DNA of 64,000 nt from the NCBI RefSeq assembly GCF_900103715.1, contig NZ_FNHL01000006.1, positions 1 through 64,000 on the forward strand. Direction: 5' to 3'. This DNA is from Halogranum gelatinilyticum. Its GTDB lineage: Archaea; Halobacteriota; Halobacteria; Halobacteriales; Haloferacaceae. Positions 1-64,000 of this stretch are shown in pieces (within the stretch, counting starts at the first letter, position 1; each line of letters starts with the position of its first letter). The position numbers and the translations under genes are program-made. The notes beneath the pieces are model-generated. The model did not search any database. It worked only from the letters and a program-made list of their open reading frames with translations, and had not been told where the DNA came from.

Positions 1-116
1 ATGCTACCACGCAAGAGACGCTTGGAACGTATGCGTCTTGAAACCTTAGGGCCGCGCTCGGCCTGAAATCCCATGGTGGGATTCCCGCGACTTTAGGCGC
101 GGGAGGAGGTCAATGT
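1..116 (+). mobile_element. right-end remnant of an IS1341-type (IS200/IS605) element
   Basis: The first bases contain the stem CCCGCG (87-92) and its complement CGCGGG (99-104) around an ACTTTAGG-like loop, followed by GGAGGAGGTCAA. I recognise this arrangement as the usual right end of haloarchaeal tnpB-only elements, where a GGAATCCC-stem-GGGGAGGATGTCAA pattern follows the tnpB stop. No intact tnpB is visible in the short piece upstream, so the gene itself lies outside the window or is lost. The recognition is from memory of family ends, not a search. Confidence 0.5.
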
Positions 117-221
117 GGCGTGGTCGTGGCCGTAGTCGTGGTTCTTCCGCTGGGGGTTCGTCCGCCGGATTCCCAACGAAGGCGTCGGTCGGATAGCCAA
201 ATTGTTTAAGCACATCGGTTA

Positions 222-239
222 AGTCGGTCTAAACCGACT
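222..239. promoter_or_regulatory. perfect 7+7 bp palindrome upstream of the histidine kinase
   Basis: AGTCGGT and ACCGACT flank the spacer CTAA, 44 bp before the kinase start at 283. It could be an operator or a short hairpin in the leader. Nothing else in the window matches it well. Confidence 0.35.
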
Positions 240-282
240 GTTTGGTCGTGATTCGGTCGTTTGAGACGGACGAAGGGTTCGT

Positions 283-2760
283 ATGGTCAGAGTGACGGTC
301 TCTTTCGTGGCCGAAGGTGTGCCTGCTGCCATCGACAACAGCCCCGACTCGGAGGCGGTTACCGTGGTCGAGGTGGCCGACGCTACCGCGGTCGACGTCG
401 CCGCGACGGACTGTGTCGTCTGTCGTATCGGGGCGGACTGGCAACAGACAGCGGCCGCGCTGAGAGTACTCGACCCGGCGATGCCACTCGTTCTCACCGG
501 TGAGGCGGACCCACGGGCTGGCGCGCTCGCCTCCCGACTCGGCGTCGAGTACGCACCGTACGAGGCCTTCACCGACATTGACGAGACCGTCTGGTCGCGG
601 ATCGTCGACATCGCGAACGCGTCTTCTACCGTCACCACGCCGATGGAGAATACCCAGGACACTGTCGCCAGTTCGGTGGAGAGTGTTCACGACGCCACCG
701 AGTCGGTCACCCACGCGGTGGCAACCGCTCACGACTCTGTCGACACGGACGCCACTCCCCGTTCGGTCACGTCGGCGACGTCATCCACGTCGGCCACCCC
801 ATCTACATCGCCCACGTCGTCCACATCATCCACGTCATCTACGTCATCCACATGGCCCACCTCCTCCACGCCATCCACGTCGTCCACGGAAGATCCACCT
901 CGTTCGGACAGTCCACCCGAGAATCAGGCTGCTCGTGAGCGAACGCGCCGGGAGGACGCTCTGAAGGAGCTGTTGTCGACGACACGCGAGCTGATGATGC
1001 CGAGCAACGCGCAGAATATCCCGTCCATCGTCGCCCAAGCCGCGGCGGACGTCCTCGGGTTGGAGTTCGGACTCGTGCGTCGCTACGACCCGGATGGTGA
1101 CCGCTTGATTCCGGCTGGTGCGAGCGACGCCGTCCACGAGAAGATGGTGGCTCGACCGGTGTACGACAGCGACGAGGGGATGCCAGGCAAAGCGTTTCAG
1201 CGGGGTGAACCGGTCGAATACGAGGGTGACGAGCCACAGCTTCCGGACGGTGACCCGGCGGCGCGAATCGTCCCGCTCGGTGACCACGGGACGTTGACTG
1301 TCGGAACGGCCGACCGCCAGCGACTGACCGAAACCGACCGGCTGTTGATTTCGTTGCTCGCGACCAGTGCCACGGCTGCGTTCGACCGGGCGGCGCGGAT
1401 CGAGCAACTGGAGACCTACCGCGCGATCCACGAGAACGTCAAAGAACGAATCTACGTGCTGGACAAACACGGGCGGATTCGCATGACGACGGACTCGCTG
1501 ACCGACGAAGTGGGCTACTCGTCGGACGAGGTCATCGGCCGTCCTGTCACCGACTTCCTGCCGGACGATGCCGTCGAAACGGGTCAACAGCTCTTGGAAG
1601 CCCTCGAAAACGACCATCCCGACGCGAGCCGGACGCTGGAAACGAGACTTCTCACTCGCGACGGAGGCGAGATTCCGGTCGAGATCGAGATCTCGTTGCT
1701 CCCCGACGACGGCGACTACGCGGAGAGTGTCGGTGTGGTTCGGAATCTGACTGCGTTGGAGGCCGAGCGCGCCCGCTTTCAGAGCCTGTTCGACCGTTCG
1801 CCCGACGCCATCGTCGATACGCTCTTCACTGAAGAGGGCCCGGTCGTTCGCGAAGTCAACCACGCCTTCGAAGAGACGTTCGGCGTCGAGGGCGACCGGA
1901 TTCGCGGCGAGGTCGTCGACGACCATATCGTCCCCGACGGTGTCGACGACGAGGTGACCGGGTTCGGTCCCGACATGGACGAGCAACTCACCGACGCCAT
2001 CGAGGTCCAGCGGTCGACGGCCGACGGCATCGGGACCTTTCTGTTCCGCGGAGTCACGTACAAACGCACCGCCGAGGGAGCGCGTGCCTTCGGCGTCTAC
2101 ACTGACATCACCGACCGAAAGGCCGACGAACGGTTCATCAAGATGCTCAACCGGGTGCTTCGGCACAACCTCCGAAACGCCGTCAACATCGTCGTCGGCA
2201 ACCTCCGTCTCTTGGAGTCGTCAGTCGATGGCGACACCGAAACGTACGCCGAGCGGGCACTGTCCGGTGCAGAGCGAATCTCGGAACTCCCCGAACAGGT
2301 CAAACACATCGAGCGAGCGTACCAGACCGACGCTACAGCGTTCGAAACCGCTGACCTCGCCCAACTGGTCGAACCCGCTGTCGACCGCGCACGACGGAAG
2401 AACCCCGATGCGTGTGTGACAGCCGACGTCCCGGACGTGCGTGTCCGGGGCGACGCGCTCCTCGAGACCGCCCTCGACGAGTTGCTCGAGAACGCCGTCA
2501 CACACGCCGGAGCTGAACCTACCGTCACCGTCTCGACACACGTCGCCGACGACACCGTCACGCTCCGCGTCTCCGACGACGGTCCGGGGATTCCACAGCT
2601 CGAGCGCGACGTCATCACCGGCTACACGGACATCACACAGCTCACCCACAGCCGAGGGCTGGGGCTGTGGGTCGCGTACTACACCGTCACCTCTCTCGGT
2701 GGCTCGTTCTCCTTCGACGACCCCGCAACCGTCGTCTTGGAACTCCCGCGTGAGGAATGA
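283..2760 (+). CDS. multi-domain sensor histidine kinase (REC-like, GAF, 2 PAS, HisKA, HATPase)
   Basis: Cytoplasmic sensor kinase of 825 residues without a membrane segment. In order: a degenerate receiver-like domain (about 1-110), a Ser/Thr-rich low-complexity linker (about 150-215), a GAF domain (about 225-385), two PAS domains (about 390-500 and 505-615), a dimerisation/phosphoacceptor helix with His628 in the haloarchaeal RHNLRN motif, and a HATPase domain (about 710-825) with N box ELLENAVTHA, G1 DDGPGIP and G2 SRGLGLW. It should autophosphorylate on His628 and pass phosphate to a separate receiver; no response regulator is adjacent. The linker is coded by a reiterated tcatccacg-like 9-mer (about 780-890), suggesting slippage expansion. 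The input signal cannot be read from sequence. Confidence 0.9.
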   Translation: MVRVTVSFVAEGVPAAIDNSPDSEAVTVVEVADATAVDVAATDCVVCRIGADWQQTAAALRVLDPAMPLVLTGEADPRAGALASRLGVEYAPYEAFTDIDETVWSRIVDIANASSTVTTPMENTQDTVASSVESVHDATESVTHAVATAHDSVDTDATPRSVTSATSSTSATPSTSPTSSTSSTSSTSSTWPTSSTPSTSSTEDPPRSDSPPENQAARERTRREDALKELLSTTRELMMPSNAQNIPSIVAQAAADVLGLEFGLVRRYDPDGDRLIPAGASDAVHEKMVARPVYDSDEGMPGKAFQRGEPVEYEGDEPQLPDGDPAARIVPLGDHGTLTVGTADRQRLTETDRLLISLLATSATAAFDRAARIEQLETYRAIHENVKERIYVLDKHGRIRMTTDSLTDEVGYSSDEVIGRPVTDFLPDDAVETGQQLLEALENDHPDASRTLETRLLTRDGGEIPVEIEISLLPDDGDYAESVGVVRNLTALEAERARFQSLFDRSPDAIVDTLFTEEGPVVREVNHAFEETFGVEGDRIRGEVVDDHIVPDGVDDEVTGFGPDMDEQLTDAIEVQRSTADGIGTFLFRGVTYKRTAEGARAFGVYTDITDRKADERFIKMLNRVLRHNLRNAVNIVVGNLRLLESSVDGDTETYAERALSGAERISELPEQVKHIERAYQTDATAFETADLAQLVEPAVDRARRKNPDACVTADVPDVRVRGDALLETALDELLENAVTHAGAEPTVTVSTHVADDTVTLRVSDDGPGIPQLERDVITGYTDITQLTHSRGLGLWVAYYTVTSLGGSFSFDDPATVVLELPREE

Positions 2761-2924
2761 GAACACGGTGATGGATGAGGGTCGAGTGAACTGGGGGTGA
2801 GAACACGGTGGTTGGCGAGAGTTGAGTGTGGTAGGGTGGTTACGAGAGTGTGGACTGAACCGAGTGTGTGAAACGCTCTGGGGCACCGGTAGCTATACTG
2901 TTGGCTATCGTACAGTACGGACGT

Positions 2925-4355
2925 ATGAGTCGTACCGGAGACCGGCCGAACGCTCGCGGCGACGGCGGCGGCGAGCAGTTACTGGACGCCCCCGTGGAGA
3001 CGACAGACGAGGTGACCATCTACGAGGAGGCAGTCGAACTCGAACGCACGATTGACCTCACTGGTGGTCTCGCCATCGGGGTCGGGACGATGGTCGGTGC
3101 GGGTATCTTCGTCTTTCCGGGTCTCGCCGCCGGGCGTGCCGGACCGGCCGCCGCCCTCTCGTTCGCACTCGGGGCCGTCGTGGCCCTGTTGGTCGCGCTC
3201 CCGACCTCGGAGCTCGCGACGGCGATGCCACAGAGCGGCGGCGGCTACTACTTCATCTCCCGCGGGATGGGCAACCCATACGGCGCGGTCGTCGGACTGA
3301 GCCTCTGGCTCGGGCTGATCTTTGCCTCCGCGTTCTACCTCGTCGGCTTCGGGCAGTACGCCGCCGCCGTCCTCGCCGAGGTCGGCGTCGAACTCGGGTC
3401 GGCAGCGGTCGCCACGTCGCTGGCGGTCCTCGTCGGCATCGCGTTGACGGCTGCGAGTATCGTCGGCACCGAGAACACGACGAAACTCCAGAATACCATC
3501 GTCACGCTCTTGCTCGGGATTCTCACGGTCTTTCTCGCGTACGGCGGTCTCGACGCCCTCGGCCTCTTCGGTCGGCAGACTGTCCCCGAAACGTTCGCTC
3601 CGTTCGGGTTCGTCCCGGTTCTGACGACGGCCGCGTTCGTGTTCACGGCGTATCTCGGCTTCGCGCAGGTCGCGACCGTCGCTGGCGACATCAAGAAGCC
3701 GGGGCGTAATCTCCCGCTCGCCATGGTCGGCTCGGTCCTCGTGGTGGCTGTCCTCAACGTTACGACCGTCCTCGTCGCCACCAGCGCGTTCGGCAGCGGT
3801 CGGCTCGCGACGTTCGGCGAGACCGCACTCGTCGAGGTCGCACGAAGCTTCGCCGGTGAGACCGGTGCTGTCATCATCCTCTTCGCCGGTCTCCTGGCGA
3901 CCGTCTCGAGTGCGAACGCCTCGATACTGAGCTCGTCGCGTGCACTGTACGCACTCAGCCGTGACGCGGTCGTCCCCGCGCGTGCAGGGACACTCAACAG
4001 GAAGTACAGCACACCGCACGTCGCACTCGCGCTCGCTGGCGGTCCCGTGGTGTTTCTGGTCGTCCTCGGACGCGTCGAGGTCCTCGCCGAGGTCGCTTCG
4101 TTCCTCCATCTCCTGATGTACGGACTGATGTGTGTCACGCTCGTCGTCCTCCGACGGCGAGACCCCGAGTGGTACGATCCCGACTTCCGTATTCCAGGCT
4201 ATCCCACACTGCCGGTGGTCGGGGCACTCGCGAGCTTCGGCCTGCTCGTGTTCATGCAGCCACTGTCGCAGGCGGTCAGCCTCGCGATACTGCTCGGGGC
4301 CGCGGTGTGGTACCGGCTCTACGCACCGTCTGTCGAGCTGAAAGGGGTGCTGTGA
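2925..4355 (+). CDS. APC-superfamily amino acid permease
   Basis: Integral membrane protein of 476 residues with about 12 hydrophobic segments. The first segment carries the family's [15 protein letters not shown] helix-breaking motif, which lines the substrate site in APC transporters. It probably imports amino acids or related amines by H+ or Na+ coupling; the substrate is not readable. I chose the ATG at 2925 because the longer reading from 2868 adds a non-conserved stretch before an acidic, Asn/Gly-rich tail typical of haloarchaeal APC proteins. The stop is 2 nt before the UspA-like gene, so the two are very likely co-transcribed; permease plus UspA pairs are common in haloarchaea. Confidence 0.88.
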
Positions 4356-4357
4356 GG

Positions 4358-5152
4358 ATGACCGACGCCCCATCTGACCGCGCAGCCGACATGACGGTCC
4401 TCGTCCCGGTCCGGATTCTCGAAGGCCAACAGATACCGGCGGCACTCATCGACGTCCTCGTCTCGACGCCGGTCGTCCTCCTCGGCTATCATCCGATTCC
4501 CGAACAGACGGCTCCCGAGCAGGCGCGGACCGCCTTCGGCGAGCAGGCACGGGCGGAACTCGACCAGTTGGCGCAGGCGTTTACCGACGCCGGTGGCAGC
4601 GTCGAGACCCGACTCGTGTTCACTCACGACCCGACACAGACGTTCGAGCGCGTCGCCGCCGACGAGGCCGCCGACGCCGTGCTCCTGCTCAACCCCGCAC
4701 CGAGCGTCGACCGCATCCTCGTCGCACTCAGCGAGGGTATCAACACCGAGCGAATCACCCGTCTCGTCGCGCTGTTGGCCGGATACTCCGACCGCAGCGT
4801 CACGCTGTTTCACGCGGCAGCGACCGAGGAGGACCGCGAGCGCGGCGAACAACTGCTCGACACCGCGACCGACCTCCTCGTCGAGCGGGGTGTCCCGCCC
4901 GGAGCGATCACACGCGACGTGACCGTCAGCGACGCACCCGTCCAAGCCATCGTCGACGCGGCCGCGGGCACCGATCTCGTCGTCCTCGGCGAGAGCCGTC
5001 CGTCGGTCCGCGAGCTCATCTTCGGCGAACCCTCCGAGCGTGTTGCGGGCCACTCGCTCGCACCGATTCTCGTCGTCCGGCGGCTGCCTGCACTCGACGC
5101 TGAGAGCGACGTCACGGCAGCAAGTGACACACCGGACGGAGACGACGCCTGA
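4358..5152 (+). CDS. UspA-type universal stress protein, tandem domains
   Basis: 264 residues; the ATG at 4358 follows the permease stop by 2 nt. The C-terminal half (about 135-250) is a canonical USP fold with the nucleotide-binding loop VVLGES...FGEPSERVAGHS followed by the final strand PILVVRR. The N-terminal half (about 12-130) resembles a second, degenerate USP domain without a clear G-2x-G-9x-G loop. It probably binds ATP or AMP and tunes the linked APC permease, as is inferred for other permease-UspA operons. The last 25 residues are acidic and disordered. Confidence 0.85.
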   Translation: MTDAPSDRAADMTVLVPVRILEGQQIPAALIDVLVSTPVVLLGYHPIPEQTAPEQARTAFGEQARAELDQLAQAFTDAGGSVETRLVFTHDPTQTFERVAADEAADAVLLLNPAPSVDRILVALSEGINTERITRLVALLAGYSDRSVTLFHAAATEEDRERGEQLLDTATDLLVERGVPPGAITRDVTVSDAPVQAIVDAAAGTDLVVLGESRPSVRELIFGEPSERVAGHSLAPILVVRRLPALDAESDVTAASDTPDGDDA

Positions 5153-5231
5153 GACGCCGCTTCTGCCACTCGATTCTCTCGCTGTGGGAACTGGCGAACC
5201 GGTTATTCGACTCGTCGTCGAATATTCGTGT

Positions 5232-5723
5232 ATGACTGTCGACGAACTCACAGAGTACGACGTGGTACGGATGACAGCCGAGGAGATGCAGGGATTCCTG
5301 TCGAGTCACAGCGTCGGCGTGCTGGGGCTACCGACGGAGGGGGCACCGAGCCTCCGGCCCATGTCGTTTTGGTTCGACGGGGGGTCGACGCTCTACTTGC
5401 TCTACATCCTCGGCGAGGGCAGCCGGAAGGCCGACCTGAGCGACCGGGCGGACGTCGCTCGCTTCCTGGTCTACAGTGCCGAGACGATGTTCAACTGGCG
5501 GAGCGTCCTCCTCACCGGGACGGTCGACCCTGTTCCCGAAAGCGAGTGGGACGAGCTGCAGGCTGCCGTCGAGGAGGCGTGGCGACCCGACGTGTTCCGG
5601 CAGGCTATCACCGACGACAACGTCCGACTCTACGGGTTCGAGATCGCAGACCAGACCGGTCTCAAGTCCGCGGGACTGCCGCCCGCGTTCGAGAAAGGAG
5701 CAACTGACGACGGCGGCAAGTGA
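5232..5723 (+). CDS. pyridoxamine 5'-phosphate oxidase family (FMN-binding split-barrel) protein
   Basis: 163 residues from the ATG at 5232. It contains the split-barrel pattern: an N-terminal helix (MTAEEMQGFLSSH), strand-turn PTEGAPSLRPMSFWFDGG, and the mid-barrel segment GSRKADLSDRADVARFLVYS, which fits haloarchaeal nitroimidazole/PPOX-type flavoproteins. It may bind FMN or F420 and reduce or sequester a small substrate; no substrate can be assigned. A TATA-like element near 5203-5209, about 26 nt before the start, suggests its own leaderless transcript. Confidence 0.8.
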   Translation: MTVDELTEYDVVRMTAEEMQGFLSSHSVGVLGLPTEGAPSLRPMSFWFDGGSTLYLLYILGEGSRKADLSDRADVARFLVYSAETMFNWRSVLLTGTVDPVPESEWDELQAAVEEAWRPDVFRQAITDDNVRLYGFEIADQTGLKSAGLPPAFEKGATDDGGK

Positions 5724-5907
5724 ACGACACGATCCACATAGTTTGTCGGCCACGTCACGGGTTCGTGACAGCTGCTGACCGTCATCGACCCTTGCCGACC
5801 GACGCGTCACCTCGAGCTGTTGCCGACCGTTGTCAACCGCTGCAGACCGCTGCGTCGCTTCGGTTCGTGGCTGGTATTGTTCGCGGTTGTCCCTCTTTTA
5901 CACACTA

Positions 5908-5915
5908 TTATATGC
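5908..5915 (+). promoter_or_regulatory. TATA element of the YgaP-like gene
   Basis: TTATATGC is centred about 26 nt before the ATG at 5937, the spacing of a leaderless haloarchaeal promoter. Confidence 0.45.
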
Positions 5916-5936
5916 TTGCGGCCCTTCCAGACAGTC

Positions 5937-6146
5937 ATGGAAGCAAACGTCGGCTCCACGGACAAGACAGTTCGAATCCTCGTTGGCGCGGGTGCCGGTA
6001 TCGCGTCGCTCGCAGTGCTCGCTGGTGCCGTGTCACTCCCGAGCGTCGCATCGCTCCTGCTCGGTGTCGTCGCCGTCCTCCTGCTCGGAACCGCGTTCAC
6101 CAGCAAGTGCGCGCTCTACTCGGCACTCGGTATCAGCACGCGCTGA
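5937..6146 (+). CDS. YgaP-like inner-membrane domain protein (DUF2892)
   Basis: Small membrane protein of 69 residues with two transmembrane helices (about 9-30 and 33-52). The pattern NVGSTDKTVRILVGAG at the start and FTSKCALYSALGIST at the end is typical of the stand-alone YgaP transmembrane domain, including the single conserved Cys. In bacteria this domain anchors rhodanese YgaP; here no rhodanese is attached. It is convergent with thioredoxin, which might share sulfur or redox chemistry (inference). I use the internal ATG at 5937 because the upstream extension is unlike the family and lies across the promoter. Confidence 0.8.
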   Translation: MEANVGSTDKTVRILVGAGAGIASLAVLAGAVSLPSVASLLLGVVAVLLLGTAFTSKCALYSALGISTR

Positions 6147-6229
6147 GATACGGTCCGCGTCCGGATCATCTCCTTCTCTCACTCTCTCACTCACGCCATC
6201 GCTCCCGCAAAAAGACCCGCGTCGCGCCG

Positions 6230-6649
6230 TTAGGCGTACTGACCGATCAGCGAAACCAACTGCTCCTTCTGTCGAACGCCGACCATCTGCTCGACTGGCT
6301 CGCCACCGGCGAACAGATACATCGTGGGCACACCTCGGACGTTGTATTGCTGGGCCAGCTGCTGGTGTGCGTCGACGTCGACCTTCGCCACGACGGCGTC
6401 CGTCTCGGCGGCGACGTCGGCGACGATGGGTTCGAGCATCTTACACGGGCCACACCAGTCGGCGTAGAAGTCGACGAGGACGGTCTCACCGCCCGCGACG
6501 AGCTCCTCGAACTGCTCGATACTCTCAACGTGGACCGGTTCACTGTGCCCCGCGCTACGTGCTTCGCCTTCTCCGTCCGCTCCTGTGGCATCTAACTGAG
6601 CACGAAGCTCGTCCATCTTCCGCTGTCTGATCTGGTCTCGTTCACTCAT
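6230..6649 (-). CDS. trxA: thioredoxin
   Basis: Cytosolic dithiol-disulfide oxidoreductase, 139 residues. The active site WCGPCK places the redox cysteines at 66 and 69; the cis-Pro loop is GVPTMYLF. A charged, haloarchaeal-type N-terminal extension (about 1-35) precedes the thioredoxin fold. Transcribed alone and convergent with the YgaP-like gene. An AT-rich stretch with the palindrome ACAATATTGT (6698-6707) lies upstream and probably holds its promoter. Confidence 0.95.
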   Translation of the reverse strand: MSERDQIRQRKMDELRAQLDATGADGEGEARSAGHSEPVHVESIEQFEELVAGGETVLVDFYADWCGPCKMLEPIVADVAAETDAVVAKVDVDAHQQLAQQYNVRGVPTMYLFAGGEPVEQMVGVRQKEQLVSLIGQYA

Positions 6650-6963
6650 CGGACACCGCTACGGTTCGCACAGCATTAACAGTTTTGCACAATAAAAACA
6701 ATATTGTCTACCGTACCCGTCGTTCGATGTCCGCACGCACTTCCAGCGGTGTCATCGGTGCCGGCCTCCGGTCATTGTCCGCCCCGAGGACAGACTCCAC
6801 GCACGACCCCCAGTGGCGGTGAACGGAAACGCTCTGTCCGAGGTCATCGCTCGGTAGTTGGGGTCCTGTGGGGTAGTCTTGTGAGAAAATACGGAACCCG
6901 TTCGCTCGGTGTCGGTGACTCCCCTGGAACTCTGCACGGACTCGGAGCGGATAGCCGACTTTA
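6650..6963. other. non-coding stretch between thioredoxin and the insertion sequence
   Basis: It holds the AT-rich thioredoxin promoter region (about 6680-6710). I see no supported gene in the remainder. Confidence 0.5.
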
Positions 6964-7136
6964 GCTGAAAGTAGGTGCTAAGCCCCCTTCCTCAACGAGC
7001 ACCGACCGAAGGGAAGGCGCGAGCAGGGAGGGGATACAGCGCCGCACAGTTCTCATACACAATTCGGTGGCAGGACTACAGACCCACGCAGTCGCAATGT
7101 TTTTGCAGTAGAGTAGCATTATATTGGCCGAACCTA

Positions 7137-7541
7137 ATGGAGTACGACCTCGACTCGGGAGCTCACTCGACGTATTCCCTGCACTACCACCTGATACTCA
7201 CCACGAAGTATCGGCGCGGAGTGCTAACCGAGGAGCGAACCCAATTCATTCACGAGGTCATCAGCGGGTTCACGGACAACTACGGTGTCGAACTGACGAA
7301 CCTCGACGGCGAGGACGACCACGTACACATCCTGTTCCGAGCGAAACCAACCACGGACCTCGTGAAGTTCATCAACACGGTCAAGGGCGCAACCGCCCGC
7401 CGTATCCGCAACGAGTACGCGGACGAACTGAAAACCGAACTGTGGGGCGACTCGTTCTGGAACGACTCGTACTGCCTAATCTCAACGGGGCAGGTGTCGC
7501 TGGATGTGCTGAAACAGTACGTCGAGAACCAACGCGAGTAG
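7137..7541 (+). CDS. tnpA: IS200/IS605 transposase TnpA (HUH/Y1)
   Basis: 134-residue single-strand transposase. The HUH motif is His62-Val-His64 in DHVHILF, and the nucleophile is probably Tyr128 in LKQYVENQ. It would cut and rejoin the hairpin ends of the element at a short target sequence. I chose the ATG at 7137 rather than 6975, because residues before it are unlike TnpA while EYDLDSGAHSTYSLHYHLI is the conserved family start. Length and motifs are intact, so it is probably active. Confidence 0.93.
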   Translation: MEYDLDSGAHSTYSLHYHLILTTKYRRGVLTEERTQFIHEVISGFTDNYGVELTNLDGEDDHVHILFRAKPTTDLVKFINTVKGATARRIRNEYADELKTELWGDSFWNDSYCLISTGQVSLDVLKQYVENQRE

Positions 7542-7542
7542 A

Positions 7543-8784
7543 ATGTACTACGCCTACAAGTACCGTCTCAAGCCGTCCGACGCCCATCGCGAGGAGTTGG
7601 ACCGCCACCGTGACATTTGTAGGCAACTGTACAACCACACGCGCTACCGCCTCAACGAGTACCAAGACGAACACGATGAACTGCCGTCCATGACCACCCT
7701 GCGGTCGGAACTGCCCGACCTCAAGAAGTGGTGGGATGGCCTCTCGGACGTGTACTCGAAGGTTCTCCAAACCGTCGTGGAACGCCTGTTCGACAACCTC
7801 AAAGGGCTCTCCAAGCTCAAGGAGAACGGCTACGCCGTCGGTCAACTCAAGTGGAAGCCGCCACGGGAGTTCCGCAGTTTCACGTACAGTCAATCTGGCT
7901 TCAAGCTCGACAAGAAGGGCGGTCAGACTGTCTTGTCGCTCTCGAAACTTGCGGACATACCGATCCGGCTCCACCGCTCCATCCCCGACGACGCGAAGCT
8001 CAAACAGGTCACGGTTAAGAAGGAACCGACGGGTGAGTGGTTCGCCACGTTCGGCGTCCAAATGGACCCTGAACCACCCGAACCGCCTGCAAACCCCGAG
8101 AAGTGCGTCGGTATCGACGTTGGGATTCTCAAGTATGCCCACGACACCGACGGCACGGCGGTCGGGTCGCTCGACCTCTCAGACGAACGCGACCGCTTGG
8201 AGCGCGAGCAACGGAAGCTCTCGCGCAAACAGCACGGGTCGAACAACTACGAGAAGCAACGGCGTCGAGTCGCAGAGTGTCACGCCGACCTCCGACGCAA
8301 GCGCCGTGACTTCTTGCACAAACTCTCGAACTACTACGCCCGGGAGTACGACCTCGTGGCGGTCGAAGACCTGAACGTGAAGGGGATGATGGAAAGTCCG
8401 TCGAACAGCCGCAACACGGCGTCTGCCGCGTGGCGAACGTTCCTCTCGTTGCTCGAATACAAGTGCGAGCGTGAAGGAACGCACTTCGTCGCGGTCAACC
8501 CGAGAGGGACGACCAAGGAATGCGCGTCATGCGGCGTTTCGACCGACAAGCCGTTGTGGGTCCGTGAACACTCCTGTCCCGCCTGCGGGTTTGAGGCGGA
8601 CAGGGACGCAAATGCGGCGTGGAATATTCTTTCTCGCGGTCTGCAAGAAGTAGGAGTGGGATACTCCGAATCAACGCCTGTGGAGACTGCGCTCCCTGTG
8701 GATGCACCCGTATCTGCAAAGCGCGTCGTGGAAGCAGGAAGCCCTACCCTCAAGGAGCGAACGGCGTCAGCCGTGAGCGAGTAG
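7543..8784 (+). CDS. tnpB: TnpB RNA-guided nuclease (IS1341/OrfB type)
   Basis: 413 residues, full length for the family. RuvC-like catalytic residues are visible: Asp192 in GIDVG, Glu275 in VAVEDLNVKG and Asp355 in DRDANAAWN. A zinc ribbon between them has CASC (about 327-330) and CPAC. TnpB proteins use an RNA made from the element's right end to cut donor or target DNA and favour retention of the element (established for bacterial TnpB). It starts 1 nt after tnpA, and its 3' end overlaps the presumed guide-RNA scaffold. All key residues are present, so it should be active. Confidence 0.93.
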   Translation: MYYAYKYRLKPSDAHREELDRHRDICRQLYNHTRYRLNEYQDEHDELPSMTTLRSELPDLKKWWDGLSDVYSKVLQTVVERLFDNLKGLSKLKENGYAVGQLKWKPPREFRSFTYSQSGFKLDKKGGQTVLSLSKLADIPIRLHRSIPDDAKLKQVTVKKEPTGEWFATFGVQMDPEPPEPPANPEKCVGIDVGILKYAHDTDGTAVGSLDLSDERDRLEREQRKLSRKQHGSNNYEKQRRRVAECHADLRRKRRDFLHKLSNYYAREYDLVAVEDLNVKGMMESPSNSRNTASAAWRTFLSLLEYKCEREGTHFVAVNPRGTTKECASCGVSTDKPLWVREHSCPACGFEADRDANAAWNILSRGLQEVGVGYSESTPVETALPVDAPVSAKRVVEAGSPTLKERTASAVSE

Positions 8785-8800
8785 GATCGGGTAGTTCACG
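8744..8800 (+). ncRNA. predicted omega/reRNA scaffold at the IS right end
   Basis: Outer arms CTACCC (8744-8749) and GGGTAG (8789-8794) enclose the perfect inner hairpin ACGGC-GTCA-GCCGT (8761-8774). It spans the last 40 nt of tnpB and the element end. In TnpB systems this region gives the guide scaffold, and overlapping sense RNAs of this kind are known in Halobacterium. The guide would start near 8800. Confidence 0.55.
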
Positions 8801-8825
8801 TGCGTCCGGACTGTAGCTTCCGGTA

Positions 8826-9059
8826 ATGGCTACCAGTGTCACCGTGGCGTGTGCGGACTGTCCGTACACCGAGGTGTACGACTCTCTGCGGGTCGCGCGG
8901 ACCGCACTCGACGAGCACGAGCAGGCAACGGGCCACCGGGTCGACTGGCAGATCGGCCGACTGTCGACGGGTGTCGAACGCGCCGGTTCCGATGCCGGTG
9001 TCTGCGGTCTCGACGACTGTAACCCCGAATCGCCGCTGGTGCACGACTGGGACGAGTAA
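8826..9059 (+). CDS. small Cys-containing haloarchaeal protein, function unknown
   Basis: 77 acidic residues with CADC near the N-terminus and a second pair (C...LDDC) near the C-terminus, which together could form a zinc site. The segment YDSLRVARTALDEHEQATGHRVDW resembles the C2H2/CxxC mini-proteins common in haloarchaeal genomes, but I cannot assign a role. It lies directly downstream of the IS end, so the element may have inserted just before its promoter. Confidence 0.65.
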   Translation: MATSVTVACADCPYTEVYDSLRVARTALDEHEQATGHRVDWQIGRLSTGVERAGSDAGVCGLDDCNPESPLVHDWDE

Positions 9060-9708
9060 CCCTTCCCGCTGGCACCGACCGTGACTTCGAGACCTCCGCT
9101 GTCGCGACTGGAACCTGTGACGGTACTCTGCCGACCGGGCCGACTACACGGAGCGACACCCAGTCGAAACGTGGGTCCCACACGTTCGAACTGGGCCGGT
9201 CGCTTCCACAGTTTGTCGGTGGGTAATCGGCTGCGTGTCTGCCAGTGGCTTGCAGTGTTTTCCCACTACTACGTTCTCCAGCGACCGCATCGGTCGCTCG
9301 CCGGTCGAACGCCGGTTCGGAAGGCTCTGGACACTCTCTTATCTCCCAAATCGCATTCCGCTCACACTCCGTCTCGGTGACGGCGCGGTTCGCCAACCGC
9401 ACTCAGTGCGAAGATAATTGGATATTGTGCTGTCGTCAACGGTCCGAACAGATTCCAGAACTTTTGTCTACTTATCAGTGCGGAAGTCGTACTGAACCGA
9501 GTATCATTACGGTGTGAATCAGAAAATCACGAGTTTGACGGTGCAATTACAGACGAAAGATATGCTTGGTTCGATCTCAATTTTCACCGAGGTGATACGG
9601 CGACCCGTCGGCTGATAGGAAATATAACGCCTGTTTCGATTACTGCCCATTCCCTCCTACAGACTATCTCTGTAAAAAACGATATCCAACAAGTTCCATT
9701 TCTTCCCT
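9060..9708. other. non-coding stretch, nothing recognised
   Basis: The short reading frames here have no acidic composition or recognisable motif. AT content rises after about 9420, close to the GH3 gene end. No repeats or hairpins stood out. Confidence 0.5.
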
Positions 9709-11784
9709 TTAGAGGGTTATCTCGACTTTCCCATGCATCTCACGAGCGGAACGACCGACGAAGACGGTGTTTTCGCCCTGGGGGACTGTCCACCCGTCCT
9801 GGTCGTCGTAGAACGCGAAGTCCGACCGATCAAGGGTCACCGTCACCGTCTCCTGTTCGCCTGCAGCGACCGATACTGCCTCGAACGCGACCAGCTCGCG
9901 CACGGGCGTCGGAGCCGATTCGGTGGCCTTGTTGACGTACACTTGCACGACGTCTTTCCCCTGGCGAGTCCCCGTATTCCGCACGGGCAGTGCTACGGTG
10001 ATCTCGTCTCCGTTGTCGGAGAGCGACGGCTCGCCGTACTCGAAGCTCGTGTACGAGAGTCCGTGACCGAATGGGAACAGCGGCTCGACGTCGTGTTTGT
10101 GGAAGTAGCGGTAGCCGACGAAGACCCCTTCGTCGTACCGTACCTCGTCGTCGACACCGGGGAACGTCGCCTCGCTGTCAGTCGGATAGTCGTCGGTCGA
10201 GCGGCCGAACGTCATCGGGAGCCGGCCACCCGGCTCGGCGTCTCCGAACACCAGATCGGCCAGTGCGTCACCGTCCGCCTGTCCCGGATACCACGTTTCG
10301 AGGACGGCGTCGACCGACTCGAGCCACGGCATCGTCACCGGGCCGCTCGTCCGAAGGACGACGACCGTCCGCTCCGCCGCTGCGGCCACGGCAGTGATGA
10401 GTTCGTCCTGCTGGCCGGGGAGTCCGAGTCCGTCTCTGTCGACGAACTCCGTGGCGTCGTCCTGTGCGACGACGACAGCACAGTCGGCGTCGGCAGCAGC
10501 GTCGACCGCGGCGTCGATACTCGTCTCGCCGGCGTCGACCTCGTCGGCCTCGTCGAAGAACGTCGACTCGGTGATCGGCGGAACCCCCCGTTCGAAAATG
10601 ACGTCGACATCCCGAGCGTCGAGTCTCTCGACCGGCGACGTCTCGACGAACGCGGAGACCTCCGAGGAGCCGCCACCTCCGAGCTTCGGGGTGTCCGCGT
10701 TCGGCCCGAGCACGGCGATCGATTCCACGTCCTCCAGCGGTAACGTCCCGTCGTTCTGGAGCAGGACCGCACCCTCGGTGGCGATATCGCGCGCGAGCGT
10801 TCGGTGTCCGGGTGTGTCGAGCGCGCCCTCGGGCCGCTCTTCGAAACAGCCGATCGACACCATTCCACGGAGAAGCCGCTCGACTTTTTCGTCGATGACC
10901 GCTTCGTCGACGTCGCCGGACTCGACAGCCTCCCGGAGCGGCTCGCCGAACAGTGCTGCGACGTCGGGGATCGGGGGGAACGCGTCCGGGAGATCCTCGA
11001 CGTCCATGTCGACGTCGTCCGGGGCGAACGCTTCGGGTTCGACACCGGGCATCTCGATATCGAGACCCGCGCGTGCGGCCTCGACCGTACTGCGCGTGCC
11101 CCACCAGTCCGAGACGACGAACCCCTCGAAGCCCCACTCGTCTTTCAGCACATCGGAGAGCAGATATTCGTGGTCACTCATGTGAGTTCCGTTGACCCGG
11201 TTGTACGCGGTCATCACCGACGTCACGTCCGCCTCCTGGACGGCCGCCCGGAACGGTGGCAGGTAGATCTCTCGGAGCGCGCGTTCGCTGACTTCGGCAC
11301 TGACCTCGTAGCGGTTCGTCTCCTGGTTGTTCGCCACGTAATGTTTGACCATCGCGGCGATGTCCTCGGATTCGATGCCCTCGATCGTTCCGACAGTAAT
11401 CCGCGCAGCGAGATGCGGGTCTTCGCTGTAGTACTCGAAGTTCCGACCGCCCAGTGGTGCTCGGTGGATGTTGACGCCGGGTGCGAGGATGACGTCCTGT
11501 CCGTGGGCGGCCGTCTCCCTGGCGAGTGCCGTCCCGAACTGCCGCGCGAGCGACGGTCGCCACGACGCGGCGAGCGCGACCGATGCGGGAAACGCCGTCG
11601 CCCGCTCGCCCATCGCCCGCACACCGAGCGGTCCATCGACCATACGTAGCGGAGGGACGTCGAGGCGGTCGACTCCGGGAAGATAGCCTGTGGCTTTCCC
11701 GTCCGGGTCGACGGAGCCGTGAAGGAGCTGTATCTTCTCTGAGAGCGTGAGTTCGTCGACTAACGACGGGATGTCGGGTGACAT
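9709..11784 (-). CDS. glycoside hydrolase family 3 (beta-glucosidase/beta-xylosidase type)
   Basis: 691-residue retaining exo-glycosidase without a signal peptide, so probably intracellular and acting on imported oligosaccharides. Domain order is the classic one: TIM-barrel (about 10-300) with nucleophile Asp226 in FVVSDWWGT and substrate-site blocks KHYVANNQE and NRVNG; alpha/beta sandwich (about 330-545); C-terminal fibronectin-III-like domain (about 600-690). GH3 members split beta-glucosides, beta-xylosides or alpha-arabinofuranosides; sequence alone does not decide between them. It is divergent from the esterase at 12046, with an IclR-type palindrome at 11920 between them. Confidence 0.93.
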   Translation of the reverse strand: MSPDIPSLVDELTLSEKIQLLHGSVDPDGKATGYLPGVDRLDVPPLRMVDGPLGVRAMGERATAFPASVALAASWRPSLARQFGTALARETAAHGQDVILAPGVNIHRAPLGGRNFEYYSEDPHLAARITVGTIEGIESEDIAAMVKHYVANNQETNRYEVSAEVSERALREIYLPPFRAAVQEADVTSVMTAYNRVNGTHMSDHEYLLSDVLKDEWGFEGFVVSDWWGTRSTVEAARAGLDIEMPGVEPEAFAPDDVDMDVEDLPDAFPPIPDVAALFGEPLREAVESGDVDEAVIDEKVERLLRGMVSIGCFEERPEGALDTPGHRTLARDIATEGAVLLQNDGTLPLEDVESIAVLGPNADTPKLGGGGSSEVSAFVETSPVERLDARDVDVIFERGVPPITESTFFDEADEVDAGETSIDAAVDAAADADCAVVVAQDDATEFVDRDGLGLPGQQDELITAVAAAAERTVVVLRTSGPVTMPWLESVDAVLETWYPGQADGDALADLVFGDAEPGGRLPMTFGRSTDDYPTDSEATFPGVDDEVRYDEGVFVGYRYFHKHDVEPLFPFGHGLSYTSFEYGEPSLSDNGDEITVALPVRNTGTRQGKDVVQVYVNKATESAPTPVRELVAFEAVSVAAGEQETVTVTLDRSDFAFYDDQDGWTVPQGENTVFVGRSAREMHGKVEITL

Positions 11785-11919
11785 TCGTGTATAGCCTCTT
11801 ACGGAACACGCTTTTGTGTTTCTACTACCGATACAGACGGACTACTCTTCGGACGACCCAGAGACTGGCAGCCGTGTCGGGGCCATCCTACGCGGCTATC
11901 ACTCTCCCAACAACCCCGA

Positions 11920-11932
11920 CCGGCATTGCCGG
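11920..11932. promoter_or_regulatory. IclR-type operator candidate (GH3/esterase intergenic)
   Basis: CCGGCATTGCCGG is a perfect 6+1+6 palindrome and matches the core of the sites at 19847, 19987 and 20816. It lies 136 bp before the GH3 start and 114 bp before the esterase start. Confidence 0.55.
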
Positions 11933-12045
11933 ATATTCCACGTCTCTGGCCCCTAGTCTCTGGTCTCTGACTCTGCCGACGAGCACCGTCCACGGCCACA
12001 GAGTCGCGTATCTTTTTGTAGTCGCGTCTCACCCGTTCGTGATAG

Positions 12046-13026
12046 ATGGAGCACGTCACTGTCCATGAGGGAGTCACCTACGCCGACCGTCCAGCGGGCG
12101 AGATGAAACTCGATCTCTATCTGCCGGAGCGTGAGAACCCGCCGCTCGTCGTCTACGTCCACGGTGGCGGCTGGATCGCAGAGACGCGAGCGAACATCCC
12201 GGAGCCCGAACAATACGCCGCCGAGTGGGGAGTCGCCATCGCCAGCGTCAGCTACCGTCTTCAAGAGGCTCCCGACGGGTCGGACGTCAAGGAGATGTAC
12301 GACCCCGAAAACCCCACGCCGAGGGGACAGTTCCCCGACCACTTCGTCGACGTGAAAGCCGCGATCCGGTGGCTCCGTGCCCACGCCGACGACTACGGCT
12401 ACGACGCCGCCGCCGTCGCCGTGTGGGGAGCGTCCGCGGGCGGCCATCTCGCCCTCCTCGCGGGCGTCGTCGACGACGTGACCGACCTCGGAGACGCCTT
12501 CGCCGACAAGGTGGAGCAGACCGTCGCCTCCGACGAATCGGGTGCCGTCCAAGCGGTCGTCAGCTGGTACGGCGTCGCCGACTTCACCCTCACGGACGAC
12601 GTCGAGGGCATCATCCCGCTCCTGATGGGCGGCTCCCAGTCCGAGTACCCCGACAGATACGAACAGGCGAGTCCCGTCACGCACGTCACCCCGGACAGTC
12701 CACCGACGCTGTTGATGCACGGCCGCGAGGACGAGGTGGTGGACGTCGAGCACAGCCGCCGGTTCTTCGACGCTCTCGACGAGGTGGCTGTGGACGCGAT
12801 CCGATACGAGCTTCACGACCTGAACCACGTCTGGGTCGAGAGCGTCGAGGACATCGAGTCCGAACGCGTCGGGATGGAGTTGCTCGCGGCGGACCCAACG
12901 CACCCACAGTCGGTCTACGAGGCGACGCACGTCGAGACCGGTGGGTCGCCGGACCCGCTCGTGGCGGACCTCCCACCCGCCGGTCCCGAGGCCATCCAGC
13001 GGTTCCTCGAACGCACGATCGAGTAA
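12046..13026 (+). CDS. alpha/beta hydrolase, carbohydrate-esterase-like
   Basis: 326 residues with the oxyanion-hole motif HGGGW and nucleophile elbow GASAGG (Ser130). Likely triad partners are Asp229 (HGREDEVV) and His261 (HDLNH). The family (BD-FAE/HSL-like) includes acetyl-xylan and feruloyl esterases, and the surrounding GH3 and GH51 genes make removal of acyl groups from plant oligosaccharides plausible. No signal peptide, so it acts inside the cell. Divergent from GH3 and sharing its operator region. Confidence 0.85.
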   Translation: MEHVTVHEGVTYADRPAGEMKLDLYLPERENPPLVVYVHGGGWIAETRANIPEPEQYAAEWGVAIASVSYRLQEAPDGSDVKEMYDPENPTPRGQFPDHFVDVKAAIRWLRAHADDYGYDAAAVAVWGASAGGHLALLAGVVDDVTDLGDAFADKVEQTVASDESGAVQAVVSWYGVADFTLTDDVEGIIPLLMGGSQSEYPDRYEQASPVTHVTPDSPPTLLMHGREDEVVDVEHSRRFFDALDEVAVDAIRYELHDLNHVWVESVEDIESERVGMELLAADPTHPQSVYEATHVETGGSPDPLVADLPPAGPEAIQRFLERTIE

Positions 13027-13058
13027 ACGGACTCCGCGCGACCCGACGTGACGGCGTG

Positions 13059-13892
13059 TTATCCCTGCGTCACGTCGTCTTCCCAGTTCCACGGCCCGTG
13101 GCCGGCGTCGATCACGCGGTGTTGGCGGTCGATCGAGTCGATCAGCGCGATGTCTTCCTCGTCGAGGTCGAGGTCCAACGCGGCGAGGTTCTGGACCATG
13201 TGTTCGCGGCTGCTGGCCTTCGGAATCGCAGCGACGTTGTCGTGTGAGAGAATCCACGCCAGGCTCACCTGTGGGGGTGTGGCGTCGTGCTTCTCCGCGA
13301 CGTCACGGATTTCGGGGACGTCGAACACTTCGCCCTGTGCCAGCGGCGAGTACGCGACGAAGGTGTAGTCGTGTTGCTGGGCGTGGGCGACGAGTTCCCG
13401 CTGCGGCAGTAGCGGATGCATCTCTGCTTGGTGGGCGTACAGCGGGGCGTCGAGGACGGCCATCGCCTCGTCGAGCAGGTCGGGAGTGAAGTTCGAGAGT
13501 CCCACGTTGCGGGTCTTGCCAGCCTCGTAGGCGTCGTCGTATGCGGGGAGGACGGTCTCGTGGTCGTAGATTCCCGAGGGCCAGTGGACGTACAACAGAT
13601 CGACGAAGTCGACGCCGAGCCGGTCGAGACAGCCGTCGATGGCTGCCGGGACCTGCTCGACCGAGGACGGGACGTCGTGGTGGACGGTCTTCGTCGAGAG
13701 CCAGATGTCGTCGCGGGCCACGTCGCTCTCGCGGATTCCCGCACCGACGTACTGCTCGTTTTCGTACACGTGTGCCGTGTCGACGTGCCGGAAGCCGACG
13801 TCGAGGGCAGTCCGAACGTTGTCGCGCCACTGTTCGCGGTTGTCGTCGGAGTACGTGCCGAGTCCGAGCCGTGGGAGGTCTTCGCGTGACAT
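13059..13892 (-). CDS. aldo/keto reductase
   Basis: 277-residue NAD(P)H-dependent oxidoreductase with a TIM-barrel fold. The catalytic tetrad is complete: Asp38, Tyr43, Lys68 and His103 (HVDTAHVY, STKTVH, YVHWP). The C-terminal cofactor block AIPKASSREHMVQNL is present. AKRs of this size reduce aldoses, keto-acids or aldehydes; in this locus a sugar aldehyde is a reasonable guess. It converges on the esterase gene, 32 bp away. Confidence 0.92.
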   Translation of the reverse strand: MSREDLPRLGLGTYSDDNREQWRDNVRTALDVGFRHVDTAHVYENEQYVGAGIRESDVARDDIWLSTKTVHHDVPSSVEQVPAAIDGCLDRLGVDFVDLLYVHWPSGIYDHETVLPAYDDAYEAGKTRNVGLSNFTPDLLDEAMAVLDAPLYAHQAEMHPLLPQRELVAHAQQHDYTFVAYSPLAQGEVFDVPEIRDVAEKHDATPPQVSLAWILSHDNVAAIPKASSREHMVQNLAALDLDLDEEDIALIDSIDRQHRVIDAGHGPWNWEDDVTQG

Positions 13893-14083
13893 CGAATCGA
13901 GACAGTCACCTCGCAGCCATCAATCTGCCGGTGGGATACAACGGAGACGGCCGAGATTCGCGCGTCCGAACGACCGACCCAGACGGTCGCTGAACTTCTC
14001 AGAAATGGACGGAACCAACAAGGATTGCGGGACTCAGCCGACGCGGACGTATCGGTTCGAGTGCGGATTATGCTCCCAGCCGT

Positions 14084-14752
14084 TTAGTTGGTGCTCGTAG
14101 ACAACCAGTCGACGGCGTTGCGGAGGAGTCGCTGGACGCTCTCGTGGCCGAGCGCGTCGTCGGTGTGGCCGAGCGAACAGTAACAGACCCGGCCCGCCCC
14201 GTACTGCTTGACCCAGAGAACCGGATACGATTCGAGGTCGGGATGGTCCATCGTCGCCAGAACGGTCACGTCGTCGTCCCACGCCACCTGGTAGGGTTCG
14301 TCGAAGACGCGGAAGTCGTCGACGCCGTCGGTGACCGGATGGTCCGCCGTCACCGTCACGCCGAACTCGGTCTCTTTGGGGTGGGTGAGGAAGTGGCCGC
14401 CGATGATGGTGCGCAGTTCCGGGAATGGCTCCTCACGCGTGTCGAGGACGTCTTCGGGGTTCGCGGGGGCGACGCTCATCAGGTCCGCCCCGCAGTGGAC
14501 CGGCAGATAGCCACCTCCCCCATCGAGAAACGCCTCCAACGACGCCAGCTGTGGCTCCGAGAGCGTGCTGTCGGTCAGATAGTCGACGACGACGTCCACC
14601 GAGGAGAGGTCGGTCAGCCGCTCGCGGTCCGTCGTCAGCTCGACGTCGGCGACGGGCGCGAAGATTTCTTCGAACGCCTCTCGTCGCGCGTCTAACGAAT
14701 GGAACGGGAAGCTGTTCTCGCCGATGACGAGTACGGTCGGTGTCGGTGACAT
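14084..14752 (-). CDS. ThuA-like domain protein (glutamine-amidotransferase-like fold)
   Basis: 222 residues matching the ThuA family: N-terminal strand TVLVIGENSFPFHS, DGGGGYLPVHCGADL in the middle, the histidine segment IIGGHFLTHP, and the closing GAGRVCYCSLGHTDDAL. ThuA proteins accompany Gfo/Idh oxidoreductases in trehalose, trehalulose and other disaccharide pathways (ThuA/ThuB); here a Gfo/Idh gene lies at 17066. The enzymatic role of ThuA is not settled. It lies 59 bp downstream of the alcohol dehydrogenase on the same strand, so probably in one operon with it. Confidence 0.85.
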   Translation of the reverse strand: MSPTPTVLVIGENSFPFHSLDARREAFEEIFAPVADVELTTDRERLTDLSSVDVVVDYLTDSTLSEPQLASLEAFLDGGGGYLPVHCGADLMSVAPANPEDVLDTREEPFPELRTIIGGHFLTHPKETEFGVTVTADHPVTDGVDDFRVFDEPYQVAWDDDVTVLATMDHPDLESYPVLWVKQYGAGRVCYCSLGHTDDALGHESVQRLLRNAVDWLSTSTN

Positions 14753-14811
14753 AGCTCACGTGTCCCAGCGACGGAGTAAAAGCGTATTCCTGTGGAGTCT
14801 GCGAGGGTTCG

Positions 14812-15855
14812 TTACTCGCGCAGCTCGGAGACGTCGAAGACGGGCTTGCAGGTCTCTCCGGCGACGAAGGCCTCGAACGCCTGGTCGGCGTCGAGGAGGC
14901 TGAACCGCTCGTCGAGGAACGTCTCGTGGTCGACGTCGCCCGCGTCGATCAGCCGCAGTGAGCGTTCGAAGTCCTCGTACATCGAGGCGTAGGAACACTG
15001 GAGGTCGATCTCCGCGCGCACGAGCGGCGAGTACGGCATCGTCGTCTCGCCGGTCTGCCCGACGAGGACGATCTGACCACCCTTGCGGACCTCTTCGACC
15101 GACATCGGCAACCCGGAGGGATGGCCGGTCGTGTCGAAGACGACGTCGTAACCGACACCGTCTGTCAGCTCGTCGCGGAGACCCGCCATGTCGTCGGCCT
15201 CGACGTTCGCCGTCCGGAAGCCGAGTTCGCGCGCGAGCGGCAGGCGGTATTCGGCGTCTTGTCCGACACCAGCGACGACGACGTCGCCGCCCTGGGCGGC
15301 GGCGACCTGCGCCGTCAACTGGCCGATGGGGCCGGGACCGGCGACGAGCACCCGGTCGCCGGGGCTCACACGGGAGTTCTCGATGACGGCACGCGCGCCG
15401 ATGCTGGTCGGTTCGACCAGCGCGGCGTGGCGGGGGTCGACGCTCTCGGGAACGGGGTGGAGTGCCGTCTCGGGGACGGCGACGTAGCCAGCGTACGCGC
15501 CGTCGTGGTCGACGCCGGTGATGACTGCGTTCTGACAGACGTTGGCCTCGCCGATCTCGCACTGATAGCAGTCGCCACAGCCGCGAATCGGCCGCTCGAC
15601 GACCCGGTCACCGACCGAGAACTTCGTGACGGCGTCGCCGACTTCGACGACTCGACCGGTGTATTCGTGCCCGATGACTGTCGGCAGGTTCATCCGCTCG
15701 AAGGCCGACTCGAACTCGTAGATACCGGCGTCGCTCCCGCAGAGACCGGCGTAGTCGACTTCGATCAGTGCTTCGTCGGCAGCCGGTTCCGGCCGCTCGC
15801 GTTCGACGAGCTCCATCGCTCCGTGACTCCGACTCGTTTTGGCAAGACCACGCAT
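14812..15855 (-). CDS. zinc-dependent medium-chain alcohol/polyol dehydrogenase
   Basis: 347 residues. Catalytic-zinc residues sit in GLCGSD and GHEYTGRV; the structural zinc loop is GCGDCYQCEIGEANVC; the NAD(P) site is GPGPIGQLTAQVAA. The pattern is closest to sorbitol, threonine and galactitol-type dehydrogenases. Probably oxidises a sugar or polyol from the surrounding pathway. I use the ATG at 15855 because a TATA element lies 29 nt before it and the upstream extension is low-complexity. Divergent from the SDR gene with a triple 29-bp repeat in between. Confidence 0.9.
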   Translation of the reverse strand: MRGLAKTSRSHGAMELVERERPEPAADEALIEVDYAGLCGSDAGIYEFESAFERMNLPTVIGHEYTGRVVEVGDAVTKFSVGDRVVERPIRGCGDCYQCEIGEANVCQNAVITGVDHDGAYAGYVAVPETALHPVPESVDPRHAALVEPTSIGARAVIENSRVSPGDRVLVAGPGPIGQLTAQVAAAQGGDVVVAGVGQDAEYRLPLARELGFRTANVEADDMAGLRDELTDGVGYDVVFDTTGHPSGLPMSVEEVRKGGQIVLVGQTGETTMPYSPLVRAEIDLQCSYASMYEDFERSLRLIDAGDVDHETFLDERFSLLDADQAFEAFVAGETCKPVFDVSELRE

Positions 15856-15879
15856 ACCACCCTGTCCTGGCCCCGCGGT

Positions 15880-15889
15880 TATTATAATG
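15880..15889 (-). promoter_or_regulatory. TATA element of the alcohol dehydrogenase
   Basis: Reads CATTATAATA on the minus strand, centred 29 nt before the start at 15855, which indicates a leaderless transcript. Confidence 0.55.
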
Positions 15890-15931
15890 ACGGTTGCGGC
15901 CGACAGCGGGAGACTGACGACGGTCGACGGC

Positions 15932-16014
15932 GGCGGAAACGCCGGTCCCGTTTTGCGGCCGACGGCAACGCCGTTCTGGTTTTGTGGCCGATGGAAACGC
16001 CGTTCCGAGTTGCG
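15932..16014. repeat. three imperfect 29-bp tandem repeats between divergent dehydrogenase promoters
   Basis: Units begin near 15932, 15958 and 15987; each contains the near-palindrome CGGCAACGCCG (variants CGGAAACGCCG and TGGAAACGCCG) starting at 15934, 15963 and 15992, exactly 29 bp apart. A GTTTTG-like tail follows each. They sit between the two TATA elements, as an operator array would. Confidence 0.55.
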
Positions 16015-16025
16015 GTCACCGGTAT

Positions 16026-16034
16026 CGATAAATG
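16026..16034 (+). promoter_or_regulatory. TATA-like element of the SDR gene
   Basis: GATAAATGG is centred 28 nt before the ATG at 16058, consistent with a leaderless promoter. Confidence 0.4.
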
Positions 16035-16057
16035 GTCGACGGACCGTCGTCGTACAC

Positions 16058-16825
16058 ATGACCTACGACCATACACCAGTCACCGTCGCGGACAAACGTG
16101 CTGTCGTCGTCGGCGGCACGAGCGGTATCGGACAGGCAATCGCGTACGGATTCGCGAGCGAAGGTGCGGACGTCGTCGCGACGAGCCGAAGCCAGGAGAA
16201 GGTCGACGAGACGGCCGAGACGCTTCGGGACCTCGGAGCCGACACGGTGAACGTGACGTGTGACGTGACCGACCCCGACTCGCTCGAACGCGTCCGCGAC
16301 CGGACGGTCGAGGAACTCGGCGGCGTCGACATCGTTGTCGCCTCCCAGGGGGCGATCTCCCGGGCATCCGTCCAAGACATCTCGGATGCGGACTGGGACT
16401 TCGTCACGGACGTCGCACTCGACGGCGTCCGCCGGGTCACGCAGTGTTTCGCGCCGGCTATGGAAGAAGGAAGTATCGTCAATATCTCCTCGCTGGCCGC
16501 GAGCCTGTCGATGGCGAACCTCCCGGCGTACTCGGCCGCCAAGGGCGGCGTCGAGGCGTTCACCAGAGCCGCCGCGAAGGAACTCTCGCCCGACGTCAGG
16601 GTGAACGCCATCGCGCCCGGCTTCGTCATCACGCCGCAGAACGCCGATACCTACGCCGAGGGGACGGAGAAACGCGAGCGGATCGACGAGCGGACGCCGC
16701 TCGGCCGCGTGGCCGAGCGAGAGGAGATCGTCGGTGCGGCGGTCTACCTCGCGAGTGACGCCGCCTCGTACGTGACCGGCGAGGTGGTGACCGTCGACGG
16801 CGGGTTCGCGACGAGCGCGTTCTGA
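16058..16825 (+). CDS. short-chain dehydrogenase/reductase
   Basis: 255-residue classical SDR. The NAD(P) motif is GGTSGIG (19-25), the catalytic Ser lies in NISSLAAS, and Tyr158-xxx-Lys162 is in YSAAK. The C-terminal SYVTGEVVTVDGG is the family hallmark. Likely oxidises a sugar or reduces a keto-sugar in the same pathway as the divergent alcohol dehydrogenase. The start at 16058 is preferred over upstream codons, which lie inside the repeat array. Confidence 0.92.
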   Translation: MTYDHTPVTVADKRAVVVGGTSGIGQAIAYGFASEGADVVATSRSQEKVDETAETLRDLGADTVNVTCDVTDPDSLERVRDRTVEELGGVDIVVASQGAISRASVQDISDADWDFVTDVALDGVRRVTQCFAPAMEEGSIVNISSLAASLSMANLPAYSAAKGGVEAFTRAAAKELSPDVRVNAIAPGFVITPQNADTYAEGTEKRERIDERTPLGRVAEREEIVGAAVYLASDAASYVTGEVVTVDGGFATSAF

Positions 16826-17065
16826 CCGAGCGGCCGCCGAACACCTGGGAAGCCACTGTTCAGTATCACTCGGATTCGTTTTTCTCGGTTGTTCGACCGT
16901 TCAGTTCTATTGCCGCTTGCAGTGGAAGGTCGCCCTGTACTCGAAGGGCCACCGCTCTGAGTATCCGAACGACTGCGAGACACCACCTACGTTCTGTACG
17001 AGTGCTCCCGACTGACGGGAGGAACGACTATGACGGACGGGTGACACACTCGGAGTGAGTGCTTC

Positions 17066-18154
17066 ATGACACATCGCGTCATCCAAGTCGGAACCGGCGG
17101 GCAGGGAGCAGCCTGGTGTTCGGAGTTCCTCCCGCCGAACGTCGAAGACGGGCTGATCGACGTCGTCGCCGCCGTCGACATCGACGAGGACAAACACCGG
17201 AATGCCGTCGAGCAGCTCGGCGTCGACCCGGCGAACTGTTTCACCGACGTCGAGACGGCGTTCGAGTCGGTCGAGGCGGACGTCTGTACGGTCGTCGTCC
17301 CGCCGTGGCTGCACGAGGACGTCGTCGACGTCGCCGTCGACCACGGCGTCCACGTTCTCTCGGAGAAACCCGTCGCCGACACGCTCGAAGCCTCGGTCCG
17401 CATCGCCGAGAAGGTCGAACGGGCGGGACTGAAGATGGGCGTGACGATGAGCCACCGGTTCGACCGGGACAAGACCTCGTTTCGTCGGCGACTCCGTTCG
17501 GGAGAGACCGGACCGCTCGACTATCTCGTCGGGCGGTTCACCTGCAACGCCCGGTCGTACGGCGCGTGGGGAGCGTTCCGCCACGAGATGGAGGACGTGC
17601 TCCTCATCGAGGGCGCGGTCCACCAGCTGGACTATCTCGCGGACATGGCCGGGAGTCGGTGCGAGACGCTCTACGCTGACACGTGGCGGCCCGAGTGGGC
17701 CGAGTACGAGGGCGACGTCCAAGCACTCGTCCAGCTCCGGTTCGAGAACGGGGTGCGGGCGACGTGGGAGGGCGCGAAGGCGAACGCGACGACACTCAAC
17801 GGGTGGGGCAGCGATTACCTCCGCGCGGAGTGTCGCGACGAGACGCTCGTCCTCGACGATCGTGAACTCACCCGGTATCCGTACGACGAGGACCCCGAAC
17901 GCGTCGTCGGTGGCCGCGACGAGAGCGGCGGCGAGTCGCTCGCGCTCGACGAACAGCCGAAGTGGGCGAACGCGTGGCTCGTCGAGCAGTTCGCCGCGTG
18001 GCTGGACGGCGGGGAACCGATTGCGACCAACGTGTGGGACAACCTCCAGTCGGTTGCCCTCGTGGAAGCGGCGGTGCAGAGCAGTCGAACCGGCGACCCC
18101 GTGCGGGTGCAGGAGCTGCTCGACGAAACCAAAGAGACGGTCACGCTTTCGTAG
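17066..18154 (+). CDS. Gfo/Idh/MocA-family oxidoreductase
   Basis: 362 residues with an N-terminal Rossmann fold (VIQVGTGGQGAAW) and the family's catalytic EKPV motif near residue 97, followed by the alpha/beta substrate domain with the conserved H-Q-x-D type helix (EGAVHQLDYLADMAG). Such enzymes oxidise or epimerise sugars, inositols or sugar acids with NAD(P). With ThuA nearby it could act on a disaccharide or keto-sugar (inference). Its end converges on the GH51 gene, 55 bp apart. Confidence 0.9.
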   Translation: MTHRVIQVGTGGQGAAWCSEFLPPNVEDGLIDVVAAVDIDEDKHRNAVEQLGVDPANCFTDVETAFESVEADVCTVVVPPWLHEDVVDVAVDHGVHVLSEKPVADTLEASVRIAEKVERAGLKMGVTMSHRFDRDKTSFRRRLRSGETGPLDYLVGRFTCNARSYGAWGAFRHEMEDVLLIEGAVHQLDYLADMAGSRCETLYADTWRPEWAEYEGDVQALVQLRFENGVRATWEGAKANATTLNGWGSDYLRAECRDETLVLDDRELTRYPYDEDPERVVGGRDESGGESLALDEQPKWANAWLVEQFAAWLDGGEPIATNVWDNLQSVALVEAAVQSSRTGDPVRVQELLDETKETVTLS

Positions 18155-18208
18155 CGACCCACAGCGCGTCTTCGGCAGGAACGGACGAAGCAGCCGACGG
18201 CTGGCGCG

Positions 18209-19696
18209 CTACTCGAGGTGGACACCGACGACCGAACTCGCCGGGACGTCGAGCGTGACGGTGCCGCCCTCGGTCTCGACCTGTTCGACCTCCGCGGCGA
18301 AGGAGTCGGCGTTGTCGCTCGTCGTGAACTCGCTCGGGTCGGTCCCGGCGAAGAGTATCTCGGCCCCGTCGGCCGCCTCGGCCGCGTCGAGTCCGGTGTC
18401 GACGGCGACGGTCCGTGCTTCGAGATCGCGGTTCGAGAGCGTGACGTAGACGCCCCCGTCGCTGTGGGAGGCCGACGCGCTCACGAGTGGGACGTCGGGC
18501 GTGTCTGCGTCGACCTCGTGCTCGTCGGTCTCGACAACGGTTCGCAACGCGGTCGCACCGATGTGTGGTGTGTAGAGGTCGAAGACGCGGTAGGTCGGGG
18601 TCGCCCACGCCGACTCCTCGTCCGTCTCGACGAGACACTGGAGCACGTTGACCGTCTGTGCGAGGTTCGCCATGGTGACGCGGTCGGCGTGGCTGTTGAA
18701 GATGTCGAGGACACCCGCGGCCGACACGGCGTCGCGGACCGTCTGCGGCTGTTCGAGCCCGTTGTCGGCGGTCGCTTGGTCGTGCCAGACGCCCCACTCG
18801 TCGACGGCGATACCGATGTCGGCCCCCGGCGCGTAGGTTTCGAGGACGCCAGCCGTACGCTCGATGTCTCCGTCGAGTTGGAGCGAGTTCGAGAACAGCT
18901 TGTAGTAGGCTTCCTCGTCGAAGTCGACCGCGTCACCGCCGCTGTAGTAGCGGTGAATCGAGAGATGGTCGACCATGTGGGCGTCGCCGCCGAGACCGGC
19001 CATGAACTCGCGGTTCCACGACTCGGTCGTGTGGCCGCACGCGATCAGTTCGAGGCTCCCGTCGCCCATGTTCCGGTCGTAGCCGCGGAGATACTGGGCG
19101 AACCGACGGAACTCCAGTGCGTAGTCGCCGGGGTCGTACTTGCCGCCGCAGCCCCAGTTCTCGTTGCCGACGCCCCAGTACGGGACGTCGTACGGCTCGT
19201 CGCGGCCGTTCTCGCGGCGTCGGTTCGCGTAGTCGGTGTCGCCGTCGAAGTTGCAGTACTCGACCCAGTCGACCGTCTCGGTCGGTGAGCCGCTCCCGAC
19301 GTTGCTCGCGAGATACGGCTCCGTGTCGAGGCGTTCACACAGTTGGAGGAACTCGTCCGTCCCGAAGGCGTTGGACTCCTCGAAGACCTCCTCGCGGCCC
19401 TGTGCCCACCAGAGGTTGCGTCGGCGCGGACGCTCCTCTCGCGGCCCGATGCCGTCCTCCCAGTGGTAGTCGTCGGCAAAGCAGCCGCCCGGCCAGCGCA
19501 ACATCGGCAGTTCGATATCTTCGAGCAGTCCGAGTGTATCGGTACGGATCCCGTTCTCTGTCTCGATCTCCGCGTCGTCACCGACCCAGAGCCCGCCATA
19601 GATACACCGGCCGAGGTGTTCCGCGAAGTGGCCGTAGATCTCGGGTGCGATCCGGTCTATCTCGTCGTGTGGATGAACGTGAACGTGGTCGACCAT
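18209..19696 (-). CDS. GH51 alpha-L-arabinofuranosidase
   Basis: 495-residue retaining exo-glycosidase. Acid/base Glu179 lies in GVGNENWG and nucleophile Glu300 in AVDEWGVWH; the family block RWPGGCFADDYHW is present. The TIM-barrel is followed by a C-terminal beta domain (about 380-495). No signal peptide, so it trims arabinose from imported oligosaccharides such as arabinoxylan fragments. The start at 19696 (MVDHVHVHPHDEIDRIAPEIYGHF) is the family start. A TATA-like element near 19720-19730 and two IclR-type palindromes lie upstream. Confidence 0.93.
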   Translation of the reverse strand: MVDHVHVHPHDEIDRIAPEIYGHFAEHLGRCIYGGLWVGDDAEIETENGIRTDTLGLLEDIELPMLRWPGGCFADDYHWEDGIGPREERPRRRNLWWAQGREEVFEESNAFGTDEFLQLCERLDTEPYLASNVGSGSPTETVDWVEYCNFDGDTDYANRRRENGRDEPYDVPYWGVGNENWGCGGKYDPGDYALEFRRFAQYLRGYDRNMGDGSLELIACGHTTESWNREFMAGLGGDAHMVDHLSIHRYYSGGDAVDFDEEAYYKLFSNSLQLDGDIERTAGVLETYAPGADIGIAVDEWGVWHDQATADNGLEQPQTVRDAVSAAGVLDIFNSHADRVTMANLAQTVNVLQCLVETDEESAWATPTYRVFDLYTPHIGATALRTVVETDEHEVDADTPDVPLVSASASHSDGGVYVTLSNRDLEARTVAVDTGLDAAEAADGAEILFAGTDPSEFTTSDNADSFAAEVEQVETEGGTVTLDVPASSVVGVHLE

Positions 19697-19846
19697 ACGT
19701 TGAACAGCCTTTGGGGAGGTGATAATGACGAACCAATCAGCAATTGTTACCTCAACGAAAGACCGTGTGCGATGTCGCTCTTGTCCGGTAAAGCCGAACG
19801 GGAGACACACGAAAACCGGGCCGTCGTAGCAACATAGTGGGCACTG

Positions 19847-19865
19847 TGTCCGGTATTGCCGGACA
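19847..19865. promoter_or_regulatory. IclR-type operator candidate (upstream of GH51)
   Basis: TGTCCGGTATTGCCGGACA is a 19-bp palindrome with one asymmetric pair, about 150 bp upstream of the GH51 start. Confidence 0.6.
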
Positions 19866-19986
19866 TTTTGCGATGAATCGGACGAAAGAACGGGTCGTAT
19901 GTGCGCTCCATTACGCCTCTATCACCGTCATGGCATGGCGGGGTTACCCGGGAGAAGAGTGGGACTTCCCCGACAGAGTCCGATAC

Positions 19987-20005
19987 TGTCCGGCAATTCC
20001 GGACA
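19987..20005. promoter_or_regulatory. IclR-type operator candidate (between iclR end and GH51)
   Basis: TGTCCGGCAATTCCGGACA, with the same arms as the site at 19847. It lies 10 bp beyond the iclR stop and about 290 bp upstream of GH51. The 318-bp stretch 19697-20014 holds these two sites and no supported gene. Confidence 0.6.
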
Positions 20006-20014
20006 ACACATTAG

Positions 20015-20776
20015 TCACGAGTAGGCGATGTTGACTTCGATGACGTTCGCCGTCCCCATCACGTGGTCCGGAATCTCCGTCTCGAAGCGTTCGCCCTGCA
20101 TCCGGCTGGCCGGGCCGGAGACACTGACTGCACCGAGCACCTCGCCGTCGCGGAGGATGGGGGCGGCGACGCACCGCATCCCGCGGACTCGCTCTTCGAG
20201 GTCGCGGGCGTAGCCCTGCTGGCGGATCTGCTCGAGTTCCTCGAAGAGCGTCTCCTCGTCGTCGATGGTGTGTTCCGTTATCTTCGGCAGTCCGTGACGG
20301 TCGAGGATGTCGCGCACCCGTTTCTCGGGGAAGTGTGCGAGGATGGCCTTGCCCATCGCTGTCGTCTGGAGATGGACCCGGTATCCGTTGTACGTGTCCA
20401 GCTGGACCGCGTCCGTCCCCTCGGACTTGTAGAGAAACACGCCGCGGCCGTGTTCCTCGACCATGAGATTGGAGTGTTCGCCCGTCTTTTCGGCGAGCTT
20501 CTGGACCTCCGGCCGCGCGACGTTGTAGATCTTCATCTGCTGACGGGCGTAGCCGCCGAAGTCTAGAAAGCGCGTACTGGTCCGGTACCGTCCGTTCTCG
20601 TTGATCACCAGTTCCAGTTTCTCAAGGGTCCGCAGATGGTCGTGCGCCGTGCTTTTCGCGATGCCGAGATAGTCCGAAATCTCCGTCGCGCCCGCCTCGT
20701 CGAGTTCCTGAAGGGCTTCCACGACGTCGAAGCTCACCCGCGTCGACTTCACCGGGATGTCGGTTGTGTCGGTCAT
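20015..20776 (-). CDS. IclR-family transcriptional regulator
   Basis: 253 residues: N-terminal winged helix-turn-helix (about 10-70, with EISDYLGIAKSTAHDHLRTL) and C-terminal ligand-binding IclR domain (about 85-250, with ATAMGKAILAHFPE-like and VAAPILRDGEVLGAVSVSGP segments). Haloarchaeal IclR proteins such as XacR control pentose and glycan pathways, which fits the neighbours. A palindrome at 20816 directly upstream and three more at the glycosidase genes suggest autoregulation and local control. The ATG at 20776 is chosen since the longer reading runs across that operator. Confidence 0.9.
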   Translation of the reverse strand: MTDTTDIPVKSTRVSFDVVEALQELDEAGATEISDYLGIAKSTAHDHLRTLEKLELVINENGRYRTSTRFLDFGGYARQQMKIYNVARPEVQKLAEKTGEHSNLMVEEHGRGVFLYKSEGTDAVQLDTYNGYRVHLQTTAMGKAILAHFPEKRVRDILDRHGLPKITEHTIDDEETLFEELEQIRQQGYARDLEERVRGMRCVAAPILRDGEVLGAVSVSGPASRMQGERFETEIPDHVMGTANVIEVNIAYS

Positions 20777-20815
20777 GTGGTCTACCGGCTCTACCGACCC
20801 TGGACAACTTAAATC

Positions 20816-20834
20816 TGTCCGATAATACCGGACA
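20816..20834. promoter_or_regulatory. IclR-type operator candidate at the iclR promoter
   Basis: TGTCCGATAATACCGGACA lies 40 bp before the iclR start, immediately upstream of the TATA-like TTTAAG (minus strand, about 20808-20813). This is the expected place for autoregulation. Confidence 0.6.
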
Positions 20835-20861
20835 AAGAGTTGAGGACCGAACCCGCAGCCC

Positions 20862-23081
20862 CTACGGCGCGAGGAGTTCGACAGGATGCTGCGTCGGCCG
20901 CGAGAGCAAAGCATCCAACTGCTCCAGACAGGAGGTCCCGCTGGCGACGACGGTCCGTTCCTCGTCGGCTCCGAACTGCTCGCGCAGCGGTTCGCCGACG
21001 TCCATGCTTAGCTCGTAGTACTCGGACTTGTAGCCGAACGACCCGGCCATCCCACAGCACTCCGTCTCGGAGGCCAGCACGTCGTAGCCGAGATCTTCGA
21101 GGACGTGGACCGTGTGGGCTTCGAGTCCAAGCGTCCGTTGCTGGCAGTGGCTGTGGTAGGCGACGGACTCGACCGCCTCACGACCCTCGCCTGCCCCCCG
21201 AAGTGCCGACGCGTCCGCGCCGTTGTGCAGGAGACCGTAGACGTACTCCATCACCTCGTAGCTGTTCTCGGACAGCCGCTCCTGAGAGGCGGGTGCGAGG
21301 AACTTCTCGTACTCGCGGTCGAACATCGCGAGGTCGGAGGGTTCGACGAGGACGATATCCCGCCCGCCGTCGATGTGTTCGGCGAGTGCCGCGTAGACCT
21401 CGTGGGCGTGGCGTTCGGCCGTCGAGACCATCCCTTGCGAGAGCGGCGCGCGGCCGCTGGAGGCGACGTCGGGCACCTGGACGTGGACGCCGAGGGCTTC
21501 GAGCGTCCGGACTGCGGCCTTGCCGCGGCTCACCTGCACGTGGTTCGTGTAGAGGTCCGGATAGAGCACGGCCTCGCGCTCGGCGTCGGCGGCGTCGACG
21601 CGCGGCCCGCCGCGGGCCTCGAACCAGTCGACGAGCGTCTCGCGCTGGAAGCTCGGCAGCTCACGACGGCGGTCGATGCCGAGCACGCGTTCCATAGCAG
21701 CCCGCGCAGGACGCGTGTCCGCCAGCCAGTTTGAGACCGGTGCCGTGGCACTCCCGAGTTTCGCGAGCGTCGAGAAGTTGCCGAAGAACCGCTTTTGGAG
21801 GTCCATCCCACCGGGTTCCTCGTCAGGCGTCAGCCCCTCGACGAGCCAGTCCAACTCGGCGGACTCGCCGCGGTTGACCCGGTCGCGGACGACCGTGTTG
21901 ATCCAGGGGATGTCGATGCCGACCGGACAGGCGTTGACACACCGGCTACAGCCGGTACAGAGGTCGTTGAACTCGGCGGCCGTGTCCAGCCCCTCGATGC
22001 CGGCCTCCCAGCCCGTCGCGATGCCACCCGAATAGGTCTCGCCGCCGAAGGCGTGGCCGCCAACGCTCTGGAAGTTGCCACAGACGTTCGAGCAGGCAGA
22101 ACACCGGATGCAGTACAGCGTCTCTTTCAGGTGCTCGTCCTCGCGCATCTCCATGCGGCCGTTGTCGACGAGCACGAGATGGAAGTCCCGCTCATGCTCG
22201 CCCTCGGCCATCGGCGTGTCGGGTTCGTCGAAGTCGACCGGCGGCGACTCGACCGGCGGCGTCAGTAGCGAGATGTAGGAGGTGATGTCCTGGCCGGTCC
22301 CCGAGCGACCGATGAGTTCGACGAACGGCTGGAGGTCCTCGACCGAGGGAACCACCTTCTCGACGCCCGCGACGGCGACGTGCGTGTCGGGGACGACGGC
22401 GGACTTCCGGGCGTTCCCCTCGCTCGTCACGAGCGCGAGCGTCCCCGTGTCTGCGGTGATGAAGTTCGCGCCCGTCATCCCTACGTCGGCACCCTCGATG
22501 AGTTCGCCCAGCTGCTCGCGGGCGAACATCGTCAACTCCTCGGCGGTCTCCAGTTCCTCGTCGAGTTCGTCGGCGAACTGGCTGTTGAACAGGTCGGCAA
22601 TCTCGGCGCGGGACTTGTGGATGGCGGGCGCGACGATGTGGGAGGGGGCCTCGTCGGCCACCTGCAGGACCCACTCGCCGAGGTCCGTCTCGACGACCTC
22701 GACGCCGTCGGCTTCCAGTGCCTCGTTGACCTCCAACTCCTCGGAGGTCATCGACTTCGACTTGACCACCCGCTCGGCCTCCTTGTCGGCACAGACCTCC
22801 TGGACGTAGCGGTTTGCGTCCGCGGCGTCGTCGGCGATGTAGACCGTCCCGCCGTTGGCTTCGACGGTCTCGGTCAGCTGGTCGATGAGTTCGGGCAGCC
22901 GCTCGATGGCGTCCTCCTTGATGGCCCGCGCTTCTTCTTTCAGTCCCTCGTAGTCTTCGAGGTCGGCGACCGACTCGTACCGGCCGAGGTTGAACCCGCG
23001 GGTGTTCGTCGCGACGGCCTCGCCCTCGGTTCGCATCAGCCGCCGGATTTCAGCCGCCTTCGCCGAACGGGACTTACTCAT
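20862..23081 (-). CDS. LutB-LutA fusion, iron-sulfur lactate oxidation protein
   Basis: 739 residues combining two subunits that are separate in Bacillus. The N-terminal part is LutB-like: LUD domain (about 70-300), then two 4Fe-4S motifs, CIRCSACSNVC and CTGCSRCVNACPVG (about 340-430). The C-terminal part is LutA-like with a CCG domain (HSHCQQ and ECCGMAGSFGY, about 640-720). With LutC it should oxidise lactate to pyruvate and pass electrons to the respiratory chain. Start at 23081 (MSKSRSAKAAEIRR) overlaps lutC by 8 nt; the longer reading is an artefact of that overlap. Confidence 0.9.
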   Translation of the reverse strand: MSKSRSAKAAEIRRLMRTEGEAVATNTRGFNLGRYESVADLEDYEGLKEEARAIKEDAIERLPELIDQLTETVEANGGTVYIADDAADANRYVQEVCADKEAERVVKSKSMTSEELEVNEALEADGVEVVETDLGEWVLQVADEAPSHIVAPAIHKSRAEIADLFNSQFADELDEELETAEELTMFAREQLGELIEGADVGMTGANFITADTGTLALVTSEGNARKSAVVPDTHVAVAGVEKVVPSVEDLQPFVELIGRSGTGQDITSYISLLTPPVESPPVDFDEPDTPMAEGEHERDFHLVLVDNGRMEMREDEHLKETLYCIRCSACSNVCGNFQSVGGHAFGGETYSGGIATGWEAGIEGLDTAAEFNDLCTGCSRCVNACPVGIDIPWINTVVRDRVNRGESAELDWLVEGLTPDEEPGGMDLQKRFFGNFSTLAKLGSATAPVSNWLADTRPARAAMERVLGIDRRRELPSFQRETLVDWFEARGGPRVDAADAEREAVLYPDLYTNHVQVSRGKAAVRTLEALGVHVQVPDVASSGRAPLSQGMVSTAERHAHEVYAALAEHIDGGRDIVLVEPSDLAMFDREYEKFLAPASQERLSENSYEVMEYVYGLLHNGADASALRGAGEGREAVESVAYHSHCQQRTLGLEAHTVHVLEDLGYDVLASETECCGMAGSFGYKSEYYELSMDVGEPLREQFGADEERTVVASGTSCLEQLDALLSRPTQHPVELLAP

Positions 23082-23622
23082 CGTCTCCCCCCGTCTCCGC
23101 GCCGCCCGGCTCGTCGGCTGCGTCGTCGACGATGACGACGTGCACCTCCTTCGGGCCGTGCGCGCCCCGGACCAGTTCGCCCATGTCGGCCGTCGCGCTC
23201 GGGCCGGTGGCGAGCACCGCGCTCCCGCCCGTCTCGCGGAGTCGCGGCCCCAACTGCTCGAACGCCGCGGCCATGTTGGCGACGATGTCGTCGGCGCGGA
23301 GGACGGCGACGTGGCGGTCCGGAAAGAGGCTGGTCTGTTCGCTGCCGAGGCTGTCGGCTTCGAGGACGAGACTCCCGTAGTCGGCGATGGCGAGACTCGC
23401 ACTCGTGACGCCGGTCGTCGCCGCGCGAAGCTCTCGGGGCGTCGGGTCGGTCGCCACCGCGTCGGGCAAGGCGACGTCCTCGATGGGACCGGCGACCCCG
23501 ACGGCAGGAGGGCGGACGAGGTTGGCGAGAACCGCCGATGCATCGTCAGCCGTCGTCCGTGTCCACTCGACACCCAACTCGTCGAGCGACGTGCGGAACG
23601 TGTTCCCTACTTCGGTGTGCAT
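23074..23622 (-). CDS. lutC: LutC-like LUD-domain protein
   Basis: 182 residues of the LUD/YkgG family, third component of LutABC-type lactate oxidation. Conserved blocks visible are TTGVTSASLAIADYGSLV-like (strand-loop), DRHVAVLRADDIV and the closing GPSATADMGELVRGAHGPKEV. First gene of a two-gene operon, overlapping the lutBA fusion by 8 nt (translational coupling). The operon is not preceded by the TGTCCGG palindrome, so its control may differ from the glycosidases. Confidence 0.88.
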   Translation of the reverse strand: MHTEVGNTFRTSLDELGVEWTRTTADDASAVLANLVRPPAVGVAGPIEDVALPDAVATDPTPRELRAATTGVTSASLAIADYGSLVLEADSLGSEQTSLFPDRHVAVLRADDIVANMAAAFEQLGPRLRETGGSAVLATGPSATADMGELVRGAHGPKEVHVVIVDDAADEPGGAETGGDDE

Positions 23623-23689
23623 ATCTGTCGCATGGAGAGAAATGATGATAATACTGTGGATTACTGCGGCTCCATCAGGGGTCGGCCGA

Positions 23690-23860
23690 CGGCAACAGCG
23701 ACTGGCTCCGTATCACGGCTGCCCGCGACGCCGGTGCTTCCCACGGCCGCGGCGGCTGGCGGCGCGACGCCAAGAACAGGCCGAGGACCGACTCGTAACC
23801 GCGCTGGGAATCAGTGGACATGCAGTGGGTGTTATCCAGTACAAGCGGACGGCGTCACTC
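23690..23860 (+). pseudogene. fragment of an addB-like nuclease gene
   Basis: One frame reads RRLAARRQEQAEDRL, nearly the same as RRLAARRREEAEDRL at residues 53-67 of the gene at 40699, and then GHAVGVIQYKRTA against YAVGNILQCWEYQGTA. DNA similarity covers about 23740-23840 with a deletion of some 50 bp, and a weaker match (GCCGACGGCAA) sits near 23692. There is no start, so this is debris. The surrounding stretch 23623-23976 has no other feature I can support. Confidence 0.6.
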
Positions 23861-23976
23861 CGTCTCTCGGTCGAGTCTCCCAAGTGGGTGTTCGGAGGGC
23901 GAAATATGGTGATATGCTATTCTGTGGTGCGGACAACCGGCCCTACCTGTATCTGAGGGTCTCCTCGCGATGCCAG

Positions 23977-25818
23977 TTAGGACTGTTGACGGGCGCTGAC
24001 AGCACCGATACGGGGCAACCAGTAGTAGTGCGACTGTACGTAGAGCGCGTCGGATTCCTTCTCCGGAACGTCCCACTCACTAGTGTCCCAGAACGCTTGC
24101 GACTGGTCCTCGACGATGGGGTAGATCGGTAGCGATTGATTCACTGCCCACCCTAGCTCTTTGACCAGCTGTTCTCGTTGACTCTGTTCGGTCACCGTGG
24201 CGAGTTCTTGGAGCTTCCCGGTGGTGTCAAACGGAGATGTCTCCCCGCTGGGGTCGCCGAGCGGTGGAACTGGCGGCTCCTCGGGGAAGCCCAAATTCGT
24301 GACGGTATCGCTGTTGAGCAACCACGACTGGATGAAGAAGGGCGCGGTCTGCCCGGAGTTGTTCCAGAACCACGGGCACATCTTGAAGTCCGTCGGTCCC
24401 CAGTACTGTCCGAAGAACGTCGTGTTCTCGACGTTGGTGTTGGTCGCCTCGATCCCGAAGTCGGACAACTGCTGTGCAACGACGTTGGTGAGCGTTACGT
24501 GGTCGCTCCATCCACCGGGGACCGGAATCTCGAACTCGAACGGGTCCCCGTTCGGCTTCATCCAGGTACCTCCTTCCTTGCTGTACCCCTCCTGTCGAAG
24601 TAGTTCGGCTGCCCGGTCCGTATCCCTGTACGAGGAGAACGAGTCTGCCTCGTCACCGAGATGCTGACGCCACGTATCGGTGTGGAAACTTCCGACGCCG
24701 GCTGGGACTTCAACAGCCGTCTTCGTGATATCGGAGAGTTCCCCAATCGCCTTTTGGTCGATGACATTTGCGACCGCCCGACGGACGTTCCGCCGACCGA
24801 AGTCCTCGTCATTGTGGTTGAACGCCATCGAATAGCCGTTGTATGCCGGAATGAGGAACTGGCGGACGGCATCGGGGAGTGTCTCGCGGATCCGACTCGG
24901 GAAGATCGTAGTTGTGGTCGCGTCGAGACCAGTGAGGTTCTTCATCGCCGCCCACTGCTGTTGATTCGATCCCATGTACTGCACCTCGTAGTACGGGAAG
25001 TTGATCTGGTCCGCCGAGGGGTGATCCTCGTTCTTCGAGAGAGTGAGCACCTGCTGGTTCGCCGACTCGAACTGGAACGGACCAGAGCCGACCGGCTCCT
25101 CGATCTCGTGGTCTTGGATGTCGCCCTGCAGCGTGGTCAGCTCTTCTTCGGAGAGATCGTCACTGTACCGTTCGACGAACTGTCCGTACTCGCTCGTCGG
25201 TGTGTTGAGCCAACTCTGGGCGAGGATCGTCATGATGACCTGCTCTTGGTAGCTGTCGGCCATCCGGTATTCGACGGTAGTATCATCAACCGCCGTCACC
25301 CCGTTGAGGTAGTCCGCGACTGGATACCCGAAGATGCTGTCGATCGTGTACTTGGTGACAATATCTTCGGCGGTTACCGGTTCACCGTTGTGCCAGGTGT
25401 CTCCCTCACGGAGGTTGATGGTCAACCTCGTTCCATCGATACTCCACTCTTGGAATAGGTACGGGATAAGCTCCCCCGTGCTCCGATTGTTCCGGAGGAA
25501 CGGGTCGAACACCATATACCCTCCCTGTTCGGCGTAGTTACTCGGCGCGTAGGGATTCCATCGGAGTTCCGTAGGGACGTATCGGCCCGGAATCGTGAGT
25601 GACTGATCCATTAGGCCGTCCCCCGCCCCCTCACTGTCACGGGTAGCGTCGCCGGTACTACTGCTATTGTTGAGCATCCCACTGACTCCAGTGTTGGTCC
25701 CCTGACTAGGGGTGTCACCGGAGCAGCCAGCCAGCGCGCTCACACCTGTCAATCCCGTTGCGGCGAGAACTGCTCTCCGACTGACCGGAGACTCCCCGCC
25801 TTTGTCGTTGTCGCTCAT
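23977..25818 (-). CDS. Dpp/Opp-type ABC transporter substrate-binding lipoprotein (system 1)
   Basis: 613 residues. Tat-type signal SRRAVLAATGLTG (13-25) and lipobox LAGC with Cys32, so exported folded and lipid-anchored. A Ser/Asp/Gly-rich linker (33-70) precedes the SBP family 5 domain in normal order: LREGDTWHNGEPVTAED early (about 140) and the closing lobe helix QREQLVKELGWAVNQSLPIYPI near 565. Family 5 proteins bind peptides, nickel or oligosaccharides; lying next to the glycosidase locus, an oligosaccharide is possible. Divergent from its permease and ATPase genes. TATA 30 nt upstream. Confidence 0.9.
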   Translation of the reverse strand: MSDNDKGGESPVSRRAVLAATGLTGVSALAGCSGDTPSQGTNTGVSGMLNNSSSTGDATRDSEGAGDGLMDQSLTIPGRYVPTELRWNPYAPSNYAEQGGYMVFDPFLRNNRSTGELIPYLFQEWSIDGTRLTINLREGDTWHNGEPVTAEDIVTKYTIDSIFGYPVADYLNGVTAVDDTTVEYRMADSYQEQVIMTILAQSWLNTPTSEYGQFVERYSDDLSEEELTTLQGDIQDHEIEEPVGSGPFQFESANQQVLTLSKNEDHPSADQINFPYYEVQYMGSNQQQWAAMKNLTGLDATTTTIFPSRIRETLPDAVRQFLIPAYNGYSMAFNHNDEDFGRRNVRRAVANVIDQKAIGELSDITKTAVEVPAGVGSFHTDTWRQHLGDEADSFSSYRDTDRAAELLRQEGYSKEGGTWMKPNGDPFEFEIPVPGGWSDHVTLTNVVAQQLSDFGIEATNTNVENTTFFGQYWGPTDFKMCPWFWNNSGQTAPFFIQSWLLNSDTVTNLGFPEEPPVPPLGDPSGETSPFDTTGKLQELATVTEQSQREQLVKELGWAVNQSLPIYPIVEDQSQAFWDTSEWDVPEKESDALYVQSHYYWLPRIGAVSARQQS

Positions 25819-26148
25819 GTTACATATGAAAGACAATGACATAATTAAATAAATCTTGGGGAGGTCACGGTTCATCGCCGTGGACCGGATCGTCAGCACG
25901 GTCAGTGGTCCTCAGAACACGCGACTCCAGTATGACCGGAGTGGCTGTACAGATCGGACCAAGGTGAGCGCGAGGCCCTCTTTTACCCCCCGGAGAACCT
26001 GCTTAGTGAAAAGAATCGAAGCAGGGTCTGCAACTCTCTTGGATCGAGTGTTTGAGAGGGGATTGAATGGTAGCTTTGAAAATGTTTGTCAAAGTCTATT
26101 TTGTTAAATCACGAAGGTTAATATGGGCGGGTCAGGAACACCCGCTGT
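25819..26148. promoter_or_regulatory. divergent promoter region of ABC system 1
   Basis: Minus-strand TATA-like ATTTATTTAATTA (about 25842-25854) is 30 nt before the binding-protein start. On the plus strand, TTAATATGG (26118-26126) is about 27 nt before the permease start. The middle is GC-poor and holds no gene. Confidence 0.5.
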
Positions 26149-27159
26149 ATGGTAAGCCGTATCATTAGGAGGCTGGCGCAAGCCATACTCACAGTATACG
26201 TCGTTGTTACTCTCACGTTCGGGATGATCCGGCTGATGCCCGGCGGGCCGATGGACTACTTGCGAGGGCAACTCATCCAGTCGACTGGCGGTCAAGTGAG
26301 TACCCAACAGATCAACCAACTCGTGGAGGCGTACACTAACGTCAATCCCGACCAACCGCTCTGGTCGCAGTACGCCGACTACGTAATCGAAACTGCGAGC
26401 GGGGACTTCGGCCGGTCAATCGTCTACAACGACCCGGTTTCGCAAATTCTCGCCCAAGCGTTGCCGTGGACGCTCCTACTGATGGTGACGTCGCTATTCC
26501 TGATGTTCATCATCGGCGTCGGATTGGGTGCCGTGATGGCGTACAACGAGGGGGAGCGGGTCGACCTCAGTGGGACTCTCGTGGGTATCCTGCTCAACTC
26601 GATTCCCTACTACGTGGCCGCGATCCTTCTCGTGTACGTACTCGGCTACCAGCTGGAGTGGTTCCCGACCGGCGGACGGATGACTCAATCGACGGTAGTC
26701 GGGTTCAACTACCCGTTCATCGCCGGCGTGTTCCACCATGCGGCGCTCCCGATCGTTTCGCTAGTCATCACCGGCTTCGGCGGGTGGGCGCTCAGTATGC
26801 GTGGCAACAGTATCCGTATCCTCGGAGAGGACTATCTCCGTGTTGCCGAGTTGCGGGGACTGCCCTCACGGCGGATCTCCCTGTGGTACGTCGGTCGGAA
26901 CGCGATTCTTCCGATGTACACGGGACTCCTGATCAATATCGGATTCATCTTCGGTGGGTCAGTTATCCTCGAGCAGATCTTCCGATACCCCGGCGTCGGG
27001 TACTATCTCTACACCTCAATCGGGGCACGCGACTATCCGCTAATGATGGGCGGATTCCTCGTCATCACCATCACCGTCGCAATCGGTGTGTTCATCGCCG
27101 ACGTGACGTACGGCTACATCGACCCGCGAGCAGGGGGGGAAGGCAATGAGTCATACTGA
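26149..27159 (+). CDS. ABC transporter permease, DppB type (system 1)
   Basis: 336 residues with six predicted membrane helices; the first lies at about 7-28, followed by the extracytoplasmic loop typical of DppB/OppB (LMPGGPMDYL). The coupling-helix EAA-type loop is ELRGLPSRRISLWYVGRNAILPM (about 244-266). Forms the channel with the DppC-type subunit. Its 3' end overlaps the next gene by 14 nt, so translation is coupled. First gene of a four-gene operon. Confidence 0.92.
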   Translation: MVSRIIRRLAQAILTVYVVVTLTFGMIRLMPGGPMDYLRGQLIQSTGGQVSTQQINQLVEAYTNVNPDQPLWSQYADYVIETASGDFGRSIVYNDPVSQILAQALPWTLLLMVTSLFLMFIIGVGLGAVMAYNEGERVDLSGTLVGILLNSIPYYVAAILLVYVLGYQLEWFPTGGRMTQSTVVGFNYPFIAGVFHHAALPIVSLVITGFGGWALSMRGNSIRILGEDYLRVAELRGLPSRRISLWYVGRNAILPMYTGLLINIGFIFGGSVILEQIFRYPGVGYYLYTSIGARDYPLMMGGFLVITITVAIGVFIADVTYGYIDPRAGGEGNESY

Positions 27160-28189
27160 GACAACCACCGACGACAATCAGCCGGGAGAGGGGGAAAATT
27201 CGCTGTTTCAGGTCGAATCGGAGATCGAGCGGACACGGTCGGAACGGTACCGCCAGTGGTTCGAGACGTGGATCCTCGCGTCGGTCCGGATCGCGTGGGA
27301 GGACTGGCGCATCCGAGTCGGATCTGCCATCATAATTGCGTATATCTTGATGGGAACGGTCGGGGTACTGCTCACTGATCCGCCAACGATCGGCCAGGGG
27401 GCACGTTTCATCGGGCCGTTCGAGAACTGGCAGTTCCCGCTCGGCACCGACAACCTCGGACGGGGGATCATGGCCCAGATCGTCCACGCGACGCCGTGGA
27501 TGCTCCAGATGGTGCTCGCGGGCGCAGTGTTCTCGACAATACTCGCAGTGGCCGTTGGTACTGTTTCGGGATACAAGCGCGGCACCGTCGACAGCGCGCT
27601 GATGACGATCACGGACATCGCGATGACGATTCCGGGCCTGCCACTCGTCATCGTCCTCTCGGTACTGCTCCAACCGCGGAATCCGCTCGTGATCGGGATC
27701 GTTCTCGCGATCAACGCTTGGGCGGGGCTGGCACGTTCGATCCGGTCGCAGGTACTCACCCTCCGAGAGGAGTCGTACATCGAAGCCTCACGGACGATTG
27801 GCGTTCCGACGTCCATCATCATCAGAGAAGACCTCCTTCCAAATCTGATGCCTTACGTGGTGGTCAACTTCATTCAGGCGGGCCGGAACGTGATCTTCGC
27901 ATCGGTCGCGCTCTACTTCCTCGGTCTGCTCCCCACGTCAGGTCCGAACTGGGGCGTCATGATGAACCGAGCGTACACGACCGCAGGCGCGCTTTACACC
28001 GCGGAGACGGCGTACTGGTTGATCTTCCCGATGGTCACGGTTATCCTCCTCGTGCTCGGACTAATCTTGTTCGCCCAGGGGACCGACCGGCTGTTCAATC
28101 CCCGCGTCCGCGCCCGTCACGCGGGCGAGGGCAAGGAGATGAAAGCGACGTCGGGCGACGGTGAAGACACCACACAGGGGATGTTCTAG
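27146..28189 (+). CDS. ABC transporter permease, DppC type (system 1)
   Basis: 347 residues with an N-terminal cytoplasmic tail (about 1-60), six membrane helices and the EAA loop EASRTIGVPTSIIIREDLLPNLMP. The periplasmic-side block FPLGTDNLGRGIMAQIVHATPW is the DppC signature. An acidic tail follows the last helix. It overlaps the upstream permease by 14 nt and is 3 nt from the ATPase gene. Confidence 0.92.
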   Translation: MSHTETTTDDNQPGEGENSLFQVESEIERTRSERYRQWFETWILASVRIAWEDWRIRVGSAIIIAYILMGTVGVLLTDPPTIGQGARFIGPFENWQFPLGTDNLGRGIMAQIVHATPWMLQMVLAGAVFSTILAVAVGTVSGYKRGTVDSALMTITDIAMTIPGLPLVIVLSVLLQPRNPLVIGIVLAINAWAGLARSIRSQVLTLREESYIEASRTIGVPTSIIIREDLLPNLMPYVVVNFIQAGRNVIFASVALYFLGLLPTSGPNWGVMMNRAYTTAGALYTAETAYWLIFPMVTVILLVLGLILFAQGTDRLFNPRVRARHAGEGKEMKATSGDGEDTTQGMF

Positions 28190-28192
28190 TTC

Positions 28193-29272
28193 ATGAGTAC
28201 ACACAACTCACAGCAGACGGCAGCGTCGGAAGAGGACACGATTGTCACGACACGCGACCTCTCGGTGTCGTACGACCTCGAACGGGGGGAGTCGCGCGTA
28301 CTCGACGGCGTCGACGTCGACATCAGGCGCGGCGAGATTCTCGGCGTCGTCGGCGAGTCGGGGTCGGGCAAGTCGATGTTCGCCTCTGCGTTGCTCGATG
28401 CGGTCCCGGAACCGGGGCTTACGATGGGTGACATCCAGTACTATCCCGAGCGCGGTGAGACGATTGACGTACTCGACCAGACCGACGAGGAACTCCGCCA
28501 GATGCGTTGGGAGGACATCTCGATGGTGTTCCAGGGCGCGATGGACTCGTGGAACCCGACGATCACTATCGGAGACCACTTCGAAGAGACGCTGAAGGCA
28601 CATCGCGTGCCAAAGGGAGAGGGGATGGAACGCGCGCGCCAGCTCATCTCCGATGTCTATCTTGACCCCGATCGCGTGCTCAGTTCGTATCCACACGAGC
28701 TATCGGGCGGGATGAAACAGCGCGCGTTGATAGCACTCTCCCTGCTCCTCGAACCGGAGGTGTTGGTGATGGACGAGCCGACGGCCGCACTCGACCTGTT
28801 GATGCAGCGGTCGATTATCGCGCTGCTATCCGACCTACAGGAGGAGTACAACCTGACGATGGTATTCATCACACACGACCTCGAACTCGCGTCCGGACTC
28901 GCCGACCGTATCGCGGTGATGTACGCGTTCGGATTTTGTGAGATCGGACCCGCGAACAAGGTGATCCACAGTGGTGGTCACCCGTACACACGCGCGTTGA
29001 TCAACTCGACGCCCAATCTCAACACACCAGTCGAGGAGATGGAACCGATCGAGGGTGAGAGCCCGGATCCGGTGAACGTCCCCGACGGCTGTTCGTATCA
29101 CCCCCGCTGTCCGCTCTCGGACGAGCACTGCATCGAATCCAACCCCACAATGAGACCAACACCGTCTGACGAACGTGACGCACCGCACGAGGCGACCTGT
29201 CATTACACCGACAAGGTCCCAGAGGAGATCCCGCTTCACATTGAGGGGGTGCGCTACGATGAGCGGGAGTGA
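28193..29272 (+). CDS. ABC transporter ATPase, DppD type (system 1)
   Basis: 359 residues. Walker A GESGSGKS (about 54-61), Q-loop in MVFQGAMDSWNP, signature LSGGMKQR, Walker B VLVMDEPTAALD and H-loop ITHD are all intact. The C-terminal oligopeptide-transporter extension has the Cys cluster YHPRCPLSDEHC. It pairs with the next gene to power the permease. Its 3' end overlaps that gene by 14 nt. Confidence 0.92.
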   Translation: MSTHNSQQTAASEEDTIVTTRDLSVSYDLERGESRVLDGVDVDIRRGEILGVVGESGSGKSMFASALLDAVPEPGLTMGDIQYYPERGETIDVLDQTDEELRQMRWEDISMVFQGAMDSWNPTITIGDHFEETLKAHRVPKGEGMERARQLISDVYLDPDRVLSSYPHELSGGMKQRALIALSLLLEPEVLVMDEPTAALDLLMQRSIIALLSDLQEEYNLTMVFITHDLELASGLADRIAVMYAFGFCEIGPANKVIHSGGHPYTRALINSTPNLNTPVEEMEPIEGESPDPVNVPDGCSYHPRCPLSDEHCIESNPTMRPTPSDERDAPHEATCHYTDKVPEEIPLHIEGVRYDERE

Positions 29273-30425
29273 CCGCACTACCGACGACCGTGACGTGGTC
29301 GTCTCACTGGAGGACGTCAAGGTTCACTTCGAGACAGAGAGCGGGTTCTTCTCCGATACCGAGACTGTCCAAGCTGTCAACGGCGTGGACCTCGACATCT
29401 ACGAGAACGACGTGGTCGCGCTCGTCGGCGAATCTGGCTGTGGGAAGACGACACTCGGCAAGACCGCTATTGGACTCCAGCGACCGACCGAGGGGAGCGT
29501 CAAGTACCGAGGGCAGGACATCTGGGAGGCACGCGACGGTGAGAAGGATGCAGAGATCCCGTTTGGAAATATCCGCCGGGCGCTCCAGATCATCCACCAA
29601 GACCCCGGGAGTTCGCTCAACCCCAATCGTCGGGTACTGAGTACACTCGAACGCCCGCTGAAAACGTGGTACCCAGAAATGTCGACCGACGACCGCGAGG
29701 CGCGTATCTACGGGATGCTCGAACGCGTCGGCATGAAGCCCGCTGCCGACTACGCGGGCCGGTACCCGCATCAACTGAGTGGTGGCGAAAAACAGCGAGT
29801 CGCGTTGATTCGTGCACTGCTGATGAATCCCGACCTCATTTTAGCCGACGAGGCGGTCAGTGCACTCGACGTCAGCCTCCGAGTCGACATGATGGACCTG
29901 CTGCTCGAACTCCAAGAGCAGTTCAACACCTCGTTCCTGTTCATCAGCCACAATCTCTCCAACGCCCGGTACTTGACGAAGAAGACGGGGGGCCGAATCG
30001 GGATCATGTACTTGGGACAGATGGTCGAGATCGGGCCGACCGAGCGCGTCCTCGGTAATCCACAACATCCGTATTCGAAGGTACTCCGGTGGGCCACGCC
30101 GGACCTCACTAACGACGCGACGGACGTCTCGGAACCGCCGATTCGTGAAATAGACATCCCCGATCCCGTCAACCCGCCATCCGGCTGTCGGTTCCACACG
30201 AGATGCCCACAGGCGCACGAGGCGTGCGTTGAACAGGAACCGACGTTGGAAGAGGCAGCCGAGCAGTCGAACGACGACTACGCCGCGGCGTGTTTCCGCG
30301 TCTACGACGAGAGCCACGACTACTGGCACACCCCACCGCTTGAAGGAGTCGAAGAGGCCCCTGATCCCGAGGAATTCCTGACAGACGAGGCAGACGGTCG
30401 CGATCGGAGACAGAGCGACAACTGA
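29259..30425 (+). CDS. ABC transporter ATPase, DppF type (system 1)
   Basis: 388 residues from the ATG at 29259, inside the end of the previous gene. Walker A GESGCGKT, Q-loop IIHQDPGSSLNP, signature LSGGEKQR, Walker B LILADEAVSALD, H-loop ISHN. The H-loop region reads FISHNLSNARYL, a mild variation of the usual SHDL. Note Ala in DEAVSALD where most partners have DEP. The C-terminal Cys block HTRCPQAHEAC is present. Last gene of the operon. Confidence 0.9.
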   Translation: MSGSDRTTDDRDVVVSLEDVKVHFETESGFFSDTETVQAVNGVDLDIYENDVVALVGESGCGKTTLGKTAIGLQRPTEGSVKYRGQDIWEARDGEKDAEIPFGNIRRALQIIHQDPGSSLNPNRRVLSTLERPLKTWYPEMSTDDREARIYGMLERVGMKPAADYAGRYPHQLSGGEKQRVALIRALLMNPDLILADEAVSALDVSLRVDMMDLLLELQEQFNTSFLFISHNLSNARYLTKKTGGRIGIMYLGQMVEIGPTERVLGNPQHPYSKVLRWATPDLTNDATDVSEPPIREIDIPDPVNPPSGCRFHTRCPQAHEACVEQEPTLEEAAEQSNDDYAAACFRVYDESHDYWHTPPLEGVEEAPDPEEFLTDEADGRDRRQSDN

Positions 30426-30531
30426 CTGCCTCTACTCCAATCGCTCTCCCTGTGATAGTTGGAAGGGGAAGAACAGCCCGTCTGCTGGAGCGAGTTCGAG
30501 TCTTTCATGAAGCGGCCTACCGCCGATCAGC

Positions 30532-30810
30532 TCACCTTTTATCCCACGATTGACGCTTTGCGCGTTCGATTTCCCGTTGTCTGAGCCGATAGAGCACAAA
30601 CGAGACCGGGATCAACGTCGCGACGATCAGTACAAGGGTAAGAACGACGACCACGTATCCGGGGTCAGAGGGGCCGAGAGAGGCCACAACTAACGCGACG
30701 ACGGCCAGTAGACCAAACAGTAGGTCAGCGACTGCGATGCCGAACCAGAGATAGCTGAAACTCTCCATGACGTCCCAGAACTCCTCCCATGACCAACTTG
30801 ACTCCGACAT
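30532..30810 (-). CDS. small two-helix membrane protein, unknown function
   Basis: 92 residues: a Trp/Glu-rich amphipathic N-terminus, two hydrophobic helices (about 21-44 and 51-74) and a basic C-terminal tail (RLRQREIERAKRQ). The composition is that of a real membrane protein and the start is clean, but no family is recognised. Converges on the ABC system 1 operon, so not part of it. Confidence 0.6.
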   Translation of the reverse strand: MSESSWSWEEFWDVMESFSYLWFGIAVADLLFGLLAVVALVVASLGPSDPGYVVVVLTLVLIVATLIPVSFVLYRLRQREIERAKRQSWDKR

Positions 30811-31311
30811 TAGTATTCATCCGTATCTGTGCGTCGACCCTCTTAATTCACGTGTCTCCACCGACTTCAGCTCTCAAACTCCCAGCGTGTAGAGTCGATT
30901 CGAACGTTACGGCGCGACGATCCGAACAGCGTCGGTCTGTGCTCTGTCCGTCGTTCCGACAGCGATCGCTTCAGCGTCAACCGTCCGAATAGAGTCGCTG
31001 ATTTTCATCCGACCCCCCACTCTTCAGTACCATCAACTATTAACATAGTTTCAGTTCAGACGCCTAATGTGTTCTGAATGTCAGAACAAGTTTCCCCGTT
31101 TCTGCATCCGAAATCAGTCTCTACTTACGCGATTTACAGCCCTAGCTATGTAATGTTCTGCCAGATGAGATTCTCTGTAAGAGAACAGTAGTCAACGAGT
31201 AGACTGGTTCAGTCTGTGGTCAACAGACTCCAACTGGTGCTATCTCTTTTTTCTTTAGTAGCATCAGATCGTCGAACACGAGGAGACGTTGGTGCTACTC
31301 AGGGCTGGCCA

Positions 31312-31351
31312 GTAACCAACGAGTGAACAGCATTTCCACCACGTTGGTTAC
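31312..31351. repeat. 10-bp perfect inverted repeat
   Basis: GTAACCAACG (31312-31321) and CGTTGGTTAC (31342-31351) are separated by 20 nt. No gene lies beside it; it might be the end of a lost mobile element or an operator. Confidence 0.4.
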
Positions 31352-31389
31352 CCTATCCAGAATGTCTACCCAGCGATACATTTTCACAA

Positions 31390-31431
31390 CCTACCTGAGT
31401 CCGGTAGTCCGTGTCACTTACACTGGCGAAG
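31390..31431 (+). repeat. copy of the addB-like promoter/start region
   Basis: AACCTACCTGAGTCCGGTAG and what follows matches 40676-40719 almost base for base, including the GTG start, and encodes MSLT-x-AK before diverging. In the intact locus the same bases precede and begin the gene at 40699. Confidence 0.6.
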
Positions 31432-31462
31432 ACAGCACCGAGGCCGAGACTCGGTCGCCGTC

Positions 31463-32305
31463 GTCGGCTCGGACGACGCGCCATCGAATCGCTCGGACAG
31501 GCTGTTCAGAACACCGATCGCTTAGACCGTCCGCACACACTGATAGAAACAGAAGTAATCAGACAAAATATTCAATGGTTCAAGTCGAAGTCGGATCCGA
31601 CGGGCGAGCGCGACGCCAGTGTTGACACCGCCACTGCTCGACGGGTTCTTCTGCCGACCCTTCGGTCTCGACCGGGATCGACGGACGGTTGGGAGTGAAG
31701 TAGGTACATCCCGTCGAAAAACGACAGAATCCGGCTCGGACGGCCGAGACGTCACGACGAACTCACGGACTCACGAGCTCATGAACTGCGACGGAAGAGT
31801 GACATCTCGAACTGTCTCGACTGAAACGCTAGATTCGCGCATGCTGGCCCGCTTCCCGCGAGGTTTCTGTACATTGTGTTGTTATGGATCGACCTCTCCA
31901 GCCCACGTGGCTGGACGTGCTTACTCGACCTGCGTACCGGGGCCAGTGACCCCTGCGGCGACTCGACAAGCATGGTTGCCAACCATGTGAAGTGGTTCGT
32001 TCTGTAGTCGCATTATTGTCCAATAAAATGAGTTTCTAGTCTTTTTTTGAATTCTTGCTCGCCTCATACAGGATCACCGTGCCGACCACAGTATCTCGAT
32101 GCTCGCTCTATCGCCTGAAGACGGTGGCGTATACTTCGAGTGGATGGGGCGACGGGAGTTCGAGGTCGGTGATTTCGGTGGCTTGTGGAAGTGCAACCGA
32201 TGTTTGCTCTTCGAGTCTCAGCGACGGAGCTCGCACGCCGCGCCGACGTCCACTGAAGTACCGTTCTCCGTGCGCGAGCCTCAATTCGACATCGCGGACT
32301 CGTCT
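31463..32305 (+). repeat. diverged long duplication, copy A
   Basis: About 840 bp similar to 62385-63257 in the same orientation, with indels. A 72-bp core (32117-32188 versus 63063-63134) differs at only 2 positions. Stops occur in every long frame, so neither copy looks like an intact gene. Confidence 0.65.
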
Positions 32306-32427
32306 GGATTTTGTGAGTTCACGTAATGTGGCACGTAGCCGGAGACTGAGAAACCGCTCCTCACCAGCGATTTTTCTGCCCCAAAGGGTGCGGAGCATTC
32401 CAAACCTGGAGTGCTCGCGAGAAATTC

Positions 32428-32535
32428 ATGGCGACGAGTGACTACGCAGCGGTGTCCTTCGACGACTCCGACACCCGACGTGACGAGATGCACAGTACCA
32501 TCGAACAGTGGATCGACGACCTTGTCGATAGTTAG
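32428..32535 (+). CDS. possible 35-residue peptide or gene remnant
   Basis: An acidic short frame (MATSDYAAVSFDD... ending in WIDDLVDS) with haloarchaeal codon use. It could be the 3' end of a lost gene or a small protein. It overlaps the end of the convergent UspA gene by 4 nt. Confidence 0.25.
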   Translation: MATSDYAAVSFDDSDTRRDEMHSTIEQWIDDLVDS

Positions 32536-32978
32536 TCTGTTGCTGTAGTCACGACGGGATGATCCGCCTCCAGTAACACTTGTTGGGTCGTACTTCCGAA
32601 GATTGCTTTCCCAACGGGGGACCGGCGTTTCGACCCCAGCACAATAAACCGCGGCTCGATGTGGTCGGATTCGGCGAGAATTTTATCCGCTGGATTCCCC
32701 ACACGCCCGCGTGTTTCAACGCGGTCTCGATCGTATCCGTCCAGTGACTCGTTGATGACTTTCCGTGCGATATCGGCACCGCTCTGTTCCTTCTGATTTA
32801 TGGATATTTTGTCGAAGTTCGGGATCGAACTGAGTGCTTGCTTGTGTTCGTCGAAGTCCTCCTGTGGAATCACATGGATTGCAAGAAGGACATCGTCATA
32901 CGCTTCTGCGAGGTCGTATGCGGTCGAGACGACAGCTCGGGAGTGGTCGCCCTCACCGATTGCTGTGAGTATTGTCAT
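32532..32978 (-). CDS. UspA-type universal stress protein, single domain
   Basis: 148 residues, a complete USP domain: MTILTAIGEGDHSRAVVSTAYDLA at the start, and the nucleotide-loop IVLGSKRRSPVGKAIFGSTTQQVLLEADHPVV at the end, matching G-2x-G-9x-G(S/T). Likely an ATP-binding stress protein. It stands alone between two ABC systems, with a poly-T terminator of the preceding unit upstream. Confidence 0.88.
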   Translation of the reverse strand: MTILTAIGEGDHSRAVVSTAYDLAEAYDDVLLAIHVIPQEDFDEHKQALSSIPNFDKISINQKEQSGADIARKVINESLDGYDRDRVETRGRVGNPADKILAESDHIEPRFIVLGSKRRSPVGKAIFGSTTQQVLLEADHPVVTTATD

Positions 32979-33103
32979 GGATTGTTTCGTCTGGTTCTCC
33001 AGTATTGCGAACGGGCGAACACCGAATCAACGCTTCCCCGATAGGCAACGATAAGTACCGGCGTTTATCAGGCAGAGGGGTGTCTGAGACCGACACATCT
33101 TGG

Positions 33104-33114
33104 AAAAAAAAAAA
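33104..33114 (-). terminator. poly-T transcription terminator after the system 2 binding protein
   Basis: Eleven A on the plus strand, i.e. a T11 run on the minus strand, about 56 nt beyond the stop at 33170. Archaeal RNA polymerase terminates at such U-tracts. Confidence 0.6.
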
Positions 33115-33169
33115 TTGCTGCCGTCACGCCGAATGGACCCCGGATAGAGGGAGACAGGGCGACTTCTGG

Positions 33170-35131
33170 TTAGCTCGAACTGGAGAAGTCAGGCTGGTCG
33201 AGGTCGGTTCGCCGTTTGTACGTATTCCCATCTTGGATACGCTCGACGAACGCTCCCCATGCTTCGCCGTTCGGATAATGGAGGGTATCGTTGTTCCACG
33301 TGTACCCCGCTTTCTCGAGGATGGTTCGTGCTTTGTCTGTATCGTAAGCGTAGCCCTCGACGTTCGAATTATACCACTTCGAGTGAAGCGGTGAGGCGGG
33401 GTTCTGTCCTTCGGCCACGGTCGCTCGGCCGCCGAGCACGTCTTCGACGAAGCCCTCATTGTCAATCGAATGCGCCAGTGCTTTCCGGAATTCCTTGTCC
33501 CGGATGATCGGCACGAGGAAGTTTAGCTTCGTGTCCAACGGGGCGAAGTTCTCGACCGTAAACTTCTCCACCGCCGGTGATTCCGTGGCGCGCTCAGCCT
33601 GGCTGATCGAGAGCGTCCCGTCGATAGAGTGGATATCGCCGCTGTTGATAGCCCCGATCATGGCGTCGGTGTTCCCGACGTTCGACCAGATGAGTTCGTC
33701 GATGCCGTCGCCGCTCGCGAAGTCGTCACCGAGCACCTCGGAGCGGAACTCGTCGTCCCATTTCCAGTTGTTGTCCCATTTTTTGACGCGGAAGCGCGAG
33801 CCCTGACTCCAACTATCGAACTGGAACGGTCCCGTTCCGATCGGCGGATCCGGTGTGTGCTGAGAGGGCGTATCGATGTCTTCCCAGCGGTGTTCGGGGA
33901 TGATGACGCTGTTGACGGCACTGTGTGAGATGAACGTTGGGTTGGGGTTTTTCAGGTTGAACCGAATCGTGCCACCGCTACCCTCGGAGACTACCTCCGC
34001 GCTCTCGACCGGATTGTAGAAGAGGGTCTGGTTGATCGCATCGTTCTCTGTGTAGTACTCGACGGTGAACTTCACGTCGCTCGGTGTGAACTCTTCTCCG
34101 TCGTGCCATTGAACGCCTTCACGAAGCTCGAAGTCGACCGTGGTGTCGTCGATGAACTCCCAGTCGGTCGCCAGTGCTGGGACCAACTGGAGGTCTGGGC
34201 CGACGTCGAGCAGTCCGTCGTAGATGTACCGGAGTGTGAAGTCCTCGGGTCCACCTCCTCCCCACGGAAGGTTGAGAGTGTCCATCGTCGTCGTGGTACC
34301 CTTGACGTAACTCGTCTCGTCGGTGTTCGGCTGGAGGTTGGGTTCGGACCAGGGGATCGTGTCTCGCGTCGGTCCGTTCCCAGGCATGTTCACGTACCCC
34401 TCGAACTTCTCTGTGTTCGCAGCCGTGACGAGGTCCGGGAAGAACGGGATGATTCCCGCGACGTCATCGGAGAAAATCTGTTGGGCTTCTTTGATCAGCT
34501 CGACGCGCTTCTCCTCGTTCCCCGTTGTGATCGCTTGCTCACTGAGCACCTCCTGCATACGCGGGTGCCACCATTTCTCGTAAAATGACGGGCTTCCCTG
34601 ATGTTTGCGCATCAACAGTGCCACGGGACTAACCGCGCGGATCGGGTCCGGTCCGTGGATGCTCATCGAGATCACAGCTTCGAGTCCGGCAGGTGCCCAA
34701 CTCTCTGCGTATAGTTGATTGAGGGGGCGGTTGTTCAGATCCGTTGAAGCACCAAGCTGGTTGAATCCCTCTTGGAACATGAACGCATACTGTTGCATCC
34801 ACGGGCTGACCTCGCGGGAGTACTCCATCGAGATGGGATCCACCGCCGCCCCCGCGCTCGCAGTACGGCTAATCGGTGGCCCCTGGGAATACTGCTCGTC
34901 ACTGACGTGCGGCCAGTCGTCGCGCCAGTACTGTGATTGAACCTCAGCGGGCACGCCATCTGGAACCTCCGGGTCGACCGAATCAGAGTTACTCGAACCC
35001 GAACAGCCAGCGAGCGCGCCCATACCGGCGACGCCCATCGCCGTAACGCTCCGCAGATACGTCCGCCGAGTTGTTGTGGTCGAGTCGGTGCTGTTCTGCT
35101 TTGGCCCGTCTAGCCTGTCACTGTCTTCCAT
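33170..35131 (-). CDS. Dpp/Opp-type substrate-binding lipoprotein with apparent circular permutation (system 2)
   Basis: 653 residues. Twin-arginine motif TRR (21-23) and lipobox LAGC (Cys43). The order of family 5 segments is reversed: a block resembling the normal C-terminal lobe (about 105-250: MFQEGFNQLGA, then EKRVELIKEAQQIFSDDVAGIIPFF, then the GYV closing strand) comes first; the normal N-terminal part (about 280-360: LRYIYDGLLDV, LREGVQWHDGEEFTPSDVKF) follows; and the protein ends some 45 residues after DKARTILEKAGY, where the C-lobe would usually start. It presumably folds as a normal two-lobed binding protein with relocated ends. Divergent from its permeases. Confidence 0.88.
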   Translation of the reverse strand: MEDSDRLDGPKQNSTDSTTTTRRTYLRSVTAMGVAGMGALAGCSGSSNSDSVDPEVPDGVPAEVQSQYWRDDWPHVSDEQYSQGPPISRTASAGAAVDPISMEYSREVSPWMQQYAFMFQEGFNQLGASTDLNNRPLNQLYAESWAPAGLEAVISMSIHGPDPIRAVSPVALLMRKHQGSPSFYEKWWHPRMQEVLSEQAITTGNEEKRVELIKEAQQIFSDDVAGIIPFFPDLVTAANTEKFEGYVNMPGNGPTRDTIPWSEPNLQPNTDETSYVKGTTTTMDTLNLPWGGGGPEDFTLRYIYDGLLDVGPDLQLVPALATDWEFIDDTTVDFELREGVQWHDGEEFTPSDVKFTVEYYTENDAINQTLFYNPVESAEVVSEGSGGTIRFNLKNPNPTFISHSAVNSVIIPEHRWEDIDTPSQHTPDPPIGTGPFQFDSWSQGSRFRVKKWDNNWKWDDEFRSEVLGDDFASGDGIDELIWSNVGNTDAMIGAINSGDIHSIDGTLSISQAERATESPAVEKFTVENFAPLDTKLNFLVPIIRDKEFRKALAHSIDNEGFVEDVLGGRATVAEGQNPASPLHSKWYNSNVEGYAYDTDKARTILEKAGYTWNNDTLHYPNGEAWGAFVERIQDGNTYKRRTDLDQPDFSSSS

Positions 35132-35718
35132 GACATCCGATTTAATACCCCCAAAATAACATTAGTGTACTCACGATTGGCAGTGAACCACATTATTCTT
35201 TATAAGCTATGCTATACTCCGGCCACAAGAATAGTCTCTCAGGGCGAAATGTCGTGTTGAACCGCACAACTGTCCTATCGATCTTATCGCGCTGAATCGG
35301 CCCGTGTCTGAGAGGGACGTGCCCGAAGCTCCGGTCGTCGACCGTCAGGACTTACCCCGCAGTCAAAAGAGTGAACTGGTTTCTGGAACCCTCGAACGTA
35401 CTCTCATCGTCGTCTGCCCGCTTCAGGGAACCGAACGTGGAACCGAGTCTATGGTGTACAGCTCCTCCCGCTCGCGTGTCCGAGCTGTGGGAGTTCGAGC
35501 AGTCAGCGGGGGTTTCGAGTAGGTCTGTGATGCAGATAGTACCGGCCCAGCGACAGCACGTATCCACCCCCATATAAAAACCGATGATATTCTATGGCAT
35601 TCGTAATCGGATTGATGCCCACGGCTGGTCAAGGGTGGAACGCAATGGCACGGAAGCAGCCGCATCAACGTGAGGCTATCGCACGGGCAGGCAGGGAGAG
35701 CACTCCCGTGATTCATCC
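35132..35718. promoter_or_regulatory. intergenic region between the system 2 binding protein and permeases
   Basis: Minus-strand TGTTATTTT (about 35154-35162) is about 26 nt before the binding-protein start. On the plus strand CATATAAAAAC (35571-35581) is a good TATA element but lies about 140 nt before the permease ATG. No gene is supported in between. Confidence 0.45.
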
Positions 35719-36711
35719 ATGAGTGCCTTCAGACGGTTCCTGCTGAAACGAATCGCAATCTCCATCGGGCTGGTACTCGTCGCGACATCAGTGATTTTTC
35801 TGGTCCTTCGACTCCTGCCGGGGAGTCCGTTTACCGCACTGTTCACGACGGGAAACATCGGGCCGGAACAACAACAGGAGATTCTCGAACTCTACGGCCT
35901 GACTGAACCACTCTGGAAGCAGTACCTACTGTACATCAAAAATATGCTGACGCTCCAGTTCGGGTACTCCATCCAGAGTAGTTCGAGCGTCTGGTCGATC
36001 ATCGGCCCGAAGCTTCTGAACACACTCATCCTCCTCGTTCCGGCACTCGTGACGACCGCGATTGTGAGCAGTGTCGCGGGGATGTATGCTGGCTGGAACC
36101 GGGGATCGAAGTTCGAGAAGCTCAGTATCGTCGTGTCGACGTTCTTCCGCTCGACTCCAATCTTCATCAGTGGTCTCCTGTTCCTGATCATGTTCGCCTA
36201 CACGCTGAATCTGTTCCCACCGTTCGGGATGCGAAGCGTCACGGCGGAATCGACAGGGATCGTTGACACGTATCTCTCAATCGACTTCCTCCATCACTAC
36301 ATACTCCCGTTCAGTACGGCGGTATTGTACTACAGTGGCGACTTTCTGTTGCTCGCCCGAAACGGGGTCGTCGAGAAGAAAGGCTCCGAATTCCTCCAGC
36401 TTCACAAGGCCAAGGGGCTGACTGAACATGAACAGCTCGCACGTGCCGGTCGGAACACGATGTTGCCGCTGCTGACTTACTTCGCACTCCGGCTCGGGAT
36501 GATCTTCCAAGGCCTCATTCTGCTAGAGGTGGTGTTCGGATGGCCGGGGATTGGCCAAGAGCTTGTGAAGGCCATCTCCCAACAGGATTATCCGCTCGTC
36601 CAGGCGGCCGTATTCATCATGGCCCTCGCCGTGATCACGATGAACCTGATCGCAGACATCCTATACGCGCACTTCGATCCGAACGTCGATGCCAGTGGTG
36701 GTAGTGTATGA
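35719..36711 (+). CDS. ABC transporter permease, DppB type (system 2)
   Basis: 330 residues, six predicted helices, first at about 9-30. DppB features: LRLLPGSPFTALF after helix 1, and the coupling loop KAKGLTEHEQLARAGRNTMLPLLTY. The last cytoplasmic segment is short and acidic. It overlaps the next permease by 4 nt (ATGA), indicating translational coupling. Confidence 0.92.
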   Translation: MSAFRRFLLKRIAISIGLVLVATSVIFLVLRLLPGSPFTALFTTGNIGPEQQQEILELYGLTEPLWKQYLLYIKNMLTLQFGYSIQSSSSVWSIIGPKLLNTLILLVPALVTTAIVSSVAGMYAGWNRGSKFEKLSIVVSTFFRSTPIFISGLLFLIMFAYTLNLFPPFGMRSVTAESTGIVDTYLSIDFLHHYILPFSTAVLYYSGDFLLLARNGVVEKKGSEFLQLHKAKGLTEHEQLARAGRNTMLPLLTYFALRLGMIFQGLILLEVVFGWPGIGQELVKAISQQDYPLVQAAVFIMALAVITMNLIADILYAHFDPNVDASGGSV

Positions 36712-37616
36712 GCATTACGAACTTCTCCATCAACGACACCGTCGACCGACGCCTCGAACAGGCAAAAAAGCAATTTTGGTACCTCCTTCAGGACCAGTTA
36801 GCGGCCAGCGGGCTGGTGATTCTGGCCGGGTTCTTCTTCCTGGGAATCTTCGGCCCGATGTTAGCCCCGCACTCACCGTTTAATTATCAGGTGACGAACG
36901 CGCAGGGAGAGATCCTTCGACTCAGTTCGCCGAGTGTTGCGGCGCCGCTCGGGACGACTTCTTTCGGACAAGATATCCTTAGTCAGTTCCTCGTCGGCGC
37001 ACGGCCGACATTCATCGTTGGGCTGCTTGGCGGTGTTGGAACGTCCGTTCTCGGGTTCCTCGTCGGACTAACAAGCGGGTACTTCGGTGGCTACGTCGAC
37101 GAGGTGTTGATGCGGTTCACCGATTTGACCTATTCGCTGCCGCTGCTACCGATGGCACTGCTCATACTCACGTTCGTCGAGCCGAACATCCTGATTATCA
37201 CGCTCATCATAATGCTCTTCCTCTGGAAGATTCCAGCTCGCGTCGTTCGCTCGGAGGTACTCTCCGTTAAACAGCGAACGTTTGTAAAGTCCGCCCGCGC
37301 GAGCGGTGCCAGCGACCTGCGGACGATGTTCGTACACGTCGCGCCGAACGTCCTCTCGATCGGCGTGCTGTACACAGCGTACGGCATTGCGTGGTCGATC
37401 GCGGTTCAGGCGAGTCTCGCCTTCTTGGGTTTCGGCGACCCGACGACGACGAGCTGGGGACAGATGCTCAGAGCCGTGTTCACGTCAGGTGCGATACGCA
37501 CGGCTTGGTGGTGGGTTCTCCCGCCAGCACTCGGTATCGCGTCCGTGACGACCGCGGTCTTCCTCGTGGGACGGGCGTACGAAGAAATCACCAACCCGGA
37601 AATTAGAAACCAATGA
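36708..37616 (+). CDS. ABC transporter permease, DppC type (system 2)
   Basis: 302 residues with an N-terminal amphipathic helix, six membrane segments, the DppC block LGTTSFGQDILSQFLVGARPTF, and the EAA-type loop KSARASGASDLRTMFVHVAPN. It overlaps both neighbours by 4 nt, so the three genes form a tight operon. Confidence 0.92.
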   Translation: MSITNFSINDTVDRRLEQAKKQFWYLLQDQLAASGLVILAGFFFLGIFGPMLAPHSPFNYQVTNAQGEILRLSSPSVAAPLGTTSFGQDILSQFLVGARPTFIVGLLGGVGTSVLGFLVGLTSGYFGGYVDEVLMRFTDLTYSLPLLPMALLILTFVEPNILIITLIIMLFLWKIPARVVRSEVLSVKQRTFVKSARASGASDLRTMFVHVAPNVLSIGVLYTAYGIAWSIAVQASLAFLGFGDPTTTSWGQMLRAVFTSGAIRTAWWWVLPPALGIASVTTAVFLVGRAYEEITNPEIRNQ

Positions 37617-39664
37617 CATTACTGAACGTCGACGACATGAAGGTAACGTACGAAACAGCCGATTCCAAGGTTCACGCCGTCAACGGAGTCTCCTTCGATG
37701 TCGAACACGGCAGCAACTACGGTCTCGTCGGTGAGAGCGGGTCGGGGAAATCGACCATTGCACAGGCGATTCTGGGTCTGTTGCCCGACAATGGGACCGT
37801 CGAGGCGGGCTCGCTCGAATTCAAAGGGGAAGACATCACCCAGATGTCCGAGACAGAAAGACGCAACCTCCTATGGGAGGAGATCGCGTACATTCCACAG
37901 AGTGCGATGGACGCACTGGACCCGGTAATGACGACTGGTGACCAGATCAAACAGGCCATCACGAAACACCGGAAGGTTTCGGACGCCAAGGCCGAAGATC
38001 GAGTCAAGGAACTCTTCGAACTCGTCGAACTCGATCCCAGCCGTATCGACGAGTATCCACACGAGTTCTCCGGTGGGATGCGACAGCGGGTGACGATTGC
38101 GATGGCACTCGCGCTCGATCCCTCGTTGATCATTGCGGACGAACCGACGACTGGCCTTGACGTCATAGTTCAGGACAAAATCGTCCACAAGATCAACGAA
38201 ATCCAAGAGGAGATCGACGCGTCGCTGCTCTTGGTGACCCACGACATCGGCGTCATCGCCGAGACCTGCGAAGAACTTTCCGTGCTGTACGGGGGGAAGG
38301 TCATGGAACAGGGCAACGTCGGGAACATACTGACGAACCCGACGAACCCATACACGATGGGGCTGAAAAGCTCCTTCCCAGAGTTGGATGATACGAATAA
38401 CACGCCCGTCGCCATTCCGGGATCCCCCCCGGACCTCAATGCGGAACCGACGGGGTGCACGTTCAAAGACCGATGTCCGTTTGCGGAGCAGGAGTGTGAG
38501 GAATCGGTCCCACCGCTCGAAGAGATTCCGAACCGGAATCAGCGCTCCGCCTGCCACTTCGTCAACAAAGCTGCAGCGATGCGCGAGGAGGCAACTGACC
38601 CGGAAACGTGGGGCATCCAGCAGAACCCTGGCAAGAAGGATATCGGCAGACCGGTGCTCGAAGTCGACAACTTGGAGAAACACTACGAACTCAAACAGGG
38701 AATCATCGAAGGGCTGAAGCAGACCCCGCCGGACACGGTCAAAGCGGTTGACGGGGTCTCTTTCTCCGTGAACGAGTCCGAAATCTTCGGAATCGCTGGC
38801 GAAAGCGGCTGTGGCAAATCAACGCTCGGGGAGACAATCGCGTTGCTCGAAGAGCCGACCGGCGGCCAGATGCGATTTGACGGCAGAGATGTCGACGAGT
38901 ATCAGAAAGATATCCAGTCGTTCCGCAAGCAGGTACAGATAATCTTCCAAGACCCGTTCGATTCGCTCAATCCGCGGCTAACGGTGCGGCAGTTGGTCGA
39001 AGAGCCCCTCACGATCCACAACTATGATCCCGATGACCGTGAGCAGAAAGTCGAGGACACGCTGGAACGTGTCGGACTCGAACCGGCGTCAAAGTTCCTC
39101 TCTCAGTATCCACACGAACTCTCGGGTGGGCAGCGGCAACGCGTCGCTATTGCTCGGGCACTCATTCTCGAACCCAAACTGCTGGTCTGTGACGAACCGG
39201 CATCGATGCTCGACGTCTCGCTAAAGGTAAATCTCCTGAACCTATTTCGCGAACTCTCGGAAAAAGAAGACATCAGCATCATCTACATCTCACACGACCT
39301 GGCCAGCCTTGCTCACGTCTCCGATCGCTTAGCGATTATGTATCTCGGCCGGTTTATGGAGATCGGTGAGACGGATCGACTCGTCTCCAATCCGAAGCAT
39401 CCATACACGTCATCGCTACTTGAAGCGTCGCCAGAGAAGGATCCCTCGATTACGAGGGAACGAGTTCTCCTAGATGGGGAGCCGCCGGATCCCATTGACC
39501 TCTCCAGTGGATGTAAGTTTGCTGAGCGGTGTCCGAAAGCCCAGCCGGAGTGTTTCGACGCGGAACCGGACCTTGACCAGACGGGGAAAGAGGAACAATC
39601 GGTGGCGTGTTACTTCCCGGTCGAGGGGGAGCGATTACACTCAGAATTAAAACAAGAGTTGTAG
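37613..39664 (+). CDS. fused DppD-DppF ABC ATPase (system 2)
   Basis: 683 residues carrying two complete nucleotide-binding domains. Domain 1: Walker A GESGSGKS (about 40-47), signature FSGGMRQR, Walker [14 protein letters not shown]-loop VTHD, then the Cys block FKDRCPFAEQEC. Domain 2: Walker A GESGCGKS (near 395), signature LSGGQRQR, Walker B LLVCDEPASMLD, H-loop ISHD, and FAERCPKAQPEC near the end. A single chain replaces the DppD/DppF heterodimer of systems 1 and 3. Start overlaps the upstream permease by 4 nt. Confidence 0.93.
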   Translation: MTLLNVDDMKVTYETADSKVHAVNGVSFDVEHGSNYGLVGESGSGKSTIAQAILGLLPDNGTVEAGSLEFKGEDITQMSETERRNLLWEEIAYIPQSAMDALDPVMTTGDQIKQAITKHRKVSDAKAEDRVKELFELVELDPSRIDEYPHEFSGGMRQRVTIAMALALDPSLIIADEPTTGLDVIVQDKIVHKINEIQEEIDASLLLVTHDIGVIAETCEELSVLYGGKVMEQGNVGNILTNPTNPYTMGLKSSFPELDDTNNTPVAIPGSPPDLNAEPTGCTFKDRCPFAEQECEESVPPLEEIPNRNQRSACHFVNKAAAMREEATDPETWGIQQNPGKKDIGRPVLEVDNLEKHYELKQGIIEGLKQTPPDTVKAVDGVSFSVNESEIFGIAGESGCGKSTLGETIALLEEPTGGQMRFDGRDVDEYQKDIQSFRKQVQIIFQDPFDSLNPRLTVRQLVEEPLTIHNYDPDDREQKVEDTLERVGLEPASKFLSQYPHELSGGQRQRVAIARALILEPKLLVCDEPASMLDVSLKVNLLNLFRELSEKEDISIIYISHDLASLAHVSDRLAIMYLGRFMEIGETDRLVSNPKHPYTSSLLEASPEKDPSITRERVLLDGEPPDPIDLSSGCKFAERCPKAQPECFDAEPDLDQTGKEEQSVACYFPVEGERLHSELKQEL

Positions 39665-39669
39665 GCTCG

Positions 39670-40347
39670 TCATTCGAGAACCGCCTTGAGAAGCGCGTGT
39701 TCCGCATCACGAAGCCGCTGACTGAATGTGGACTGTGCGACCTCAAGCTTTTCTCCGACTTCGCTGGCCGTCGCTTTCCGAGGGCTATCGAAATACCCCA
39801 TCTCGTACGCCGTTTCGAGAGCCTCAACCTGCTTGTCAGTTAACTCACTGAGAATGCTGCTCATCCGCTGTGCAGTGTTGAGGGTAGTGCCGAAGTCGGT
39901 CTCTTGAGTGACCTCCAGAAGCTCAAAGTTACCCAACTTGTCTTCAACCTCCTCGCCTAATCGCTGAAAGTTGTCCCAGACGTCGACACTCACGACAACG
40001 TGTAGCAACTGGTCTTTGAGTATGATTTTGTTTGGGATGGCTTTGTTCCGAAGAAGAAGGTTGAGGATGAACGGGTATGGTTCGAGCGAGAACACCATGA
40101 GCTGCGTTCGATTTGTATTCGTTACTTTATCGCTGGCTTGGTGCTGGTGGAATAGAACTGTGCCCTGGATGTTCTGGAATATCTCATTGAAATCGTACAC
40201 TCCGTCAGTTGAGACTGTAAGCGACAGAAACCACTTGCCCTCCTCGACGAAGAACGCGTCGTCAAGTGTAATGCTCTTACTATCGATGGCCTGATTCAGG
40301 CGCTTCAGGGTTCCAGTCGGCTGTGTCTTGAATCCTATACGGAGCAC
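39670..40347 (-). CDS. Bat-type (HTH_10) transcriptional regulator
   Basis: 225 residues from a GTG start. The C-terminal helix-turn-helix (about 165-225) has the bacterio-opsin-activator pattern LTDKQVEALETAYEMGYFDSPRKATASEVGEKLEVAQSTF in pieces; the N-terminal domain (about 1-150) is the usual sensing part without recognisable ligand residues. It converges on the system 2 ATPase gene with 5 nt between stops and may regulate it (inference). A TATA element 29 nt upstream gives a leaderless transcript. Confidence 0.85.
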   Translation of the reverse strand: MLRIGFKTQPTGTLKRLNQAIDSKSITLDDAFFVEEGKWFLSLTVSTDGVYDFNEIFQNIQGTVLFHQHQASDKVTNTNRTQLMVFSLEPYPFILNLLLRNKAIPNKIILKDQLLHVVVSVDVWDNFQRLGEEVEDKLGNFELLEVTQETDFGTTLNTAQRMSSILSELTDKQVEALETAYEMGYFDSPRKATASEVGEKLEVAQSTFSQRLRDAEHALLKAVLE

Positions 40348-40370
40348 CGACTTAGAGTAGTTGAATACTG

Positions 40371-40382
40371 CATTATAAAAGG
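40371..40382 (-). promoter_or_regulatory. TATA element of the Bat-type regulator
   Basis: CCTTTTATAATG on the minus strand, centred about 29 nt before the GTG start at 40347. Confidence 0.55.
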
Positions 40383-40698
40383 ATACGTTCGGTAGCCCTT
40401 AAGACGGCATCTCCGCTGAGGCTCCGACACGAAACTGATTGGCTCTGTGCTCACCAACTTGCGGCTGCGTGAGCGATTCCGCAAATCAAATATCTACACC
40501 TGACGGATCGGTTGTGATGAGGCTGGAGTGATTCCAGACCGAGGGGGGTCATGTCAAGTATTCATTTGATGAATCCGGAGGAATTTTTCTCAGGAAAATC
40601 ATAGGGCAGGTATCCACTCGAGTACCGACCGGTTCGTCCCACACGCATCCAAGCAGTTCGACGACATCTATTTACAACCCACCCGAGTCCGGTAGTCC
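40383..40698. other. intergenic stretch before the nuclease-helicase operon
   Basis: Contains the probable addB promoter TCTATTTACAAC (40667-40678), about 28 nt before the GTG at 40699. I see no gene in the rest. Confidence 0.5.
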
Positions 40699-43287
40699 GT
40701 GTCACTTACACGGGCGAAGTCTATCGATTCTCTCTACGAGGAATGCAAGGCGTTCGACCTTGTGCTCGTACCGGACGCGCCGATGGCAAGTGCCCTGAAT
40801 CGGCGTCTGGACCACCCCCACTTCGGACCGTTCGCAATCACGCCACGTCGGCTGGCGGCCCGACGTCGAGAAGAAGCCGAGGATCGACTCGCGTTTCTCG
40901 AACTCATCCGGACGACCGACCTCGGCTGGAAAGAGACGGCCTACGCGGTCGGTAACATCCTCCAGTGTTGGGAGTATCAGGGGACGGCTGACGCCGTTCT
41001 CGACTATGAACAGTTCGCGACAGCGGCGACCCGCACCGCTGTCGACTGCATCGCCGATATGGACACGACGTCCAGACGCCTCACCGAGTACAGCATCGAC
41101 GCCGAGACGTCGGTCGCGGTCGTCGGCTTCGAGCAACTCACGGAACTCGAACGGTCGGTTCTCCCTTCGGACTACGAGACGGTCGACCCGTTCACCGAAG
41201 AGCCGTTCGACCAGCCACCGTTCCGAATCTTCGACTCACCGGCCGCAATCGTCGACGTCGTCCTCGACACCGTCACCGAGGAGAACGCCGACGACGTGGC
41301 TGTCGTCCTCGATGCCGCCAGTCAGTACTCCTCGCTCGTCGAGTCGGCGTTCGAAGCCGCGGGCGTCCCGTACTACGGCGGGCCGGGCTTCGCCGACGAT
41401 GCACGCCACCGCGCGTTCCTCCAACTCCTCCGAACCGCCCACGCTGGCCGAGAGACGCGGGTTGGCGACGTCCGACCACTCCTCACCCAGCTCGGGATGG
41501 CCATCGATATCGAACACGACGAGAAGCGTCTCTCGGATCTCGACCGGCCGGAAGTGGACTGGCTCCTCGACTTCCGTGACGAGATTCCCTCCAGTACGTT
41601 CGCGGAAGCCATCGATGCATACGAGGCGGTCACGGACACCACCACCGACGCGTTCCGAGACGAACTCGCGACGCTGGGTCTCCTCGACGTCACCGTCACC
41701 GAACCGGCAGTCGACCGACTGGAGTTCTATCTGCAGTCGTACGAAGTCCCAGTCGAGCGTGAGAACGAGGGTGTCCTGCTGGCCGATGCGAAATCGGCCG
41801 CCCACGTCGACCGCGCCGTCGTGTTCTATCTCGGGCTCGACGAGGGGTGGACACAGTCGTCGCCGCGTCGGCCGTGGGTCGACCGAGACCAGGAGTTCGA
41901 GCGGAACATCCGGCAGTTCCAACGCCTCCTGCAGAACGGCGTCGACCAGTACTACCTCGTGCAGGACACCGCCGGTGGGTCGCCCGTCACCCCGTGTCTC
42001 TACTTCGAGGAGCTGTTCGACGAGGAGTTCGACCGGTTCAGTGACTTGGACTCACTGCAGCACACACGAGTCTCCCGGCCGACGCAGGACGGGTTCGACA
42101 GGGAACCGCTCGACGTCCCACCCGAAGAGGCCACCGCCCTGAGCCAGTCGAGTCTGAACACTTACGTCAACTCTCCCCGCGATTACTTCTTCAGTCGACT
42201 CGTCGACAACCCCGATAAGGAGTATTTCAGAGAGGGGAACCTGTTCCACGACTTCGCAGAGTTTTACGTCTCGCATCTGGACGTCGTCACGACGGACACG
42301 CTCGACGAGGTTGCAGACGTCATGCTCGAAGAGGTCGACCCGTTCCTCCGCGGCGTCGACCGGGAGGTCCGACTCACCAAGTACCGCATCGGTCTCCGAA
42401 CCATCGTCGAGTTCCTCGAAGCGAATCCGCCGCAGGGTGACGGCCTGGCGACGTCGGACAGTGGCTGGGGAGAGAACTTTTTCGCCGAGTATTACGACCG
42501 TCCCATCGACGCGTCGCACACCGAACGCTGGTTCGAGAACACCGACCTCGGAGTGAAGGGGAAGATCGACCTCGTCCACAGCCCGACCCGACTCCTCGAC
42601 TACAAAAGCGGGTCGAAGAAGTCGGCGTACTCCGTCGTCAAGCACTCGGCGTTCGACCCACCGAGCGACAGGCCGAACTTCCAAGCACTCCTCTATCTCG
42701 CCCACCAGCGGACCGAGCATCCGGACGAGCAACTACAGTTCACCTTCTTCCACTTCCTTGAAACGCTCGACGACGTGGTGACTGGTGACGGGTCGCTCGA
42801 CGACTGCCTCACGACGGTCACGTACCACCCGGTCAGCTACGAGGAGTATATCGCGAGTCCGGCTGTCTTCACCGAACTGCAGGAAGACGCCGCCAACGAC
42901 TGCAACAAGACCTTCTCGAAGTCGACGTACGAGGTGTATCAGGCCGTGTTGGATGCGCACGAGTTCCCGGATGCCAGCGACAGCGACGAACTCGTCGACT
43001 CCGAGTTCGGCGAAGCACTCACCGACCGACTGGTCGCTGACGTCGGGGACTACAAATACGTGAAAAACGGCTGCAAACAGGCTCTGAGACATCTCCGTCG
43101 GATTCGCGACCGGAACTATTTCGCTGGCGACGTGGACGCGTTCGAGCAGTTCGTCCGCGAGCGGCTGTCGGAGTTGAACGGCCGTCGTGCCGGTGACGAG
43201 CGGTTCCCGGTTCAGGGACTCGGTGGTGACCCGAACTACCGGTACGTGGACAACCGAGACTGCATCCTTGAGGGTGGTTCGCGATGA
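40699..43287 (+). CDS. AddB/RexB-like PD-(D/E)XK nuclease subunit
   Basis: 862 residues, GTG start. The N-terminal part resembles an inactivated helicase core (LVLVPDAPMASALNRR, ITPRRLAARR) with no Walker A lysine, as in RexB. The C-terminal quarter has a RecB-family nuclease: GKIDLVH followed by LLDYKSGSKK (about 617-640) and a downstream FQALLYLAHQR helix. I do not see the four-Cys iron-sulfur cage of Bacillus AddB. It should form a DNA end-resecting complex with the next gene, which it overlaps by 4 nt. Fragments of this gene occur at 23690-23860 and 31390-31431. Confidence 0.8.
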   Translation: MSLTRAKSIDSLYEECKAFDLVLVPDAPMASALNRRLDHPHFGPFAITPRRLAARRREEAEDRLAFLELIRTTDLGWKETAYAVGNILQCWEYQGTADAVLDYEQFATAATRTAVDCIADMDTTSRRLTEYSIDAETSVAVVGFEQLTELERSVLPSDYETVDPFTEEPFDQPPFRIFDSPAAIVDVVLDTVTEENADDVAVVLDAASQYSSLVESAFEAAGVPYYGGPGFADDARHRAFLQLLRTAHAGRETRVGDVRPLLTQLGMAIDIEHDEKRLSDLDRPEVDWLLDFRDEIPSSTFAEAIDAYEAVTDTTTDAFRDELATLGLLDVTVTEPAVDRLEFYLQSYEVPVERENEGVLLADAKSAAHVDRAVVFYLGLDEGWTQSSPRRPWVDRDQEFERNIRQFQRLLQNGVDQYYLVQDTAGGSPVTPCLYFEELFDEEFDRFSDLDSLQHTRVSRPTQDGFDREPLDVPPEEATALSQSSLNTYVNSPRDYFFSRLVDNPDKEYFREGNLFHDFAEFYVSHLDVVTTDTLDEVADVMLEEVDPFLRGVDREVRLTKYRIGLRTIVEFLEANPPQGDGLATSDSGWGENFFAEYYDRPIDASHTERWFENTDLGVKGKIDLVHSPTRLLDYKSGSKKSAYSVVKHSAFDPPSDRPNFQALLYLAHQRTEHPDEQLQFTFFHFLETLDDVVTGDGSLDDCLTTVTYHPVSYEEYIASPAVFTELQEDAANDCNKTFSKSTYEVYQAVLDAHEFPDASDSDELVDSEFGEALTDRLVADVGDYKYVKNGCKQALRHLRRIRDRNYFAGDVDAFEQFVRERLSELNGRRAGDERFPVQGLGGDPNYRYVDNRDCILEGGSR

Positions 43288-46142
43288 CCGCACCGAACGA
43301 CCGCCAGCAGGACCTCATCGACAGCAAAGCGGGCATCCACGTCGTAGACGCCGGTGCCGGGACCGGAAAGACGTTCACCGTCACCCGACGCTACGCGGAG
43401 ATCGTCGACCAGGACGACGTCGAGCCGGAGGACGTCCTCCTCGTAACGTTCACCAACAACGCGGCGACGGAGATGCGAGAGCGAATCGTCGCCAACTGTG
43501 ACTACGGGATGCGCGAACTCTCCGACGCGCCGATCCAGACGTTCCACAGCCTCTGTCACGACATCCTCATGGAACACGGCTTCGAGGCCCCGACGCTCCT
43601 CGGCATCGACGACCGGATTACGGGGTCCACGCGCGTCCTCGAAGACGAGAACGTCGAGCGAGAGCGGTTCCGCGAGTTCGTCCGTCGGTTCAGCGACGAC
43701 CATCCCGAACACGACGACTTCTTCCGCGCCGTCGACGAGCCGGTCGAACTCCTCGGATTGATCAATCAGCTCGCGGCGAAGGGCGTCTTCCCGACCGCCG
43801 ATGGCTGGTACCGGAACGGCGAGCGGCATCTGGACGGTGACTTCGAGGCGTTCCGTGAGATCTTCGACGAGCTGAACCAGCCCCGAAACGGCGGGAGCAA
43901 GCAGTCCGAACTGCGCTCGAAACTCGGGGGCTACGGGAACGACAAATGCTACCTCCCAGACGCGCCTGAGGAAGACGAGGTCCGTGGCGGATGGGGTGAG
44001 AAGCAAGTTCCCGCTACCGTCGCACGACTGGCGTTCGACGAAGAGCGAGAGGCTCTCAAGAGCTTCGTCCACGACGTCTACCACGAGTATCTGGCGTTCG
44101 CGCTCAGTCGGAACTACCTCAACTTCAGTTTCCTCCAATTATTTACGTTCGTACTGCTCTGTGACGACCACCGACTCCGCGACGACGTCGCCTTCGAGTA
44201 CGTGATGATCGACGAGTTCCAGGACTCCAGCGAGATCCAGTTCAAACTCGCACTCCTGCTCGCGGACACGAACAACGTCTGTGTCGTCGGCGACTGGAAA
44301 CAGAGCATCTACTCGTTCCAGTATGCGGCCGTCGAGAACATCACCGAGTTCGAATCTCGACTGGACCGTTTCGTCGACGAACTCAACGAAGACCACGAGC
44401 GCGTCTCGTGGGCGACACGCCCGGTCACCGGTATCGAGCTCGTCGAGAACTACCGGTCGACGCAGGCCATCCTCGACTTCTCCGAGCACAGTCTGGTGAC
44501 GCCCGCCGCGAGCACGGACGACGTCGACGAGGCGGCCGTCCGAGACCGCATCGTGTCGCTCTCCTCGAACACCGCCCACGAGAACTCCCGGATCGAGGCG
44601 ATTCGACACGAGGACGAACACGAGGCCGTCCTGACCAAGATACAGGAGATCGTCGGGAACGACGCGTACCAGGTCGAGGAGGACGACGAACTCCGTCCCC
44701 CGGAGTACGGCGACGTCGCCGTCCTCACCCGGACCCGTGACTTCGGCCGGGAACTGCTCTCCGTCGCCGACGAGTACGGGTTGCCGATGGCGTACGAGGG
44801 TGGCATCGAGCTGTTCCGGTCCGACCCGGCGAAACTGCTCTTGGCGTGGCTGCGAATCCTCGAATTCGACGGGGAGCGAGGGTGGGCCGTCGTCCTCGAG
44901 GAAGCTGGCTACACGCTCGACGAAGTCAAACACGTCCTTGAGAGCGAGGCGTATCCCGACAATTTGCGGGCGTTCAAGTCGGTGCTTGCGTCACTGGAGA
45001 CAGTCGGTGGGGTTGCCCAGCGCGTCTTCTCCCAGTACGGCTACGACGGGGCGTACGCGGACGTGCTGTTGACGACGGTCCAGTCCGTCCACAGCGCGAC
45101 GACGTTGACACGAGGTGACCTCGTCCGATTCATCGAACGGGGCATCGAGGAGGGGAGCACTCACGACGTTCACGCGAGTGCTGGCACGAACTCGGTGACG
45201 GTCCAGACCATCCACGCGGCGAAGGGACTCGAACATCCCATCGTCGTGCTCGCGAACATGAACGCACACCGCTTCCCGCCCTCGGGTGGGAACAGTGCGG
45301 CGATTACGTTCGACGATCCGATCGGACTCCGCCAACGGAAACGCTACGACGACGACCACGGCCACCCCCACATCTACGACAGCTGGCGAAGTGACGTCCT
45401 CCGGAAGTGCCTGCCGCGTGGCTACGACGAGGAGCGACGCTTGCTCTACGTCGCGATGACGCGAGCCGAGAGCCATCTCGTGTTCTCCGCGGGCGAGAAC
45501 CCGAACACGTTCCTCGAAGACCTCCCGGTCGACGTCAAGGAACTGGAGCCCGACGTTCAGGACGCCGACAGCAGCGAGACGACGCAGGCGCGCTTGCAGA
45601 TCGCCGTGCCGACGCCGGACGGCCCGGTCGGACACTCGCCACACACGCTCATGCGCGACGACGTGTTCGAGGACGTCGACGACGGGAGAGGGACCGCGTT
45701 CGGAACGCAGACCCACGAGTTCGCCGAACGGTACGTGCTGGAGGGGGACGTCGACCCATCGAACGACGACGAGCGGCACGTCAAGTCGTTCATAGACTCC
45801 CTTGACGGGGAGCTGCGAGTCGAGGAGGACGCGTCTCTCCCGCTCACGGTCGACGGCGAGCGGGTCACCATCTCGGGAATCGTCGACCTCGTCCACATCC
45901 GTCCCGACGCTGTCGAGATCATCGACTTCAAGACCGACCTCGGACGACACGCGGAGGACGAGTACCGGAAGCAACTCAGCGTGTACTACCACGTGTTGGC
46001 CGAGTGGTTCCCCGACCGAGAGGTGACTGCAAGCATCTTTTACACTGCCGACGGGACTCGTGTCGAGGTCGATCCACTCACCGAATCGGACCTCGTCGAG
46101 CTGATCGCCGAAGAACAGGGCTTGGACACCAGTGCTCAGTAG
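43284..46142 (+). CDS. AddA/RexA-like UvrD-family helicase-nuclease
   Basis: 952 residues, superfamily 1A helicase. Motif I AGAGTGKT (about 23-30), Ia VTFTNNAATEM, II MIDEFQDSSE, III VGDWKQSIYSFQYA, V VQTIHAAKGLEHP, VI YVAMTRAESHLV. The C-terminal RecB-like nuclease has GIVDLVH then EIIDFKTDLGR and QLSVYYH (about 865-920). So both subunits of the pair keep a nuclease, as in AddAB and not RecBCD. Probable role: processing of double-strand breaks or foreign DNA ends. Confidence 0.9.
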   Translation: MTAPNDRQQDLIDSKAGIHVVDAGAGTGKTFTVTRRYAEIVDQDDVEPEDVLLVTFTNNAATEMRERIVANCDYGMRELSDAPIQTFHSLCHDILMEHGFEAPTLLGIDDRITGSTRVLEDENVERERFREFVRRFSDDHPEHDDFFRAVDEPVELLGLINQLAAKGVFPTADGWYRNGERHLDGDFEAFREIFDELNQPRNGGSKQSELRSKLGGYGNDKCYLPDAPEEDEVRGGWGEKQVPATVARLAFDEEREALKSFVHDVYHEYLAFALSRNYLNFSFLQLFTFVLLCDDHRLRDDVAFEYVMIDEFQDSSEIQFKLALLLADTNNVCVVGDWKQSIYSFQYAAVENITEFESRLDRFVDELNEDHERVSWATRPVTGIELVENYRSTQAILDFSEHSLVTPAASTDDVDEAAVRDRIVSLSSNTAHENSRIEAIRHEDEHEAVLTKIQEIVGNDAYQVEEDDELRPPEYGDVAVLTRTRDFGRELLSVADEYGLPMAYEGGIELFRSDPAKLLLAWLRILEFDGERGWAVVLEEAGYTLDEVKHVLESEAYPDNLRAFKSVLASLETVGGVAQRVFSQYGYDGAYADVLLTTVQSVHSATTLTRGDLVRFIERGIEEGSTHDVHASAGTNSVTVQTIHAAKGLEHPIVVLANMNAHRFPPSGGNSAAITFDDPIGLRQRKRYDDDHGHPHIYDSWRSDVLRKCLPRGYDEERRLLYVAMTRAESHLVFSAGENPNTFLEDLPVDVKELEPDVQDADSSETTQARLQIAVPTPDGPVGHSPHTLMRDDVFEDVDDGRGTAFGTQTHEFAERYVLEGDVDPSNDDERHVKSFIDSLDGELRVEEDASLPLTVDGERVTISGIVDLVHIRPDAVEIIDFKTDLGRHAEDEYRKQLSVYYHVLAEWFPDREVTASIFYTADGTRVEVDPLTESDLVELIAEEQGLDTSAQ

Positions 46143-46704
46143 ACCTCACTGAACGCTCTCGTCTCCGTAGACGTGAAACAGCCCCCGGAGAGGGAGCGTC
46201 GTTCGCGCGCCCAGGGTGCAGCGCGTTACGAACTGACGCAGTCGCGGTGGCTCGGGACGTGAACACATGGCTACGAGTAGTGGTTCGGGGTCTCGGCTGC
46301 AAGGTCACCGGTAGTGTATCCGGTCTTTCTTGGACGTGAATGTACACAAAAGTAGTTGAATGTTCTCTCGGAGAGCGAGAGACCGTCTCGCTTCGGACGC
46401 TCCCATGCTGTCGCTCCCAACCTTCGAGCGGTGGCGTGTCCGAGTCTCCTTGCGGGGGGTCTCTGAGCAGCATCGATCAGTATCGGAGACATCTCACTGA
46501 GTCCATTACATCTATAGTTTTGTAATACTCTGTCGAGTGTATGTCCCATCTCCCGGACTGCTGTGGCTCCAGTACGGCTCTGTTCGACAATGTCGAACTC
46601 ATCTCCTCAGGATGTAATCGGTTACAGACAGGGTAACAGTGGTGTCGCACCGAGACGAGCTTCGAGGAGTAAACCGCAGCGAGCGTCTCTGACTCTCCTG
46701 TCCG
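46143..46704. other. intergenic stretch between the helicase and the second IclR gene
   Basis: No gene is supported. It contains the 17-bp palindrome GTTCGACA-A-TGTCGAAC at 46582-46598, similar to palindromes upstream of the IclR gene. Short AT-rich runs around 46510-46530. Confidence 0.5.
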
Positions 46705-47469
46705 TCACTGGAAGGCCAGCCGGAGTTCGATTTCGTTTGCGACCCCGAGAATGAGGTCGGGAATCTCTTCGTGGAGGACGTTCCCCTTGATACGGTGTGT
46801 GGGTCCAGAGATGCTGATGGCACCGAGAATCTCGTCGTTGCGGTCCATGATCGGGACACCGACTGCCCTGAGTCCGCGCGTACTCTCCTGTTGGTTGATC
46901 GCGTACTCGTTGGCCCGGATCTCTTCGAGTTCGGCTCTGATGGTCTCAGTGTCGGTTATGGTGTGTTCGGTGAACGCAACGTGTTCGCCCTGGAGAACCG
47001 ACTCTCGTCGCTCCTCTGGGAGATACGCGAGGATCGCCTTCCCGGCAGCCGAGATGTGGAGCGGGAAATGTCGGCCAATCCAGACGTTCGTCTGGACCGC
47101 GTTCTTCCCGTACGAACAGTAGAGATGTACGCCGACGCCGTCCTGTTCGACGACGAACTGTGCCCGCTCTTCGGTCTCGATCGCCAGTTCGTCCACCTTC
47201 TGGCGGATCAGTTCGGGGAGATACCGATCTTGGACGGTACCACCCAGATCCAGCATCCGCAACCCCAACTCGAAGCCGTTCTCGCCCTCGGTCAAGTAGC
47301 CCTCCTCCGCCAACGTGTGCACGTGGGCGTGGACTGTGCTCTTGGCGAGCGACAGCTCGTCTGCCAGCTCGGTGATCGTCTGTCCCCCCGACTCCTGGAG
47401 TGACTGCAGTATCCGCAAGAGCGTGATATCGGATTTGATGCGTCGCGGCGGTCCGTTTGTGCCTCCCAT
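46705..47469 (-). CDS. IclR-family transcriptional regulator (second)
   Basis: 254 residues: winged helix-turn-helix (about 8-70; ITELADELSLAKSTVHAHVHTL) and IclR effector domain (about 85-254; SAAGKAILAYLPE, VGVPIMDRNDEILGAISISGP). Upstream of the peptide locus, so it may control it; the ligand is unknown. ATG at 47469 is preferred since a TATA element lies 26 nt before it. It is only moderately like the regulator at 20015, and its likely operators differ (TTCGA arms). Confidence 0.9.
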   Translation of the reverse strand: MGGTNGPPRRIKSDITLLRILQSLQESGGQTITELADELSLAKSTVHAHVHTLAEEGYLTEGENGFELGLRMLDLGGTVQDRYLPELIRQKVDELAIETEERAQFVVEQDGVGVHLYCSYGKNAVQTNVWIGRHFPLHISAAGKAILAYLPEERRESVLQGEHVAFTEHTITDTETIRAELEEIRANEYAINQQESTRGLRAVGVPIMDRNDEILGAISISGPTHRIKGNVLHEEIPDLILGVANEIELRLAFQ

Positions 47470-47490
47470 ATGAGTAGCATCACGAGATGA

Positions 47491-47500
47491 GGTTATATGT
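47491..47500 (-). promoter_or_regulatory. TATA element of the second iclR gene
   Basis: ACATATAACC on the minus strand, 26 nt before the start at 47469. A half-site TGTCGAAC (47509-47515 region) lies just upstream of it. Confidence 0.5.
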
Positions 47501-47588
47501 TTTACCCTGTCGAACACTGATTTATCCGTATATGGCTCAATAATGGCATATCAAGAACGCTGTCGCACTGATTCAGCGTTTCAACTCA

Positions 47589-47605
47589 ATTCGATGTTGT
47601 CGAAT
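47589..47605. promoter_or_regulatory. TTCGA-arm palindrome upstream of the second iclR gene
   Basis: ATTCGA and TCGAAT separated by 5 nt. A similar GTTCGA-4 nt-TCGAAC lies at 47669-47684. Both are between iclR and the downstream end of the quinone-oxidoreductase gene. Confidence 0.4.
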
Positions 47606-47741
47606 AATATTCTGTATCGTTCGCTCCCATCGAACTTATATTGGTAACAAGTGCCACACTACTTCGACGTTCGAGCCTTCGAACCTCTGGTTTCACGTCG
47701 CTACTAACCCCCTACTGGACAGCCGAACACCCAGTCCTGAC

Positions 47742-48776
47742 TCACTCTCCGGGTCGAATCACGACCTTTCCGACCACCTCGCGGTCCTCCAGGGCACGGT
47801 GTCCCTCGTGGATTCGGTCGAGCGGCAGCGTGCGGTCGACACACGGCTTCAGGTCGCCCGCACTGATCAGCCGACTGACCGTCCGGAACTCCTGGCGGTT
47901 GCCCATCGGGGCACCGATAATCCTGCGATGGCGTTGGTACACGGACCGGATGTCGAGGTCGGGATTCGCACCGGATGTGGCACCGCAGATCACCATCCGA
48001 CCCCCGCTCGCGAGACTGTCGATACTCGTCTGCCACGTCTCCTGGCCGACGTGGTCGGCGACCAGATCGACACCACGACCGTCCGTCAGATCCGCGACCG
48101 CCTCGTCGAACGGGACGGCGGTATAGTCGATTACCTCGTCGGCGATGGCCGACAGCACGTCCGCTTTCTCAGCGGTGGAAGTCGTCGCGTAGACGGTCGC
48201 ACCGAGGAATGCAGCGATCCGAGCGGCGGCGTTTCCGACGCCTCCGGAGGCACCGAGGACGAGTGCCGACTCGCCCGGCCGGAGGCCACCCGCCGTGACG
48301 ATCATTCGCCACGCCGTCGTGAAGGCGACGGGGTATGCAGCGGCGGTCACGAAGTCGACGCCGTCGGGAATCGGATCGAGGATCGCCGCGGGGACGACGA
48401 GATATTCGGCGAGTCCGCCGGGACGGCTCTCGCCGACGATCTCGTAACTCGGACACATCGTCTGTTCGCCCATCGAGCAGTACTCACAGTCGCCACAGGA
48501 GACGATCGGATACACGACGGCACTGTCGCCGGGTTCCCAGTCTGTCACGTCGTCGCCGACGGCGTCGACGACGCCCGCGACGTCGCCGCCGGTCTGCTTG
48601 GGGAAGTGGTCCTCTTCGTCGGGATGGCCGAGCCGAGCGAACACGTCCAGTCGGTTCAGGGCGCAGGCCTCGACGCGAAGTCTGACCTCCTCCGGACCCG
48701 GTTCCGGCGTTTCGACGTCGACCAACGAGATCGCATCCTCCGGGCTACCGAGTCGGGTCAGGTGAGCGGCACGCAT
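47742..48776 (-). CDS. zinc-type alcohol dehydrogenase/quinone oxidoreductase family protein
   Basis: 344 residues, MDR superfamily. The structural-zinc loop CGDCEYCSMGEQTMC is present and the cofactor site is LGASGGVGNAAARIAAF, typical of NADPH-preferring members. The catalytic block QTGGDVAGVVDAVG replaces the usual GHE with GGD, so catalytic zinc binding is uncertain. It lies at the edge of the peptide locus and is divergent from the epimerase gene; a role in oxidising an amino-acid-derived alcohol or aldehyde is only a guess. Confidence 0.88.
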   Translation of the reverse strand: MRAAHLTRLGSPEDAISLVDVETPEPGPEEVRLRVEACALNRLDVFARLGHPDEEDHFPKQTGGDVAGVVDAVGDDVTDWEPGDSAVVYPIVSCGDCEYCSMGEQTMCPSYEIVGESRPGGLAEYLVVPAAILDPIPDGVDFVTAAAYPVAFTTAWRMIVTAGGLRPGESALVLGASGGVGNAAARIAAFLGATVYATTSTAEKADVLSAIADEVIDYTAVPFDEAVADLTDGRGVDLVADHVGQETWQTSIDSLASGGRMVICGATSGANPDLDIRSVYQRHRRIIGAPMGNRQEFRTVSRLISAGDLKPCVDRTLPLDRIHEGHRALEDREVVGKVVIRPGE

Positions 48777-49031
48777 AGTTCGGTCTCCCCGGACGCCAGC
48801 ATAGCCTCGGGGGGGCAGGCAACATTTGCCGACTGGAGGTAGCGCACGCATGAACGCGGGCGACGCGGCTATCTCGGCAGAGCAGAGACACGAATGCGAG
48901 CAACAGCGGCTGTCCAGCAGGGACGAGACACCGACCTGCGCACATACGCTTTAGTCGCTGGCCGGTGGATACGGGGGTATGGCACGGAGAACCCGACGGC
49001 GAGGAGCCACTGGAACCGCGGAGGGGGCACG

Positions 49032-50117
49032 ATGGAGATAACGGACGTCGACGTCGTTGGCCGCGATATTCCGCTCGCAGACGACTTCCCGGTGAGCTAC
49101 GAGGACCATCTGACGACCGACCACGCCTTCGTCCGCCTCCGTACCGACAACGGGCTTACGGGATACGGCGAGGGAACCGCGCTGCCGTGGTTCACCGGCG
49201 AGACGACACGGAGCATGGTCGCGTTTCTCGACGACTGGCTCGTCCCGCGCATCGAGGGCGCGACCCTGGACGACGCCGCCCGGGAAGTCGCCACATTCGG
49301 GGGTGACTTTCCACACAACGCTGGGGGCAAAGCCGCAGTCGAACTCGCGCTGCTCGACCTCCAGGGCAAACGAGCTGATGTTCCTCTGTGGGAACTGCTC
49401 GGTGTCGGACATCGGGAGACGGTCCCCTGCGTCTATCCGGTCCCCGGTCTCCCACCGGACCGCGCCCGTGAGGTGACTCAAACCGGCATCGAGGCGGGCT
49501 ACCGTCGCTTCAAGATCAAGGCGACCGGCGACGTCGCTGCCGACGTGGCGCGGATCGACGCGGTGCTCGACCAGCTCCCGGCCGACGCGACGGCGCGCAT
49601 CGACGCAAACACCGGCTGGGAGTCGTATCCGAAGGCGAAAGCGGCGATCACGGCCATTGCGGACCGCTCGAAGATAGAGTACTTCGAGCAACCCGTGGCT
49701 CCCGACCGGCCGGAAGATCTCCTGAAGCTCTGGGAGGACACCGGTATCCCGGTCTACGCCGACGAATTCGTGCACGCTCCCAGCGACGTCGAGCGCATCG
49801 GCCAGGAAGGTCTCGCACGCGGCTGCCATCTCAAACTCGCCAAGACGGGGTCGCTCCGCACCATGGCGGACATGGCGCGGACAGCCGCCCAACACCGACT
49901 GAACGCGACCGCTGTCAGTGCCTTCGGGACCTCGCTGGAGGCGAGCGCGATTCTCCATCTCGCCGCCGTCATCCCCGCCATCCCGTCGGCGTGCGAACTC
50001 GACCCGGCGTTGCTCGCCGAGGACCCGACGGACGAACCGCTCGTCGTCGGCCCGGAGACACCCGTCCCCGACGGGCCGGGAATCGGCGTCGCACTCGACG
50101 ACGACCTGTTCGAGTGA
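49032..50117 (+). CDS. enolase-superfamily enzyme, dipeptide-epimerase/MLE type
   Basis: 361 residues. Muconate-lactonizing subgroup residues are complete: Lys161-x-Lys163 (FKIKATGD), metal ligands Asp191 (DANTGW), Glu219 (YFEQPV) and Asp244 (ADEF), and second base Lys271 (KLAKTG). This two-lysine layout supports 1,1-proton transfer, i.e. racemisation or epimerisation, as in L-Ala-D/L-Glu and other dipeptide epimerases or N-acylamino-acid racemases. The neighbouring peptide importer, racemases and dipeptidases favour a dipeptide substrate. The ATG at 49032 has a strong GGAGGGGG ribosome site 6 nt upstream. Confidence 0.88.
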   Translation: MEITDVDVVGRDIPLADDFPVSYEDHLTTDHAFVRLRTDNGLTGYGEGTALPWFTGETTRSMVAFLDDWLVPRIEGATLDDAAREVATFGGDFPHNAGGKAAVELALLDLQGKRADVPLWELLGVGHRETVPCVYPVPGLPPDRAREVTQTGIEAGYRRFKIKATGDVAADVARIDAVLDQLPADATARIDANTGWESYPKAKAAITAIADRSKIEYFEQPVAPDRPEDLLKLWEDTGIPVYADEFVHAPSDVERIGQEGLARGCHLKLAKTGSLRTMADMARTAAQHRLNATAVSAFGTSLEASAILHLAAVIPAIPSACELDPALLAEDPTDEPLVVGPETPVPDGPGIGVALDDDLFE

Positions 50118-50180
50118 CGACTCCGACATAGGACGGACAGCGGGGCCGCACCGCCGCCGTCCGTGATGTGAGGCTCGTAC

Positions 50181-50220
50181 TGGCGGAACCAGGCGGAACC
50201 AGGCGGAACCAGGCCGAACC
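50181..50220 (+). repeat. four tandem 10-bp units
   Basis: TGGCGGAACC, AGGCGGAACC, AGGCGGAACC and AGGCCGAACC are consecutive, about 60 bp before the racemase start and upstream of its TATA. Could be slippage or a transcription-factor array. Confidence 0.6.
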
Positions 50221-50246
50221 ACGGCAGGGTTCGCGAGGGAGCGTAG

Positions 50247-50258
50247 TTATTTATAATC
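50247..50258 (+). promoter_or_regulatory. TATA element of the first racemase
   Basis: TTATTTATAATC, centred 26 nt before the start at 50278; leaderless. Confidence 0.55.
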
Positions 50259-50277
50259 GAGTTCCCCTCTCGTAGCC

Positions 50278-51009
50278 ATGGCAGATATCGCGTACCTGCT
50301 CTCTAGTGTCGGACATGGCGACGAGGAGATCGAACGACGGGAACGTGTCGCGAACGAACTGGTACCGGACGGCGACACCGTCCGGGTGGTCACACCCTCG
50401 AACGCACCGCTCTCGGTCGAGTCCACGGTCGAAGAACAGTGGGCGGCCGCCGAACTCGTGCGGTCGGTCGAAGCGCGCGAAGACGAGTTCGACGCGTTCT
50501 TCGTCGGCTGCTTCGGCGAGCCGGGGCTGGCCGCCGTCCGAGAGATGACGCGGAAACCGGTGGTCGGGTCGGCGACGGCGACGTTCTACACGGCCGCACA
50601 GGTGGCCGACCGGTTCAGCGTGTTGACGATCCTCGATTCGACCGAACCCATGGTCCACCGGCAGATCCACGAGGCACATCTGGACGACCGCCTCGCGTCC
50701 GTCAGGGTGGTGGAGGCACCGGTCCTCGACATCGACCATTCCTCGGACTCGCTGGTCGAGGACATGATCACGACGGGCCGAGACGCCGTCACGGAGGACG
50801 GGGCCGAGGCACTCATTCCGGGCTGTATGAGCCTCTCGTTCATGCAGGTCCACGACGGCATCGCCGCGGAGCTCGGGGTCCCGTTTCTCGACCCCGTCCG
50901 GATCGGTCTCGGGACAGCGTCGATGTGGGCACACTGGAACGTCACGCAGAGTTCCGCCACGTATCCGGCCCCGGACCGGTCGAAACTCGACGGTCTCTTC
51001 TCCAGCTGA
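50278..51009 (+). CDS. aspartate/glutamate (hydantoin)-type racemase, paralog 1
   Basis: 243 residues with the two catalytic cysteines of PLP-independent racemases: Cys78 in VGCFGEPG and Cys183 in PGCMSLSF. The family covers Asp/Glu, hydantoin and allantoin racemases and maleate-isomerase relatives; the GCFGEPG block is closest to hydantoin racemases. Closely similar to the gene at 56463 throughout. Together the two copies bracket the ABC operon. Probably interconverts D- and L-forms of amino acids or derivatives released from imported peptides. Confidence 0.88.
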   Translation: MADIAYLLSSVGHGDEEIERRERVANELVPDGDTVRVVTPSNAPLSVESTVEEQWAAAELVRSVEAREDEFDAFFVGCFGEPGLAAVREMTRKPVVGSATATFYTAAQVADRFSVLTILDSTEPMVHRQIHEAHLDDRLASVRVVEAPVLDIDHSSDSLVEDMITTGRDAVTEDGAEALIPGCMSLSFMQVHDGIAAELGVPFLDPVRIGLGTASMWAHWNVTQSSATYPAPDRSKLDGLFSS

Positions 51010-51028
51010 GCTGTGGCTGCCGCGGACA

Positions 51029-51080
51029 CTCAATCATTCAATCACTCATTCACTTGTTCACTCGCTCACTTGACCACCCG
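51029..51080 (+). repeat. low-complexity TCACTCAT-like tract
   Basis: Reiterated tca(a/c)tca/ttcac words between the racemase and the ABC operon. It probably has no function beyond spacing. Confidence 0.35.
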
Positions 51081-51192
51081 ACCACTCGACGGGCGACGAC
51101 AGGCCGTCCAACAGGGTTTTCTTCGCCGACTGGGTGGTGTGGTAATCGATAGCATCACAATGCTTAAGCACGAATCCCTGTAGGGAGCTAAC

Positions 51193-52149
51193 ATGGAATG
51201 GTATGAATACGTCCTCAAACGTCTCTTGCTGTTCGTCCCCACGCTCTTGGGCGTGTCAGTCTTCGTGTTCTACCTCGTCCATCTCGTACCGGGGAGTCCG
51301 GCGGTCGCGATGCTCGGGGTTCGGGCGACGGAGGAGCGGGTACTGGAGATCGAACGGGAACTGGGGCTGCACGAGCCGCTCCCGGTCCAGTACGTCGAGT
51401 GGTTCTCCGGCGTCCTCGTCGGCAATCTGGGACAGTCCTACTCGTTCAACGGACCCGTGGCACCGATACTGGCAGACCGCTTCTTCGTGAGCCTCGAGCT
51501 GGTCCTGCTCACGTTGTTCGTGTCGCTGTCTCTGAGCATTCCCCTGGGGATCGTCGCCGCACTGAACAAGAACAGTGCTGTGGACTACTTCAGCATGGGC
51601 GTCGGAATCACGGGCGTGAGCGTGCCGACGTTCTTCTCCGGGGTCGTGTTCATCGCCGTCTTTGCGGTCGGCCTGAACTGGTTCCCGGTCAGCGGCTACG
51701 TCGCGCCCTCGGAGGATCTCGTGGAGAACCTCCGGCACATGGCACTGCCCACGCTGACGATGACGCTGGTGGCGGTCGCGGTGGCGATGCGGATGATGCG
51801 GTCGTCGATGATCGAGACGATGGGAGAGGAGTATATCCGGTTCCTGAAGGCGAAGGGGCTTCGGTCCCGGTCGATCCTGTTCGGCCACGCGCTGAAAAAC
51901 AGCTTCATCCCCGTCATCACGGTCATCGGCCTGCAGTTCGGCTACATGTTGTCGGGGGCAGTCGTCGTCGAGCAGATCTTCGCCATCCCCGGACTCGGAC
52001 GGACGGTCCTTCAGGCGGTTCTCCAGCGGGATTACCCGCTCGTACAGGGTTCGGTCCTCCTCCTCGCCCTGTGGTTCTCGGCGGTCAACCTCGGGACCGA
52101 CCTGATAATCTCGTATCTCGATCCGCGCATCATGGAGGAGGAGACCTAA
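51193..52149 (+). CDS. ABC transporter permease, DppB type (system 3)
   Basis: 318 residues, six helices, with the DppB start RLLLFVPTLLGVSVFVFYLVHLV in parts, the post-helix motif VPGSPAVAML, and coupling loop KAKGLRSRSILFGHALKNSFIPVITV. First gene of a four-gene operon with 2-nt spacing and then overlapping neighbours. The region just upstream contains GCTTAAGC near 51160; no clear TATA. Confidence 0.93.
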   Translation: MEWYEYVLKRLLLFVPTLLGVSVFVFYLVHLVPGSPAVAMLGVRATEERVLEIERELGLHEPLPVQYVEWFSGVLVGNLGQSYSFNGPVAPILADRFFVSLELVLLTLFVSLSLSIPLGIVAALNKNSAVDYFSMGVGITGVSVPTFFSGVVFIAVFAVGLNWFPVSGYVAPSEDLVENLRHMALPTLTMTLVAVAVAMRMMRSSMIETMGEEYIRFLKAKGLRSRSILFGHALKNSFIPVITVIGLQFGYMLSGAVVVEQIFAIPGLGRTVLQAVLQRDYPLVQGSVLLLALWFSAVNLGTDLIISYLDPRIMEEET

Positions 52150-52151
52150 CA

Positions 52152-53036
52152 ATGGCAACCGAAACCCAACCCCAACAGACGACGGGGCGCGACGAGTCGC
52201 AGCTCCGTCAGTTCGCCGAGAGCTTCCTCGAGAACAAACTCGCAGTCTTCGGGCTGTTTCTCATCATCTCTGTCGGCGTGATCACGCTGTTCGCGCCACA
52301 GATCGCGCCGTACGAACCCCGAACACAGAACTACGACGCGATCCTCGAAGGGCCGTCGGCGGACCATCTGTTCGGGACCGACAATCTGGGCCGGGACATC
52401 TTCTCCCGCGTGCTGTACGGCTACCAGACCGTGATGACGATCACCCTCGGCGGCGTCATGATGGCGTTCGCCCTGGGCACGTCGATCGGGCTGACAGCTG
52501 GATACCGCGGCGGCTGGACCGACCAGTCGATCATGCGCGCAGTGGACGTGTTGATGGCCTTCCCCTCGCTCATCCTCGCGCTGGCGTTGATCTCGGCACT
52601 CGGCCCGTCGAAGTGGGGCGTGCTGCTGGTGCTCGGCGTCGCGTACACGCCCATCTTCGCCCGGGTCGCCAGAAGTGAAGCCGTCTCCCTCCGAGAGGAG
52701 CAGTTCGTCAAGAGCCTGGAAGTCCGCGGCGCGAGCCAGGCTCGCATCGTCTTCCGGCATATCCTCCCCAACGCGGTCGGGCCGCTCATCGTCGCCATCA
52801 CGCTACAGTTCGCCTTCGGCATCCTGACGACGGCCACGCTGTCGTTCCTCGGTGTCGGCGTCCAGCCGCCGGATCCGTCGCTCGGGCGGATGCTCACGGA
52901 GGGGAAGGACTATCTCGCCACCGCGTGGTGGTACAGCATCTTCCCCGGGTTGGCGATCATGATTCCCGTCATCGGCTTCAATACCATCGGCGACGGTCTC
53001 CGTGACACCTTCGACCCGAGGCAGGTGAACCGCTGA
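52152..53036 (+). CDS. ABC transporter permease, DppC type (system 3)
   Basis: 294 residues from the ATG 2 nt after the previous stop. DppC block LFGTDNLGRDIFSRVLYGYQTV, coupling loop KSLEVRGASQARIVFRHILPNAVGP and six helices. The N-terminal 35 residues are polar and cytoplasmic. Its TGA overlaps the next ATG by one base. Confidence 0.93.
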   Translation: MATETQPQQTTGRDESQLRQFAESFLENKLAVFGLFLIISVGVITLFAPQIAPYEPRTQNYDAILEGPSADHLFGTDNLGRDIFSRVLYGYQTVMTITLGGVMMAFALGTSIGLTAGYRGGWTDQSIMRAVDVLMAFPSLILALALISALGPSKWGVLLVLGVAYTPIFARVARSEAVSLREEQFVKSLEVRGASQARIVFRHILPNAVGPLIVAITLQFAFGILTTATLSFLGVGVQPPDPSLGRMLTEGKDYLATAWWYSIFPGLAIMIPVIGFNTIGDGLRDTFDPRQVNR

Positions 53037-54100
53037 TGACGAGTCCACGTCTCAGTGTACGTGACCTCCAAGTGACGTACACCACGAAACACGACGCGGT
53101 CCACGCCGTCGACCGAGTGTCGTTCGACGTCCAGAACGACGAGATCTTCGGCATCGTCGGCGAGTCCGGCTGTGGCAAGAGCACGCTCGCGAGTACGATC
53201 TTGCGACTGCTCGACGACAACGGCGAGATAACGGGCGGCGAGATCCGGTACGGCGACTGGGATCTCGCAGCCATGTCCGACCGGGAACTCGCCAGACAGA
53301 TCAGAGGGCGGGAGATCAGCATGGTGTTTCAGGACCCCAACACCAGTCTGGACCCGGTCTACACCATCGGGCGGCAGCTGATCGAGACGATCCGCCAGCA
53401 TCTCGACGTCTCGAAACAGGAGGCCCGGAAGCGTGCGATCCAGTCGCTCGCGGACGTCGGCATTCCCAGCCCCGAAGACCGCCTCGACGACTATCCACAC
53501 CAGTTCTCGGGCGGGATGCGTCAGCGCGTCGTCATCGCCATCGCGCTCTCGTGTAATCCGGGCCTGCTCATCGCCGACGAACCGACGACCGGGCTGGACG
53601 TCTCCATCCAGGCGCAGATTCTCGACCTCTTGGAGGACATCAACGACAACCACGACACCTCGGTCATCCTGATCACGCACGACCTCGGTGTCGTCGCGGA
53701 GGTCTGTGACCGGGTGGGCGTGATGTACGCGGGCAACCTGGTCGAAATCAGTCCGGTCGACGTCGTCTACGACGACCCGAAGCATCCGTACACCGAGGAC
53801 TTGCTCCGGTCGATCCCGGAGACCCACGAGATGAAATCGGAGCTTACAGTCATCAAGGGAACGCCGCCGGACCTCCGCGATCCACCATCGGGCTGTCGCT
53901 ACCACCCTCGGTGTACGAAGGTGTGTAGTGACGCCTGCGAGACCGGCGACATCCCGCAGGTGTACCGGGAGAACGGCTCGACCGTCCGCTGCTATCTGTA
54001 CGACCCGGCCGAGAACCCCGAGTACGAAGGGTCAACGGAGGGCGACGGGGAACGGCCCGACGGCCAACTCGAGCACCCCGAAGGGGGGGAGCAGCGATGA
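53036..54100 (+). CDS. ABC transporter ATPase, DppD type (system 3)
   Basis: 354 residues. Walker A GESGCGKS (about 42-49), Q-loop [12 protein letters not shown], signature FSGGMRQR, Walker [14 protein letters not shown]-loop ITHD. C-terminal block [13 protein letters not shown] carries the Cys cluster of oligopeptide ATPases, with one more Cys than in system 1. Overlaps both neighbours (1 and 4 nt). Confidence 0.93.
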
Positions 54101-55137
54101 CCGAGCCGATACTGGAGGTCGACGGACTCACGAAGCAGTTCCCGCTGAACAGCGGCGTCATCTCGCGTCTGCTGGGAAACACCCGGACGCTCACCGCCGT
54201 CCGCGACGTCTCTTTCGAGGTCGGACGCGGCGAGACGCTCGCACTCGTCGGCGAGAGCGGTGCGGGCAAGTCGACCGTCGGCAACGTCGTCACCCGCATC
54301 CACCGGCCGACGTCCGGGGTGGTCCGCTACCGCGGTAACGACATCCACGAGCTGTCCGACGAAGGCCTGAGGGAGTACCGACAGTCCGTCCAGATGGTGT
54401 TTCAAGACCCGTACTCCAGTCTGGACCCGCGCTACCGCGTCGGTTCGACCATCGCCGAACCGCTGAAGATCCACACGGATCTCTCGAAAGCGGAGCGTCG
54501 TGACCGCGTCGACGACCTGTTGGAGACCGTCAATCTGGACCCCGACTTCGCCGACCGGTATCCACACGAACTGAGCGGCGGCCAGTTACAGCGCGTCTCC
54601 ATCGCGACCGCGCTGTCGGTCGACCCGGAGTTCCTCATCCTCGACGAACCCGTCTCCGCGCTGGACGTATCCGTCCAGGCCCGAATCCTGAACCTGCTCA
54701 TGCGACTCCAGCGCGAGCGGAACCTGTCGTATCTGTTCATCTCTCACGACCTCGGCGTTGTCAAGCATCTCAGCGACCGGGTCGCGGTCATGTATCTCGG
54801 CGAGATCGTCGAACAGGGTGAGACTGCCTCTCTGTTCGGGGGTCCAGCCCATCCGTACACCGAAGGACTGCTGGCCTCCGTCCCTCAGGCGAATCCACAC
54901 GTCCGCCGCCGCGGACAGCGACTGACGGGGGAGATTCCGTCGCCGATCAACCCACCGAGCGGCTGTCCGTTCCACCCGCGCTGTGAGTACGCCACCGAGC
55001 AGTGTGAGAGCGACAAGCCACTGCTGGAACCGGTGTTCGAGGGACGTGAGGCCTCTTGTCATCACTGGGAGGACGTGAGCGCGTTCGAGGACGTCGACGA
55101 GATACCGATAGAAGAGCACGGGGAAGCGACCGACTGA
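54097..55137 (+). CDS. ABC transporter ATPase, DppF type (system 3)
   Basis: 346 residues. Walker A GESGAGKS, Q-loop MVFQDPYSSLDP, signature LSGGQLQR, Walker B LILDEPVSALD, H-loop ISHD, and Cys block HPRCEYATEQC. All motors residues intact. It ends 13 nt before the convergent amidohydrolase stop. Its partner binding protein is coded separately at 57402. Confidence 0.93.
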   Translation: MTEPILEVDGLTKQFPLNSGVISRLLGNTRTLTAVRDVSFEVGRGETLALVGESGAGKSTVGNVVTRIHRPTSGVVRYRGNDIHELSDEGLREYRQSVQMVFQDPYSSLDPRYRVGSTIAEPLKIHTDLSKAERRDRVDDLLETVNLDPDFADRYPHELSGGQLQRVSIATALSVDPEFLILDEPVSALDVSVQARILNLLMRLQRERNLSYLFISHDLGVVKHLSDRVAVMYLGEIVEQGETASLFGGPAHPYTEGLLASVPQANPHVRRRGQRLTGEIPSPINPPSGCPFHPRCEYATEQCESDKPLLEPVFEGREASCHHWEDVSAFEDVDEIPIEEHGEATD

Positions 55138-55150
55138 TTCTGACGGGCGG

Positions 55151-56329
55151 TCAGGCGACCCGCACGCCGTCTTTGAACACTCCGGCCGGGTTTTCGAGGG
55201 CACTGATGTCCTCCGTCGGGTCGCCGTCGAGCAAGACGAGGTCTCCTCGCTTGCCAGGGGTGACGCTTCCGACTTCGTCCTCTCGGTCGATGGCACGCGC
55301 TGCGTCCAGCGTCGCGGCGTTTAACGCCTGCTCAGTCGTCGCACCCAACTCGACGATCTTCCCGGCCTCGTAGTACATATAGCCGTGCATACTGTCGGTC
55401 CCGATGGCGATGTTCACGTCGGTCTGGAGGATCTGCCGCCAGGCCTCGGCACTCGTCTCTCTCGACTCTCTGAGCTTCGCCATGATCGCCGGGTTGTCGG
55501 CGTCTCCAGCCTCGATTCCACGGGGATGAGAGCCGATGGCGAAGTTGCCCACGACGTACTGATCCGACCCTTCGAGCATGTCGATCTCCTCGTCGCCGAA
55601 GAGGTTCGCGTGCTCGATCGTGTCGACGCCCTCCTCGATCGCCATCCGCGCCCCGGCACCCCCGTGTGCGTGGGTCGCGACGTGTTTCTCGTGTCGGTGC
55701 GTCTCGTCGACGATGGTCCGTACCTCCTCACGCGAGTACTGTGACTGGCCTGGTGACCCCGTATCCGAGGAGATACCGCCCGTCGCGAAATACTTGGTGT
55801 GCGTCGCCCCCTCCCGCATGTTCTCCCGGATGCGACGTCGGATCTCTTCGACCCCGTCGGTCGCGCTGTGGACCATCCCGTGGCCGTCGGTCGGGGTGAG
55901 GTGGATGCCGCTCGGCAGGAGCCGTGGACTCTCGAGTTCCCCCGACTGCTCGGCTTCGGCCAATCTGACGTCGAGATATCCCTCCTCGGCCATCAGTCGC
56001 ATCGTCGTCGTTCCCGCTTCGAGGTCGGTGCGGAGATTGTTCACGGCTCTGACCGTCGCCGTCGTCCGGTGGGCACCGAGCTGTCCGAGCTGATTCCCCT
56101 CCCACGGTCGGATGGTGGCGTGAGAATGGGCGTCGACGAGTCCGGGTGTCGCCACCCCGTCGTGGTCGGCAACGAGGGGGACGTCGTTCGGGACGTCGTC
56201 TCGAATCTCGCTCACGCGGCCCGCCTCGAACACGACCACGGTCCTGTCGTAGTCGCGGTGCTCGGGGTCGTAGATGCCCTTCGTTCGTACTGCTCGCAGT
56301 TCGGTCGTCTCGGTGTCTGAGTCGTTCAT
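55151..56329 (-). CDS. amidohydrolase-superfamily metallo-hydrolase (prolidase/carboxypeptidase-like)
   Basis: 392 residues of the COG1228-type amidohydrolase group. Metal ligands visible: His68-x-His70 (DAHSH), a probable carboxylated Lys in HTKYFATGG, His residues in THAHG and EHANLF, and the final Asp in GTDSMHG. The closing beta-domain has VGSVTPGKRGDLVLLDGDP. Relatives hydrolyse Xaa-Pro or other dipeptides and N-acyl amino acids; the neighbouring peptide importer supports that. The ATG at 56329 is the family start. Confidence 0.87.
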   Translation of the reverse strand: MNDSDTETTELRAVRTKGIYDPEHRDYDRTVVVFEAGRVSEIRDDVPNDVPLVADHDGVATPGLVDAHSHATIRPWEGNQLGQLGAHRTTATVRAVNNLRTDLEAGTTTMRLMAEEGYLDVRLAEAEQSGELESPRLLPSGIHLTPTDGHGMVHSATDGVEEIRRRIRENMREGATHTKYFATGGISSDTGSPGQSQYSREEVRTIVDETHRHEKHVATHAHGGAGARMAIEEGVDTIEHANLFGDEEIDMLEGSDQYVVGNFAIGSHPRGIEAGDADNPAIMAKLRESRETSAEAWRQILQTDVNIAIGTDSMHGYMYYEAGKIVELGATTEQALNAATLDAARAIDREDEVGSVTPGKRGDLVLLDGDPTEDISALENPAGVFKDGVRVA

Positions 56330-56462
56330 GTCGGTAGATGGTGGTCCGTGGAGTCGTCGAGTTCGCACGCAGGCGGCCCGGACGGACCGGCGGGAGACGC
56401 CTGTCGCGGTGCTTGCTGCTGTAATCGGCTCGGTGCATGGAACGCCGAGCGGTGGCTTCCTG

Positions 56463-57212
56463 TCAGTCGTCGTCCGCCGTGAGCGGTCCCGACCCTAGCA
56501 GTCCGTCGAGCTTCTCCCGGTTTGCACTGGGATACGTCTCCCGGCTGTGTGTCATCCCGTGTCGCGCCCACGTACTCGCGGTTTCGAGGCTCGCAGTCAC
56601 CGGATCGATGAACGGCACGCCCACGGCGTCGGCGATCTCGTCGTGGACCTGCATGAACGAGAGGCTCATACAGCCCGGCACGAGTGCTTCCGCCCCGTCG
56701 TTTTCGACGGCGTCCCGGCCTGCATCGATCATGTCCTGGACGATATCGTCCGACCCGTGGTCGATGTCGAGGACCGGTGCCTCCACGACCGGGACGCTCG
56801 CCAGCCGGTCGCCCAGCCCGTACTCGTGTACGAGCCGTCGTGTGAACGGTTTCGTCGATTCGAGGATGGTGAGACAGGAGAAGCGGTCGGCGAGCTGTAC
56901 GGCCGTGTGAAACGACGCTGCGGCGGGACCGACGACGGGGGTGTCGGTCAGCTCACGGGCTGCGGCCAGCCCCGGGTCGCCGAAACAGCCGATGACGAAC
57001 GCGTCGACGTCGGCTTCGTGTTCGGCGACGCCCTTCATCACCCCGATGGTGCTCCACTCCTCTTCGACTGTACTCTCGATGGAGAGCGGTCCCTCCCCTG
57101 CCTCGACGACTCGGACGTCGTCCGTCACGAGGTCGTTGGCGATCGCTTCCCGGCGGTCGAGTTCGTCGTCGTCCAGGCCGACACCTGGCACAAGGTATGC
57201 TATCGAAGGCAT
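56463..57212 (-). CDS. aspartate/glutamate (hydantoin)-type racemase, paralog 2
   Basis: 249 residues with Cys76 (IGCFGDPG) and Cys181 (PGCMSLSF) as catalytic pair. Long stretches match the paralog at 50278, e.g. EAPVLDIDH and GAEALxPGCMSLSFMQVHD. It is in the opposite orientation and carries an extra 10-residue C-terminal tail. The promoter shares an ACCCACCATG motif with the binding-protein gene at 59084, so both may be co-regulated. Confidence 0.88.
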   Translation of the reverse strand: MPSIAYLVPGVGLDDDELDRREAIANDLVTDDVRVVEAGEGPLSIESTVEEEWSTIGVMKGVAEHEADVDAFVIGCFGDPGLAAARELTDTPVVGPAAASFHTAVQLADRFSCLTILESTKPFTRRLVHEYGLGDRLASVPVVEAPVLDIDHGSDDIVQDMIDAGRDAVENDGAEALVPGCMSLSFMQVHDEIADAVGVPFIDPVTASLETASTWARHGMTHSRETYPSANREKLDGLLGSGPLTADDD

Positions 57213-57243
57213 ACGTGTGACAACCCCACACACCATGATAAAG

Positions 57244-57258
57244 CCATGCATGGTGGGT
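57244..57258 (-). promoter_or_regulatory. shared ACCCACCATG motif, racemase 2 promoter
   Basis: CCATGCATGGTGGGT on the plus strand, 32-46 nt before the start at 57212. Nearly identical to 59134-59149. Confidence 0.45.
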
Positions 57259-57401
57259 CAACGAGGGGAGATTCGACAACAGGACAGCGACCGATCAAGT
57301 GGGACGAGACGAGCGGCTGGCGTCGGTTCCGACGGCGCGCGATGGAGACTAATTACGTTGCGACGACGCGAAAAACGCTGCGGACGGTCAGCGGGCGGCT
57401 A

Positions 57402-59084
57402 CTACATACTCTGGTCGAGCCAGACCTGCTCGAACCACCACTCCTGGTCGAGAAGCGGCTTGTAGTTCTTGACGCGCGGCTGCATCGCCTGGACGGCGTG
57501 GTCCCAGTACGGGTAGTATTTCCCGGCGTCCGCGATGTACTGCTCCATGATCTGTCCGTACAGCTCCTCGCGCTGTGCCCGGTCGGTCGTCTGGCGTGCC
57601 TGTGGGACCAGCTGCTGGATCTCCTCGTTGACGTAGCCGCCGTAGTTGAAGAACGCCCCCTCGACCAGGTTCACGCTGAACATCTGATCGGGGTCGAACA
57701 TCCCGTTGAACCCCGAGACGGTGAAGCCGAAGTTGTTGTTGCTCTGCTCCTCGAAGACGACGCTCCCGTCGGCGATCTGGATGTTGAAGTTCATCCCCAG
57801 GTTCTGGTTGAGCATCTCCTGGAGGAGTTCCTGCATCGTGATCCGGATGTTGTCGCCCCGGGTGACGAAGTTGGTGAACTCGGCGGTGTGGTCGACCTCG
57901 GCTTCGGCGAGTAGCTCTTCGGCCCGTTCCAAGTCTTGGCCCTGATACGGGTCCTCGACGTCGGGGTCCCACCCGGACTGTGGCGGGATCGGGAAGTTGT
58001 CGGCCCGGCTCGCGACCCCGTGGAACGCCACTTCGAGGACTGTATCCCAGTCCATCGCGTGGAGAACGGCCTTCCGGACGTTCGGGTCGCTGAACGGCGG
58101 CGCGGTCGTGTTGAACTGGATGATGCCCATGAACGCGCCCTGGCCGCTGTCCTCCGTGACCAGCGTATCGTGGTTGCGGATGCGTTCGACTTCCCGGCGG
58201 GGAACGAGGTCGATCCAGTCCAGTTGGTCCTGTTCCAACGTGGTGAGTTTCGTGTTGACGTCGGGGTAGATCGTGAACTCGATCCGGTCGAGATACGGCA
58301 GTTGGGTGCCGTCCTCGTCTTCCTTCCAGTAGTCCTCGAACTTGTTCATGTAGACGTGGTCGCCGTCGACCCATTCCTCGAATACGAACGGCCCGGAGCC
58401 GACGGGGTTAGACGACATATCGCCCTCCTTGTCCGCCTTCTCGTTGATGATGCCGACGATGAATCCGAGCGTCGACTCCAGAGAGGCGAACGGCTGCTCG
58501 CCGGTATCGAACTCCACGGTGTGTTCGTCTCGGGCGGACACCGTCACGTCCTGGGCGAACAGCAGGGAGGCGGTGTACTGCGGCTGGTCGTACAGCGTAT
58601 CGAACGTGTAGGCCACGTCGTTGGCAGTCACCGGCTCGCCGTTGTGGAACACGGCGTCCTCGTTGAGAGAGATTACGAGCGTCGTGTCGTCTTCCCACTC
58701 CCACTCGGTCGCCAGGTCTCCGACCAACACGAGCTCGTCGCCGTCGCGCCGCCACCGCATCAGCTTCGAGTAGATGTTGTAGAAGACCTGGAACGACTGG
58801 AGTCCGGTCACGGACCGCCCGTCCATCGTCTCGATCCCGACTTTCATCCCCGCGTTCAACGTGCCACCGACCTGCGGCTGTGACGACGACTGGGTCGTCG
58901 TCGAGGTGGTGCCCCCATCACCACCGTCACCTCCGCCGTCGCTGCCACCGTCTCCACCACTGTCCCCTCCCATACATCCCGCCAGTCCCACTGCCGCAGC
59001 CGCGGGACCCAGCGTCTTGATTACGTCCCGGCGCGACATCTCAGAGAGGTTTACCATCGTCTTCTCCATCGGCTTCTCGGACAT
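57402..59084 (-). CDS. Dpp/Opp-type substrate-binding lipoprotein (system 3)
   Basis: 560 residues. Signal: SRRDVIKTLGPAAAAVGLAGC, with twin Arg near 18-19 and lipobox Cys near 36, then a Gly/Asp/Ser-rich linker. The family 5 domain has normal order: VISLNEDAVFHNGEPVTANDV early, GSGPFVFEEW in the middle, and REELYGQIMEQYIADAGKYYPYW near the C-terminus. Presumably delivers peptides to the system 3 permease coded at 51193. Separate minus-strand gene with its own TATA (about 59111-59120) and the shared ACCCACCATG motif. Confidence 0.92.
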   Translation of the reverse strand: MSEKPMEKTMVNLSEMSRRDVIKTLGPAAAAVGLAGCMGGDSGGDGGSDGGGDGGDGGTTSTTTQSSSQPQVGGTLNAGMKVGIETMDGRSVTGLQSFQVFYNIYSKLMRWRRDGDELVLVGDLATEWEWEDDTTLVISLNEDAVFHNGEPVTANDVAYTFDTLYDQPQYTASLLFAQDVTVSARDEHTVEFDTGEQPFASLESTLGFIVGIINEKADKEGDMSSNPVGSGPFVFEEWVDGDHVYMNKFEDYWKEDEDGTQLPYLDRIEFTIYPDVNTKLTTLEQDQLDWIDLVPRREVERIRNHDTLVTEDSGQGAFMGIIQFNTTAPPFSDPNVRKAVLHAMDWDTVLEVAFHGVASRADNFPIPPQSGWDPDVEDPYQGQDLERAEELLAEAEVDHTAEFTNFVTRGDNIRITMQELLQEMLNQNLGMNFNIQIADGSVVFEEQSNNNFGFTVSGFNGMFDPDQMFSVNLVEGAFFNYGGYVNEEIQQLVPQARQTTDRAQREELYGQIMEQYIADAGKYYPYWDHAVQAMQPRVKNYKPLLDQEWWFEQVWLDQSM

Positions 59085-59133
59085 GACTACCACGATTGGG
59101 GTAACGGGGCGATATAAGTCCTGTGGTGAAATA

Positions 59134-59149
59134 CCATACCATGGTGGGT
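59134..59149 (-). promoter_or_regulatory. shared ACCCACCATG motif, binding-protein/M28 intergenic region
   Basis: CCATACCATGGTGGGT on the plus strand, 50-65 nt before the binding-protein start and about 140 nt before the M28 peptidase start. Confidence 0.45.
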
Positions 59150-59260
59150 TGTTCTCACCGACTCGTCGGGTGAATTCGGCAACGTGCTGGCGTACCACCA
59201 CTTAATCGGGGCGAATTGTCGGCAGAAAAGGACGGCCCGCTGACTGCCTCTTACACAACC

Positions 59261-59270
59261 TCTTTATACT
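59261..59270 (+). promoter_or_regulatory. TATA element of the M28 peptidase
   Basis: TCTTTATACT, centred about 26 nt before the ATG at 59291; leaderless. Confidence 0.5.
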
Positions 59271-59290
59271 CCATTCGGGTCCTCTACGGC

Positions 59291-61081
59291 ATGAGTCACC
59301 GGATTGCCAACGAGTCCGCACTGTCAGGTCTGGAACGACGTGTCGCCGACGAGATCGACGACGAAGAGCCGTGGGCGCTCTTAGAGCGGTTCGCCGACCT
59401 CGAACGTGTCTCCGGAAGCGACGACGAGGTCGCCGCTGCCGAGTACATCATCGACCGCCTGGAGGCCTTCGACATCGAGTACGAGCGGTACGACCCCGAA
59501 CTGTATCTCAGCCTGCCTCACGACGCGTCGGTCACTGCCGTCGACCGCGACTTCGAGGGGAGCTTCGTCAAGACCGTCTCGTTTTCGGCCGACAGGACGG
59601 TTACTGGCCCGGTCGAGTACGTCGGCTCGGCCGGACCCAGCTTCCTCGACGACCCCGACCCCGACGAGATACCGTCGGAACCGTACGCCGACGTCGGCGA
59701 CCTCGCCGGGAAGGTCGCGTTGACGGCGGCTGGTAGCCTGTCGATTCGGGCGACCCGGATGCTGGAAGACAAGGGTGCCGAGGCGGTCGTCGCCATCCAC
59801 CAACACGAACGGGAGCCGCACAACGGCATCGCGACGCCCATCTGGGGTGCCGTTCCGGAACTCGGCGAGCAGGACCTGATTCCGGACATTCCTATCGTCC
59901 ACGTCACCAAGCCCGACGGAGCCCAGTTACGCGAGTGGGCCGAGTCGGACGACGGGGTGACGGTCGAGGTCTCGACGGACCTGACGACCGGCTGGTTCGA
60001 GTGTCCGCTCGTCGTCGCCGAGATCGGACCGTCAGACGCCGACACGGAGGAGTTCGTCCTCCTCCACGGCCACTACGACTCGTGGCACGTGGGGATCACC
60101 GACAACGCGACCGGAGACGCCGGTCTCCTCGAACTGGCGCGGGTACTCGACGGCCACGCCGACGAACTCCAACGGAACCTCCGAATCGCCTGGTGGCCGG
60201 GCCACTCGACGGGCCGGTACGCCGGGTCGACGTGGTACGCCGACGCGTTCGGTCTCGATCTGGCCCGCAACTGTGTGGCTCACGTGAACATGGACAGTCC
60301 GGGGGCGAAGGACGCGACGGAATACGCGGATATGTCCTGCTGGACGCCGGAGGCGCACGGTCTCGTGACGGACGCCATCGACGACGTGACCGGTGCCCGC
60401 TCACAGGAGCGGTTCCCGTTCCGGGCGGGCGACTACTCGTTCGACAACCTCGGAATCACGGGCTTCTTCATGCTGTCGTCGAACATCCCCGCAGACGTCC
60501 GCGACGAGCGAGGCTACCACACGGTCGGCGGCTGCGGAGGCAACTCCGACGCGTGGCATCTGACGACGGACACCCTCGACACGGCCGGTCGCGAGGAACT
60601 CGTCCGCGACATCCGCGTGTACGCCGTGAGTCTCCTCCGGGTTCTCACTGCCGACGTCCTCCCGTTCGACCACGGGCGCAACGCCGCGAAGATCCACTCG
60701 GCAGTGCAGCGGTACGACGACGCTGCCGGTGACAGGTTCGACTTCTCGCCGACGCTTGAGACGCTCACTCGGCTCACGACAGAAATCGAGGCGTTCGAGA
60801 CCGCCGTGTCGTCCGGTGACGTCGACCCCACCGTCGCCAACCGGACCATCACGGAACTCTCGCGGGTGCTCACCAGACTGAACCTCGTTAAAGCGGGCCA
60901 GTTCGAGCAGGACCCCGCAGTGTCCAGACAGCCCGTGCCACGTTACGCGCCAGCCGAGCAGTTCGATACCGGGACGCTCGACTCGGACGAACGTCGGTTC
61001 CTGGCACGGCAGTTACAGCGCGAACAGAACAGCGTCGTCTACGAGATCGAACAGCTGCTCGAAAAGATTCCGACCGCCTGA
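59291..61081 (+). CDS. M28-family zinc aminopeptidase-like protein
   Basis: 596 residues. Cocatalytic zinc ligands are visible as His261-x-Asp263 (HGHYDSW) and Asp271 (DNATGD). A PA-like insert (about 120-225) precedes the catalytic domain. The usual Glu-Glu pair is replaced by WWPGHSTGRYAGS (301-313), with His305 where the zinc-ligand Glu is expected; I recall this variant in a subset of M28 proteins. No signal peptide, so it acts on imported peptides. The start at 59291 fits the TATA element. Confidence 0.85.
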   Translation: MSHRIANESALSGLERRVADEIDDEEPWALLERFADLERVSGSDDEVAAAEYIIDRLEAFDIEYERYDPELYLSLPHDASVTAVDRDFEGSFVKTVSFSADRTVTGPVEYVGSAGPSFLDDPDPDEIPSEPYADVGDLAGKVALTAAGSLSIRATRMLEDKGAEAVVAIHQHEREPHNGIATPIWGAVPELGEQDLIPDIPIVHVTKPDGAQLREWAESDDGVTVEVSTDLTTGWFECPLVVAEIGPSDADTEEFVLLHGHYDSWHVGITDNATGDAGLLELARVLDGHADELQRNLRIAWWPGHSTGRYAGSTWYADAFGLDLARNCVAHVNMDSPGAKDATEYADMSCWTPEAHGLVTDAIDDVTGARSQERFPFRAGDYSFDNLGITGFFMLSSNIPADVRDERGYHTVGGCGGNSDAWHLTTDTLDTAGREELVRDIRVYAVSLLRVLTADVLPFDHGRNAAKIHSAVQRYDDAAGDRFDFSPTLETLTRLTTEIEAFETAVSSGDVDPTVANRTITELSRVLTRLNLVKAGQFEQDPAVSRQPVPRYAPAEQFDTGTLDSDERRFLARQLQREQNSVVYEIEQLLEKIPTA

Positions 61082-61090
61082 GCGGGCTGG

Positions 61091-62266
61091 CTACCAGACC
61101 TCGTCGAGCACGCGGATGATGTTGCCACCGAGTACCTTTCCGATGTCCTCGTCGGAGTAGTCGTTTCGCACCAGCCACCGTGGGATGTTGTTCCACGCCT
61201 CCGTCGGGTTCTCCAGTCCCTTCACGTAGGGGTTCTGCATCGTACTCTCCGGCAGTTCGACACCGTGGAACTCCCCCAGCACCTCGAGTAGTGACGTGTG
61301 GTCTCCGTAGAGGACGTCCGGCCCGAACGCGACGTGGTCGATCCCCACGAGGTCGACCACGTACTCGAAGTGTTCCATGTAGGTATCAATGTCCGGCAAG
61401 TGGGTCGAACAGAGGATTCCGATGACGCCGCCGGTGTCCGCGATGGCGCGTAGCTCCTCGTCCGAGGAGCCACGCTGGCCCATCCCGCCGGTCTGTGCGA
61501 GCGCGTGCGTGTCGAAGATCGGTCGCTCGGTGACCTCACACACGTCGAGGGTCGTCTGCGGGCTGGAGTGGCTGGTCGAGATGGCCATCCCGACCTTGTT
61601 CATCCGATGAACGGCGTCGACTCCGAAGGCGGTGAGTCCCCCGTCGCGTTCGTAGATGTCGCCCTGTCCCGTGCCGAGGGAGTTCGACGCGTTGTACGTA
61701 ATACCCATACAACGAACACCCATTCCGTAAAGCAGTTCGATCCGGTCGAGTTCGTTTTCGATCATCGCCGCCGACTCCAGTGCGGGTACGATGGCGATCT
61801 TCCCCGCTTCGCGTGCACGGAAGATGTCGTCGACGTCGCCACACCGCATCGCGTAGTCGGAGTGGGCGATATCGCACGCCCGCATCGAAACGTCGTGGAC
61901 GATGTCGTCCCACTTCCAGCCGTGCTTCGAGTGGATACCCGACAGTCCGTCGAGATGCATATCGAACGCCGCGTCGAGCGACGTCTGTGACAGGAACTCG
62001 TAGGCCGTGTGGACTCTGCCTTCGCGGACGTAGTCCCAGAGGTCTCCGTGGACGTCTTCGGGGAAGTAGAAGGGGTGGTCGTGGAGAGACACCACTACCT
62101 CGTCGGCGACGAGTGCCTCCATCCGGTCTTGCTCGTCCTCCGAGAGCGGTATCTCGTGTGCGTCGTATCCGGAGAACATCTCAGCCAGGTCGAAGCCGGT
62201 GTAGTCCTCGCCCTCTTCGAGGTAGTCGTACGACTGGTAGCCGTCATACTGCTTGTCCGAACCCAT
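61091..62266 (-). CDS. M19-type membrane-dipeptidase-like metallopeptidase
   Basis: 391 residues resembling renal dipeptidase: GLTAFGVDAVHRMNKVGM, the ligand block STSHSSPQT, and IDHVAFGPD near the end. M19 enzymes cleave L-Xaa-L/D-Xaa dipeptides and accept a D-residue at the C-terminal position. The first motif is His62-Asp-His64 (SLHDHPF) where most M19 proteins have HxD, and the bridging Glu lies in PALESA. It lacks a signal peptide or anchor, so cytosolic. Converges on the M28 gene, 9 nt between stops. Confidence 0.85.
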   Translation of the reverse strand: MGSDKQYDGYQSYDYLEEGEDYTGFDLAEMFSGYDAHEIPLSEDEQDRMEALVADEVVVSLHDHPFYFPEDVHGDLWDYVREGRVHTAYEFLSQTSLDAAFDMHLDGLSGIHSKHGWKWDDIVHDVSMRACDIAHSDYAMRCGDVDDIFRAREAGKIAIVPALESAAMIENELDRIELLYGMGVRCMGITYNASNSLGTGQGDIYERDGGLTAFGVDAVHRMNKVGMAISTSHSSPQTTLDVCEVTERPIFDTHALAQTGGMGQRGSSDEELRAIADTGGVIGILCSTHLPDIDTYMEHFEYVVDLVGIDHVAFGPDVLYGDHTSLLEVLGEFHGVELPESTMQNPYVKGLENPTEAWNNIPRWLVRNDYSDEDIGKVLGGNIIRVLDEVW

Positions 62267-63351
62267 GCGCTAACAAGGAACACCCGCTGTAATATAGTTT
62301 GACGTCAGCCCTGTATGCCTCCCGGATGGGTGACTGTCCCCGGAGCTCTCGGACGCAACCCGTCTCGCGGGACGAATAGTTGGTGTCGGCTCGGACGACG
62401 TGACATCGAATCGCTTGGAGGCTGTTCAGAACGACCATCGCTTAGGCCGTTCAAATACTCATAATATCAGAAGTAATCAGACAAGGTTTCCAATAGTACA
62501 GCCGAAGTTGGAGCCGACGGGAGAGCGCGACGCCAGTGCTGACGTTCCCATTCCTCGACGGTTTCTTCGGCCGCCCCTTCGGTCTCGACTTCTTACGTTC
62601 CAGTTATCCGAGATCGACGGACGATCGGAAGTCAACCGGGTGCACCCCGTTGAACAACAACAGAATCCGGGTTGACGGCCGGGACGAGTCCCACGACGAA
62701 CTCGCGAATTCACGAACTCACGATCTGCGACAGGGGAGTGACATCCCAAGATCTGTCTCGACTGAACACCCAGATTCGGGCAATCTGGCTCGCCTGTCGC
62801 ATGATTTCTACATACGGTGTCGTCCACCGGTTGGACCTCTTCAGCCGACGTAACTGGACGTGCTTACTCGACTTGCGTACCGGCCCCGATGATTCCTGCG
62901 GTGGCTCGACGAACGTGGCTGCCGACCACGCGAAGCGGTTCGTCCTATAGTCGTGCAATTATCCAAGAATATATAATTCTACGGCCAATTTTGAACCCCT
63001 GGTCATCCCTCGCGGGATCACTGTGCCGACCACAGTGTCTCGATGCGTTGCTCTATCGCCGTGAAGACGGTGGCGTATACTTCGAGTGGATGGAGCGACG
63101 GGAGTTCGAGGTCGGTGATTTCGGTGGCTTCTGGGTGTGCAACCGGTGTTGTGCCCTTCGGGTTTCAGTCCCAGCGACGGAGCTCGCACGCCGCGCCGAC
63201 GTCCACTGAAGTACCGGTCACCGTGCGCTAGCCCCATTGAACATCGCGGACTCGTCTATCAAACAGACGACAAAGAGAAGCTCCTCAACAACGAAGGGCG
63301 TTAGAACACTCAGCCAAGAGCTGACACCTTGACCAATGAGGCACACGGCAC
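62267..63351. other. 1.1-kb gene-poor stretch before the HNH gene
   Basis: Mostly occupied by copy B of the long duplication (62385-63257). A short frame EHRGLVYQTDDKEKLLNNEGR ends at about 63303 and looks like a coding scrap. I see no intact gene. Confidence 0.55.
62385..63257 (+). repeat. diverged long duplication, copy B
   Basis: About 870 bp matching 31463-32305 in order and orientation, with indels. The best-conserved part is 63063-63134, with 2 differences in 72 bp; in one frame it reads EDGGVYFEWM-x-RREFEVGDF in both copies. Confidence 0.65.
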
Positions 63352-64000
63352 TCAGACCCATTCGAGAGTGGCGTTGTGCTGGACGACGTACTCAGGGTTC
63401 AACGCATCGTCGAGTCGCGGGAAGTATTCGCCGGCGCGGTCGATGATGGTGCGTTGCAGCACGTCGCTTCTCGTTTCGAATGACGGGTTTACGCGTAACC
63501 GGAATTCGCGGTCAATAGTGAACAGCTCCCGGTCAAACGCGGCGTGATGTGTTTTACTGAGCGGCACGACGTTCCGCACGTCCGCGCGGTGCTCTGGGAA
63601 CTCACTCCACGGCAACACGTGTGCCACATCCAACAACGCCGCGTGGTCCACACCCGACACGGGGCACATCCCGTCGTACCGCGACAACACCGTCGCGCGG
63701 AACTCCGGGTCCACAGTACGCGCAACCACCGTCGTCTCGTACGTCCCCGCATGGAACTCTTGATCACCCGCTGTAGACGTCCACTCAGCGTCTCGCCACT
63801 CACCGACGGCGTGACCGACGAACTCCCAGCCATCGTCCGTTAGCACGTACTCGTCGCCGCGTGTCTCGACGAGACCCATGCTCCGCAACCAGTTCGCACG
63901 CTGTTTCGCCATGTCTGTCTCCCCACGACTCCACCCTAATTCGGGGTGCGTATCCAACTGCTGTTCACTGATCTCCGCAATCGTCAACGACCCCGCAGAT
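63352..64000 (-). CDS. HNH endonuclease-domain protein, 5' end outside the window
   Basis: At least 211 residues; the frame is open to the window edge, so the true start may lie beyond 64000. An N-terminal winged-helix-like part (RANWLRSMGLVETRGDEYVLTDDG) precedes an HNH nuclease: CPVSG, then LLDVAHVLPWSE, and NVVPLSKTHHAAFDREL. This layout fits haloarchaeal HNH proteins annotated as putative restriction endonucleases. No methylase is visible in the window. Single gene downstream of a debris-rich stretch. Confidence 0.85.
   Translation of the reverse strand, partial: SAGSLTIAEISEQQLDTHPELGWSRGETDMAKQRANWLRSMGLVETRGDEYVLTDDGWEFVGHAVGEWRDAEWTSTAGDQEFHAGTYETTVVARTVDPEFRATVLSRYDGMCPVSGVDHAALLDVAHVLPWSEFPEHRADVRNVVPLSKTHHAAFDRELFTIDREFRLRVNPSFETRSDVLQRTIIDRAGEYFPRLDDALNPEYVVQHNATLEWV

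Follow-up and report, generated by a model that had tools for sequence, protein, structure and literature searches.

A haloarchaeal lipoprotein that very likely has a naturally occurring, circularly permuted family 5 (cluster C) substrate-binding fold

DppA of E. coli (1dpp) is a cluster C substrate-binding protein (SBP) of family 5, and its R383 and D436 residues bind the ends of the dipeptide ligand (PMC12136057). In the DppABCDF transporter, the scoop motif of DppB enters the cleft of the binding protein, while the helices of DppB contact both lobes (PMC12136057). A natural circular permutation of an ABC substrate-binding protein was described for Tp0684 (MglB-2) of Treponema pallidum, which belongs to cluster B and for which a cluster Bc was proposed (PMC4990184). 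In the open-access literature that we searched, which excludes most subscription journals, we found no report of circular permutation in cluster C, and Tp0684 was the sole relevant precedent.

We analysed a window, i.e. a whole stretch of 64,000 nucleotides, from Halogranum gelatinilyticum (contig NZ_FNHL01000006.1). An original prediction, made without database searches, had proposed that one family 5 binding protein in this window is circularly permuted, with its C-terminal lobe first. The features of this protein and of the adjoining transporter genes are as follows.

33170..35131, minus strand: gene for a family 5 solute-binding lipoprotein of 653 aa with circularly permuted segments, based on the ORF, Pfam PF00496 and full-length conserved homologues
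35003..35131, minus strand: leader with a twin-arginine-like motif and a lipobox ending in Cys43, residues 1-43, read from the sequence
34880..35002, minus strand: linker past the lipidated cysteine, residues 44-84, assigned from the sequence
34346..34879, minus strand: relocated C-lobe segment, residues 85-262, equivalent to canonical columns about 370-525 (hhalign, DppA match)
34277..34384, minus strand: segment in which the former C- and N-termini are joined, residues about 250-285, falling between the two profile matches
33272..34324, minus strand: canonical first two thirds (N-lobe and start of the C-lobe), residues 270-620, equivalent to columns 48-374 (hhalign, Pfam, DppA)
33173..33271, minus strand: new C-terminal tail, residues 621-653, consensus GDAWxAFxERxxxGxxxRxELxQPDFS
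35719..36711, plus strand: OppB/DppB-type permease, 330 aa (Pfam PF00528 and PF19300), which clades with the permeases of other permuted systems
36708..37616, plus strand: OppC/DppC-type permease, 302 aa (Pfam PF00528 and PF12911)
37613..39664, plus strand: single-chain double ATPase (DppD-DppF fusion), 683 aa, with two ABC_tran and two oligo_HPY stretches
39670..40347, minus strand: HTH_10 regulator (Pfam PF04967), likely of the transporter

The window protein is homologous to DppA over the whole fold, and its partner permeases and ATPases are of the same families as those of DppABCDF (PMC12136057). It differs from DppA in its permuted segment order (the cut maps between positions 340 and 345 of DppA), in a tether that is inferred to sit at the C-lobe, and in a ligand that is probably not a dipeptide; the fused DppD-DppF ATPase of the window subfamily is a further difference from DppABCDF. 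Like Tp0684, it is a tethered ABC substrate-binding protein with a naturally occurring circular permutation that has been conserved within a clade. However, Tp0684 has the cluster B sugar-binding fold of an unrelated family, and its permutation moves N-lobe strands to the C-terminus, whereas the window protein is cut within the C-lobe of cluster C. The best-scoring named family, Opp4A (NCBIfam NF045467), aligned co-linearly with residues 290-638 but reached only 106.7 bits against a cut-off of 650 and left the front segment unmatched.

Profile comparisons placed the segments of the window protein out of order. Pfam SBP_bac_5 (PF00496) scored 185.4 bits against a cut-off of 32.4, with residues 316-617 matching profile positions 2-285 of 368 only. 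As the original prediction had claimed, the binding proteins of systems 1 and 3 in the same window have the usual order and serve as internal controls: those at 23977-25899 and 57402-59201 matched Pfam positions 3-364 and 2-360, respectively, co-linearly with the canonical profile. In a phmmer comparison with DppA, query residues 313-458 matched DppA 43-207, residues 543-610 matched 276-340 and residues 96-247 matched 345-492, such that the query ended at DppA 340 and resumed at 345. When a profile of 52 family members was compared with one of 63 canonical bacterial proteins by hhalign, residues about 99-249 fell on canonical columns 380-523 (probability 97.8%, P 7.8e-13) and residues 270-618 fell on columns 48-374 (probability 100%, P 2.4e-66), and no competing placement of either segment was found in this comparison. 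The two pieces are complementary, do not overlap and jointly span the family 5 fold. The predicted pair of out-of-order profile matches was thus found, and the outcome that would have refuted it, a single co-linear alignment over the whole protein, was not seen with Pfam, phmmer or hhalign.

The front segment of the window protein alone gave a weak match (10.3 bits, i-E 1e-5). In distant haloarchaeal relatives the same segment scored 38-72 bits and was out of order in 20 of 20 proteins, the first match starting at profile position 353-382 and the second running from about 32-65 to 359-364; a chance match is excluded because these relatives score so well and always out of order. Most of the distant permuted proteins stop just past an ...AGYxW... 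stretch, which is the cut position. Over 106 non-redundant permuted proteins the front segment starts at a median column of 376 and the rear segment ends at a median column of 362, showing that they share one cut site. Rotating the sequence was by itself not enough to join the two pieces in an alignment to the canonical profile, as a stretch of about 75 residues (tail, leader and linker) intervenes; once this was trimmed, the pieces were joined and scored 7.5 bits more than the rear part on its own. No PDB chain matched the permuted profile in one piece, and profile A3 aligned with PDB chains only as separate stretches. Family 5/cluster C proteins were the only matches of the window protein, both at the sequence level and with the model, and it does not have the cluster B sugar-binding fold. 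Since it lacks the canonical segment order of the matching members with solved structures, we file it as a permuted variant rather than as an ordinary family 5 member. Together, these results make it very likely that the family 5 (cluster C, DppA/OppA-type) fold has undergone natural circular permutation in the 653-aa lipoprotein, with the reservation that there is neither a solved structure nor a permutation-aware superposition.

Two details of the original prediction required revision. The relocated segment, proposed to lie at residues about 105-250, is nearer 85-262, and the chain, proposed to stop shortly after DKARTILEKAGY, continues for 43 more residues and ends in a tail conserved in the subfamily. 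In the subfamily alignment, G622, A624, W625, A627, F628, R631, R641, L644, Q646, D648 and F649 of this tail are invariant; the tail is conserved in the window subfamily only and is missing from most distant permuted relatives. The fusion region (residues about 250-285) is strongly conserved throughout the family alignment, in which R22, R23, G42 and C43 of the leader are invariant and the low-complexity linker (residues 44-84) varies in length. The export features of the window protein, a leader and a lipobox, were read from sequence alone. A lipobox-like motif is present in 88 of the 106 non-redundant permuted proteins. One permuted binding protein from another archaeon of the phylum (L204, 5730-7472, minus strand) has no clear lipobox and carries a C-terminal PGF-CTERM signal. 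We also observed that a small ORF in the window at 32532-32979 (minus strand) resembles a universal stress protein by eye.

An AlphaFold2 (AF2) model was built from an alignment of 14 permuted proteins and 47 canonical rear fragments. It formed a single compact globule (pLDDT 89.5, pTM 0.87) in which low confidence was limited to the leader and the start of the linker. The canonical fragments aided the alignment of the rear two thirds; canonical C-lobe fragments could not be used, as MAFFT misplaced them. An earlier model, made from 14 close relatives only, was poor (pLDDT 50), and a Foldseek search with it was uninformative. With the good model, the top PDB matches in Foldseek were cluster C binding proteins, aligned over 362-451 columns with target TM scores of 0.43-0.56. 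Partial scores of this kind are to be expected when an order-dependent aligner works on a permuted chain, and they are no proof of permutation.

We infer that the window protein serves a Dpp/Opp-type ABC importer as its membrane-tethered substrate-binding subunit, with uptake, ligand binding and delivery all resting on inference. The new ends lie in a C-lobe loop, between the helix ending in ...KARTILEKAGY and the next strand, and the old N- and C-terminal strands, which are neighbours in canonical proteins, are joined as one continuous segment. Since the permuted chain keeps both lobes, the usual capture and docking would be expected, with two lobes, a cleft and contact with the permease pair as in canonical proteins. 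Folding and flytrap closure are inferred from the AF2 model only. The predicted change is in the tether: the lipidated N-terminal cysteine would hang from the C-lobe instead of the N-lobe. The original prediction that the lipid anchor has moved to the other lobe follows from this anatomy, without experimental support. The PGF-CTERM anchor of L204 would also hang from the C-lobe, because both new ends sit at the cut. The permuted order may have arisen through a duplication in tandem, after which the outer ends were lost. Two long frames (G058, 941 residues, and G308, 921 residues) were considered as 1.5-fold duplicated intermediates and rejected; from their start codons they encode 566 and 575 aa, arranged in the permuted order that is usual for the class.

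Dpp/Opp-type permease genes adjoin 52 of the 55 permuted genes that had enough flanking sequence, and they are usually arranged as binding protein, B, C and ATPase(s). The single long ATPase ORF is found in other main-family loci as well, whereas in most distant permuted systems the two ATPases are separate. Of 18 other main-family loci, 17 include a homologue of the HTH_10 regulator. In the window, the regulator gene (39670-40347) lies past the ATPase gene, while in relatives a regulator-like ORF is often just upstream of the binding-protein gene. The binding-protein gene of the window is divergent from the permease genes (35131-35719), while in the relatives examined the genes, including the ATPase gene, are mostly on one strand.

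Genes for a class III CoA-transferase or an NDP-forming acyl-CoA synthetase and/or a CitE-like lyase are present at 12 of 23 main-family loci. At one of these (L047, 10946-13017) the binding-protein and permease genes are separated by the transferase and lyase genes, and such genes were also noted at L053 (2113-5249), L177, L178 and L179. These neighbouring genes suggest that the ligand of the subfamily is a small organic acid and not a peptide, and that they may form, around the transporter, a unit for uptake and breakdown of organic acids. In the window, no CoA-transferase, acyl-CoA synthetase or CitE-like lyase genes were found next to the transporter. Whether the ligand of the window protein is a small organic acid and not a peptide is evenly balanced on present evidence, which consists of the neighbours in other genomes, with PMC12290011 cited alongside them.

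The original prediction covered one protein; the evidence extends to a large, old and widespread permuted class. In a census of 264 family 5 ORFs, 156 were permuted at one site, 107 were canonical and 1 was unclear; many haloarchaeal genera, some other archaea of the phylum and some bacteria are represented among the permuted ORFs. The H. gelatinilyticum genome encodes eleven family 5 proteins, of which the window protein is the sole permuted one and the other ten are canonical. Strong matches, most of them full-length close members, were found in 72 of 342 genomes of the order, and more distant permuted proteins widen the range past these 72. Outside the order, permuted proteins occur in other archaea of the phylum (L204-L207). 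They are also found in bacteria, in 12 of 299 genomes sampled from the phylum of a Halobacteroidaceae MAG and, as judged by profile span only, in 1 of 201 Chloroflexota genomes, while none of 249 Pseudomonadota genomes reached the threshold. Some bacterial matches are on megabase contigs (e.g. G712, 3.17 Mb) and therefore are not binning errors.

For the binding-protein tree, sequences were put back in canonical order. Thirty-one of the 35 permuted rows formed one group (SH-aLRT 92) beside canonical proteins of other archaea of the phylum, and a single origin of all 35 was not rejected (p-AU 0.17). As controls, the permease tree included canonical systems from haloarchaea and from other archaeal members of the phylum. 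In it, 25 main-lineage permeases formed one clade (SH-aLRT 99.9), from which it follows that the permuted protein and its permease moved together across archaea and bacteria. The nearest relatives of this clade are canonical methanogen-type archaeal systems, with canonical haloarchaeal systems lying apart. Four permeases (L204, L205, L211 and L229) fell among canonical systems, and the binding proteins of these four are also outside the main permuted clade of their tree; one permease clade for all permuted systems was rejected (p-AU 8e-6). As a separate observation, the permease of system 1 in the window (26149-27159), whose binding protein is canonical, is very divergent (branch length 1.2-1.3) and lies loosely near the permuted lineage.

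The four outlying systems imply that the same site was permuted again or that binding proteins were exchanged, and the data do not decide between these. Several independent permutations, in place of one event, would be consistent with the position of the four outside the main clade in both trees and with the rejection of a single permease clade. Against this, a single origin of the binding proteins was not rejected, and swapping of binding proteins between transporters would give the same permease pattern. On balance, we lean slightly away from multiple permutations. A bolder reading, which remains a possibility only, is that cluster C was permuted more than once at the same C-lobe loop and that this was selected because it moves the tether to the C-lobe. 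The N-terminal lipid of the main lineage and the PGF-CTERM anchor of L204 might then end up at the same place on the protein. If true, permutation would be a recurrent way to turn a binding protein round on its permease.

A second alternative is that the window protein is a family 5 protein of the ordinary kind to which an unrelated N-terminal domain has been added and whose C-terminal part is truncated. This is favoured by the Pfam match, which alone covers residues 316-617 only, and by the weakness of the front segment in the single window sequence. However, family profiles place the front segment on exactly the missing third, the distant relatives give clear out-of-order scores, and the AF2 model is one globule. 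Furthermore, there is no room for an added domain in the distant permuted proteins, because they are only 545-586 aa long, the canonical size. The complementary coverage and the one compact model contradict an extra domain in place of a permuted lobe, and we consider this alternative very unlikely. A local rearrangement, pseudogene or assembly error at the window locus is all but excluded, since full-length, co-linear homologues with open frames are present in many independent genomes and conservation across the fusion is strong, although the divergent orientation of the window gene relative to the permease genes, which differs from that in relatives, indicates that some change in gene order did occur.

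Our results show that the segments are permuted, that they cover the entire fold and that the class shares a single cut site; they also show conservation, permease linkage and co-inheritance with permeases. The best reading, which we regard as very likely although function is inferred, is a working importer lineage with a binding protein tethered by its C-lobe. The permuted cluster C class appears to be undescribed in the open-access literature, and by analogy with Bc it could be named Cc. Pfam and NCBIfam annotation sees mainly the rear part of these proteins and gives no hint of permutation. Cluster C is among the largest groups of binding proteins, and within it a conserved permuted class is common to archaea and bacteria and is co-inherited with its permeases. 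Its origin can be studied, because the sister group of canonical systems has been identified. The class provides a natural test of whether docking depends on chain order and on which lobe is tethered, in which canonical paralogues in the same cells would serve as controls.
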